Below, piece after piece: positions 1 through 41,363 of a DNA stretch of 41,363 nt. Every line of letters starts with the position of its first letter. Position 1 is the first letter of the stretch. The DNA comes from Bacteroidota bacterium. Lineage in GTDB: Bacteria > Bacteroidota > Bacteroidia > Palsa-965. The notes below the pieces were generated by a model. The model worked only from the letters and a program-made list of their open reading frames with translations, was not told where the DNA came from and made no database searches. A program made the position numbers and the translations under genes. The stretch spans positions 1-41,363 of the forward strand of contig JAAFIA010000042.1 of NCBI GenBank assembly GCA_013298545.1. Direction: 5' to 3'.

Positions 1-413
1 TCTGGTGCAAAAAACGTAGAAGTACTCAATACCGTTCCTGAAGAACTCAATCGCGCTAGAAACACACCGTTTCCGGCATTTTGCGTAAATGAGCCAACCG
101 CTAAAACATCACCTCCGGGCAGTCCAGCAACTTGTGTATTATTAACACGTGCTTGTATGCTATTCGAACTAAGCAGTTGATATTGACGACTAAAAAAAGT
201 AGCATTCGGAGAAAAGCCGTCTTCTCCTATTCTGATTAAAATTAATTCACCAGCTCCTGTGGTCTGATTTCCAGCAAGCAGATATCCTGTGCTTACTTTG
301 GCCAAATCAGTTGCTTGATCTCGCGTGGTATTCCCATACTCGAAAACAAATTGTTGGGCATTCAAACCCAAGGATAATAGCATGACAGCTATTGCGGTTT
401 TTACCTTTTTCAT
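1..413 (-). CDS. Secreted protein, 5' part only (runs off left edge)
   Basis: The start ATG is at 413 and the frame stays open for 137 codons to the window edge, so only the N-terminus is present. It begins with a signal peptide (MKKVKTAIAVMLLSLGLNAQ, cleavage likely after NAQ), so the product is exported. The mature part is rich in Gly, Ser, Thr and Asn, with repeated phrases such as GYLLAGNQ, GELILIRIGEDG, GDVLAVGSF and GVFLARLSSSG. These resemble the strand-turn repeats of Bacteroidetes surface beta-propeller proteins, which often end in a type IX secretion tail. That tail would lie outside the window, so the secretion route is inferred. No enzyme motif is visible. A full Bacteroidetes promoter lies about 350 nt upstream, giving a long leader. 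Confidence 0.75.
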   Translation of the reverse strand, partial: MKKVKTAIAVMLLSLGLNAQQFVFEYGNTTRDQATDLAKVSTGYLLAGNQTTGAGELILIRIGEDGFSPNATFFSRQYQLLSSNSIQARVNNTQVAGLPGGDVLAVGSFTQNAGNGVFLARLSSSGTVLSTSTFFAP

Positions 414-760
414 GTTTTTTTAGTTTTAAGTTCATCTTCTCGAAACAACACGTTTCGAAACACTTTAGTTTAGGGGTGTTCTTTTCCCAACGGTTAGTAG
501 CTACCATAACCGAAAACAAAAAGAATACTATTGGGGATGAAATCAACATACGAAATGCTCAATAAAAATTTCGCGCATTTCGATACTAGGGATGTGGCAC
601 TCTACTTTGTCCGGAAACATCAAAGCATTGGGTATTTGCTTTAAAATATTCAAGCACAAAGCAATCTTTATATGTGGCCTCGTTTAATCGATGGCCTTAG
701 CTAACTATTTATTTGAGTAATTAAACTCATATTTCTACTTTGTTTTGCCTAAAAACGAAG
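414..760 (-). other. Long untranslated leader / intergenic stretch
   Basis: About 350 nt lie between the promoter at 761-791 and the ATG at 413. It is AT-rich. I see no conserved gene, no riboswitch I recognise and no strong hairpin. An 80-codon open frame (307-549) overlaps the real coding sequence and does not look like a protein. Confidence 0.4.
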
Positions 761-791
761 CAAATATATTTTTATTATAGAATATTAACAA
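761..791 (-). promoter_or_regulatory. Bacteroidetes-type promoter (-33 TTG, -7 TATATTTG)
   Basis: Reading the minus strand, TTG (791-789) is followed after 20 nt by TATATTTG (768-761). This matches the known Bacteroidetes consensus TTTG-N19..21-TAnnTTTG in both sequence and spacing. It points toward the secreted-protein gene starting at 413. Confidence 0.6.
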
Positions 792-854
792 CTAATTATT
801 TATTTTGTTTTACTGGTTTATCTATAATATTACCTTAAGTGCAACTTATTAACA

Positions 855-892
855 AAAAAAGCACCGCCTGAAAAATCAAGCGGTGCTTTTTT
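855..892. terminator. Intrinsic terminator after rluB
   Basis: A 13-bp inverted repeat (AAAAAAGCACCGC and its complement) encloses a 12-nt loop and has U-runs on both sides. It lies 16 nt beyond the minus-strand stop at 909, so it most likely ends the rluB transcript. It could work in both directions. Confidence 0.85.
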
Positions 893-908
893 AAAACCTT
901 ATTTTTTT

Positions 909-2510
909 CTACTTCTCTTTCTTTTCTTTTCCCAACAACATCTTCAGCATATTCACTTCATAAGTAGTGAGGTGGCGCCAGCGGCCGCGTGGGAGGTCCT
1001 TTTTGGTAAGACCGGCATACGAAACACGATCCAAACGTTCTACTTCATAACCCAGCGATTCGAAAATACGGCGTACAATGCGGTTGCGGCCCGAGTGAAT
1101 GATAACACCCACTTCGCGACGATCATCGCCATCGCCTACATAACTCAATTCGTCTGGCTTAATTGGGCCGTCTTCGAGTTCAATACCATTGGCAATTTTC
1201 TCGAAATCGTCTTTATGCAACGGACGATCTAAAGACACTTGATAAATTTTGCGAATGCCGTAGCGCGGGTGCATGAGGCGTTCTGCAATTTCACCATCGT
1301 TGGTAAGCAAGAGCAATCCGGTTGTGTTGCGATCTAAACGACCAACAGGATACAGGCGTTCTTCTACTGCGCCATCAACCAAATCAAGTACGGTGCGGCG
1401 GCCTTCTTCGTCGTCGGTCGTGGTGATAAAATCTTTGGGTTTGTTGAGCAGGATGTATGCTTTGCGTTCGCTGCGGAGTAATTGATCGCCGTAATGAACA
1501 ACATCGCCGGGCATCACTTTCGTACCAAGTTCGGAAACAATTTTTCCATTGATTTTGATGACGCCAGCGGTAATCAAATCATCCGCTTCGCGGCGTGAAC
1601 ACAATCCGGTGTTGGAAATAAAACGATTCAAGCGAATTTCACCTTTCGGTTGTGCATCTGCTTTTTTGCGAATGGTGCGTTTACGTGTTTTCTTTTCTAC
1701 AAAATCGCTGGCCGATGTATTTTCAAATGTTTCCCATTCTTCATCTTCGCCCTTCACACGTTTCTCAATAGCCGATTTGCGTGTTTCTAAGCGGCCTGCT
1801 TTGCGTTTATCGGTTTCTGATTTACGTTCTGCAAATGTTTTTTTGGCTGGCGTAAAATCGTCTTCAAATATCTTTTCTTTCTTAACATATCCGGTGCTGT
1901 CGTCGCCATACGATTTTTTCTCGCCATACGATTTGCGTTCGCCGTAGCCGCCTTCTTTTTTATCGCCGTAGCTTTTCTTCTCGCCGTAAGATTTGCGTTC
2001 GCCGTAACCGCCTTCGCGTTTTTCATAAGGCTTTTTGTCGCCGTACGATTTTTTCTCACCGTAGGTTTTGCGTTCGCCGTAGCCACCTTCTTTTTTATCG
2101 CCGTAGCTTTTCTTCTCGCCGTAAGATTTGCGTTCGCCGTAACCACCTTCGCGTTTTTCATAAGGCTTTTTGTCGCCATACGATTTTTTCTCACCATAGG
2201 TTTTGCGTTCGCCGTAGCCGCCTTCTTTTTTATCGCCGTAGCTTTTCTTTTCGCCATAAGACTTGCGCTCGCCGTAACCGCCTTCGCGTTTTTCATAAGG
2301 CTTTTTGTCGCCATACGATTTTTTCTCACCGTAGGTTTTGCGTTCGCCGTAGCCACCTTCTTTTTTCGCGTAAGGTTTACGATCGGAAGAATCGTCGTCG
2401 TTAAATTTTTTGCGAAAAGGTTTTCCGGTTCCTTTGTTACCAAACGATTTTCCACGATCCCCACCGGGTTTACGTGGACCGCGACCAGAACTTTTTCCTG
2501 GGAAGGCCAT
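909..2510 (-). CDS. rluB: rRNA pseudouridine synthase (RsuA/RluB family) with repeat-rich N-terminus
   Basis: 533 aa. It converts a uridine in rRNA to pseudouridine. The C-terminal half is standard: an S4 RNA-binding domain (about residues 290-335, LNRFISNTGLCSRREAD) and the catalytic domain with GRLDRNTTGLLLLTND, where D393 is the expected nucleophile. Residues 1-290 are an extra, very basic low-complexity region with three 45-residue repeats plus a partial fourth (residues 49-203), rich in Lys, Gly, Tyr and Glu. From memory, Bacteroidetes members often carry such a disordered extension, probably for RNA binding. I chose MAFPGKSSG (2510) as the start because a -7 box TACCTTTG sits 24 nt upstream; a start further upstream would lie beyond it. 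The RluB versus RsuA assignment (23S or 16S target) is not certain. Confidence 0.9.
   Translation of the reverse strand: MAFPGKSSGRGPRKPGGDRGKSFGNKGTGKPFRKKFNDDDSSDRKPYAKKEGGYGERKTYGEKKSYGDKKPYEKREGGYGERKSYGEKKSYGDKKEGGYGERKTYGEKKSYGDKKPYEKREGGYGERKSYGEKKSYGDKKEGGYGERKTYGEKKSYGDKKPYEKREGGYGERKSYGEKKSYGDKKEGGYGERKSYGEKKSYGDDSTGYVKKEKIFEDDFTPAKKTFAERKSETDKRKAGRLETRKSAIEKRVKGEDEEWETFENTSASDFVEKKTRKRTIRKKADAQPKGEIRLNRFISNTGLCSRREADDLITAGVIKINGKIVSELGTKVMPGDVVHYGDQLLRSERKAYILLNKPKDFITTTDDEEGRRTVLDLVDGAVEERLYPVGRLDRNTTGLLLLTNDGEIAERLMHPRYGIRKIYQVSLDRPLHKDDFEKIANGIELEDGPIKPDELSYVGDGDDRREVGVIIHSGRNRIVRRIFESLGYEVERLDRVSYAGLTKKDLPRGRWRHLTTYEVNMLKMLLGKEKKEK
1902..2366 (-). repeat. 135-bp in-frame tandem repeats inside rluB
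   Basis: Three near-identical 135-bp units plus a 60-bp partial fourth encode KKEGGYGERK(T/S)YGEKKSYGD-type blocks. Each unit itself contains two related half-units. The few differences between copies are mostly synonymous. Because 135 is divisible by 3, copy-number change would keep the frame. Confidence 0.9.
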
Positions 2511-2534
2511 GAGCAGCAAGTTTTTTGTAAGCCG

Positions 2535-2542
2535 CAAAGGTA
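2535..2542 (-). promoter_or_regulatory. -7 box TACCTTTG for rluB
   Basis: A perfect TAnnTTTG match lies 24 nt upstream of the chosen rluB ATG. No clear -33 TTG is seen. It supports the MAFPGKS start over upstream alternatives. Confidence 0.55.
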
Positions 2543-2591
2543 GCTGTTTTTCGGGCCTGATCTGCATATTGGGCATTTAAGCCGCCGAAAA

Positions 2592-2954
2592 TCAAGCCAG
2601 TGGCGAAAAAGCGTCGGGAATGTGCTTGATTTGGGCCTGTCCATTGCGGTTGACGATGGCCACAACATCAAACCGAACTTCGTTGTCGAGGTTATGCTGC
2701 TCGAGGTAAAAATTAGCGGCGCGTATCAGGTTGCGTTGTTGTGCCTTGCTGACAAAGGTTTCTGGCTCACCAAATTCGTCCGTTCCTCGTGTTTTGACCT
2801 CAACGATGATGAGTTTTTCGTCTTTCATGGCCACCAAATCTATTTCGAGGTGCAAGACGCGCCAATTGCGGTGCAGAATCTGAAATCCTGCCCGTTGAAG
2901 GAAAGCTGCGGCCTGTTCTTCGCCTTGTGCGCCGGCCTTGTGCGAGTCTGCCAT
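2592..2954 (-). CDS. YraN family (UPF0102) nuclease-fold protein
   Basis: 120 aa, the normal length for the family. The N-terminus AGAQGEEQAAAFLQ, then EIDLVAMKDEKLIIVEVKTR, carries the residues of a PD-(D/E)XK nuclease fold: E12, D39, E52 and K54. The fold is related to Holliday-junction resolvases, but the cellular role of YraN proteins is not well settled. The start MADSHKAG (2954) gives the standard family N-terminus; an extension to 3005 would add unrelated residues. It lies 81 nt upstream of rluB on the same strand and may be cotranscribed, although rluB has its own -7 box. The gene points away from the DUF4412-like gene at 3059, so their promoters share roughly 100 bp. Confidence 0.88.
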   Translation of the reverse strand: MADSHKAGAQGEEQAAAFLQRAGFQILHRNWRVLHLEIDLVAMKDEKLIIVEVKTRGTDEFGEPETFVSKAQQRNLIRAANFYLEQHNLDNEVRFDVVAIVNRNGQAQIKHIPDAFSPLA

Positions 2955-3030
2955 GGCGCGAAGATAAACGAAACTGATTTCTGCTCGTATATTGACAACA
3001 ATCAACTGACCAAAAATGGCGCGGATTTTG

Positions 3031-3038
3031 TAATTTCG
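3031..3038 (+). promoter_or_regulatory. Probable -7 box TAATTTCG for the DUF4412-like gene
   Basis: TAATTTCG matches TAnnTTTG at all but one position and lies 20 nt upstream of the ATG at 3059, the same spacing as several stronger boxes in this window. Confidence 0.4.
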
Positions 3039-3058
3039 ACTTGCACAAACCTACTATC

Positions 3059-3697
3059 ATGTTGCGAAAATCGTTTGCTCTCCTTGTTGCTTTGTTTGGA
3101 ATGCTTGTTCCACTCGCGGCACAAAATTTTGAAGGCGTTATTGAATTTAAAAAACAAAACGCCAACGGCATGTCGATGAAATACATCTACTACGTCAAAG
3201 GCGACCATGTGCGCATTGACGAAATTGGTGAACAATCGAAACAAGTGGAAGGGAGTTATATTTTGTCGTTTAAGACAAACAAAATGCTCGTGCTCAATCA
3301 CGGACGTAAATTATATACCGATCGTAAGCCCGAAGGCTCGCCCTCCGCACCAGCCAACGCTACCGTAAAACAAACCAAAAAAACACAAACGCTCCACAAT
3401 TATTCCTGTGCCGAATATGTCGTGCGAAACAATGCCGATAGTACCGAAATCTGCTACTGGATTGCTCCCGGAAAATTTAGCTTCTTCCTGCCCATGCTTA
3501 AAATGCTTAACCGACAAGAAGCTTTTTCGTCCTATTATTTTGCTTTAAATGTGAAAGATGGCTCATTCCCTTTTCTGGCCATCCAAAAAGATTTAAACGG
3601 CAAAGAAATTGCGCGGCTCGAAGTAACACGCATCGAAAAGAAAACAATTGCCGATGCGTTGTTTGAAATTCCAAAAGATTATACCGAATACAAATAG
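3059..3697 (+). CDS. Secreted DUF4412-like protein
   Basis: 212 aa. It starts at ATG 3059 with a signal peptide (MLRKSFALLVALFGMLVPLAAQ); a TTG at 3041 in the same frame is not needed. The mature part begins NFEGVIEFKKQ and contains MKYIYYVKGDHVRID, RKLYTDRKP and YSCAEYVVRN, ending in ALFEIPKDYTEYK. This is the pattern of Bacteroidetes DUF4412-type periplasmic or outer-membrane beta-sheet proteins (probe a phrase, read out a state, end with FEIPxxY). The molecular function is unknown. It is monocistronic: it has its own -7-like box and is followed by a strong hairpin terminator shared with the convergent gene. Confidence 0.75.
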   Translation: MLRKSFALLVALFGMLVPLAAQNFEGVIEFKKQNANGMSMKYIYYVKGDHVRIDEIGEQSKQVEGSYILSFKTNKMLVLNHGRKLYTDRKPEGSPSAPANATVKQTKKTQTLHNYSCAEYVVRNNADSTEICYWIAPGKFSFFLPMLKMLNRQEAFSSYYFALNVKDGSFPFLAIQKDLNGKEIARLEVTRIEKKTIADALFEIPKDYTEYK

Positions 3698-3708
3698 CTA
3701 TTGTCCAT

Positions 3709-3745
3709 AAAAAACGCGCATCAAAATTTAAATGCGCGTTTTTTT
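3709..3745. terminator. Bidirectional intrinsic terminator
   Basis: AAAAAACGCGCAT pairs with ATGCGCGTTTTTTT around a short AT loop. It sits between the convergent ends of the DUF4412-like gene (stop 3697) and the rhodanese gene (stop 3756), with U-runs on both strands. Confidence 0.85.
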
Positions 3746-3755
3746 AGCTTTTACA

Positions 3756-5153
3756 TCAAACTTGTTGCGGCAACTCCAGCTGAACGTTTGTTGCTTTAAT
3801 TTTGGCCCAACCACCACGCACATTGATGAGGTTGGTATATCCTTTTGCCTGCAAGATCGAAATGGCAATCATCGAGCGGTAACCTCCGGCGCAATGCACA
3901 TAAAACGGTTGTGTGTTTGAAATGGCTTCCAGATTTTTGCTGTCGCCAAATTTCGAGAGGCAGAACATTTCTGAGCCTTGCACGTGTCCGCCTTCGTATT
4001 CGCCTGGACGACGCACATCCAACACGGCACGTGCATCAGGATTTTCATTCATCGCATCGGCAAATTGTTGCGCGTCGATCGATTGTACTTGAGCAAGTGG
4101 ATTGCCAGCGGCTTTCCATGCGTCAATGCCGCCGTTCAAAAATCCAGAGACGTGTTCGTAGCCCACGCGCGCCAAACGCGCAATGGCTTCGCGCTCCTGC
4201 CCTTCAGCAGCCACAAGAATCAATTTTTGTTTAATGTCGATGAGTGTGCCTACCCATACCGCAAATGTTCCTTCAAGACCAATGTTGATTGAACCCGGAA
4301 TATAGCCTTGCTCAAACGCATCTGGAGTACGCACATCGAGAATCATTGCACCTTGCGCGAGTTGTGCTTTTACTTCATCAACCGAAAGCGCATGCAGATT
4401 TTGTTCCATTACGGCATCAATTGCCGTGTAGCCTTGTTTGTTGATCATCGCATCGGCAAAAAAGTATTGTGGTGGCGCAGAAAGTCCATCCGTAACCGCC
4501 GCAATAAAATCTTCGCGGTTGTTGATGCGCATGGCATAATTGGTTTCTTTTTGTTGACCAATGGTTGACCATGTTTCTTTACCTATATTTTTTCCACAAG
4601 CAGAACCAGGGCCGTGTGCCGGATAAACAAGCACTTCGTCTGGAAGCACTTTGATTTTATCTTGCAAGGAATCAAAAAGCATGGACGCTAATTCCTCTTT
4701 CGACATTTTTCCATCCAGCAAATCGGGGCGGCCAACATCACCTACAAAAAGTGTATCGCCAGTGAAAATCGCATGCGGTTTTTTGTTCTCGTCTAAAAGC
4801 AAAAACGATGACGATTCGGGCGTATGACCGGGCGTATGCAAAACACGCATGGTGATTTTTCCGATCTGGAATTCTTCCTTGTCTTTTGCTTGATAAACTT
4901 CGTATGCTGTGTTGGCTAGTGGTCCATAAACAATCGTTGCACCAGTTGCCTTGGCAAGATCGATGTGCCCAGAAACAAAATCGGCATGGAAATGCGTTTC
5001 GAAAACGTATTTAATTTTTACGTTGCGCTGTTTTGCTTTTTCGAGATACGGTTCTGTTTCGCGAATCGGATCAATAACAATTGCTTCGCCTTCCGATTCA
5101 ATCCAATAAGCGGCCTCAGCTAGGCAATTGGTATAGAGTTGCTCGATATACAT
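3756..5153 (-). CDS. CstB-like persulfide dioxygenase-rhodanese fusion (MBL fold + two rhodanese domains)
   Basis: 465 aa. Residues 1-230 are a metallo-beta-lactamase fold with THFHADFVSGH (H54, H56, D58, H63), HTPGHTPESS (H110), TGDTLFVGDVGRPDL (D133) and PAHGPGSACG (H180). These match the ETHE1/persulfide dioxygenase group, where a His-His-Asp site holds iron. Residues 260-352 form a rhodanese domain with no active-site Cys (VAAEGQE). Residues 365-460 form a second one with HCAGGYRS (C421). This order of dioxygenase, inactive rhodanese and active rhodanese is that of Staphylococcus CstB, which oxidises persulfides and makes thiosulfate. The gene overlaps the upstream TauE/SafE gene by 38 nt, under an ArsR regulator. 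Detoxification of sulfide or persulfide is therefore the likely role; substrate preference is inferred. Confidence 0.85.
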   Translation of the reverse strand: MYIEQLYTNCLAEAAYWIESEGEAIVIDPIRETEPYLEKAKQRNVKIKYVFETHFHADFVSGHIDLAKATGATIVYGPLANTAYEVYQAKDKEEFQIGKITMRVLHTPGHTPESSSFLLLDENKKPHAIFTGDTLFVGDVGRPDLLDGKMSKEELASMLFDSLQDKIKVLPDEVLVYPAHGPGSACGKNIGKETWSTIGQQKETNYAMRINNREDFIAAVTDGLSAPPQYFFADAMINKQGYTAIDAVMEQNLHALSVDEVKAQLAQGAMILDVRTPDAFEQGYIPGSINIGLEGTFAVWVGTLIDIKQKLILVAAEGQEREAIARLARVGYEHVSGFLNGGIDAWKAAGNPLAQVQSIDAQQFADAMNENPDARAVLDVRRPGEYEGGHVQGSEMFCLSKFGDSKNLEAISNTQPFYVHCAGGYRSMIAISILQAKGYTNLINVRGGWAKIKATNVQLELPQQV

Positions 5154-5976
5154 GTGATGTTGGTTTTGGAGATTTATGTTCGTAATACGATTTAATTAAA
5201 ATGAAAATGCCAAGAACAAGCACAAACCAACCAAATGCAGGTTTGAGTTTTGCCCCTGAAATGCGTCGCGAAAGCCACAAGCCGATCCCAATCCCAGAAA
5301 CAGCAAAGGATGTAAAAAGGATCAAAAAATTCCAGTCGGGATGAATGCCCTGAACCAGATCGGCAGAAAACCCAATCGTAGAGTTGATAAAAATTAGTGC
5401 TAACGAAGTACCAATGGCTTTTTTCATGGGCAAATTGGCCAAGACGACCAATGCGGGAATGATTAGAAATCCGCCCCCCGCGCCCAGCAAACCCGCAATG
5501 CCCCCCACAACCATCCCGCCAATCAAAATCAAAACATACCGGTAACGTTTCGCTTCGCGGTATTCCTCCTGACGAATTACTTTAAATGGCCGAATCATGG
5601 TGAGGGAAGAAATCAGCATCAAGAGTGCAAACAAAATCAGAATAAATAAATCTTTGTCGAGGGTTAAACTTCCTATACCAAGCTGTGCCGGAATGCGTGG
5701 AACCAATTGCGTACGCACCAACCAAATAAAAATAATCGACGGTACACCAAACACCACAACAGAACGCCAACAAATTAATTGGTTGCGTACATAATCGGTA
5801 ACCGCAACCAAGGCCGCAACACCAACAATAAAAAGTGAATAGGTTGTCGCCTCTCCCGAAGAATAATGCATGAGGTAAACCAACACAGGAAGTGTCAACA
5901 TCGAGCCACCACCACCGATGAGACCAAGCAAAACGCCCATAAAAATTGCCGCCGGATAGGCCAAGTATTCCATCAT
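5116..5976 (-). CDS. TauE/SafE family sulfite/organosulfur exporter
   Basis: 286 aa, hydrophobic throughout, with about eight membrane segments. The two family repeats are visible: GVLLGLIGGGGSMLTLPVLV near the N-terminus and GGIAGLLGAGGGFLIIPAL around residue 160. The family exports small sulfur-containing anions. The start ATG at 5976 overlaps the arsR stop in an ATGA, and the second Met (5973) is an equal candidate. Its 3' end overlaps the CstB-like gene by 38 nt, so all three genes are almost certainly cotranscribed. It would remove sulfite or thiosulfate produced by the dioxygenase, but the exact substrate cannot be read from sequence. Confidence 0.85.
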   Translation of the reverse strand: MMEYLAYPAAIFMGVLLGLIGGGGSMLTLPVLVYLMHYSSGEATTYSLFIVGVAALVAVTDYVRNQLICWRSVVVFGVPSIIFIWLVRTQLVPRIPAQLGIGSLTLDKDLFILILFALLMLISSLTMIRPFKVIRQEEYREAKRYRYVLILIGGMVVGGIAGLLGAGGGFLIIPALVVLANLPMKKAIGTSLALIFINSTIGFSADLVQGIHPDWNFLILFTSFAVSGIGIGLWLSRRISGAKLKPAFGWFVLVLGIFILIKSYYEHKSPKPTSHVYRATLYQLPS

Positions 5977-6281
5977 GACAGCGGTCGTTTACATTGATCG
6001 AGGCAATCGAAAATTTGTGTTAAGCAAGGATAACGCAACATGTATAAACTATTGCGCCCATCGCGGGTAACATTGAGAATTCCTTTGTTTTTAAGAATAC
6101 CGAGGTGATGCGAAGCCAATGCCTGCTCCATATCGAGCGACTCGTGAATGGTTGTTACCGAAAGTGGCCCATCTTGTCCTAACAAGGCAAGAATGGCCAA
6201 CCGCTGCGGATGCGCCAACGCTTTAAGCATTTCGGCCTGAACGGCCAAGCGTTTAAGTTGTGGTTTTGTCAAATTCGACAT
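5973..6281 (-). CDS. ArsR family transcriptional regulator of the sulfur operon
   Basis: 102 aa winged-helix repressor: LKALAHPQRLAILALLG (helix 1-2), then MEQALASHHLGILKNKGIL (recognition helices) and VTRDGRNSLYML (wing). The metal-site CxC of ArsR/SmtB in helix 3 is missing. Three cysteines cluster at the C-terminus (C86, C93, C97). The persulfide sensors SqrR and BigR use one Cys near helix 2 and one in helix 5; here the first is absent, so any thiol sensing must use the C-terminal group (inference). It is the first gene of a three-gene operon. A perfect 6-bp-arm palindrome starts 8 nt upstream of the start codon, next to the -7 box, so it probably represses itself. Confidence 0.88.
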   Translation of the reverse strand: MSNLTKPQLKRLAVQAEMLKALAHPQRLAILALLGQDGPLSVTTIHESLDMEQALASHHLGILKNKGILNVTRDGRNSLYMLRYPCLTQIFDCLDQCKRPLS

Positions 6282-6288
6282 ATTAACA

Positions 6289-6306
6289 TATCGAGATATT
6301 TCGATA
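6289..6306. promoter_or_regulatory. Likely operator palindrome TATCGA-N6-TCGATA
   Basis: A perfect dyad with 6-bp arms and a 6-nt AT-rich centre lies between the -7 box (6307-6314) and the arsR start codon (6281), where it would cover the transcription start. ArsR-type repressors commonly bind AT-rich dyads of this size. That ArsR binds here is inferred from position. Confidence 0.6.
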
Positions 6307-6314
6307 CAAAAGTA
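6307..6314 (-). promoter_or_regulatory. -7 box TACTTTTG of the arsR-tauE-cstB-like operon
   Basis: A perfect TAnnTTTG match on the minus strand, 25 nt upstream of the arsR ATG and directly abutting the palindrome at 6289-6306. No good -33 TTG is seen. Confidence 0.55.
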
Positions 6315-6409
6315 ATGAAAAAACGACTTGGTAATACATGCTCTTTTTTAGATGTCAGAAATAGCACTTATGAGGCACTATGCGCATTGTTTATGTATGC
6401 ACGTTGCCA

Positions 6410-9400
6410 CTATACACGCACACCAATCACGAGCATATCATCTACCTGCTCCAGCATACCCCGCCAGTTTTCGATGGTTTGGTCGAGGAGTTTTCCCTGT
6501 TCGGGCAAATCGTTGTGTTGTAAGCCAAGCAATACGGCTTTGAGTTGTGCCGCTTTGAATTTCTTGCCTTGCGGCCCACCAAACTGATCGGTGTAACCGT
6601 CGGAGAATACATAGAACGTATCGCCCGTTTGCAGTTGAATGATTTGATTTTGGTATTTACCCGTTGCGTTTTCTTTGATGGAACCGATCGCAATTTTATC
6701 GCCTTTCAGTTCTTGAAACTGTTTTCCACGGAAGAAATAAAGGGAATTGAATGCGCCCGAAAACTCCAATTCAAGCGTTTGCAAATCGAGCGCCGCAAAG
6801 GCAATGTCAACACCATCGAGAATACGGAACTCATCAACCGAATGGCGCATTTTCTCCGTCATCAATTGATTCAGGCGATCTAAAATTTGTGCCGGACTTG
6901 CACTTTCGTGGCCATCGATCGCCTGTAAAATCATGTCGTTGGTAATGATGCTCATAAACGCACCCGGAACGCCGTGGCCTGTACAATCGACCGCAGCAAT
7001 TAAGGCGCGTTTTTTTCCATTGGCATTTACCTGGCGGAAGAAATAGAAATCGCCACTAACAATGTCTTTCGGCTTGTAGAGAATAAACGAATCGGGCAAA
7101 CAGGTTTTCAATTCGCGTCCGGGCAAGAGCATGGTATCTTGCAAACGTTTGGCATACCGAATACTGTCGGTAATTTCTTTGTGTTTTTGCGCCAGCTCTT
7201 CGTTTTTAATAGCCAATTCGAGTGTGCGTTGTTCTACTTTTTCTTCCAATATTTTTTTCTGTTTCTGCAATTTGCGCGTGCGTAATTTATCGAAACCATA
7301 GATGCAGAAGATCACGAGCAAGGTCATGACGATGTAGAAAAATGCGGTCTGCCAGAAAGGAGGTTTGACAAAAAATTTATATTCCACGGGTTTCGTATTC
7401 CACACCCCATCGTTATTGGAAGCCTGAACTTGAAAAACATATTCGCCTGGCGGAAGGTTGGAGTAAACCGCCTCATTGATGGTTGTAGGAACAGGCGACC
7501 AATCTTTGTCGAACCCTTCTAATTTGTACCGATAACGTACTTTTTGTGGAGCAGAAAGGCTTACACCAACAAATTGAAAGGTGAGGTGATTTTGATCGTA
7601 CGTAAATCGTGCGTCTTCGGGGAATGCCGCGTTACGCATAAAAATCTTTAGCCCATTAACTTGTGTAAGCGGCTCGGTGGTGTTTTTTGTATTCTCGCGC
7701 GCATCAAATTTTACAGCGCCCATGATGGTTCCAAACCAAAGATTGCCATCGCGATCGAGCGCAACGGCATTGGGATTGACTTCAACACCGAGAAATCCTT
7801 CGCTGCGGCCATAGTGCGAAAAACTACTGTCTTGGCGGTTGTAGCGATCAAGTCCGCGGCTGTTCCCAACCCAAACATTATTCTCGTTGTCGGTAATGAT
7901 GGCATAAGGCGTTTCGGTTGAAAGGCCATTTTCCATGGTAAAGTTTTTAAACTTTCTACCATCGAATAAATAAAGACCGCCGCCATACGCACCAAACCAC
8001 ATGTTATGGTCTTTGTCTTCGTTGATGCTGAGAATAAAGCGGTGAATAATTCCGCTCGATTCGTCGTAGCGCGTAAAACTTTTTCCATCGTACACCGAAA
8101 GGTAACCACCAAGTGCCCCAAACCAAAGTCGGCCTTGGCTATCGCGAAAAATGCGATAGACGTTGTTTCCCCCCAAACCATCTTCGGTAGAATAGTTGCG
8201 GAATGTTTTGGTCGCGGGATCAAATTTCGATGCGCCTTCTTTTGTTCCAAACCAGATATTTCCTTTCGGATCGGCATTGATGGCGTAAACCGTATTTCCG
8301 GCTAACCCATCCGTTGTTGTATAGGTTTCAAATTGCGATGCGCCACGACTGAGTTTGCTAACGCCTCCAAAACCTGTTCCGGCCCAGATCGTTCCTTGCT
8401 CGTCTTCAAAAAGTGAGAGAATTACATTGCTTCCCAATCCATTTGCCGTGGTGTAATTGGTTGTGGTAAACCGTTGCTCATTATTGCCCGACATTTTATA
8501 AAAACTCAACTTCGTTAATCCATTGTTTGTGCCGAGCCAGATATTTCCTGCGCGATCGGTACATGTTGCCCAGACAATATCGTTCAGCAAACCATCTTGC
8601 CGATCAAACAGTTGGAATCGTTCACCACGGTATTGATTTAAACCAACGTCAGTTCCAATCCAGATATTTCCTTCGCGGTCTTCGAGCAAGGCGCGCACAT
8701 TGAAATAATTCAAGCCTTGGCGCGTATTGTATGTTTTAAAAATAGCTTGGTCGATTGCGGTGTTTCTGTTTCCACTTTTGGCGGGCATAATTTTGGTTAC
8801 ACCGCCGCCCACAGTCCCAACCCACACAAAGCCACGCTTATCTGCACACAACGACTCAATAAAATTTCCGGCCAATCCTTGTGTTGTAGAAACAACTTTG
8901 TGTGTTGGCAATAAAACGGGAGCATTGCGCGCTGCAAAACCCGTTGGCAATTGCAAAACAATCACGCCAACATCAGCTGTACCCGCCCAGATTTCATTGC
9001 CGTCGTTTGCTTGTGTAAAACAGGTAATGGTGTTGCTTGGAAATCCGCGGGCCGCATTTAAATCCGTAAACGAAGCGGGCGAACTGACATCGAGGTGCGT
9101 ATCAAAAATGGTAATGCCATTGTCCGTTGCAATCCACATGTTACCATATTTATCCAGCGTAAGATCATACACATTGGAGCTAGCAATGCCGTCTTTCACA
9201 TTGAGGGCAAACATTTTATTCTTACCCGGATCGTAGATAAAAATCCCAGAACCTTCGGTAGCAATCCAATAATAACCTTGTGGATCTTCCTGAATTGCGG
9301 TAACAGTTTTGAAACGTGTGTATTCTTCGAGGTTTAAACTTTCAAATTTATGTCGGTTTGCATTGTACCGCGATACGCCGCCCGCCCAATGCCCAAACCA

Positions 9401-9688
9401 CAAATCGCCACGCTTATCTTTATACGAAACCGTAATCCAATCTTCTGCCAATCCGTTTTTGCGCGAAAAATTCTCAAACGTCCGTCCGTTGTATTTCGAC
9501 AGGCCAGCGAGTGTTCCAATCCATAAGTTTCCTTCATTGTCCTGTTCAAGCGTTTGCACCTGCGATTGGACAAGCCCTTGCTCTACTCCATAATTGATGA
9601 AGCTCGTGGTTTGTGCCTGCACCAGTGAGGCGAGACAAACCAACAACAAGAGGAGAATTTTATTTTTTGTATTTCGCCAGTTCAGCAT
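6410..9688 (-). CDS. Two-propeller sensor with Y_Y_Y domain and SpoIIE-type PP2C phosphatase
   Basis: 1092 aa from MLNWRNTKNK (9688); MKPHTMLNW (9703) is an alternative start. A signal peptide ends ASLVQAQ. Fourteen Reg_prop blades follow, each with a motif such as GNLWIGT, GDLWFGH, GNMWIAT, NEIWAGT or GNIWFGT, enough for two seven-bladed propellers. A Y_Y_Y domain (YRYKLEGFDKDWSP to PVEYKFFVKPP), one membrane helix (about 783-803) and a coiled coil come next. The cytoplasmic SpoIIE phosphatase has all metal-site motifs: VSGDFYF, AAVDCTGHGVPGAFMS, FSDGYTDQFGG and DDMLVIGV. It would turn a periplasmic signal into Ser/Thr-phosphoprotein dephosphorylation; ligand and target are unknown. Most propeller proteins of this type end in a histidine kinase. 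The start overlaps the upstream gene by 29 nt, suggesting translational coupling. Confidence 0.9.
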   Translation of the reverse strand: MLNWRNTKNKILLLLLVCLASLVQAQTTSFINYGVEQGLVQSQVQTLEQDNEGNLWIGTLAGLSKYNGRTFENFSRKNGLAEDWITVSYKDKRGDLWFGHWAGGVSRYNANRHKFESLNLEEYTRFKTVTAIQEDPQGYYWIATEGSGIFIYDPGKNKMFALNVKDGIASSNVYDLTLDKYGNMWIATDNGITIFDTHLDVSSPASFTDLNAARGFPSNTITCFTQANDGNEIWAGTADVGVIVLQLPTGFAARNAPVLLPTHKVVSTTQGLAGNFIESLCADKRGFVWVGTVGGGVTKIMPAKSGNRNTAIDQAIFKTYNTRQGLNYFNVRALLEDREGNIWIGTDVGLNQYRGERFQLFDRQDGLLNDIVWATCTDRAGNIWLGTNNGLTKLSFYKMSGNNEQRFTTTNYTTANGLGSNVILSLFEDEQGTIWAGTGFGGVSKLSRGASQFETYTTTDGLAGNTVYAINADPKGNIWFGTKEGASKFDPATKTFRNYSTEDGLGGNNVYRIFRDSQGRLWFGALGGYLSVYDGKSFTRYDESSGIIHRFILSINEDKDHNMWFGAYGGGLYLFDGRKFKNFTMENGLSTETPYAIITDNENNVWVGNSRGLDRYNRQDSSFSHYGRSEGFLGVEVNPNAVALDRDGNLWFGTIMGAVKFDARENTKNTTEPLTQVNGLKIFMRNAAFPEDARFTYDQNHLTFQFVGVSLSAPQKVRYRYKLEGFDKDWSPVPTTINEAVYSNLPPGEYVFQVQASNNDGVWNTKPVEYKFFVKPPFWQTAFFYIVMTLLVIFCIYGFDKLRTRKLQKQKKILEEKVEQRTLELAIKNEELAQKHKEITDSIRYAKRLQDTMLLPGRELKTCLPDSFILYKPKDIVSGDFYFFRQVNANGKKRALIAAVDCTGHGVPGAFMSIITNDMILQAIDGHESASPAQILDRLNQLMTEKMRHSVDEFRILDGVDIAFAALDLQTLELEFSGAFNSLYFFRGKQFQELKGDKIAIGSIKENATGKYQNQIIQLQTGDTFYVFSDGYTDQFGGPQGKKFKAAQLKAVLLGLQHNDLPEQGKLLDQTIENWRGMLEQVDDMLVIGVRV

Positions 9689-10964
9689 TGTATGTGGTTT
9701 CATCAATTTCAACATCGTCGCGGTAGTAGTAGGTACTTCCCCACCAATAGACTTCCATTTTATAGACAATTTTTTTTCCTCCGGGCCAACTGATGACCGT
9801 CGTTTTGGTATCTGAAAATGTTTCATCGAGGAACGTAATCACAATGTTTGGCGACGGTTCGTAATTGAGTGGGCCGCCATTGGTTGTGGCAACGGTTTTG
9901 AGTTTTCCGGCTTTATCTTTTCGTTCTTCGGTGGCCGCCGTTTCGACGAGGACTTTTACTTGTTGGTCTTTGGTTTGTTTATTGGTGGCGGTTTCTTGCG
10001 CTTTTGCTTTTTGTTGTTGATTAAGCGTATCGTTTTGCGCTTTTGTTTCGGCATCGCGGCGCATGGTTTCAACAACGGAATTGGATTCCGATGCTGATTT
10101 CATTTTATTGTATTTCTGCAAATTGGTCTGACGTTCGCTTTCGGCAACGAGTTTCAACAGGTTGTTTTCGTATTGCGATTTGACATTTTTATTTTGCTTC
10201 TCTTGTTCGAGGCGTTGTTGTTTTTCGCGTTCCAGCCTGATTTCGTCGCTTTCCATAGAAGGCTCGTCCGACTTCTCATTGGTCGGGTTCGTTGTTGGTT
10301 TGTTGCTGTTGCGTAGGCGTTCTTCTTCTTCGCGTTTTTTACGATCTTCTTCTTCACGCGCCAAGCGCTGGCGTTCTTGTTCTTCCAAGCGCGATTTTTC
10401 TTCGGCGTCGCGCTTTGCTTTTTCTTCGGCTTCTTTGATGGCTAATTGCTTGCGGCGTTCTTCTTCGGGATTTTTAAAAATTTCGTCGATGAAGCGATAA
10501 GACGGATCGTCGTGAAAGCCTTTGCTTCCATCAAAAACGACTTTGATAAATGGTTTGTTTGCGAAAAGTTCGGTTTTTACTTTGGGATCGCCAGCACTGA
10601 AGAATGGAATTTCAGCAACGTAATCGGGATAAAGACCTGCTTTTTCTTTGGGCACACGCAAGTCCATGAGCATGTGCATATCGACACATCCGGGTGCTGA
10701 AAAATTGATGCGATACTGGTGGCCGAGGTCGATGGTGAATTTAAATTTCCCGTTGCGTCCTGTTGTCAGGCTAATGATTTGTTTGCCATCCATGAGCACC
10801 ACCACATTGGCACCAGCAAGCGGTTGAGCCGCTTTAGTGGCCGTTCCGAAAAAGCGCATATCGCCTTGCGCGCGCAAAGCTAGCCCGGCAAGAAGAAAAA
10901 GAGCAACCGCGATAAGGCGACTTGTCTGTTTTATGCTTGATTTCAGAAAAGGGTCAAAACGCAT
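9660..10964 (-). CDS. Secreted protein with carboxypeptidase-regulatory-like domain and long charged coiled coil
   Basis: 434 aa. The start MRFDPFLKSS (10964) leads into a signal peptide ending GLALRAQ. A beta-sandwich-like segment follows (MRFFGTATKAAQPLAGANVVV to PGCVDMHMLM), like the CarboxypepD_reg domains used as spacers in Bacteroidetes surface proteins. About 200 residues of Glu/Lys/Arg/Gln-rich helix come next (EEERRKQLAIKEAEEKAKRD and similar), probably coiled coil. A distinct C-terminal domain (PNIVITFLDETF to AELAKYKK) is rich in Tyr, Trp and Thr. No enzyme motif is seen. It is encoded immediately before, and overlaps by 29 nt, the propeller-phosphatase gene, so the two products are probably made together; a periplasmic partner for the sensor is an inference. 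Confidence 0.7.
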   Translation of the reverse strand: MRFDPFLKSSIKQTSRLIAVALFLLAGLALRAQGDMRFFGTATKAAQPLAGANVVVLMDGKQIISLTTGRNGKFKFTIDLGHQYRINFSAPGCVDMHMLMDLRVPKEKAGLYPDYVAEIPFFSAGDPKVKTELFANKPFIKVVFDGSKGFHDDPSYRFIDEIFKNPEEERRKQLAIKEAEEKAKRDAEEKSRLEEQERQRLAREEEDRKKREEEERLRNSNKPTTNPTNEKSDEPSMESDEIRLEREKQQRLEQEKQNKNVKSQYENNLLKLVAESERQTNLQKYNKMKSASESNSVVETMRRDAETKAQNDTLNQQQKAKAQETATNKQTKDQQVKVLVETAATEERKDKAGKLKTVATTNGGPLNYEPSPNIVITFLDETFSDTKTTVISWPGGKKIVYKMEVYWWGSTYYYRDDVEIDETTYNAELAKYKK

Positions 10965-10990
10965 AATGGGTTTGGTGAACCTGATTTGCC

Positions 10991-10998
10991 GAAAGGTA
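10991..10998 (-). promoter_or_regulatory. Possible -7 box TACCTTTC for the two-gene sensor operon
   Basis: It matches TAnnTTTG except for the last base and lies 26 nt upstream of the ATG at 10964. No -33 TTG is found at the right spacing. Confidence 0.3.
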
Positions 10999-11047
10999 GG
11001 AATTTGCGTTGAATTGAAACGCAATCTTTGGGGCAAACAAAAGCGTT

Positions 11048-11512
11048 TTAGGCTTTATGAATAATGTATTTTACAACGCCACGAATTTCAACATCCATCC
11101 CTACTTTAATCTCAATGGGTGGAAACTTTTTATTTTCCGGCATAAGGAATAATTTTTTCCCTTTTTGTACAATGCGTTTTACCGTCAACTCGCCATCAAC
11201 AACAGCAATGACAATCCGACCATCCGATGGCAATTCCATGGCATCAACAACCAAGAGGTCGCCATCTGCAATGCCCGCATTTTTCATGGATTCGCCGCTT
11301 ACACGAACGAGAAAGGTAGATTCTGGCCTACGGATAAAATATTCGTTCAGATCGATGCGTTGTTCTTCGCTCGATTCAGCTTGCGCAGGAAAACCCGCAG
11401 CAACGGAATCAGTATATAAAGAGAGTTCAAACCTGCGGTCGAAAGCGGGTTGAAAAATATCGAGCATGGGGTGATCGAAATCGGATCGTTTTATTTTCAG
11501 ACGTTTTGCCAT
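11048..11512 (-). CDS. umuD: UmuD-like self-cleaving S24 peptidase
   Basis: 154 aa, slightly longer than E. coli UmuD (139). The pieces needed for self-cleavage are present: a cleavage site DSVAAGFPAQAE (A39-G40), the catalytic serine in VSGESM (S75) and the general-base lysine in ELTVKRI (K112). There is no helix-turn-helix, so it is not LexA. UmuD, once cut with help of RecA filaments, forms the accessory subunit of the error-prone DNA polymerase V. Usually umuC lies just downstream; here the next gene is unrelated, so its polymerase partner must be elsewhere or lost. It has its own -7 box, TAAATTTG. I could not identify a convincing SOS operator. Confidence 0.85.
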   Translation of the reverse strand: MAKRLKIKRSDFDHPMLDIFQPAFDRRFELSLYTDSVAAGFPAQAESSEEQRIDLNEYFIRRPESTFLVRVSGESMKNAGIADGDLLVVDAMELPSDGRIVIAVVDGELTVKRIVQKGKKLFLMPENKKFPPIEIKVGMDVEIRGVVKYIIHKA

Positions 11513-11541
11513 GTTGCTGGGGGCGCAATGATTCTGTTAAA

Positions 11542-11549
11542 CAAATTTA
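11542..11549 (-). promoter_or_regulatory. -7 box TAAATTTG for the umuD-like gene
   Basis: A perfect TAnnTTTG on the minus strand, 29 nt upstream of the ATG at 11512. The surrounding stretch shows only weak dyad symmetry. Confidence 0.45.
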
Positions 11550-11765
11550 GTTCAGGATAATCTTGGTCTTATAAAACCTGAAAATGGTTTATGAACAGGT
11601 TATGAAAAACGGGGCATGGCCTAGTACTGCCGTTTTATCGTTGCCGCTCGTTGGTATCGGTTCTCCTTTTCTTGTTTCAACTGCATATCAAACAAACGTT
11701 ATTTAAGCCCGTATGGATTAGGCCTGTCTTAAATTTCTACCGACAAAAAAGCGGCACTTGTCTAA
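11550..11765. other. Intergenic stretch without a gene
   Basis: It lies between the umuD-like promoter and the palindromic element. There is no credible open frame. It contains short near-repeats (for example GGTTTATGAA and GGTTATGAA around 11587-11610) but nothing I recognise. Confidence 0.5.
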
Positions 11766-11928
11766 GAGCCTGTTTAAATTTCATCCTTTGAGTTTGTTAT
11801 GCGCCTTTTTGCACCATACTTCGTTACGTTTTTTGACCGTAGGCGCGCCGCTATGGCCTTCAAAACGTGCCTCGTCTGGCACAAAAATGCATCATAACAA
11901 TTCTCAAAAACAAATTTCAAACAGGCTC
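11766..11928. mobile_element. MITE-like palindromic element with TAA target duplication
   Basis: The element is 163 bp. The left end GAGCCTGTTTAAATTT (11766-11781) is mirrored by the right end AAATTTCAAACAGGCTC (11912-11928). TAA flanks both ends (11763-11765 and 11929-11931), as expected for a 3-bp target duplication of the TNA type. The inside is also an imperfect palindrome centred on GGCGCGCC near 11847: TTTTTGCACC on the left, for example, faces GGCACAAAAA on the right. No transposase is encoded, so it would depend on an element elsewhere. It lies directly upstream of the glycosyltransferase gene at 11976. The IS family is not identified; IS5-type elements make such duplications. Confidence 0.7.
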
Positions 11929-11948
11929 TAAGGCAAAAAATTTCCTGC

Positions 11949-11956
11949 TATCTTTC
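11949..11956 (+). promoter_or_regulatory. Possible -7 box TATCTTTC for the TMTC-like gene
   Basis: One mismatch to TAnnTTTG, 19 nt upstream of the ATG at 11976. The expected -33 position would fall at the right edge of the palindromic element, and no TTG is found there. Confidence 0.35.
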
Positions 11957-11975
11957 CGAAATTGTATTTTCGTTT

Positions 11976-14252
11976 ATGGCCAAACAAGCTACTAAAAAAG
12001 GAACTGTTGCTTTTCGTCAACCTGAGCTATCGGGTAAAGGCTGGTTCTTTGTTCGCGATTTTCGCATGCAGGCTGCAATCATTGCGGTACTGACGATTGT
12101 GTTTAATTACAACACTATTTTCAATAAATACGCGCTCGACGATGATATTATCATGCGTCAGAACATGTATGTGCAAAAAGGATTTTCGGGCATTGGCGAA
12201 ATCATGTCGAATGATGCGTATAAAAGTTTTTATGCCAGTATGGGCATCGAACAACAGCTTTCCGGCGGTCGTTATCGTCCTTTGTCTATTGTAACATTTG
12301 CCATCGAGCAACAAATTTTTGGCGAGTGCCTTGGCGGGGAGTTTACCGATGTTCGCGATTCGATTATGGCCATGAATCGTGTCAATTCCAAAGACGTGGC
12401 CACCTATCAGCGATTGGCCAACCGCCGCACGGAGTTAGAGGAACGCATCAAAGCGAGCAACCTTTCCATTGCCGGAATTCGACATGGATTTCAAGTGTTT
12501 TGGTACATTCTGGCCTTGTTGATTGTGTTTTACTTTTTGCATCATTTCATTTTCCGCGAAAACACAGATATTGCGTTTTTAACGGTGTTGCTTTTTCTCT
12601 TTCATCCAATTCATAGCGAAGTCATTGCCAACGTAAAAAGTCGTGACGAGATTTTTTCGCTTCTTTTTATTGGACTGACATTCATTTTCTTTTTCAAATA
12701 TGATCTTGAGCGTAAACGCAATGATTTGATTCGCGGCTGTGTGTTTTTCTTTTTGGCGCTACTTTCAAAAGAATATGCCTTTGTGATGATTGTGTTGATT
12801 CCGGCAGGATTGATGCTTTTCCACAAGCGTAAATTCTCGGAGATTCGCGCGTCGCTGGGTGCGGCGGGTGCTGTTTTCCTCTTTTACTTTTTTATTCGTC
12901 TGAGCATTTTGGGATTGGCAACGGCGCCTGTTGACAAAAGCACACAAGATCCGCTCAATGATCCGTACATGTATGCAAAAGGATCGCAAGCATTCGCCTC
13001 AAAAGTTGATCGGCTCGATGATTACTTGCACCTTTTGGTTTTTCCGTATCGGCTTTCGGCAGATTATTCGTACCAACATTTTCCGTACAGCAAGATGTTT
13101 GATGCGGGATTCTCGCTTTCGCTAATTACCATGCTTGGGTTAGTGGCATTGCTCGTTTATTTCTGGCGAAAAAAGCACGCGATGGCATTTGCCTTGTTGA
13201 TTTACCTTGGCTTTTTTGCCTTGGTGAGCAACATGCTCTTTGATATTGGTGCAACGATGGGCGAGCGTTTGATTTTCCATTCTTCGTTGGGCTTTGTGAT
13301 GTTAGTGGCGTGGGGCTTGATTACGGGAATTGAGAAGCTCGAAAAATTTGGATCGGGCACGCGTTATCTGGCATTGGTTTTTGTTGTTGCGGTAGCTATT
13401 CCGTGTCTTTCTTATACCTGGGAGCGCAACGCAAACTGGTCAAGCGACTATACGTTATTTACGCGCGATGTGTTGACGAATCCAAACAGTGCGCTTTGCA
13501 ATGGCAATGCGGGTGCGCAATACATGGATAAGGCGTTGACGTATCAAGGAAAAGATTCTGCCATGCTTCGACGCTATTCCGATTCGGCATTTACCTATCT
13601 GAGTCGTGCAACAAAACTCCATACGCGTTATGTCAATGGGTTTTTGAATTTGGGCCTTTGCGAATACCATCGCGGGCATTACGAAGAGGCTGCTCAGGCT
13701 TGGTACAATGGTGCAACGTATTTCCGCAATCATCCCTTGCTTGGAAATTATGCGTCGTATTTTTCGACACGCATGCAAGCTGCTGCGGAGAAAAAAGATT
13801 ATAAAACAGCGCAATACTGGGCGCGGTTAGCGGCACTCACCAATCCGTATAAAATTCAAGGTTGGATTGATTACGGTGGAGCGAGTTATATGGCGCGCGA
13901 TTTTGGTGTGGCGAAAATGGCTTTCAACGAAGCATTCCGACGCAAACCGCGTGTTTTTGAAACCAACGAGGCGGTTGCTGCATGGCGACAAGATTCTGCC
14001 AATGCGCAACAAGGATTTAACGTGATGTATTATTGCGATAGTACGCAACGCATGTACAACAAGGATTCGAGCAATTTGCAATACATGTTGAACATGGCGA
14101 ATACATTTGCCGGAAATCCGGAGTTCTTCCCCGAATCGAAACGGATTTTGACTAAAATTTTAGCTTCGGACCCAGCCAACGAACGGACAAAACGCATGTT
14201 GGATTCGGTCATGACCTTGGAGAAAAAAATTGTTTTGCCGCCGTCGAAATAA
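11976..14252 (+). CDS. TMTC-like polytopic glycosyltransferase (DUF1736/GT-C) with C-terminal TPRs
   Basis: 758 aa. The N-terminal two-thirds has about ten membrane helices and the acidic first-loop motif DDDIIMRQN (D55-D57) typical of GT-C enzymes. R99 starts RYRPLS, and residues 210-226 read HPIHSEVIANVKSRDEI. This is the pattern of the TMTC/DUF1736 family, whose animal members are O-mannosyltransferases using a lipid-linked sugar. Residues about 500-745 are helical repeats that fit tetratricopeptide repeats (FLNLGLCEYHRGHYEEAAQA, for instance). An unusual stretch at 120-165 is charged and helical. Substrate and sugar are unknown; O-glycosylation of periplasmic proteins is a reasonable inference. 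The start at 11976 is the first Met after the MITE-like element. Confidence 0.82.
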   Translation: MAKQATKKGTVAFRQPELSGKGWFFVRDFRMQAAIIAVLTIVFNYNTIFNKYALDDDIIMRQNMYVQKGFSGIGEIMSNDAYKSFYASMGIEQQLSGGRYRPLSIVTFAIEQQIFGECLGGEFTDVRDSIMAMNRVNSKDVATYQRLANRRTELEERIKASNLSIAGIRHGFQVFWYILALLIVFYFLHHFIFRENTDIAFLTVLLFLFHPIHSEVIANVKSRDEIFSLLFIGLTFIFFFKYDLERKRNDLIRGCVFFFLALLSKEYAFVMIVLIPAGLMLFHKRKFSEIRASLGAAGAVFLFYFFIRLSILGLATAPVDKSTQDPLNDPYMYAKGSQAFASKVDRLDDYLHLLVFPYRLSADYSYQHFPYSKMFDAGFSLSLITMLGLVALLVYFWRKKHAMAFALLIYLGFFALVSNMLFDIGATMGERLIFHSSLGFVMLVAWGLITGIEKLEKFGSGTRYLALVFVVAVAIPCLSYTWERNANWSSDYTLFTRDVLTNPNSALCNGNAGAQYMDKALTYQGKDSAMLRRYSDSAFTYLSRATKLHTRYVNGFLNLGLCEYHRGHYEEAAQAWYNGATYFRNHPLLGNYASYFSTRMQAAAEKKDYKTAQYWARLAALTNPYKIQGWIDYGGASYMARDFGVAKMAFNEAFRRKPRVFETNEAVAAWRQDSANAQQGFNVMYYCDSTQRMYNKDSSNLQYMLNMANTFAGNPEFFPESKRILTKILASDPANERTKRMLDSVMTLEKKIVLPPSK

Positions 14253-14317
14253 CAGGTTCACATTCATTTGTTAATAAAAGACATTGGTTTTTGTAACCTA
14301 GTGGTTGGTGTATGCGT

Positions 14318-14325
14318 TAACTTTG
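14318..14325 (+). promoter_or_regulatory. -7 box TAACTTTG
   Basis: A perfect TAnnTTTG, 21 nt upstream of the ATG at 14347. It separates this small gene from the preceding glycosyltransferase gene. Confidence 0.55.
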
Positions 14326-14346
14326 CATCCATTACAACTGATCTTT

Positions 14347-14607
14347 ATGAGTACCCGCGAAGACATTCTTAAAAAATATTTTGCCAAAGCAACCATTGGC
14401 GGAACAACAAGCATCAATGACCTGCGCGATCGCGAGTTTAGTGGCGATTCATTAACACAGGAAGAATATCTGGCACTACATAATTTCGATCGCTTTCGCA
14501 TCGAAGAATTGAATGCACAAACAAACGATCTGGCTTTTCATGAGCGGTATCGTCAACTTCAAGTCATGGCTAATCTTGCCGATTGGCGCGATTTCCTCTC
14601 CCTCTAA
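14347..14607 (+). CDS. Small hypothetical protein
   Basis: 86 aa from MSTREDILKKYF (14347); an extension to 14305 would run across the -7 box. It is soluble, acidic to neutral and mostly helical by composition (LTQEEYLALHNFDRFRIEEL, then HERYRQLQVMANLADWRDFL). There is no signal peptide, metal motif or known domain. The start is set by a perfect -7 box 21 nt upstream and the end is followed by a hairpin terminator, so it is a single-gene unit and very likely expressed. I do not recognise the family. Confidence 0.7.
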   Translation: MSTREDILKKYFAKATIGGTTSINDLRDREFSGDSLTQEEYLALHNFDRFRIEELNAQTNDLAFHERYRQLQVMANLADWRDFLSL

Positions 14608-14624
14608 TCATTCGCTTTTCTTTT

Positions 14625-14660
14625 AAAAAATCCGTTTACGTTTGTATTCGGATTTTTTTT
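14625..14660 (+). terminator. Intrinsic terminator after the small hypothetical gene
   Basis: AAAAAATCCG and CGGATTTTTTTT form a 10-bp stem around a 14-nt loop, followed by a U-run, 18 nt after the stop at 14607. Confidence 0.7.
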
Positions 14661-14681
14661 GTCCCTTTTAAAATTTCTGCC

Positions 14682-15086
14682 ATGCGCTACTTTATCATTT
14701 TGTCCTTGCTCTTTTGTTTTACCCAAGCAACAAAAGCACAAACCACACACCAGTCGCTAGATACCATCACGGTTCCGAAGCAGGTCGAAAATGTATATAA
14801 TCGACCACTCTACCACGATTCGGCGGTGAGTAGTTTTGTTATTGTGATTTATAAGGAAGTCAAAAAACATAAACACGAGCACCATGCCGAACATGTTTAT
14901 GTGATTTCGGGCGAAGCGGATATGCTTTTGGGCGATAGCACCATTCACATTCGTGCGGGCGACATCATCTTCATTCCTACAAACACAGCTCATGCCGTTC
15001 GCGTTACCTCAAAAGAACCCTTGAAAGTATTGTCGATTCAAGCGCCGTATTTCGATGGGAAAGATCGGGTTATGCTCGATAAGTAA
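14682..15086 (+). CDS. Secreted cupin-domain protein
   Basis: 134 aa. The signal peptide is MRYFIILSLLFCFTQATKAQ. The rest is a single small beta-barrel cupin: KHKHEHHAEHVYVISGEADM supplies the usual His-His-Glu-type metal ligands of motif 1, and IRAGDIIFIPTNTAHAVRV is motif 2 with its final His. Such exported cupins can bind metal or a small ligand, and no reaction can be assigned. The start at 14682 is chosen because it opens the signal peptide; an in-frame Met at 14583 lies inside the previous gene. No perfect -7 box is visible, and the gene follows a terminator closely. Confidence 0.8.
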   Translation: MRYFIILSLLFCFTQATKAQTTHQSLDTITVPKQVENVYNRPLYHDSAVSSFVIVIYKEVKKHKHEHHAEHVYVISGEADMLLGDSTIHIRAGDIIFIPTNTAHAVRVTSKEPLKVLSIQAPYFDGKDRVMLDK

Positions 15087-15113
15087 TTGCAATCAGGAGG
15101 CGATTACTTTTTT
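15081..15113. terminator. Weak bidirectional terminator candidate
   Basis: AAGTAAT (15081-15087) and ATTACTT (15103-15109) with a U-run form a 7-bp, AT-rich stem between the convergent cupin gene and the membrane-protein gene. It overlaps the cupin stop codon. Confidence 0.35.
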
Positions 15114-15752
15114 CAGCCCTTGTGCCATCATCAAAAAACTAACAACAATGAGCAAGTGGGAAATGTCGTTGTAGTTGCACCAAATTGGGTGGATGGAAAT
15201 TTTAAACGTATGAACTGCAGCCGTAATGGTTGACATAAAAATTCCCCATCCGATTAATCCTGTTCCGGCATGACGGCGAAAGCCAAGAATAATATTCCAA
15301 AACATAATGGGAAGCAAGCCGAGTGCGATGTGGACTTTTACAACATTGTAATTTTTCCAGTAGATCATGGCCACAATAAACAAGAGAACTTGCAATGCGG
15401 GAAAGAGGTGCAGAAAGCGGTGTCGTTTATGAATGTAGCGAAATGCTTCTGCGCGTTGGGCGTATGTAATTCCTAATCCTTGGACAATGACCATAGCCAT
15501 CCAAACACCGAGGTGTGCCGATTCTGATGTGTAATAGGAAAATCCATGAACAACGACACCGATGAGTGAGGAGACGGCGAGGAATAAAAAAAAGCTGGCC
15601 CAATTGCGTGCATAGAAATCGGATTTGTCGGAAGTTCTGATTTTTTTCCAGCCATAAATTCCGGCGGCAAACATCATGACATTGGTCAATGCCGTAACCG
15701 GATCACGTAGGATGATTCCATTCCAGTCTAATTCGACAACATATTTGATCAT
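15093..15752 (-). CDS. Polytopic membrane protein of unknown function
   Basis: 219 aa from MIKYVVELDWNG (15752), with about seven hydrophobic segments (for example ALTNVMMFAAGIYGW, FFLFLAVSSLIGVVVHGF, LLFIVAMIYW, LLPIMFWNIILGF and ISHLLIVVSFLMMAQGL). Several His residues lie in or near membrane segments (VVHGF, VKVHIALG, TAAVHTFKISIHPIW, ISHLL), a pattern seen in the DUF6962 and hemolysin-III-like families, but I cannot fix the family. The start is set by a perfect -7 box 24 nt upstream. A much longer reading (to 15935) would translate the neighbouring TTCCAAG repeats into NLELGTWNLELG and should be avoided. Confidence 0.75.
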   Translation of the reverse strand: MIKYVVELDWNGIILRDPVTALTNVMMFAAGIYGWKKIRTSDKSDFYARNWASFFLFLAVSSLIGVVVHGFSYYTSESAHLGVWMAMVIVQGLGITYAQRAEAFRYIHKRHRFLHLFPALQVLLFIVAMIYWKNYNVVKVHIALGLLPIMFWNIILGFRRHAGTGLIGWGIFMSTITAAVHTFKISIHPIWCNYNDISHLLIVVSFLMMAQGLKKVIAS

Positions 15753-15776
15753 GGTGTAACCTGCGCAATTGGTGCG

Positions 15777-15784
15777 CAAAGATA
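15777..15784 (-). promoter_or_regulatory. -7 box TATCTTTG for the membrane-protein gene
   Basis: A perfect TAnnTTTG on the minus strand, 24 nt upstream of the ATG at 15752. It fixes the start and puts the repeat array upstream of this promoter. Confidence 0.55.
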
Positions 15785-15817
15785 GTTTTTTCTTTGTGCT
15801 TGCAGTTTTATGTTCTA

Positions 15818-16290
15818 GAGGGATTCGGTTTGGAAACACAGACGAATTGGAGATTCCAAGTTCCAAGTTCCAAGTTCCAAGTTCCAAGTTCCAGAGGGAT
15901 TCGGTTTGGAGACACAGACGAATTGGAAATTTCAAGTTCCAAGTTCCAGAGGGATTCGGTTTGGAGACTTATGACGATTTAAAGTTTCAAGTTCCAAAGT
16001 GCAACGGTTTCTGAAATTTGGGGCTTCGGTGAGAGCAATGTATTATCTGAGTTTGTACTTTAAAAATTTGGAATCTGGAAATTGGAAATTGGAAGTTCCA
16101 AGTTCCAGAGGGATTCGGTTTGGAGATTTATGACGATTTAAAGTTTCAAGTTCCAAAGTGCAAAGGTTTCTGAAATTTGGGGCTTCGGCGAGAGCAGTGT
16201 ATTTTCTGAGTTTGTACTTTAAAAATTTGGAAATTGGAACTTGGAATTTGGAACTTGGAACTTGGAAATTTCAAGTTCCAGAGGGTTGTG
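15818..16290. repeat. TTCCAAG / CTTGGAA repeat array with nested duplications
   Basis: Runs of TTCCAAGTTCCAAG alternate with runs of its complement GGAACTTGGAA. A higher-order marker GAGGGATTCGGTTTGG occurs at 15818, 15894, 15949 and 16108, with a decayed fifth at 16281. The last two full units (15949-16107 and 16108-16280) are near-identical duplications of about 160-170 bp. The array fills the space between the divergent membrane-protein and RsmB-like genes. Opposed runs could pair into long hairpins. Confidence 0.85.
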
Positions 16291-16374
16291 GTTTTTTATG
16301 TGCTAATGTCGAAGCATGGGCACCAAAGCGGTGGCTGTTTTTTTAAAGTGTCGGACTGACGAAGGAAAGAGCCG

Positions 16375-16382
16375 TATCTTTG
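16375..16382 (+). promoter_or_regulatory. -7 box TATCTTTG only 5 nt from the RsmB-like start
   Basis: A perfect TAnnTTTG with only 5 nt between it and the ATG at 16388. With the usual transcription start 6-7 nt after the box, the mRNA would begin at or next to the start codon. Confidence 0.5.
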
Positions 16383-16387
16383 CCGCG

Positions 16388-17614
16388 ATGAAGAAAAAAC
16401 ATTCCCAAGAAGCTCCGATCATATCGGAAGGGCGAATGAGCAAGGAAGCCTTGTTCGAAATTTTTGCAGATGGCAAACCTGCCGATGTTGGTTTGATGCG
16501 TGTGATGAAGAAATATCGGTTGCGTGATGAGAAGATTCGCGGACGTGTAGCAGAATGTGTTTATGGTGTTATTCGTTATTTGCGTCCGCTGATGGCGGCT
16601 ACGGGATGTTCTGATCCGGCTGACGAAAATCAACTTGCTATTTTGGTTCATGCGTGGAAAGTTTTTGCGTTTCGTCACAGCAGCACGAAAATAAAAACGG
16701 ATGAGGAGAAGCGTTGGGCCGATCGGTTTGCAAAATATAAAGGGGTGCGGAAGATTCGCGAATCGATTCCTGATTGGTTGGATGAGCGTGGATTGAGCGA
16801 GATTGGCGAATCGGATTGGGAAAACGTATTGCAAGCGTTGAATCGAAAACCAGAAATTGCGATTCGTGTGAATACGTTGGTAACGACTCGCGAAAAATTA
16901 AAAGCGCGTTTGGCGGCAGTTGGTATTGAAACCGTAGAGGATGAATTGGCACCTGATGCGTTGCGTCTTCCGCATTATGCAAATGTGTTTGTAACGGAAG
17001 CATTCGAGGCGGGTGAGTTTGAGGTGCAGGATGTTTCGTCGCAACGCATTGCTCCGCTTCTGGATGTGAAAGCGGGAATGCGAGTGGTGGATGCGTGCGC
17101 GGGGCGGGGGGGAAAAACATTGCACCTTGCCGCATTGATGCAAAACAAAGGCCGCTTACTTGCACTCGATGTTTCTGAAACAAAATTGCAGGAATTGCGC
17201 AAACGCGTACGTCGTGCATCGGTAGCGATTGCAGAAGCAAAAACCATCGACTCACAAAAAGTAATCAAGCGTTTGGCCGAGTCGGCTGATCGGGTCTTGC
17301 TCGATCTTCCGTGTTCGGGTCTTGGTGTGTTGCGTCGTAATCCAGATATTCGGTGGCGCTTGCAGCCAGAGGAGTTGGAAGAATTGATTGCACTGCAATA
17401 TACCTTGCTTGTGCAGTATGCAACACTTGTGAAGCCGGGTGGAAAATTAGTTTTTGCAACGTGTAGCATTCTTCCTTCGGAAGGAGAATGGCAAACGAAA
17501 AAATTTATCGAAGAGCATGGCACTTCTTGGTCATGCGATGAAGAATTGCGCATCAGTCCAGCAAATTTTGATGGCGATGGATTTTATGCGGCAGTTTTTA
17601 CAAAAAAAATCTGA
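16388..17614 (+). CDS. RsmB/NOL1/NOP2/Sun family RNA m5C methyltransferase
   Basis: 408 aa. Residues 20-130 resemble the NusB-like domain found in RsmB. The catalytic half carries the SAM-binding motif VVDACAGRGGKT (233-244) and acidic LALDVSE (D261). It also has LDLPCSGLGVLRRNPDIRW (C309, release cysteine) and FATCSILPSEGE (C359, nucleophile). Both cysteines are present, so the enzyme should be active on cytosine C5 in rRNA, 16S C967 in RsmB; orthology with RsmB rather than a sister family is not proved. The start MKKKHSQE (16388) lies just 5 nt after the -7 box, suggesting a leaderless or nearly leaderless mRNA. MSKEALFE (16436) is the next possible start. Confidence 0.85.
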   Translation: MKKKHSQEAPIISEGRMSKEALFEIFADGKPADVGLMRVMKKYRLRDEKIRGRVAECVYGVIRYLRPLMAATGCSDPADENQLAILVHAWKVFAFRHSSTKIKTDEEKRWADRFAKYKGVRKIRESIPDWLDERGLSEIGESDWENVLQALNRKPEIAIRVNTLVTTREKLKARLAAVGIETVEDELAPDALRLPHYANVFVTEAFEAGEFEVQDVSSQRIAPLLDVKAGMRVVDACAGRGGKTLHLAALMQNKGRLLALDVSETKLQELRKRVRRASVAIAEAKTIDSQKVIKRLAESADRVLLDLPCSGLGVLRRNPDIRWRLQPEELEELIALQYTLLVQYATLVKPGGKLVFATCSILPSEGEWQTKKFIEEHGTSWSCDEELRISPANFDGDGFYAAVFTKKI

Positions 17615-17680
17615 TCTGATTTTTAAGTACATTTTTTCATCGGGCATTGTTCTAATCAAACACCCGCACATTTTTACGAA

Positions 17681-17727
17681 TCGCTGAAACACCAGTTAAA
17701 TCAATTGTTTCAGCGATTTTGTTTTTT
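17681..17727 (+). terminator. Intrinsic terminator downstream of the RsmB-like gene
   Basis: TCGCTGAAACA (17681-17691) and TGTTTCAGCGA (17706-17716) form a perfect 11-bp stem followed by TTTTGTTTTTT. Confidence 0.8.
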
Positions 17728-17895
17728 CTAAAATGATTTTTTTATTTTTCAAAATCTCGAAAACGGCATTCGTTAGTTCATTCATTATCAACCTTATTAA
17801 CAAAGTCGTGTTGAAAAAATAGCAACGCATATTTTTTTTTGCATTCTAAATTTCTCTTACTTCGTCAGCAAATAAATTTTTCAAAACCAAAAACC

Positions 17896-18141
17896 ATGGC
17901 AAAGAAAGCAACAACCGCAAAAAAAGCAGCTCCTAAAAAAGCTGCTGCAAAAAAAGCAGCTCCAAAAAAGAAAGCTGCTGCAAAGAAGCCAGCTGTTAAA
18001 AAAGCTGCTGCTCCTAAAAAAGCTGCTGCTCCTAAGAAAGCTGCTGCTAAAAAAGCTGCTCCTAAGAAAGCTGCTGCTCCTAAGAAAGCCGCTGCTCCTA
18101 AGAAAGCTGCTGCTAAGAAAGCTGCTCCTAAAAAAGCATAA
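17896..18141 (+). CDS. Histone H1-like Lys/Ala/Pro-rich basic protein
   Basis: 81 aa made almost only of Ala, Lys and Pro in KKAAAPKKAA- and KKAAPKKAA-type repeats, after MAKKATTAKK. This is the composition of bacterial histone-H1-like proteins and of eukaryotic H1 tails, so a nucleoid-binding role is likely; specific function is unknown. The gene is monocistronic: about 170 bp of AT-rich leader precedes it, with a possible -7-like TAAATTTC at 17847-17854, and a strong hairpin terminator lies 20 nt after the stop. The DNA repeats GCTGCTCCTAAGAAA many times, so its length may vary between strains. Confidence 0.8.
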   Translation: MAKKATTAKKAAPKKAAAKKAAPKKKAAAKKPAVKKAAAPKKAAAPKKAAAKKAAPKKAAAPKKAAAPKKAAAKKAAPKKA

Positions 18142-18160
18142 GCTTAGAAGCTTAGAAATG

Positions 18161-18195
18161 AAAAACCTTCTGCCCTCGGCAGGAGGTTTTTTTTT
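18161..18195 (+). terminator. Intrinsic terminator after the histone-H1-like gene
   Basis: AAAACCTTCTGCC and GGCAGGAGGTTTT close a 3-nt loop, then a run of Ts follows. Two copies of AGCTTAGA directly precede it. Confidence 0.85.
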
Positions 18196-18253
18196 AGACA
18201 TGCGCGTATTGATGAAAACAGAAATGTCTTGAAATACGGAACACCGAAAAAAT

Positions 18254-18261
18254 TATCTTTG
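18254..18261 (+). promoter_or_regulatory. -7 box TATCTTTG for the lipoprotein gene
   Basis: A perfect TAnnTTTG 21 nt upstream of the ATG at 18283. A TTG lies 22 nt further upstream, slightly beyond the usual -33 spacing. Confidence 0.55.
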
Positions 18262-18282
18262 GCACATAAACTACATCACCAC

Positions 18283-18819
18283 ATGAAACGAATTATTCTA
18301 CTCGCCGCAGTTGCTGCTCCCTTGCTTTGGATGTCGTGCAACAATGCTCCTACTGTAACTCCTGAAGTGATTCCTCCGGGCATGGCTGTTGCCGATTTAA
18401 CCGCACAAGGGTTTGCTGTAAAAATCAACATTCCAGATTCTACGAAAGGGGTTGCACAAATTGCTGAAACACCCGGCGGTGTTCAAGTACGTGTTGGCAA
18501 CAATTTCGATATTCTTTTGAATGTTGCCGTTGGTGAAGATGCCGATCTCAAAGCACGCAAGGCACTTATTACCGCAACCGATGCAGGCGTAAGCACATTC
18601 TCTACCGAAAACGACTCTATACTCATTTGGGAAACGAAATTCGGAGAAGAGCATGTTGCAAGTCATTTCTGTGTAATTCGCAAAGTTGGAACAGACGCTT
18701 ACCTCATTCACGACAACAGCGACAATCCAGACAACCAATTCAAAAAAGAAGCCATTGAAAAAATGATCGAATCGGCTCGTTCGCTTCGCGCAAAACCCGT
18801 TGAGGCTCCGAAATCTTAA
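18283..18819 (+). CDS. Hypothetical lipoprotein
   Basis: 178 aa. MKRIILLAAVAAPLLWMSC is a lipoprotein signal with the lipidated cysteine at C19 (WMSC). After a Pro/Thr linker, the mature part is a single domain with GFAVKINIPDS, GGVQVRVGNNFDILLNV, ILIWETKFGEEHVASHFCVI and AYLIHDNS, mixed strand and helix. I do not recognise the fold. The start at 18283 follows a perfect -7 box by 21 nt; a Met at 18229 lies upstream of that box and is excluded. A strong bidirectional terminator follows. It is expected to sit in the envelope. Confidence 0.75.
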   Translation: MKRIILLAAVAAPLLWMSCNNAPTVTPEVIPPGMAVADLTAQGFAVKINIPDSTKGVAQIAETPGGVQVRVGNNFDILLNVAVGEDADLKARKALITATDAGVSTFSTENDSILIWETKFGEEHVASHFCVIRKVGTDAYLIHDNSDNPDNQFKKEAIEKMIESARSLRAKPVEAPKS

Positions 18820-18837
18820 TCTTCTTTTCTACTGCAT

Positions 18838-18878
18838 AAAAAAACACCCGTTCGATAAGTTGAACGGGTGTTTTTTTA
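18838..18878. terminator. Bidirectional intrinsic terminator
   Basis: AAAAAACACCCGTTC and GAACGGGTGTTTTTT form a 15-bp stem around an 8-nt loop, between the convergent ends of the lipoprotein gene (18819) and typA (18893). Confidence 0.9.
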
Positions 18879-18892
18879 TAGATGAATTTGAC

Positions 18893-20710
18893 TTATGAAT
18901 CTGCAGTCATTTTCTTTTTGTTGCGGTCGCGTTCATTCGCATCGAGATAAACTTTACGAATACGAATAGAAAGCGGTGTAATTTCAACGTACTCGTCGGC
19001 TTGGATATATTCCATAGCTTCTTCGAGTGAATGCTTGATCGCTGGCGCAATGCTCATTTTCTCGTCTGTACCAGAAGCACGCATGTTGGTGAGTTTTTTC
19101 TCGGTAACGATATTGACCACCAAATCATCTGGACGAATGTGTTCGCCGATAACCTGTCCGCCATAAATTTCAGCACCTGGATCAACGAAGAAGCGTCCGC
19201 GATCTTGAAGTTTGTCGATTGAATAAGCAACGGCGGTACCTTTTTCTTTGGCAATCAAAACACCAGCGATACGTTGTGGAATATTTCCTTTCCACGGTTC
19301 GAATGCTTTGAAGCGGTGTGCCATAATTGCTTCTCCAGCGGTGGCGGTAAGAATGTTGTTGCGAAGGCCGATCAATCCGCGCGCAGGGATATTAAATTCC
19401 ATATGAATCAAATCGCCTTTCGGTTCCATCACCAACATTTCGCCTTTTTTCTGGCTCACCAATTCGATTACTTTTCCAGATGTTTCTTCTGGTGTGTCGA
19501 TGCTGAGAACCTCAATTGGTTCATGTTTCGCATCGTCGATGTACTTGATGATTACTTGTGGTTGGCCAATTTGCATTTCGTATCCTTCACGACGCATGGT
19601 TTCGATGAGGATTGACAAGTGAAGAATACCACGACCATAAACAAGGTACGAATCGGGCGATGCTGTTTCTTCAACACGCAAAGCCAGATTTTTTTCGAGT
19701 TCGCGCATGAGGCGGTCGCGCAAGTGACGCGAGGTAACGAATTTTCCTTCTTTACCAAAGAATGGCGAGTTGTTGATGGTAAACAACATGCTCATCGTCG
19801 GCTCGTCGATATTGATGGCTGGCAATGGTTCTGGATTTTCAAAATCGCAAATGGTATCGCCAATTTCAAATCCTTCGATTCCGGTAACAGCCACAATTTC
19901 GCCAGCACCCATTTCAGCTACTTTTTTGCGGGCAAGACCTTCAAAGACAAAAATTTCTTTGATGCGTGTTTTTACTTTCGTTACACCATCTCGTTTGAAA
20001 AGAATAACAGGCATGTTTTCGCGGATTGTTCCGCGCAACAAACGACCAACAGCAATACGACCAACAAACGACGAGAAGTCGAGCGAGGTAACTTGCAATT
20101 GTGGTGTTCCTTGGTATTGTGGTGCGTTGGGGAAATAATCGAGGATGACATCCAGCAAATGCGAAATGTCGGTTGCCGGATTTTTCCAATCGGCACCCAT
20201 CCAACCGTGTTTAGAAGAACCATAAACCGTTGGGAACTCCAACTGTTCTTCGGTAGCTCCAAGGTTGAAGAAGAGTTCAAAAACTTGTTCTTGTACTTCG
20301 TCTGGGCGGCAGTTTGGTTTATCAACTTTATTGATTACCAAAATTGCTTTTTTGCCTTGTTGCAAAGCTTTCTGCAAAACGAAACGTGTTTGCGGCATCG
20401 CGCCTTCAAACGCATCGACGAGTAGCAGAACACCATCGGCCATATTGAGTACACGTTCTACCTCACCACCGAAATCGGCGTGGCCGGGTGTATCGATGAT
20501 GTTGATTTTGGTGTCTTTATACGTTACAGAAACGTTTTTGGCGAGAATGGTAATTCCGCGTTCGCGTTCAAGGTCGTTGTTGTCGAGAATTAGCTCTCCG
20601 CTTTCCTGATTTTCACGGAAAAGTTTTCCTTGGAGGAGCATTTTGTCAACCAGCGTCGTCTTGCCGTGGTCAACGTGTGCGATAATCGCAATATTGCGTA
20701 TGTTTTGCAT
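18893..20710 (-). CDS. typA: TypA/BipA ribosome-associated GTPase
   Basis: 605 aa, normal for TypA. It is a translational GTPase that binds the 70S ribosome and helps large-subunit assembly and stress adaptation. Seen in order: G1 AHVDHGKTT (residues 11-19), the G2 region ERGITILAKN, G3 DTPGHADFGGEVERV, G4 NKVDKPNCRPDEV, then EF-Tu domain-2-like and EF-G-like parts and the TypA C-terminal domain (ARGLIGLRNNILTATAGEAI). The start MQNIRNIAIIAH (20710) is right because the -7 box TACCTTTG lies 18 nt upstream; Mets further upstream are behind it. It is a single transcription unit. The -7 box is enclosed by an unusual inverted repeat, listed separately. Confidence 0.95.
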   Translation of the reverse strand: MQNIRNIAIIAHVDHGKTTLVDKMLLQGKLFRENQESGELILDNNDLERERGITILAKNVSVTYKDTKINIIDTPGHADFGGEVERVLNMADGVLLLVDAFEGAMPQTRFVLQKALQQGKKAILVINKVDKPNCRPDEVQEQVFELFFNLGATEEQLEFPTVYGSSKHGWMGADWKNPATDISHLLDVILDYFPNAPQYQGTPQLQVTSLDFSSFVGRIAVGRLLRGTIRENMPVILFKRDGVTKVKTRIKEIFVFEGLARKKVAEMGAGEIVAVTGIEGFEIGDTICDFENPEPLPAINIDEPTMSMLFTINNSPFFGKEGKFVTSRHLRDRLMRELEKNLALRVEETASPDSYLVYGRGILHLSILIETMRREGYEMQIGQPQVIIKYIDDAKHEPIEVLSIDTPEETSGKVIELVSQKKGEMLVMEPKGDLIHMEFNIPARGLIGLRNNILTATAGEAIMAHRFKAFEPWKGNIPQRIAGVLIAKEKGTAVAYSIDKLQDRGRFFVDPGAEIYGGQVIGEHIRPDDLVVNIVTEKKLTNMRASGTDEKMSIAPAIKHSLEEAMEYIQADEYVEITPLSIRIRKVYLDANERDRNKKKMTADS

Positions 20711-20714
20711 GTGT

Positions 20715-20748
20715 CTGAAAAAGAGCCGCAAAGGTACGGCTTTTTCAG
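20715..20748 (-). promoter_or_regulatory. typA -7 box TACCTTTG enclosed by an inverted repeat
   Basis: The box (20729-20736) is flanked by CTGAAAAAGAGCCG (20715-20728) and CGGCTTTTTCAG (20737-20748), which are inverted copies except for a 2-nt insertion. The dyad would cover the -7 box and transcription start. It could be an operator or an mRNA 5' hairpin, or it may be coincidence. Confidence 0.5.
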
Positions 20749-20945
20749 GCTCAGAACACACTTGCCTAGCCCCAATCCTCATCCCAATAGCGCCTCTGCT
20801 ATTTGAAACAATAAGCAGGACGGGCCATTCAGACCATCTAACAGGTAAAATTTAACAGCGAATTAATTTCGTGCGATCCCAGCATATCGTTGAACTGTTG
20901 GTTTTATCCGATAAGTGGTGCACCAAACGGAGCTTAAAATAACGC

Positions 20946-21440
20946 TTATACTTTCTTCTCGATGTATGCTTTAAGCTTTCCTTGCTCTTTCATTTTGACG
21001 TATTTCTCGACGTTTTTGTCTTTGCCGAGCGTTTCTTTGTTGTTCGTATAAAAAGCAATAACGGCTTCGATACCGGCCACATTGCCGCCAACATTGTCTT
21101 TGAAATTACGTGTTTCGATGGCGTATTTGGCCCAGCCACCCATAAATATCAGGAGCATATCACCACCTTTGAACGTAACAATTTTGGGATCGACAGTTAC
21201 GCTTACATCGGGACTTCCACTAATCCATTTCAACAAAAACGCATTGGCAGCCTTGCGTTTTGTCTTTTGTTCGGTTATGGGTGTTTTGATTAACCAATCG
21301 ACACATTTGATGATGTCTTGTTCGTACTGCGCATAATCGCCCGCTTTTTCGAGTTTATAATTTTCGGGTACTTCAAAATCTTGTGCAACAAGTGCTAAAG
21401 AACAAAGGGCGAGAAAGAGCGTGAGGATATTTTTTTTCAT
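20946..21440 (-). CDS. Small secreted protein of unknown function
   Basis: 164 aa. The signal peptide MKKNILTLFLALCSLALVAQ is followed by a mostly helical, Lys-rich domain (YEQDIIKCVDWLIKTPITEQ, then RKAANAFLLKWISGSPDVSV, then MLLIFMGGWAKYAIETRNF), with several aromatic residues. There is no catalytic motif I can name; proteins of similar size and layout are common and uncharacterised in Bacteroidetes. A perfect -7 box TATTTTTG lies 37 nt upstream, so it has its own promoter although the DUF6630-like gene ends only 69 nt away on the same strand. Confidence 0.75.
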   Translation of the reverse strand: MKKNILTLFLALCSLALVAQDFEVPENYKLEKAGDYAQYEQDIIKCVDWLIKTPITEQKTKRKAANAFLLKWISGSPDVSVTVDPKIVTFKGGDMLLIFMGGWAKYAIETRNFKDNVGGNVAGIEAVIAFYTNNKETLGKDKNVEKYVKMKEQGKLKAYIEKKV

Positions 21441-21477
21441 GGGGTGGTTTTAAAATTAGTGCTTACAAAAACTAGTT

Positions 21478-21485
21478 CAAAAATA
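21478..21485 (-). promoter_or_regulatory. -7 box TATTTTTG
   Basis: A perfect TAnnTTTG 37 nt upstream of the ATG at 21440. No TTG is found at -33. Confidence 0.45.
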
Positions 21486-21509
21486 CATTTTTTGGCTTAC
21501 GGTTCTCTG

Positions 21510-22013
21510 TCAATCAAACAACTCGTCAATCAACGTTTGTACCTTTTCATAACTTTCTTTTCTAACGAGTGCTATCGGATAGCTATCGCTATCTAAACCA
21601 AACAAGACGAGGGCGTATCCATATTCTTCGAGCGGATTTTCGATGAGGTCCAATAATTCAAACATGCCTTCTTCTTCGGCATCTTCTTCATCATCTTCAT
21701 CAACTAACTCATCCGAAATTTTGCCGCGCGACAGGAGTTTGATGGCATGATTCAATTCTGCAGCATCGGCTTTCCAATCGAGTTCGTAAACCACATTTTT
21801 TTCGCCCAAAACATCGAGTAAATAACAAAGGGTTTGTTCGGGATGCCCGGGTTTATCAATGCCTCGATTGGTGAAATACTTGCCCTTATGCTTTTCGAAG
21901 AACGCAGTAGGATTAGCATCCGCTTCCATCAGTTCTTCGGCTGTTTTTTTGCTGAACGCCTCTTCGGCTGTAAGTGAAAAAACGAGGTCGTTGTACTTTT
22001 GTTCGGTGATCAT
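21510..22013 (-). CDS. DUF6630-like cytosolic protein
   Basis: 167 aa from MITEQKYNDL (22013); a longer reading to 22103 would translate the tRNA terminator. It is acidic, with a run DELVDEDDEEDAEEEGMFEL in the middle, and ends with GYALVLFGLDSDSYPIALVRKE, a signature I associate with DUF6630. The N-terminal half includes FFEKHKGKYFTNRGIDKPGH. There is no signal peptide, so it is probably cytoplasmic; the function is unknown. The ATG lies just 19 nt beyond the terminator hairpin of the upstream tRNA gene and has no -7 box of its own, so it may depend on read-through from the tRNA. Confidence 0.65.
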   Translation of the reverse strand: MITEQKYNDLVFSLTAEEAFSKKTAEELMEADANPTAFFEKHKGKYFTNRGIDKPGHPEQTLCYLLDVLGEKNVVYELDWKADAAELNHAIKLLSRGKISDELVDEDDEEDAEEEGMFELLDLIENPLEEYGYALVLFGLDSDSYPIALVRKESYEKVQTLIDELFD

Positions 22014-22023
22014 GGTGTATGGA

Positions 22024-22067
22024 ATAAAAAAGAAAAGGGTTGATTGCTTTTGTGCATCAACCCTTTT
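22024..22067 (-). terminator. Hairpin terminator between the tRNA and the DUF6630-like gene
   Basis: AAAAGGGTTGAT and ATCAACCCTTTT form a perfect 12-bp stem with an 11-nt loop, followed on the minus strand by CTTTTTTATT. It begins 9 nt after the tRNA and could act as terminator or attenuator for the next gene. Confidence 0.8.
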
Positions 22068-22075
22068 AAAGGATG

Positions 22076-22149
22076 TGGGCCAACTAGGGATCGAACCTAG
22101 CACCTGCGGATTATGAGTCCGACGCTCTAACCGACTGAGCTATTGGCCC
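22076..22149 (-). tRNA. tRNA with CAT anticodon (probably tRNA-Ile2; elongator Met possible)
   Basis: 74 nt with a full cloverleaf: acceptor GGGCCAA/TTGGCCC, D-arm GCTCAGTCGGTTAGAGC, anticodon loop CTCATAA (anticodon CAT) and T-arm CTAGG-TTCGATC-CCTAG, with discriminator A. CCA is not encoded. The first pair is G-C, which excludes initiator tRNA. Pairs C4-G69 and C5-G68 match those TilS recognises in E. coli tRNA-Ile2, whereas elongator Met in E. coli has other pairs there. If so, C34 is modified to lysidine and the tRNA reads AUA. One weak pair sits at the top of the anticodon stem. Confidence 0.85.
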
Positions 22150-22281
22150 ATTTTTTAGAAGTTTTTGAAATTTAAGTACCTTCTAAATCTATTGGGGAGC
22201 AAAAATAGCACATTCGCCGATTTTTTCACTTCTTTTTTTTCGCATAGACTAATTCTGTGCTTTCATCCGACTTGTGTGTAT

Positions 22282-22289
22282 TAGCTTTG
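22282..22289 (+). promoter_or_regulatory. -7 box TAGCTTTG only 7 nt from the start codon
   Basis: A perfect TAnnTTTG; the ATG of the metallophosphoesterase gene follows after 7 nt, so the mRNA is predicted to be leaderless. Confidence 0.5.
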
Positions 22290-22296
22290 CAATCTT

Positions 22297-23568
22297 ATGC
22301 GTACCGGACCTTCAGTTGTTGGCATTCTCATCTTCTTGGGAATTCTTCTTTTAATCGATGTATATGTTTTTCAAGGAATCAAAACCTTGACCAGCACAGC
22401 GGAAGCGCGTACACGAAAAATCATTCATCTCGTTTATTGGTTTATCAATATCGGGATGTTTGTTTGGTTTATTGTTTTGCTGTTGACCTTTAAGCAAGAC
22501 GGTTCCGGTACACGTGTGTTCATGACTTTTATGGGAATTTGGGTTTTGTTTTTCATTCCCAAATTGGTGTTTGCAACGGTTCTTTTAGGCGAAGACGTTT
22601 ATCGTTTATTTCGGGGCGCATACGGTCTTGGCCACAATGCGTTGAGCGAGGATAAAATAGCCTTGGGCGAAAGTCGGCGCAGATTTGTGAGTGGTATTGG
22701 TTTGCTCTTGGCCGCCGTTCCGTTTGTTGGGTCTATTCATGGACTTGTGGCTGGAAAATTTCGGTTTACAGTACGACGTGCAACATTGGAATCGCCTGAT
22801 TTGCCCGATGCTTTTGACGGGTTCACCATTACACAACTTTCCGATATTCATGTGGGGAGTTTTGATCCAGATGGCCACCGTGAGGAAGTTATTCGAGCCA
22901 TTGATCTGGCGAACAAGCAAGGTTCCGACCTCTTTGTTTTTACGGGCGATTTGGTGAATAATCTTTCTTCCGAAATGGATCCGTGGATGGATGTGTTTAG
23001 CAAACTCAAAGCTCCTTATGGCCAATTTTCAATTCTTGGTAACCACGATTACGGCGATTATGTACAATGGCCTAGCAAGGAAGCTAAAAAAGCAAACCTC
23101 GAACGTTTGATTGGAATACACGAACAAGTTGGTTTTAAAATTTTGCTCAACGAGCATGTCATGCTTGAAAAAGCGGGACAACAAATTGCACTTATTGGTG
23201 TAGAAGATTGGGGCAAAGGATTTAAAGAAGAAGGCGATATTGATAAAGCATTAATTGGTGTTCCAGACAATATGTTTAAACTGTTGCTTTCGCACGATCC
23301 CTCGCACTTTGACGAGATCATCAGCAAGCACAAAAAGCACATCCACCTGACGCTTTCTGGACATACACATGGAATGCAGTTTGGTGTAGAAATTCCGGGC
23401 ATAAAATTTAGTCCGGTTCAATTCCGTTATCCGCACTGGGCTGGTTTCTACAAAGAAAACGAGCGCCATTTATATGTTAACCGTGGATTTGGATTTTTAG
23501 GATTTCCCGGACGCGTAGGCATTTGGCCAGAAATTACGGTCATTACGCTACGCAAGAAAAAGGCATAA
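22297..23568 (+). CDS. Membrane-anchored metallophosphoesterase (YkuE/calcineurin-like)
   Basis: 423 aa. Four hydrophobic segments in residues 1-150 anchor it, and the catalytic domain follows at about 175-420. All binuclear metal-site motifs are present: LSDIHVGSFD (D183, H185), FTGDLVNN (D218), LGNHDYG (N249, H250), LLSHDPSHFDE and LSGHTHGMQ. The closest common layout is that of YkuE-type phosphoesterases, which act at the membrane. The substrate is unknown. The -7 box is 7 nt upstream of the start, and the gene converges on the PAS-SpoIIE gene with 12 nt between the stops and no terminator hairpin. Confidence 0.88.
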   Translation: MRTGPSVVGILIFLGILLLIDVYVFQGIKTLTSTAEARTRKIIHLVYWFINIGMFVWFIVLLLTFKQDGSGTRVFMTFMGIWVLFFIPKLVFATVLLGEDVYRLFRGAYGLGHNALSEDKIALGESRRRFVSGIGLLLAAVPFVGSIHGLVAGKFRFTVRRATLESPDLPDAFDGFTITQLSDIHVGSFDPDGHREEVIRAIDLANKQGSDLFVFTGDLVNNLSSEMDPWMDVFSKLKAPYGQFSILGNHDYGDYVQWPSKEAKKANLERLIGIHEQVGFKILLNEHVMLEKAGQQIALIGVEDWGKGFKEEGDIDKALIGVPDNMFKLLLSHDPSHFDEIISKHKKHIHLTLSGHTHGMQFGVEIPGIKFSPVQFRYPHWAGFYKENERHLYVNRGFGFLGFPGRVGIWPEITVITLRKKKA

Positions 23569-23580
23569 GCATTGATTTGA

Positions 23581-24906
23581 CTAAGGAATACGAACACCAA
23601 TGAGCAACATATCATCGGTTTGCTCGTAACTGCCGCCTTCTGCTTCTGGGCGGTTCATCCAGCCTTCAATGGCTTCTTTCAAAATACGTTTTTGTTCGTG
23701 CATCGGTTTCTGCCAATTGTCTTTAAGCAGGTTTTGCAATTGCGCGTATTTGAATTTTTTTCCGCGCTCACCACCAAACTGATCGGCAATACCGTCTGTA
23801 AAAATGTATAGGCAATCGCCGGGCTTGAGATCCATACGGCAATTGGTAAATGGTTTTGCTTCGTCGAGGTAACGGCCTGCGGGTTGTTTATCGCCTTTGG
23901 TTTCGATCAGTTCGCCATTGCGAATGAGGTAAAGCGGATTGTTTGCGCCAGCAAATTCCAGCTGATAAGCGTTCCAATTGATAGCGCACATCGATACGTC
24001 CATGCCATCGCGCAACGCATCAGAATCGCCGTGTTGTTTCAACGTATTGATAACACCATTGCTTAAATAATCGAGTGCTTCTGCTGGCGAGTTGACGTTT
24101 TTAGCGGTACGTGTTTGTTCCAATAAAGCATGTCCGATGATACTCATAAATGCACCCGGTACGCCGTGACCCGTACAATCAACCGCCGCAATGATGGCTA
24201 GTTTTTGCGATTCGCTTTCTCCAGGAGGTGTTGTGATTACAGAAGATGCCCAGTAGAAATCGCCACTCACAATATCTTTTGGTTTGTAATAGACGAAATT
24301 TTCACTCAACACCTGTGTCAACTCCTCGTCCGTTGGAAGAATGGATTCTTGAATGCGTTTCGCGTAATTAATGCTATCGGTAATGTCTTTGTTTTTTTGT
24401 TCGATGACTGCAGCCTGAATCTGAACTTCTTTCTCTAAGCGCAGACGTTCGCGGATGTCGCGTGCATAAATGACAATGGCGGGCCGACCCGAAAACGGTG
24501 CGACTTTTGCGCTGCATTCAACAGGAAGCAAGTCGCCATTTTTATGCACAAATGGAATGTCTTTGTAAATCAATCCACCTTTTTCCCAAACATCGGCTAC
24601 AATGCGTGAACTTTTTTCCAGATCTTCTTTCGGGTGTAAATGAAATAACGATTTTTTCGCGAGTTCTTCCTGCGAATAACCCAACATAGTCGCCGCACTT
24701 GGATTTGATTGATGAATGCGTCCGTCAACAATATCAATAACTAGCATGGCATCATTGGCTTGATCAATGATGCTTTGGTAATTATCAATTTGTTTGCTTT
24801 GTTGCTGATCGCCAGCACTTGCTTTTTTACTTTTTATAAAAAAAATAACAGCTATCGCACTCGCTGCAACAAACAAAAAAAGAAAAATATAGGAGAGCAT
24901 TTCCAT
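23581..24906 (-). CDS. Membrane-anchored PAS-SpoIIE PP2C phosphatase
   Basis: 441 aa from MEMLSYIFLF (24906); MLSYIF (24900) is an alternative. One N-terminal membrane helix (5-25), then a PAS domain (about 40-155: DQANDAMLVIDIVDGRI, with NPSAATMLGYSQEEL and HKNGDLLPVECSAK), a short coiled-coil linker (KDITDSINYAKRIQESILP) and a SpoIIE phosphatase with VSGDFYW, AAVDCTGHGVPGAFMS, FTDGIADQFGG and TDDMLLIGVRIP. All metal ligands are kept, so it should dephosphorylate a Ser/Thr-phosphoprotein, possibly an anti-sigma antagonist. No partner is encoded nearby. It lies 12 nt downstream of the peroxiredoxin-like gene on the same strand, so the two form an operon. Confidence 0.88.
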   Translation of the reverse strand: MEMLSYIFLFLFVAASAIAVIFFIKSKKASAGDQQQSKQIDNYQSIIDQANDAMLVIDIVDGRIHQSNPSAATMLGYSQEELAKKSLFHLHPKEDLEKSSRIVADVWEKGGLIYKDIPFVHKNGDLLPVECSAKVAPFSGRPAIVIYARDIRERLRLEKEVQIQAAVIEQKNKDITDSINYAKRIQESILPTDEELTQVLSENFVYYKPKDIVSGDFYWASSVITTPPGESESQKLAIIAAVDCTGHGVPGAFMSIIGHALLEQTRTAKNVNSPAEALDYLSNGVINTLKQHGDSDALRDGMDVSMCAINWNAYQLEFAGANNPLYLIRNGELIETKGDKQPAGRYLDEAKPFTNCRMDLKPGDCLYIFTDGIADQFGGERGKKFKYAQLQNLLKDNWQKPMHEQKRILKEAIEGWMNRPEAEGGSYEQTDDMLLIGVRIP

Positions 24907-24918
24907 AGGAAGAACAAA

Positions 24919-25902
24919 TCAGTTTAATTTTTCGATGATTGGAAAAATCATGGATGGATTGAGAAACTCGCCCACTTTATCTGGCCGCGAAACATAACGG
25001 ACGACACCCGATTTATCTACCAAAAAAGAAGCGGGCAGCGGAATTCCCTCGTCGTATTTTTCCGAAAACGCATTGTCATACTCATCGAGCTGAACACCAT
25101 AACGCATCGCGGTGCGTTGGCCTTCGTCAGAAAGCACTTTAAAATCTAAACCAAGACGTTCAACCATTTCGCGGTTTACACCAACCGGATCTGGCCCGAT
25201 GGATAAGACATAAATATTTTTCTGCTTAAATCGTTCGCGTTCCTTTTCATACGTTCGCAACATCATGTGGCAGCCCGGACACCAATCGCCACGTACAAAG
25301 ATTAAAAGCAAATGACGATCGCCACGGTAATCCGAAAGTTTGATGGTTTCTCCATTTTGATCGGGCAATGCAAATTCTGGCGCACTCGCGCCGATAGCAA
25401 CTTTATATCCTTTGCTTGTTGCTGCAAACAATTGTTGTTTGTCTTTGATAATGCCCCACGCAATGATTGCAGAAAAAATTAATGCGGGAGCAGGAAGTAA
25501 CCACGTCATCCAAGAACTATGTGCTTCGAGGTTTCCAACAACATGACAAATCAATGCAGCAATCAACATGGTTGGTTCAAACCAAGTATAATTGGTATAG
25601 CCGAAAAATCGAAAAAACATGATGCGTCCAAACGTGCAGAGCAGGGTCATCACCATCATGATAAGTAACCAAGGAATGGTTTCAAACGGAAATTCTAACG
25701 CAAGTCCTACTGCAACAGCGGCAACTGTTTGGGTAAGAAATTGCAGCCAGCTGGTGTATTTAGAAAAATCTTTCATGGCAAGCAAATAGCCGCCCATTGC
25801 CAAAACGCCTGCAAACAAAGGCTGTTCAAAAGGGAATAACAAGAGCAAACTTGCCAAAGCAAGCGCAAGACCGGAAAGTGTATAAATAGGAATATGCTTC
25901 AT
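24919..25902 (-). CDS. Membrane peroxiredoxin-like (AhpC/TSA) protein
   Basis: 327 aa. Residues 1-155 hold about five membrane helices. Residues 168-327 form a thioredoxin-fold domain beginning GASAPEFALPDQNGETIKL, with the redox site FVRGDWCPGCHMML (C208, C211). This CxxC form belongs to the PRX-like group (peroxiredoxin-like family, RGxWCPxC) rather than to classical peroxiredoxins with PxxxTxxC. The Pro before the disulfide strand is seen in GIPLPASFLVD. It may reduce peroxides or periplasmic disulfides; the side of the membrane cannot be told. It is first in an operon with the PAS-SpoIIE gene, and a TATCTTTA (minus strand, 25930-25923) lies 20 nt upstream as a likely -7 box. Confidence 0.82.
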   Translation of the reverse strand: MKHIPIYTLSGLALALASLLLLFPFEQPLFAGVLAMGGYLLAMKDFSKYTSWLQFLTQTVAAVAVGLALEFPFETIPWLLIMMVMTLLCTFGRIMFFRFFGYTNYTWFEPTMLIAALICHVVGNLEAHSSWMTWLLPAPALIFSAIIAWGIIKDKQQLFAATSKGYKVAIGASAPEFALPDQNGETIKLSDYRGDRHLLLIFVRGDWCPGCHMMLRTYEKERERFKQKNIYVLSIGPDPVGVNREMVERLGLDFKVLSDEGQRTAMRYGVQLDEYDNAFSEKYDEGIPLPASFLVDKSGVVRYVSRPDKVGEFLNPSMIFPIIEKLN

Positions 25903-26000
25903 CTGAAATTACGGGTGTTTGGTAAAGATAATAATACACCGTTAGAAAGTGTAGTGTATCTTGATTTATCGCGCAGGAATGTTTTTATAAAATCGTCTTC

Positions 26001-26032
26001 TTTCAGCCATGTCGGAACAAGAATTATATTTG
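26001..26032 (+). promoter_or_regulatory. Promoter TTTC-N20-TATATTTG, 4 nt before the GTG start
   Basis: TATATTTG (26025-26032) is a perfect -7 box, and TTTC (26001-26004), one base off TTTG, lies 20 nt upstream at the -33 position. The GTG start codon follows after 4 nt, so a leaderless transcript is predicted. Confidence 0.5.
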
Positions 26033-26036
26033 TCGC

Positions 26037-26669
26037 GTGCATACCATTCGGAATATTATTTTTGATTTGGGAGGGGTTTTACTCCATTTAGATTATGCCT
26101 TGACCTCAAACGCGTTTAGGGGCTTGGGCATGCGCGATTTTGATGCACACTTTACACAAGCGCAGCAAGCGGGTTGGTTTGATGCTTTTGATAAGGGCGA
26201 AATTTCGTCGGATGCCTTTCGGAATTTTCTTCGTCCACATTTGCCCGAAAACACAAGTTCTGAAGCAATAGATCGCGCGTGGAATGCCATGTTGCTGGAT
26301 TTACCCACGGAACGGCTTGAACTGCTGCAAGCACTTGGCAAACGATACCGTATTTTTTTATTGAGCAATACCAACGATATTCATGTAGCTGCATTTTCTG
26401 CTTATTTACAAACTACATACGGCATTTCTGATTTTTCGGATTACTTCGAACGCTGGTATTATTCGTGCCGCATCGGTATGCGAAAACCAGATGCTGAAAT
26501 ATTTCAGCATGTGTTGAACGAAAACAAATTGCTTGCCGCCGAAACCTTATTCATCGACGATTCGATGCAGCACATTGAAGGTGCTATGCGTGTGGGTTTG
26601 CACACGTTGTTTATGCCTCGAACGGAAAATATTATTTCGCTCCTGCAAAAAAACGGAATCCGTTTTTAA
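26037..26669 (+). CDS. HAD family phosphatase (subfamily IA)
   Basis: 210 aa. It begins with GTG at 26037 (MHTIRNIIFDLGGVLL); no in-frame ATG lies upstream, and a later Met would remove the catalytic motif. Motif I is FDLGG with nucleophile D10; the second acid of DxD is replaced by Gly, as in the common FDLGGVL subgroup. Motif II is LLSNTND, motif III the Lys of GMRKPDAEIF, and motif IV is LFIDDSMQHIEGA. The cap domain occupies about 20-100. It should hydrolyse a small phosphorylated metabolite; the substrate is unknown. The gene converges on mce, with a short hairpin at the 3' end of the coding sequence. Confidence 0.85.
   Translation: MHTIRNIIFDLGGVLLHLDYALTSNAFRGLGMRDFDAHFTQAQQAGWFDAFDKGEISSDAFRNFLRPHLPENTSSEAIDRAWNAMLLDLPTERLELLQALGKRYRIFLLSNTNDIHVAAFSAYLQTTYGISDFSDYFERWYYSCRIGMRKPDAEIFQHVLNENKLLAAETLFIDDSMQHIEGAMRVGLHTLFMPRTENIISLLQKNGIRF
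26647..26667. terminator. Short hairpin, possible bidirectional terminator
   Basis: AAAAAAACGG and CCGTTTTT around AAT lie within the last codons of the HAD gene, 8 nt beyond the mce stop. The stem has only three G-C pairs, so it is weak. Confidence 0.4.
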
Positions 26670-26674
26670 ACGGG

Positions 26675-27085
26675 TTACTCTGCTTCGCGAATCTCCTGAC
26701 ACAATTCAACCAAGACACCATTCGCTGACTTGGGATGAATAAAACAAACCAACTTATTGTCTGCACCACGTTTGGGCGCTTCGTTGAGCAAGACAAAACC
26801 TTCGGCTTGAAGGCGACGCATTTCGGCATGAATATCGTCAACATCAAACGCAATGTGGTGAATGCCTTCTCCTTTTTTGGCAATGAATTTAGCGATCGGA
26901 CTATCTGGATTGGTGGCTTCTAGCAATTCGATTTTACTTTCACCGACCTGAAAAAATGAGGTATTAACGCCTTCGCTTTCGACGCGTTCAGTTTTGTAGG
27001 GCATTGTGCCGAGCAATTTTGCATACAAGGCGTTGGCCGCATCTAAGTTCGAAACAGCGATACCGAGGTGTTCTATTTTCTGCAT
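26675..27085 (-). CDS. mce: Methylmalonyl-CoA epimerase
   Basis: 136 aa, the normal size. It interconverts (S)- and (R)-methylmalonyl-CoA in the propionate/succinate pathway. It is a VOC-superfamily protein with two beta-alpha-beta-beta-beta modules. Likely metal ligands are H6 (KIEHLGIAV), E53 (SKIELLEA), H76 or H77 (GIHHIAFDV) and E127 (GVLVELCQ). The start MQKIEHLGIAV (27085) is the family N-terminus. A strong terminator hairpin of the preceding gene ends just 8 nt upstream of this ATG, so mce must have its own promoter within or beside that hairpin, or rely on read-through. Confidence 0.92.
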   Translation of the reverse strand: MQKIEHLGIAVSNLDAANALYAKLLGTMPYKTERVESEGVNTSFFQVGESKIELLEATNPDSPIAKFIAKKGEGIHHIAFDVDDIHAEMRRLQAEGFVLLNEAPKRGADNKLVCFIHPKSANGVLVELCQEIREAE

Positions 27086-27092
27086 TGGGTTG

Positions 27093-27123
27093 AAAAAAAA
27101 CAACCCCGAAAATTTCGGGGTTG
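27093..27123 (-). terminator. Intrinsic terminator of the secreted-protein gene
   Basis: CAACCCCGAAA (27101-27111) and TTTCGGGGTTG (27113-27123) are perfect 11-bp inverted copies, followed on the minus strand by eight Us (27100-27093). It lies 21 nt after the stop at 27145 and 8 nt before the mce start codon. Confidence 0.85.
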
Positions 27124-27144
27124 TGGTGTATGAATTATGGCGTA

Positions 27145-27942
27145 TTATTTTTTAAAGAACTCGCCTGTTTTGTTGTCGTAGTTAAGGAAATATCCTCCGC
27201 GCGCCAATCCGCTAACATCGATCTTGCTTCCAAATCCTTTCTTCACAATATTGCCGTATTGGTCGTAGATTTCGTACATGGTTTCACCACCTTCAAAAGT
27301 AATTTCTTTATCGGGCTTCACAGGATAAAACTTGATTTCAGGAACGCTTGATGTGCATTTTACGACTTTCGAAATACGTGGCTGACCGGTATAATCGACT
27401 TGTTTTACGCGGAATTGATTTTCGCCAGAGTGTGGTGTTACTTTAAACGAGTAATTGTTTGGACCAACAAGGCCCGTTCCGTCAACTTCACCAATTTTCA
27501 CCCATTTGTTCCAACGGTATTGTTCTATAATATAGGTAAGTTTTCCTTGTTCGTTTTTGGTTGACCATTTGAGCGTTTCGCAGTTAGCCACTTCCATGGA
27601 AACAACTTCGTAAGTACTTTTCGGTTTAAGCACTTCAGGGTTGAGTACTTTAGGCTTACAATCGTCTTTGTGAAAGATCTGAACCTCGACAGGATCGCCA
27701 ATTTTCAGGTTGTGGTTACGCAAATCAACCTCAAACGCACTTGAACCAATTTCGTCGGTAGTCAGATTTCCGTTTACACGAACTTCGTAAACGCAGAAAC
27801 CAACGCCGCTTGAAGCAAACGGGTTCTGAACGTAGATGTTTTTGCCTTGATAATTGCCTTCGATGCGAATAATAGACTGTGCATAACCAGCAACGGTTAC
27901 GAGCAAACTCAGCGCAAATAACAGGAATAGCCTGTGTTTCAT
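27145..27942 (-). CDS. Secreted protein with C-terminal sorting-like domain
   Basis: 265 aa from MKHRLFLLFALSLLVTVAGY (27942), with signal cleavage after YAQ. The middle includes a fibronectin-like strand pattern (LTYIIEQYRWNKWVKIGEVD, then NNYSFKVTPHSGENQFRVKQ). The last 60 residues (ETMYEIYDQYGNIVKKGFG to GGYFLNYDNKTGEFFKK) look like a short type IX secretion C-terminal sorting domain, where the usual pattern is strand, NGxxV, strand, LxxGxYFL, K-rich end. It is therefore probably a surface or adhesin-type protein; secretion by type IX is inferred. No catalytic motif is seen. A small palindrome ATGCGT-N4-ACGCAT lies at 27955-27970 in the leader. Confidence 0.72.
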   Translation of the reverse strand: MKHRLFLLFALSLLVTVAGYAQSIIRIEGNYQGKNIYVQNPFASSGVGFCVYEVRVNGNLTTDEIGSSAFEVDLRNHNLKIGDPVEVQIFHKDDCKPKVLNPEVLKPKSTYEVVSMEVANCETLKWSTKNEQGKLTYIIEQYRWNKWVKIGEVDGTGLVGPNNYSFKVTPHSGENQFRVKQVDYTGQPRISKVVKCTSSVPEIKFYPVKPDKEITFEGGETMYEIYDQYGNIVKKGFGSKIDVSGLARGGYFLNYDNKTGEFFKK

Positions 27943-28137
27943 TGTTTTATGTCTATGCGTGGGGACGCATGGTCTTTTTTCGACGGGCAATATTAGTACC
28001 AAATACCGGAATATAAAAATAAAACACCATTTTTTTTCGACAAAAGGTGGTTTCCCCTGTATTGGCTCATATAATTTGCTTGTTCAAACGCGAAATAACA
28101 CACCTTTTCTTTTCCAATTTTAATACCTGCCAAATGC

Positions 28138-28168
28138 TTGGCTGTTTGCGATAAATACCCTAGTTTTG
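28138..28168 (+). promoter_or_regulatory. Full Bacteroidetes promoter TTG-N20-TAGTTTTG
   Basis: TTG (28138-28140) and TAGTTTTG (28161-28168) are separated by exactly 20 nt, an ideal match. Transcription would start near 28175, about 58 nt before the ATG at 28233. Confidence 0.7.
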
Positions 28169-28232
28169 CACGACGAAATTAAGGTGTATTCCGGCTTTTC
28201 GATAATATCAATTTCATACTCTACTTACTAAT

Positions 28233-30038
28233 ATGAAGAAAGTTCTCTTCGTTCTTCCACTAGCGGGTCTGCTTTTTTCCTGCTCCAATACAAACTCCGA
28301 CGATTCTTCTCGAAAAGAAGGAAAAGGTGGTCGCATTTATGGTGGCACACTTCGTTTCAACGAAACCGAAAAACTTCAAACATTATATCCTTCACTGCTA
28401 ACCGATGCTATTTCTTCGCACGTAGCCTCTCAGATCTACGAAGGGCTGGTTAAACTCGATTCGCGTACATTAAAAGTAGTTCCAGCAATTGCAGAGTCTT
28501 ACACTCCCGATGCTTCTGGAATGAATTATACATTCAAACTACGCAAAGGCGTTATGTTTCACAACGATGCTTGCTTTCCAGAAGGTAAAGGTCGTGAATT
28601 GACCGCTCAAGATGTTGTTTATTCGTTTGAATTGCTCTGCAGAAACGACGGTAAAAACGCAAATTTCAACAATACATTCAGCAAACGTGTTGTTGGCGCT
28701 GACGCTTTTTTTGCTGCTGGTTCTTCTGCTAAAGCAGGCTCTTTAGCTGGAGTGAAAGCCGTTGATAATTATACGGTTCAGATTCAGTTGATCCAACCGA
28801 GCCTTTCGTTTATTGAGATTCTCGCCAATCAGGTTTGTGTCATCATCCCGAAAGAAGCTGTCGAAAAATATGGTGTGAAGGCGCACGTTGGTTCTGGTCC
28901 GTTCATGATCGGTAACTTTGCCCCAGATTCAAGTCTGATTAACCTCGTTCGCAATCCGTCCTATTACGGAAAAGACACGCTTGGCAATCAACTTCCTTTT
29001 TTGGATACCATTCGCATTTCGTACATCGACAACAAGAGTGCCGAGTTGTCTATGTTTGAAGAAGGTAAACTTGATTTTGTTTGGGGTCTTCCTGGCGAAG
29101 CGGTAAAAACATTTGTACCTGCTGCGATTGAAGAACTCAATGCCAAACCACCAAAATACATTCTCGAACATTCGGGCGAAATGGTTACGCAGATGTATGA
29201 GTTTAATACCACACGTCCACCATTCAACAACGTGAAAGTGCGTCAGGCGTTCAATTACGCCATCAACCGCACACGCATTGTCGAATCGGTACTCTCAAAC
29301 GAAGCATACGGCCCTGGTATCAATGGCATTTGTCCGCCAGTTCTGCCCGGCTACAATGCCGGAGAGATCAAAGGCTATGACTATAATCCTGAACTCGCCA
29401 AAAAACTATTTGCCGAAGCAGGCTTCCCTGATGGAAAAGATTTCCCTACTGTAAAACTTGTTGTGAATAGCGGCGGCGCGCGCAATACAAACGTAGCTAC
29501 TGAAATTCAAAATCAATTGCGCGAAGTACTCAACGTGAACATCGACTTTGCAAACGTTTCGTTTCAGCAAAAACTTTACGATGCACGTTATGGCCGCTCC
29601 GATATTTTCCGCTCGGCATGGGTTGCTGACTATCCTTCACCAGAAACATTCCTTTCGTTGTTTTACGGTGCCGACGTTCCCGATAGCTTATCAGTTCCAT
29701 CATTTCCAAATACATCGCGTTACAAAAGCGCCAAGTTTGATTCGCTTTATGATGCGGCCCGTACAGCAAAAACAACAGACGAAGCATTGACCCTTTTCCG
29801 CGAAGCCGAACAAACTATGATGAACGATGCACCGGCTATGATTTTGTGGTACGATGAAAATTATCGCCTCACTCAGGGCCGCGTTAAAAACTTTTTCTCG
29901 AACCCCATGCGCCTGCTCGACTTTTCTCAGGTTTACATCAAGGACGAACGCAAAAAAGATGACAAGAAAAAAGACTCTTCTACTAACGCTTCAAGTGCAA
30001 AAGAAGCTACAACCGAAGAGAAAAAAGAAGGTCAATAA
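28233..30038 (+). CDS. ABC-type oligopeptide/solute-binding lipoprotein (SBP family 5)
   Basis: 601 aa. MKKVLFVLPLAGLLFSC is a lipoprotein signal (C17, LFSC box), so the protein is anchored to a membrane. The body follows the family-5 solute-binding fold, with YEGLVKLDSRTLKVVPAIAE, the family phrase YTFKLRKGVMFHNDACFPEG, then LTAQDVVYSFELL, VRQAFNYAINR and YNPELAKKLFAEAGFPDG. The substrates are usually peptides. The C-terminus is a Lys/Asp/Ser-rich tail (KDERKKDDKKKDSSTNAS), unusual for the family. No ABC permease or ATPase gene is adjacent, so its transporter is elsewhere. It has an ideal promoter and a strong terminator, so it is a single-gene unit. Confidence 0.9.
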   Translation: MKKVLFVLPLAGLLFSCSNTNSDDSSRKEGKGGRIYGGTLRFNETEKLQTLYPSLLTDAISSHVASQIYEGLVKLDSRTLKVVPAIAESYTPDASGMNYTFKLRKGVMFHNDACFPEGKGRELTAQDVVYSFELLCRNDGKNANFNNTFSKRVVGADAFFAAGSSAKAGSLAGVKAVDNYTVQIQLIQPSLSFIEILANQVCVIIPKEAVEKYGVKAHVGSGPFMIGNFAPDSSLINLVRNPSYYGKDTLGNQLPFLDTIRISYIDNKSAELSMFEEGKLDFVWGLPGEAVKTFVPAAIEELNAKPPKYILEHSGEMVTQMYEFNTTRPPFNNVKVRQAFNYAINRTRIVESVLSNEAYGPGINGICPPVLPGYNAGEIKGYDYNPELAKKLFAEAGFPDGKDFPTVKLVVNSGGARNTNVATEIQNQLREVLNVNIDFANVSFQQKLYDARYGRSDIFRSAWVADYPSPETFLSLFYGADVPDSLSVPSFPNTSRYKSAKFDSLYDAARTAKTTDEALTLFREAEQTMMNDAPAMILWYDENYRLTQGRVKNFFSNPMRLLDFSQVYIKDERKKDDKKKDSSTNASSAKEATTEEKKEGQ

Positions 30039-30062
30039 AACATCCATTCTAACATAAAAATT

Positions 30063-30096
30063 CCCCCGCCCCCAAAATCCGGCGGGGGTTTCTTTT
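30063..30096 (+). terminator. Intrinsic terminator after the binding lipoprotein
   Basis: CCCCCGCC and GGCGGGGG form a GC-only 8-bp stem around a 10-nt loop and are followed by TTTCTTTT, 24 nt after the stop at 30038. Confidence 0.8.
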
Positions 30097-30116
30097 CCTA
30101 ACAAATACATCAAACC

Positions 30117-31817
30117 ATGAAGCTCCGTCTTCTCCTCCCCTTCCTACTCGCACCCGCAATCCTCCGCGCCGACGACAACAAACAAAAACTCGAAACGGAA
30201 CCCGCTTCGATTACCGTTTTTCTAACGGGCGCAGAAGTTCTGCACAAAAAACAAGTTACGCTTTCGCCCGGTAGAAATGAATTGGTTTTTGTAGGGCTTT
30301 CCTCCAAACTCATTCCGAAAAGCATTCAGTTTACTGCAACCGGAAATGTGTCCTTGCTCGCCATCAGCAACCGCATCGACTATATTTTCGGGCAAAAGAA
30401 AAACGATGTACGCATCAAACAAATCAATGATTCTTTGGAGCAAATTTCCGATGCGCTCGAAATCATGACCGGACAAATTGAAGCATTTGAAAGCGAGAAA
30501 AATTTGCTTCGTGCCAATCAAAACATGAGTGGAAAAGAAAAGGGGCTTTCGGCGGCTGAACTTAAACTCGCTGCCGATTTTTACCGCAGCCGCATTACCG
30601 AAATCAATACCGAACTGGTTAAGTTGCGCCGCAAACAAGAACAACAAACCGAAGTACAAAACCGACTATCGTTGCAACTCAATGAAGCCAACCGCCGCAC
30701 CAACCCGCCGATGGGAGAAATTACCATCCTTGTGAACGTAACCGGAACAGCAAAAATCACATCGGATATTACGCTGCATTATGTGGTAAGCGATGCGGGC
30801 TGGGCACCAAGCTACGACCTCGTTGCAGAAGATGTTGGAAAACCCATTGAACTAAAATACCGCGCTAAAGTGTTTAACAATACTGACGTGGATTGGAAAG
30901 ACATTAAACTCAAACTTTCTACCGCCGATCCGATGCGCAGTGCTTCTGCGCCACAACTCGAAAAATGGGCCTTGAATTTTGAGAATCCAAATAATTATGC
31001 TTCACAATATCAGCAACAACAGCAACCATCGGTGTATGGTGGCAATGCGCCTGCTTCGCTCTCGCAACAAAACCTCTACAACAACAACGACATTTCTTAC
31101 GAAAGTATGTCGAAAGATGAAGCGCAAGATCAGAAAAAAACTATTGCACCTGTTCAATACGAACAAATTCAAATCTCTGAATTGAGTGCTGAGTTTGACA
31201 TTAAATCAACGTATGATATTCCTTCTGATGGCCGCCCATACATTGTTGATGTTACGTCGTACAACCTCAACGCAACGTATGAATACCGCGCCGTTCCGAA
31301 AATTGAACGCGAAGCATTTTTGTTAGCCCGCATCACCGGCTGGGAACAATTGGATCTTGTTGAAGGCCCTGCCAATATCTATTTTGGTGGCACGTATGTT
31401 GGCCAATCATACATCTACACACGCAGCATTGACGACACGCTTGATCTTTCTTTGGGCCGCGACCAGAAGTTGGTTGTTACGCGCAACAAACTGAAAGAGT
31501 TTAACAGCGAAAAAAGTTCGACCACAACACGCAAGGAAACGTATTCGTATGAAATGGTCATTAAGAACACACGCAATGCGCCTGTTCATGTAATGTTGAT
31601 CGATCAACTTCCAATTTCGCAAGATGCCGAAATCATTGTAACACAAATGGAAGTTTCTGGTGGCAATGTCGATCCAGCAACGGGTTTTGTGGAATGGGGC
31701 TTTGATATTCCGCCCGGCCAAACGATCAAGGTGGTCATCACCTATTCGATCAAATACCCGAAGAACAAAGTGGTGAATACCCGCAAATACAAATCGCGGT
31801 CGCGGGCAAAATTTTAG
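30117..31817 (+). CDS. MuiA family (DUF4139/DUF4140) secreted protein
   Basis: 566 aa. It starts with a signal peptide (MKLRLLLPFLLAPAILRA). Residues about 25-100 are the DUF4140-like part (ASITVFLTGAEVLHKKQVTL), about 95-195 are helical coiled coil, and about 200-566 are the DUF4139-like part (LHYVVSDAGWAPSYDL, then VFNNTDVDWKDIKLKLSTAD, ending YSIKYPKNKV). A Gln/Asn/Tyr-rich low-complexity linker (YASQYQQQQQPSVYGGNA) sits near residue 295. This is the layout of the mucoidy-inhibitor MuiA-type proteins, whose molecular role is not known. It is probably an envelope protein. Its start follows the terminator of the previous gene by 20 nt. Confidence 0.85.
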   Translation: MKLRLLLPFLLAPAILRADDNKQKLETEPASITVFLTGAEVLHKKQVTLSPGRNELVFVGLSSKLIPKSIQFTATGNVSLLAISNRIDYIFGQKKNDVRIKQINDSLEQISDALEIMTGQIEAFESEKNLLRANQNMSGKEKGLSAAELKLAADFYRSRITEINTELVKLRRKQEQQTEVQNRLSLQLNEANRRTNPPMGEITILVNVTGTAKITSDITLHYVVSDAGWAPSYDLVAEDVGKPIELKYRAKVFNNTDVDWKDIKLKLSTADPMRSASAPQLEKWALNFENPNNYASQYQQQQQPSVYGGNAPASLSQQNLYNNNDISYESMSKDEAQDQKKTIAPVQYEQIQISELSAEFDIKSTYDIPSDGRPYIVDVTSYNLNATYEYRAVPKIEREAFLLARITGWEQLDLVEGPANIYFGGTYVGQSYIYTRSIDDTLDLSLGRDQKLVVTRNKLKEFNSEKSSTTTRKETYSYEMVIKNTRNAPVHVMLIDQLPISQDAEIIVTQMEVSGGNVDPATGFVEWGFDIPPGQTIKVVITYSIKYPKNKVVNTRKYKSRSRAKF

Positions 31818-31912
31818 CCTTGTTAGAACAGCCCCTAAAATTTTGTGCTTTTAAAAACGTTCTTCAAGCGTGAATGTTGTTTTTCGCACATGGCTAGAAA
31901 CGGTTTCGTTGC

Positions 31913-32893
31913 ATGAGCAAAAATTATTACCACATACTCGGTGTTTCGGAAAATGCCAGTGATTCGGATATCAAACAAGCATACCGAACACTGGCCAAAC
32001 GCTGGCATCCAGATAAAAATCTGGGCAATCATCTGGCGGAAGAAAAATTTAAAGAAATACTCGAAGCTTACCTCACGCTTTCTGATCCGATGTTGCGCAG
32101 GCAATACGACATGAAATTGTTGCGGAATGATTTGTACAACGACAACGTTACTTTTAGCGCGTCAGAGACTTCGGAAGATAAGCGCGACCGCCGAAAAACG
32201 TACAGTGAAGATTTCATGAACCGCGTGCGCAACAAAACGTACGAGCGTTCGCAGGCGCACATGCAACGGCGGAAATATATTTTTGGCGGCATGGTTGTTA
32301 CGTTTGTTCTTTTCATGGTTTGGGCCAGTATTTTCCAACACAATATTGATAAAGAGCGCGAGTTGCAAGCACAGATTCTCGAAAGACAAGTTCGCAATGC
32401 AAAAACTAAGGAGAAGGAACGTGTTCCTAAAACCATTCAGGATTTGGATTCGCCTTTTGATCGTTGGTTTGGCGCGCCTGTATATACGCGGTTTTCACCA
32501 AACGAACTCGTTATCATCAGTCCATTTTCTGATGCCGTAGTTTGTGTTGTTGAAGCCGATGCGCCCTTCCGCACCATTCGCAATGAGTTTATTCATGCAG
32601 GACGCAATTTCAATATCCGCGAATTACCGAACGGACGTTTTCGCGTAAAAATTTATACAGGCGAGCGTTGGAATATGGGAAAATCCATGGTGCAAGAATT
32701 TCATCTCGGAAGCGTGTTTGGTGGTTTTGAAGCCGATCAAGAATTGTACATGATTGATCTTCCGCCGTTCGCCTTGAAAAAACCAACATACGAAGAACCT
32801 GTTACCAATACGTCAGACACCATTATACTCGATCCCACGCGCGTGCCCATGCGCGAGATGAGCGCAGCAGAATTTTTCGCGAAAGGAAATTAA
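31913..32893 (+). CDS. Membrane J-domain (DnaJ-like) protein
   Basis: 326 aa. Residues 1-68 are a J domain with the essential HPD (32-34) in [10 protein letters not shown], so it should stimulate a DnaK-type chaperone. A single membrane helix follows at about 122-141 ([20 protein letters not shown]). The rest (about 150-326) has no zinc-finger or DnaJ C-terminal substrate domain; it is a mixed-strand domain ([20 protein letters not shown], then [20 protein letters not shown]) that I do not recognise. The J domain would face the cytoplasm and the unknown domain the other side of the membrane. It converges on the gene at 32897 with a 3-nt gap. Confidence 0.85.
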
Positions 32894-32896
32894 TTG

Positions 32897-33733
32897 TTAT
32901 TGCTTTGGTGCAGCCGTATATTTTTGCAAAATCGCTTTACCAATGGTTGGCCCAACAGCCTCAATGATCTTCTTCGGGTTATTCGATGTATTGGCAACTG
33001 AGCCGGAAGATTTTCCCATCGCTACACGCTTATTCGTTGCTGTGGCAAAAATAGTCCAATGCAAAATCGCCTTGCGTTTGTAATCGGTGCGTTGCTGCAA
33101 ATTGTACGGATCATCGCCAAAATCATTGACCAAGTCAAATTGATTTAGGAAAATGACATAATCGGCCTTGTATTTTTTCTTCAAGAAACTCAACAAGTTT
33201 GGGCTATACACCAAGGCATTCATAAACTTTTCGCCTTCGGCTTCTTGTGTTTGAATTTGTCCTTTGCTCACTTGCTTTTGTGCGGCTTCCTTCTTTTTTT
33301 GTTCCGGTGTTTTTGGGGCCGGATTCAACGGCGTATTCACACCAACCCACTCGCCACCGCTCAAATCATACACATCCATCAAGTCGCGTTTCATTTTCGC
33401 CGTATCGTCCAACAACGAAGTAACCGCATAAGCCGTTCCAAATTGTTTTTTGATCTGATCGATCATTCCTTTTGAAAAAGCATACTGCATTTGATCATAC
33501 GTCTGCCCACTTTCTTTGGCGAGCGAACGCGTTACATCGGCTTCGGCATTAAACAATTTCGGATTCCAAGGAATGATGAGAATATGCGTTTTGCCCTCAT
33601 TTGTTTCGGTCTTCACTTCGGTACCATCATCGCGCGTAGTGGTTTGCGCATGAACGCCAATCGAGGCAAGCATAAACACGCAAACGAGTTTAAGCAAGCG
33701 GTACGGTACAGCAGAAAACGAAACGGAAGCCAT
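32897..33733 (-). CDS. Secreted protein of unknown function, last gene of the dxr-rseP operon
   Basis: 278 aa from ATG 33733 (MASVSFSAVPYRLL); a TTG two codons upstream (33739) is possible. A signal peptide ends SIGVHAQ. The mature domain reads THILIIPWNPKLFNAEADVT, then FGTAYAVTSLLDDTAKMKRD, and later LSFLKKKYKADYVIFLNQFD, with alternating strands and helices and a Lys/Gln-rich low-complexity linker near the middle (EQKKKEAAQKQVSKGQ). No active-site motif is seen. It starts 10 nt after the rseP stop, so it is cotranscribed with rseP and dxr. A role in the cell envelope is a context-based guess. Confidence 0.72.
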   Translation of the reverse strand: MASVSFSAVPYRLLKLVCVFMLASIGVHAQTTTRDDGTEVKTETNEGKTHILIIPWNPKLFNAEADVTRSLAKESGQTYDQMQYAFSKGMIDQIKKQFGTAYAVTSLLDDTAKMKRDLMDVYDLSGGEWVGVNTPLNPAPKTPEQKKKEAAQKQVSKGQIQTQEAEGEKFMNALVYSPNLLSFLKKKYKADYVIFLNQFDLVNDFGDDPYNLQQRTDYKRKAILHWTIFATATNKRVAMGKSSGSVANTSNNPKKIIEAVGPTIGKAILQKYTAAPKQ

Positions 33734-33743
33734 AGACAAATCG

Positions 33744-35069
33744 TTATTTGATCAGGAAACGATAAATATCGTTACCATTAGCAAGCAAGAGTAATGCCAA
33801 AACGAGGAACATACCAATGCTCATGGCAACACTCATCACCTTATCGCTCACTTTGCGTCCTGTAATCATCTCCCAAAGCACAAAGAGAATATAGCCGCCA
33901 TCGAGAACCGGAATGGGCAACAAATTCATAAACGCTAAGATGATGGAAAGAAACGCCGTAATACTCCAGAACGCCTGCCAATCCCAACTGCTTGGGAATA
34001 TGCTGCCAATGCTCGCGAAACCACCGATTTTGGAGGCGCCTTCCTTGGTAAAAACTAAACGAAGTTGTTTAACATACGAAACTAGTTTTTCGCCCGTCAA
34101 TTGTACACCACGCACACATGCACCACCAAAACCATAATCGGTATGTTTATATCCTAATTGCTTATCTGGCCCTTGCGGTTGTACCCCGATTTTTCCATCG
34201 GCATCGGGCGTAACAGACAACACGACCAGTTGGTTATCGCGAATCACTGTAATGGTTGTTGGTATTGCCTTATAACGTTGAAGTCCCATAGCAAATTGTT
34301 GGAAATACACAATCGAATCACTTCCGAGTTTCACCAATTGATCGCCTTTTTTAAGACCTGCTTTAGCCGCTGCTTTTCCAACTAAAACAGAATCAGCGAT
34401 AAAGAGTAGTTGTGGTTCGAATAAGGATGCGGCCTCTTTTTCAACAACCTTTGTATCTAGTCCAGCAGCAATCGGAATGTTAACAATCGCTCCATTGCGT
34501 TCTACTTGAACGGTTTTAGGGCGGTCGAGAATAATTTTGGTGCTGATTTTTCCAAAGCTTTCTTCTGGAACACCATCGAGTGAAAGAATTTTATCGCCGT
34601 GTTGGAATCCTGCTTTGATGGCGAGTGAATCGCAATAAACGCCGTATTTCACATTTTTTGTGGGCAAATAATCTTCGCCCCAAGCCCACATGATGCCGAT
34701 GTAGATGATGATGGCAAGTAAGGCGTTTACGGTTACACCACCCGCAAGGATGATGAGTCGTTGCCACGGTTTTTTAGCGCGGAATTCGTGCGGCTCGGGA
34801 GCTTTGGTTGGATCATCAGGATCAGAAGCCATGCCAGCAATATCGACATAGCCGCCAAATGGAAACCAACCAAGCCCGTATTCGGTATCCCCGATTTTTT
34901 TCTTGAAAAGCGAAAATTTTAGGATGCCATTGAACGGAAAAAGAAAATCGAAGAAGAGGTAAAACTTATCGACTTTAGTTTTAAACCAACGTGCAGTAAT
35001 GTAGTGGCCAAACTCGTGCAAAATGATGAGAAACGAGAGGCTGAGAAAAAACAGGGTGAACTTGATCAC
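33744..35069 (-). CDS. rseP: RseP-like site-2 zinc metalloprotease
   Basis: 441 aa. It cuts transmembrane segments of signalling proteins such as anti-sigma factors. The zinc motif HEFGH is at 18-22 in the first helix; the third zinc ligand lies in the late helix with PIPVLDGGYILF. Two PDZ-like domains occupy about 145-320 (GFQHGDKILSLDGVPEESFG, then LKKGDQLVKLGSDSIVYFQQ). The start codon is GTG (35069); there is no upstream ATG in frame, and the HEFGH is too close to the start to allow a later one. It follows dxr by 51 nt, the usual Bacteroidetes neighbour, and precedes a secreted protein. Confidence 0.9.
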   Translation of the reverse strand: MIKFTLFFLSLSFLIILHEFGHYITARWFKTKVDKFYLFFDFLFPFNGILKFSLFKKKIGDTEYGLGWFPFGGYVDIAGMASDPDDPTKAPEPHEFRAKKPWQRLIILAGGVTVNALLAIIIYIGIMWAWGEDYLPTKNVKYGVYCDSLAIKAGFQHGDKILSLDGVPEESFGKISTKIILDRPKTVQVERNGAIVNIPIAAGLDTKVVEKEAASLFEPQLLFIADSVLVGKAAAKAGLKKGDQLVKLGSDSIVYFQQFAMGLQRYKAIPTTITVIRDNQLVVLSVTPDADGKIGVQPQGPDKQLGYKHTDYGFGGACVRGVQLTGEKLVSYVKQLRLVFTKEGASKIGGFASIGSIFPSSWDWQAFWSITAFLSIILAFMNLLPIPVLDGGYILFVLWEMITGRKVSDKVMSVAMSIGMFLVLALLLLANGNDIYRFLIK

Positions 35070-35120
35070 TTGAATGTAGTTTTTGAAGGCATAAAAATAC
35101 GCAATAAACCGACTTAAAAA

Positions 35121-36278
35121 TCAATGGATTTCGGCTTGTGCGTAGCGGCGCGCTTCGGCATCTGTTGCCACATAATCTTCGTAAGTCGGTTTTGCGATAA
35201 ACGTAATTTTGGCCGAAGCATTTGCAATGATTTCTGGGATTTGTAAAAAATGAATTTTATCGTGAAGAAAAGCATCAACCGCTATTTCGTTGGCTGCATT
35301 GAGTGCACAGGCCGCATTTCCGCCGCGCGCCAACACATGATACGCATGTTGCAAGCACGGGAATGTTTCCAAATCAGGCTTTTCAAACGTGAGCGAAGGA
35401 TAATTCATGAAATCGAAGCGCGGAAAATCGGAGCTTATGCGGCGCGGATAAGCAAATGCATATTGAATGGGCAATTTCATATCCGGCAAACCCATTTGTG
35501 CTTTCATGGAGCCATCTGTAAATTGCACTAAACTATGAATGATGCTTTGCGGATGAACAATAACATCAATCTGTTCTGGACTCAAATGAAACAACCATTT
35601 GGCTTCAATTACCTCTAATCCTTTATTCATCAAAGTTGCCGAGTCGATGGTGATTTTTGCACCCATGCTCCAATTGGGATGTTTGAGTGCTTGCGTTTTG
35701 GTAACGCCTTCGAGATCGGATCGTTTTTTTCCGCGGAAAGGTCCACCTGAAGCTGTGAGGTAAATTTTTTCAATCGGATTGTGAAACTCTCCCGCCAAGC
35801 ATTGGAAAATAGCGGAATGCTCCGAATCGACCGGATATAGATTTACACCGTATGTTCGCGCCAACTCGGTTACCAATTCGCCAGCAACAACAAGCGTTTC
35901 TTTGTTTGCCAATGCAATTTGCTTTCCGGCTTTGATGGCAGCAATCGTCGAACGCAATCCGGCATACCCCACAATAGCAGCCAAGACCAGATCCACACAT
36001 TCCATCTGCACCACATCGACAAGTGCTTGCTCGCCGCCATACACTTTCACCTCTTCTTGTTCGAGCGCGGTTTTCAATTGTGCCAACTTCGATGTATCGT
36101 GAATGACGACAAAATTGGGTTTAAAGCGAATTGCTTGTTGTATCAACAAATCGACATTGCTTCCGGCAGCCAATACTTCGACTGAAAATTCTTCTGGATG
36201 AGCAGCAACTACATCTAGCGCCTGTGTTCCAATTGAGCCTGTTGATCCGAGAATGGCTAAACGTGTTTTTTCACTCAT
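35121..36278 (-). CDS. dxr: 1-deoxy-D-xylulose 5-phosphate reductoisomerase
   Basis: 385 aa, full length. It makes 2-C-methyl-D-erythritol 4-phosphate, the first committed step of the non-mevalonate isoprenoid pathway, using NADPH. It shows the NADPH-binding GSTGSIG (11-17), then ANKETLVVAGE, the metal-binding PVDSEHSAIFQCL, the loop SGGPFR, the substrate-binding PNWSMGAKITIDSATLMNKG, and the C-terminal four-helix part ending DAEARRYAQAEIH. No residue is missing. The start is ATG 36278, 12 nt downstream of the preceding membrane gene. It is in the same operon as rseP. Confidence 0.95.
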   Translation of the reverse strand: MSEKTRLAILGSTGSIGTQALDVVAAHPEEFSVEVLAAGSNVDLLIQQAIRFKPNFVVIHDTSKLAQLKTALEQEEVKVYGGEQALVDVVQMECVDLVLAAIVGYAGLRSTIAAIKAGKQIALANKETLVVAGELVTELARTYGVNLYPVDSEHSAIFQCLAGEFHNPIEKIYLTASGGPFRGKKRSDLEGVTKTQALKHPNWSMGAKITIDSATLMNKGLEVIEAKWLFHLSPEQIDVIVHPQSIIHSLVQFTDGSMKAQMGLPDMKLPIQYAFAYPRRISSDFPRFDFMNYPSLTFEKPDLETFPCLQHAYHVLARGGNAACALNAANEIAVDAFLHDKIHFLQIPEIIANASAKITFIAKPTYEDYVATDAEARRYAQAEIH

Positions 36279-36290
36279 GGTATTTATTTT

Positions 36291-37700
36291 TTACCGACAA
36301 ACAGCAGGCAACACTTGATATTCGCCTGATGCGATCTTGAAATAGTTTTTGTTGATGGCCTCATTGCGACGCAAATCCCAACGCCGCAACAGGAAATTTG
36401 TTGTGTTGACTTTCGCGCGGTTATTTTCTGTGTCCAAATCTTCTGGAAGCAACACATTCACCGTTTTTTCGGGACCATTGAGCGACGAAAACAGCATTGT
36501 TTCCATCGGGAATGACCATTCGGCGTAGCGGAAGCAGGAATTGAAATCTGCACTGTTTAATACAAATTTGCTTCCTCCTTGTTTTTGCGCCAAATCAATA
36601 ACTCGTGCACGATTGGCTGTTTTTGCTTTGTAGTCTTGGCCCACATCAACCATACGCACCAATCGCCAGGAAACAATGAGCACAATTAAAATTCCGCCAA
36701 CCCAATTGCGCAATGCAACTTGTGTGAACAAATCATACAAAAAAGGCAATACGGCAATTGGAATGAGTGGCATGTACATGCGTTCAAAATACAGCGTCAG
36801 TGTAGGATCATTCTCGTGTGTGAAATTCACCAGTAAAATATGACCGAAAAAGAACGCCATCAATAAAATGGCTTTCACCCGCGCCCGACGCAAGATGTAA
36901 AAACCAAGCGTCAACAACATCATGACAACCGGAACGGTGTACCAGTTGAAAAAGAATTTGGTGAGTTTCCAGTAATACGATGGATGCAATAAATTTTCAT
37001 ACGCTTTATTCCAAGTCGTATCAAGCATTGACATTTTGCCGGATTCGTATTCGGTAAGCATGAGTTTTTTTAACACATACCACAACACAAATACTGCCAC
37101 AATGGCGATGATTTGTTTCCAATGTAACAACCACTTTTCAAACAAATCGAGCAATAAAACAAACAGTAGTGGAATAAATAAAAGTGGATGACTAAACAAA
37201 ACCGTAATCATCAACACCAATAACAGCGCGAACTCCCAAGGTTTCTGAAAACGATTCATCCACAATTGCGAACGCACCACAACAAGCAAGGCAAGGCCGT
37301 ACCAGATTTCGTACATCGGGCAAAAGTGCATGTGCAATACGCCGAGAACGTGAACTAAAATCAAAGCAATACCGCCCGTTTGATCGCGCAGCACACGTGT
37401 GGTAAATAAAAACAAGCCATAAAACCAAAACACCGGATTGAGCGATTGTAGAATCATGAGTGCTTTGAGCGAGAGGCCAATTTTTACACCAAGCCAAGGC
37501 AGAATTTGTGATGCGCCTAAAATATACCGTTGATGTTCGATGCGGAAATTCTCGGAATCGACGACATGGAAAAAATAATAGGCGGCATCTGCTTCTAAAC
37601 GTTCCTGATAAAAAACCACAGCGAGTATGGCCATAACAGCATAAAATGCATGTGCGGCCCATTGAAAACGACGGTTTGGATCAGCAAAAAAACCAGCCAT
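36291..37700 (-). CDS. Polytopic membrane protein, GT-C-like
   Basis: 469 aa with about ten membrane helices and a soluble C-terminal part (about 375-469). The first extracytoplasmic loop has acidic and aromatic residues (ERLEADAAYYFFHVVDSENF), the place where GT-C glycosyltransferases hold their catalytic acid. Later it has HENDPTLTLYFERMYMPLIP and a C-terminal LLRRWDLRRNEAINKNYFKI. It is possibly a glycosyltransferase or a related membrane protein; the family is not certain. The ATG (37700) overlaps the gpsA stop codon in TAATG, so it is translationally coupled to gpsA. It is followed 12 nt later by dxr. Confidence 0.7.
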   Translation of the reverse strand: MAGFFADPNRRFQWAAHAFYAVMAILAVVFYQERLEADAAYYFFHVVDSENFRIEHQRYILGASQILPWLGVKIGLSLKALMILQSLNPVFWFYGLFLFTTRVLRDQTGGIALILVHVLGVLHMHFCPMYEIWYGLALLVVVRSQLWMNRFQKPWEFALLLVLMITVLFSHPLLFIPLLFVLLLDLFEKWLLHWKQIIAIVAVFVLWYVLKKLMLTEYESGKMSMLDTTWNKAYENLLHPSYYWKLTKFFFNWYTVPVVMMLLTLGFYILRRARVKAILLMAFFFGHILLVNFTHENDPTLTLYFERMYMPLIPIAVLPFLYDLFTQVALRNWVGGILIVLIVSWRLVRMVDVGQDYKAKTANRARVIDLAQKQGGSKFVLNSADFNSCFRYAEWSFPMETMLFSSLNGPEKTVNVLLPEDLDTENNRAKVNTTNFLLRRWDLRRNEAINKNYFKIASGEYQVLPAVCR

Positions 37701-38692
37701 TAGGAAAGCTTGTCTGTCAGTAATTTAATTTCGATGGCCGGAGAAATTTTCTCGTACAAGATATTGTACACCGCTTCGGTAATGGGCATATTGACTTGAT
37801 ACTTTTTGTTGATCTCATGCACACAACGCACAGCATAATATCCTTCTGCAATCATATTCATTTCCAGTTGTGCCATTTTTACGGAATAGCCTTTCCCGAT
37901 CATGGCTCCAAACATGCGGTTGCGGCTAAACTGCGAATAGGCCGTAACGAGCAAATCGCCGAGGTAGGCAGTACTTTTTATATCGCGATCGATTGGATGA
38001 ACGGCATCGACAAAACGTGAAATTTCTTGAATGGAATTGGAAATGAGCACCGCTTGAAAATTATCGCCATAACCTAAGCCGTGACAAATCCCACCCGCAA
38101 GTGCAAACACGTTTTTCAAAACAGCCGCGTACTCTGTTCCATAAATATCATCCGATACCGTAGCCCGAATGTAGCGGCAAGCGATCTGCGAAGCCATTTG
38201 TTGTGCATACGCTGGTGTTTGCGAAGCAACGGTGAGGTACGAAAGTTTTTCCATGGCCACTTCTTCGGCATGACAAGGTCCTGTGATGACACCGATGTTG
38301 CTGTACGGCACGTCAAATAATTGATTGAGGTATTCTCCAACAATTAAATTCGGACCAGGAACAATGCCTTTGATGGCCGAAAAAACGACTTTGCCTTTAA
38401 AATCTTCGGCAGTAAATCCGTTGAGTGCTTCTGCTAAAAAAGCAGATGGCACAGCAAGAACAATATAATCTGATTGTGCAAAAACGGCTTTCAGATTGGT
38501 TTCCAGATTGAGTTTTCCCAAATCAAATTCTACCGCACTTAAGTAATTGGGATTGTGTTTATGCGTTTTGATGTAGGCAACAGTATCGGGATTGCGCAAC
38601 CACCAATTGATGCGGGTTGCGTTATTGCAAAGCATTTTAACAATGGCGGTTGCCCAGCTTCCGCCGCCAACAACAGCAATTCGATTTTCCAT
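37700..38692 (-). CDS. gpsA: Glycerol-3-phosphate dehydrogenase, NAD(P)+-dependent
   Basis: 330 aa. It reduces dihydroxyacetone phosphate to sn-glycerol 3-phosphate, the backbone of phospholipids. Motifs: the Rossmann loop VVGGGSWATA at the N-terminus, then VFSAIKGIVP, GPCHAEEVA and LKNVFALAGGICHGLGYGDN, whose Lys is catalytic. The C-terminal part reads MFGAMIGKGYSVKMAQLEM and carries the usual substrate-binding signature. The start MENRIAVVGG (38692) is right; a -7-like TATTTTCG lies 4 nt upstream, which would give a leaderless mRNA. However the gene is 18 nt downstream of the GT39-like gene and may also be read from that promoter. It overlaps the following gene by one base. Confidence 0.95.
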   Translation of the reverse strand: MENRIAVVGGGSWATAIVKMLCNNATRINWWLRNPDTVAYIKTHKHNPNYLSAVEFDLGKLNLETNLKAVFAQSDYIVLAVPSAFLAEALNGFTAEDFKGKVVFSAIKGIVPGPNLIVGEYLNQLFDVPYSNIGVITGPCHAEEVAMEKLSYLTVASQTPAYAQQMASQIACRYIRATVSDDIYGTEYAAVLKNVFALAGGICHGLGYGDNFQAVLISNSIQEISRFVDAVHPIDRDIKSTAYLGDLLVTAYSQFSRNRMFGAMIGKGYSVKMAQLEMNMIAEGYYAVRCVHEINKKYQVNMPITEAVYNILYEKISPAIEIKLLTDKLS

Positions 38693-38696
38693 AAAG

Positions 38697-38704
38697 CGAA
38701 AATA
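38697..38704 (-). promoter_or_regulatory. -7-like box TATTTTCG, 4 nt before the gpsA start
   Basis: One mismatch to TAnnTTTG. If used, it would add a second, leaderless transcript for gpsA inside the operon. Confidence 0.3.
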
Positions 38705-38710
38705 CACTTT

Positions 38711-40705
38711 TTATTGCGCGTAATCGGGCCGAGGGCCGTAGATGTGTGTATGGCCTGTCCACGTGCGTATGCGTACGTTCTCGAGCAACAAATCGCCTTT
38801 CATACACCACACAAACACATTGATTTCGTCCGATTGGCGCAAATTTTCTGGTAAGCGCGTGCGGAAATACCACTTTTTCTCAGCATTGCTCAACGTATCG
38901 GTTTGGTAGCGCGATTCCATACCACTCCAAAACAACAACGAATCGCCGCGCTTCACCTGAATCACAATAGTCGCATTGTTCTTGGCGGTCAATTGTTGCG
39001 CCTCGGCAATAACTTCGATTTCTTGATCGGGATTGACGAGCAATTTGCCCAGTGTGGACGAAAACATGGGACTATAATTATGCACGCTATCGAGTTTCAG
39101 GATACTTGCGCCAAACACACGTTGTCCGCTATCTAGGCTTGTTGAATCAAGTGGTTGGAAGAGCATTTCCGAATTTGTGTTTGCCCAATCTTTTTGCGGG
39201 CTTAAAAAATCGGTTTGCGTTTCAAAAATTTGTTTGTTGCTATTGCTCGTAGCCATCGACGGTTGTTTAGAAAAAACATACACCGCCGAATTAAACCAGA
39301 TGGTTCGGTTAATGAGGTAGGGGAATTTTTCGAGGATAATATTTTCTGCTTCGCCTGGACTAAAACGAGTGCTCCAACCGTAAATAAAATAATTAGCCGT
39401 TGTTGTTTTCACCGCTTTTTTTAAATCCAGCAATTCCGAAAAACCATTGTTGATTGTTCCTAAAACGTTGGACATTTTCTTGCCAAATTGTTTTTCGTAA
39501 TACCCTAAAAAGTACGGCGCATCAACATTAAAATAGGCAGCCACATTTTCCTTCCCTTCCGTTTTTTCGTAATACAATTTTAGGGCAACCAATTCGCGTA
39601 AACGGCCAAAATGATTGGTGAGTTTGTACGCGCGCATGGAAAAGGTATGTATAAACAAGCCCGCCATCACAAGCAGCAAACCCATGGCCGAAACATGTGG
39701 CCGAATGAGGTTTTGCCATGTCGAGAAAACCAACAACAATAAAAAAGGAAAACTGAACAACAACACAGAATGTTGCAAAACAGGGTTGCGCCAAACCGAG
39801 TAAAAATAGCCGATCACAAGTGGTAAGACAAACCACAAAAAAGCAAGAATATGGTATTTGCCAAAGCGTTGTTTTCCCGACATCAGCAATCCTAAAACTC
39901 CGATACCGATAGCGATCACGACTAATTTCCACGAGTGATTAAACGTAACATAAATATGTTGCGGAATAAATTCTGACGTTGGTGCAGCCAACCAGCCCCC
40001 CGGCCCGCCCACGCCGCCCGTCTGAATTTGTGTGAGCGAAAAACTCAAATGTGGCAGCCACAACAACACCGCCAACACACCCGCGCTCAAATACATTTTC
40101 CAATTGTGCGAACGCATCAACAACAAACCCGAAAAACCAACCAACACTACGAGCAAAAAACTAAAATAATGCGTGTACATCGCCAACGCTGTTGCAAACG
40201 CGTAAACAAAAACATGCTTTCGATTTGGCTTTTCGGCACACACTAAATTTGTCCAAGCAAGTACGGCCCACAATCCAAAAAACAATCCAAACGCATACGG
40301 ACGCGCAAGTTGGCTGTACATGATCGAAAATTCGAGCAAGGCTAAAAAACTTGCAGCCAATAATCCGGCAACTGGACCAAACCATTTTTTACCAATGATC
40401 GCTAGCAAAATTACCGAACCCGTTCCAGCCAACACAAAAGGCAAACGCACCACAAATTCACTATCGCCAAAAAGATGTGTCCAGAACCATAACAAAACTT
40501 GAACAAATGCCGGATGCCCATCGGGCCGAACGCCGTTTTCGAGCATTTCACCAAATGACGTGTACTGCAACCGCAACAAAGCACTCGCCTCATCAGCGGT
40601 CATCGACTCAGAACCAAGATGCCACAACCGCACAACCAATGCAAGGATCGCAAGAATAAACAGCCAAGCATTAAAAAAAGAATAGCGCTGGTACGAAGTG
40701 TTCAC
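38711..40705 (-). CDS. GT39/ArnT-like membrane glycosyltransferase (GT-C)
   Basis: 664 aa if it starts at the GTG at 40705 (MNTSYQRYSFFNAWL). A frame from a TTG at 40780 is longer but would encode repeat-like IWNLEL residues, so it is unlikely; the next ATG would lose the first helix. The protein has about ten membrane helices, then a soluble C-terminal part (about 440-664). The catalytic acid of GT-C enzymes is expected in the first loop, LGSESMTADEASALL. The phrase GVRPDGHPAFVQVLLWFW fits the family's conserved HP region. These enzymes move a sugar from a lipid carrier to proteins or lipid A; the acceptor is unknown. It is the first gene of a six-gene run. No clean -7 box is found before the start. 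Confidence 0.8.
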   Translation of the reverse strand: MNTSYQRYSFFNAWLFILAILALVVRLWHLGSESMTADEASALLRLQYTSFGEMLENGVRPDGHPAFVQVLLWFWTHLFGDSEFVVRLPFVLAGTGSVILLAIIGKKWFGPVAGLLAASFLALLEFSIMYSQLARPYAFGLFFGLWAVLAWTNLVCAEKPNRKHVFVYAFATALAMYTHYFSFLLVVLVGFSGLLLMRSHNWKMYLSAGVLAVLLWLPHLSFSLTQIQTGGVGGPGGWLAAPTSEFIPQHIYVTFNHSWKLVVIAIGIGVLGLLMSGKQRFGKYHILAFLWFVLPLVIGYFYSVWRNPVLQHSVLLFSFPFLLLLVFSTWQNLIRPHVSAMGLLLVMAGLFIHTFSMRAYKLTNHFGRLRELVALKLYYEKTEGKENVAAYFNVDAPYFLGYYEKQFGKKMSNVLGTINNGFSELLDLKKAVKTTTANYFIYGWSTRFSPGEAENIILEKFPYLINRTIWFNSAVYVFSKQPSMATSNSNKQIFETQTDFLSPQKDWANTNSEMLFQPLDSTSLDSGQRVFGASILKLDSVHNYSPMFSSTLGKLLVNPDQEIEVIAEAQQLTAKNNATIVIQVKRGDSLLFWSGMESRYQTDTLSNAEKKWYFRTRLPENLRQSDEINVFVWCMKGDLLLENVRIRTWTGHTHIYGPRPDYAQ

Positions 40706-40962
40706 GCAGTAAAAATCAACATTTTTTTCACACAACGAACGGGAAGAATGAAGCTCCAAATTCCAAATCGTAGGTTTCAATCTAGATCAATTTAGAAACA
40801 CAGGTGGTCTTATGTTCCAAATGCACAAATTCCAAATTAGGACGATTTATAAACCTAGTCGATTTTAAGTTTCAAAAGACAAGTTCAAAACTCCAATTGC
40901 TGAAGGATCTTCATTTAGAAATTCAATACGTTTATCTTTCTTGTTGTTATAAATACGATGTG
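40706..40962. other. Intergenic stretch before the right repeat array
   Basis: No gene is visible. It contains short pieces resembling the left repeat array, such as GACGATTTA and TTAAGTTTCAA, as well as TTCCAAA runs, so it may be a decayed part of the same repeat family. Confidence 0.5.
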
Positions 40963-41253
40963 CTTTGGAATCTGAACCTTGGCATTTGGAGTTTGGAACT
41001 TGGAATCTGAGCTTGGGAACTTGGAATCTGAGATTTGGAACCTGAACCTTGACATTTGAGGCTTGGGATCTGAGATTTGGAACTTGGAATCTGAAATTTG
41101 GAACTTGGAATCTGAGCTTGGGAACTTGGAATCTGGAACTTGACATTTAGAGCTTGGAACTTGGAATCTGAAATTTGGAATTTGGAACCTGAACCTTGAC
41201 ATTTGAGGCTTGGAATCTGAGATTTGGAACTTGGAATCTGAAATTTGGAATTT
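40963..41253. repeat. TTGGAATCTGA-type repeat array
   Basis: Dense, slightly varied copies of TTGGAACTTGGAATCTGA and TTTGGAACCTGAACCTTGAC. A higher-order unit of 147 bp is clear: CCTGAACCTTGACATTTGAG starts at 41041 and again at 41188. The pieces are all in one orientation, unlike the left array. All three minus-strand frames stay open, giving false open frames made of FQVPSSKFQIP-like residues. Confidence 0.85.
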
Positions 41254-41363
41254 CTCAACCCCACTTCTCCGGCCTCATTTAGCTCACCGTCGTTTTTTTC
41301 TTCCGATGGTGTTCGTGAATTCGGCCTCCTGCCCTCAATCCCACTTCTCCGGCCTCATTTAGC
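41254..41363. repeat. 80-bp direct repeat at the right edge
   Basis: CCCACTTCTCCGGCCTCATT, continuing TAGC and preceded by CTCAA, occurs at 41254-41283 and again ending at 41363, 80 bp apart. The second copy runs into the window edge, so a longer tandem array may continue. No coding potential is seen. Confidence 0.6.

Follow-up and report, generated by a model that had tools for sequence, protein, structure and literature searches.

A putative sulfur-responsive ArsR autorepressor with a cysteine pair in its last helix, encoded ahead of tauE/safE and a CstB-like gene in a Bacteroidota bacterium

An ArsR-family protein encoded at the head of a compact three-gene operon may, judging from its sequence, be a sulfur switch that is built differently from the cysteine pair of the known persulfide sensors. 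The reading narrowly preferred here is that the protein is an autorepressor that sits over the transcription start site and is released when persulfide modifies two cysteines, C93 and C97. The operon lies in a 41,363-nucleotide stretch of DNA that was analyzed as a whole (the window). If the reading is true, the ArsR fold has acquired a further dithiol, independently of the first, ahead of persulfide-disposal genes, and sulfur sensing would have a multiple origin within the family. Bacteroidota would then gain a sulfur sensor, and the protein would allow a clean test of how persulfide is told apart from arsenicals and metals on one and the same scaffold.

The operon and its predicted products

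The operon consists of arsR, tauE/safE and a gene for an MBL-rhodanese-rhodanese protein (the CstB-like gene), in this order and all on the minus strand, with coordinates confirmed in the window. The features are as follows.

Positions 6307 to 6314, minus strand: -7 box, TACTTTTG, directly abutting the dyad
Positions 6289 to 6306, minus strand: perfect 18-bp dyad, TATCGAAATATCTCGATA (TATCGA-AATATC-TCGATA), the probable, predicted ArsR operator
Positions 5973 to 6281, minus strand: arsR, ArsR/SmtB-family winged-helix repressor of 102 amino acids (NCBIfam NF033788, 80.2 bits)
Positions 5116 to 5976, minus strand: tauE/safE, membrane protein of the sulfite/sulfonate exporter family, 286 amino acids (PF01925, 131.2 bits)
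Positions 3756 to 5153, minus strand: CstB-like gene, 465 amino acids, MBL and two rhodanese domains
Positions 3714 to 3739, minus strand: inverted repeat ACGCGCAT-N10-ATGCGCGT with a T run, seen in the sequence 3' of the last gene

The coordinates confirm the overlaps of 4 and 38 nt that had been claimed for these genes: the start of tauE/safE and the stop of arsR share an ATGA, and the CstB-like gene overlaps tauE by 38 nt. Both overlap lengths are identical in a congener (genome G400, locus L033). The inverted repeat is the probable terminator of the operon and is missing from the output of the terminator scan because its loop exceeds the limit of that scan.

The CstB-like protein contains, by Pfam, a Lactamase_B domain (a persulfide dioxygenase-like MBL) and two rhodanese stretches, the first of which (residues 257-349) has no cysteine while the other carries C421. 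In phmmer searches it matches 3r2u of Staphylococcus aureus over the full length (3.4e-67) and also 3tp9 (9.1e-75). Its C186 and C421 align with cysteines at chain positions 225 and 432 of 3r2u, which we take, in residue number and in role, to be C201 and C408 of CstB. The window protein thus combines the three marks by which the CstB type was defined, namely an MBL, two rhodaneses and both CstB-equivalent cysteines. Loss of the per-/polysulfide sensor CstR in a strain of S. aureus goes with higher levels of tauE, cstA, cstB and sqr (PMC5480029). Given the match to 3r2u with both cysteines and the gene content of the S. aureus cst operon, persulfide disposal is a fair reading of the three-gene operon, with the enzyme's activity predicted from its sequence. 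The earlier description of a persulfide-handling operon is supported by this enzyme and by the presence of TauE. As in cst, a dithiol repressor encoded locally would control TauE and a CstB-like enzyme, but CstR is a CsoR-like protein and cst includes cstA and sqr, neither of which is in the window operon.

A cysteine pair in the last helix of ArsR

The window ArsR belongs to the ArsR/SmtB family, since its NF033788 score exceeds the cut-off of 55 bits and it scores 36.2 bits against PF01022 (cut-off 22). It has exactly three cysteines, C86, C93 and C97. An AlphaFold2 model built from a 45-row alignment (mean pLDDT 93.4, pTM 0.82) has the order alpha1-alpha4, beta1-beta2 and alpha5, and because alpha5 spans residues 85-97, all three cysteines fall in the last helix; at 100° per residue they share one helix face. 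There is no CxC in alpha3, and alanine (A32) occupies the position of the alpha2 cysteine of SqrR (aligned with SqrR 'RLMIMC'), which bears out the observation that the protein lacks both the alpha3 CxC and the alpha2 cysteine.

The closest PDB fold to the model in VIA-align 2 is SmtB of Mycobacterium smegmatis (8qkf; Z 15.2, rmsd 2.2 over 98 residues), followed by CadC (14.8) and CzrA (14.0–14.4), with many rows tied; YgaV (13.9), BigR (13.2) and SqrR (12.1–13.0) score lower. The alpha5 metal sensors SmtB, CzrA and CadC are thus among the closest folds (Z 12.6-15.2). CzrA numbering is window numbering plus one in the structural alignment, and the alpha5 zinc ligands of CzrA, which we take to be H86 and H97, fall on window residues 85–86 and 96–97, within about one residue of the window cysteines. 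This correspondence suggests, without proof, that the cysteines of the modeled protein lie at the α5–α5′ interface. The ligands of the CzrA/SmtB zinc site are His and Asp, whereas window residues 83-86 are R, Y, P and C and residues 96-100 are Q, C, K, R and P, with neither His nor Asp among them.

Relatives of the window ArsR came from ArsR searches of three overlapping genome sets, with 395 genomes at phylum level, 59 'relatives' and 395 at class level. To these were added the best 80 loci of a GTDB genome-contig scan and 40 further regions from class-search rows without a locus, other such rows, some of them near contig ends, being left out. The resulting 208 loci gave 211 ArsR ORFs, of which 180 are non-redundant; the class profile and the genome-contig alignment were both built from CxxxC proteins, which favors CxxxC ArsRs in this sample. 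By their downstream genes, 81 of the 180 have tauE, MBL or rhodanese genes (sulfur context) and 94 have none of these in at least 1.2 kb, with the five that have less downstream sequence left out of both classes.

Forty non-redundant arsR genes precede tauE and a CstB-like gene. Their products carry C97 in 39 cases, C93 in 34 and both in 33, and positions 84–102 hold two or more cysteines in all 40; an alpha3 CxC is found in none and a SqrR-type alpha2 cysteine in one. The conservation of C97 is on par with that of DNA-binding and core residues, seven columns reaching 40/40. The cysteines C93 and C97 are therefore retained together with the operon instead of varying freely among orthologues. 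C86 is present in only 6 of the 40, so the three-cysteine cluster was rejected as a conserved unit.

In the wider set of 81 sulfur-context ArsRs, the window's included, 72 have at least two cysteines and 70 have C97; none has the alpha3 CxC that characterizes Type 1 As(III)/metal ArsRs. The corresponding figures for the 94 ArsRs without sulfur neighbors are 47, 39 and 16. Ten of the 81 have C97 but lack C93, and every one of these carries a replacement cysteine, at position 98 (five, mutually related), 99 (three), 100 (one) or 86 (one). An additional cysteine is found in 29 of the 60 sulfur-context ArsRs that have both C93 and C97 versus all ten of the C97-only proteins (Fisher p = 0.002, ignoring kinship). 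This consistent substitution suggests that two thiols are needed, the one at 97 being fixed. Since C97 and C93 are kept, C86 is rare and a lost C93 is replaced by a nearby cysteine, the sensor is likely a dithiol anchored at C97 rather than a cluster of three cysteines.

On a tree that leaves out the C-terminal columns, only 3–4 pairs on supported branches are independent (p = 1), too few to give the test of a link between the cysteine pair and sulfur genes any power. The cysteine pair is most aptly described as characterizing a large group of Bacteroidota ArsRs, many of which, including the window's, are on sulfur operons. CxxxC ArsRs are also found beside a polA-like gene (L052, L055, L057, L058, L060 and L061), a DUF983 gene (L068), RND pumps (L044) and a Sulf_transp gene (L070). 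Nine sulfur-context ArsRs lack two cysteines: L116, L187 and seven loci of a sister clade designated NHK. The NHK proteins have 0-1 cysteine and yet also head CstB-like or rhodanese genes, so the pair is not required in that clade.

Cysteines confined to alpha5 are known from arsenical sensors, and an unlikely alternative is that those of the window ArsR bind a trivalent arsenical or a soft metal, with the sulfur operon being derepressed as a side effect or serving arsenic or metal stress. According to PMC11868830, AfArsR uses Cys95, Cys96 and Cys102 at the end of alpha5 and SpArsR uses two cysteines for methylarsenite; likewise, PMC10509353 describes cluster 5 of an ArsR sequence similarity network (SSN) as atypical As(III) sensors with every ligand in alpha5. 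Planctomycetes-type ArsRs (L104, L112 and L122) carry C86, C93 and C97 beside a permease, which is ArsP_1 at L104, and some Cys-pair ArsRs adjoin RND pumps (L117 and L044). However, the likeness of the window ArsR to AfArsR and SpArsR lies in having all cysteines in the C-terminal helix, at 86, 93 and 97 rather than at the AfArsR positions, and its likeness to cluster 5 is in cysteine placement only. The three triad proteins additionally have the alpha3 CxC that sulfur-context ArsRs lack, the third cysteine is unconserved in the sulfur set, and the window operon has no arsenic gene.

A second alternative, quite unlikely, is a general thiol-redox sensor in which C93 and C97 form a disulfide with peroxide, electrophiles or diamide, in the manner of RexT. 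The thiols are indeed paired, and relatives adjoin thioredoxin-like, rhodanese and OsmC genes (L082 by eye; L172 for OsmC). The operon nevertheless encodes persulfide disposal rather than peroxide disposal, and the vicinal cysteines of RexT are in alpha3, while the window ArsR has no cysteine outside alpha5.

The promoter dyad and its distribution

The arsR promoter reads TTTG-TATCGAAATATCTCGATA-TGTTAATATG, in which the -7 box is presumably of the Bacteroidota type (consensus TAnnTTTG). The perfect TATCGA-N6-TCGATA was confirmed where it had been noted, between the -7 box and the start codon (6306 to 6289, start at 6281), and ends 7 nt from the latter. No -33 element is evident by eye upstream of arsR, and a sigma-70 scan gave nothing useful for the Bacteroidota promoter of the window. 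The window contains 12 perfect 6-N6-6 dyads of any sequence, approximately the random rate for 41 kb, and the mere presence of one counts for little. When the 90-nt region upstream of arsR was shuffled by dinucleotides, the window dyad scored p = 0.010. TATCGA-N6-TCGATA occurs once in the 4.53-Mb genome, where about 0.4 would be expected (calculated by hand from window base composition), and its uniqueness is thus no proof of function. The single genomic copy of the exact dyad lies at the window promoter, which gives no sign of a wider regulon.

The exact sequence is not a conserved word among relatives, since ATCGA-N6-TCGAT with at most one mismatch is present in just 2 of 60 arsR-headed operons. 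At L033, TTTGTATCGAAATATC...TCGATATG is kept with an 8-nt insertion, the element being TATCGAAA-TATCCACA-TATCTCGATA with an additional 8-nt unit; this insertion preserves, with a single mismatch, an in-register TATCCA-CATATC-TCGATA. At L157, which belongs to another family, the -7 box is immediately followed by TATATA-AATATC-TATATA, with the spacer and position of the window dyad and both arms changed. Elsewhere the same 18-bp geometry takes the form ATGAA-N6-TTCAT, which overlaps the -7 box or lies close to it, or ATATA-N6-TATAT.

Dyads with ATGAA or ATCGA arms (at most one mismatch) or exact ATATA arms are present in 28 of 60 arsR-headed operons versus 0 of 78 operons without arsR (Fisher p = 7e-13, which ignores kinship and rests on arms chosen post hoc); the tested types are absent from the other 32. 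The control began as 80 regions upstream of CstB-like genes located through the enzyme itself, places already sampled with an arsR being skipped; such a gene is present in 303 of 395 class genomes. Of the 80, one had an upstream ArsR (L254) and one was too short. Among congeners, the dyad is absent from L210 (genome G395), which has tauE–cstB without arsR, and from L209, L211 and L212, where no upstream arsR was found. A general palindrome test on 44 tauE-context loci gave eight with p<0.05 (combined p 4e-4), although AT-rich repeats inflate some of the scores. The exact word is confined to the window and, altered, one congener, and it is the 18-bp geometry that recurs upstream of orthologues.

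The DNase footprint of ArArsR from Arsenicibacter rosenii, TTTTATCGTAATATTGCGATCACAATC (PMC11868830), contains ATCG-N8-CGAT, and this core also occurs in the window dyad. Both proteins would be Bacteroidota ArsR autorepressors, but ArArsR senses As(III) through C41, C80 and C82 and controls an ars operon. The dyad together with its geometry and its association with arsR argues that the window ArsR is a local repressor at this site, and autorepression through predicted binding to the dyad is very likely.

The distribution of dyads also bears on an improbable alternative, that the cysteines are structural and that the repressor either answers to a different signal or acts constitutively. One or the other has to be true of the cysteine-poor NHK clade, whose seven loci head CstB-like or rhodanese genes. 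The tested NHK loci (L019, L023, L024, L028 and L047) lack the dyads too, NHK forms a separate clade, and the replacement of C93 by a nearby cysteine suggests a need for two thiols.

The proposed switch and known sulfur sensors

In the autorepressor reading, an ArsR dimer would sit on the 18-bp dyad, immediately 3' of the -7 box and covering the presumed transcription start, and would block RNA polymerase, repressing all three genes, its own included. Reactive sulfur, which the gene neighborhood makes a somewhat likely inducer, would modify the C93 and C97 thiols of alpha5, a helix that probably packs at the dimer interface; these two are likely the reactive pair. The modification, possibly a polysulfide or a disulfide bridge within or between protomers, would cause the dimer to leave the DNA. 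C97 would be the fixed residue and C93 its usual partner, with C86 added locally and perhaps serving as a third thiol. The operon as a whole would destroy persulfide and polysulfide; judging from their families, the CstB-like enzyme would oxidize persulfide sulfur and the TauE-family protein would export an oxidized product.

The known persulfide sensors are built otherwise. All of them belong to SSN cluster 4, with cysteines in alpha2 and alpha5, according to PMC10509353. The window ArsR resembles SqrR, BigR, YgaV and HlyU of that cluster in its fold and its sulfur-oxidation neighbors, and perhaps in having a cysteine near the end of alpha5, but where they have the alpha2 cysteine it has A32, and its second thiol is in alpha5 itself. 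In SqrR the bridge joins alpha2 and alpha5 within one protomer, whereas in window-type ArsRs an alpha5 link may join the two protomers. By an extended HMM alignment that takes in the end residues of YgaV, C97 precedes the YgaV/SqrR alpha5 cysteine by about two residues; the structural registers for SqrR vary. The window protein scores 44.7 bits against the NCBIfam BigR equivalog, below the cut-off of 155, and identity with TsoR (NF045707) was rejected at 37 bits against a cut-off of 115.

A separate class of Bacteroidota ArsR sulfur sensors can be suggested only tentatively. Both reactive thiols would be in alpha5 at the dimer interface, with C97 fixed and a partner at 93, 98, 99, 100 or 86, and persulfide may link the protomers where SmtB and CzrA bind zinc. 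In the open-access literature, we recognized no description of an alpha5 CxxxC ArsR or of a Bacteroidota ArsR preceding tauE/cstB. A study on H. denitrificans (PMC12423496) remarks that many ArsRs near sulfur-oxidation genes are without the two canonical cysteines and may act otherwise, a remark that fits the window ArsR.

The repressor gene within the genus

The CstB-like gene (encoding an MBL-rhodanese-rhodanese protein) is present, at 66-70% identity, in the congeners G397 (locus L209), G395 (L210), G396 (L211) and G398 (L212), where it is accompanied by tauE at some, not all, of the loci. No arsR was found when the upstream sequence was searched at these loci. The arsR repressor looks like an optional module that was acquired or lost inside the genus of the window genome.

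A cysteine-poor ArsR clade at sulfur genes

A distinct 'NHKLRQQI' clade of ArsRs (L019, L020, L022, L023, L024, L028 and L047) contains 0-1 cysteines per protein at all 7 loci, and CstB-like or rhodanese genes lie immediately downstream of its arsR. The dyads of other loci are absent from all five clade loci examined (L019, L023, L024, L028 and L047). The clade ArsR is a predicted sulfur-operon regulator that lacks a Cys pair.

Other ArsR groups and a repeat-bearing protein

Permease genes adjoin ArsRs that combine the alpha3 CxC with C86-C93(-C97):

L104 and L115: ArsP_1 permease (Pfam)
L112, L119 and L130: permease (by eye)

A polA-like gene (identified by eye), an odd partner for a thiol sensor, lies downstream of a CxxxC ArsR group (L052, L055, L057, L058, L060 and L061), most of whose members have an additional CxC at the end.

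In promoters of the ArsR group with a terminal CC at 97-98 (L192, L195 and L203), GTGAC/TCACA-like dyads that resemble a Crp site lie upstream of the -7 box, ~34 nt from its centre.

The window also encodes the following:

909..2576, minus strand: pseudouridine-synthase-like protein (by eye)

Near-identical GGYGERKSYGEKKSYGDKK units make up a long run at its N-terminus.
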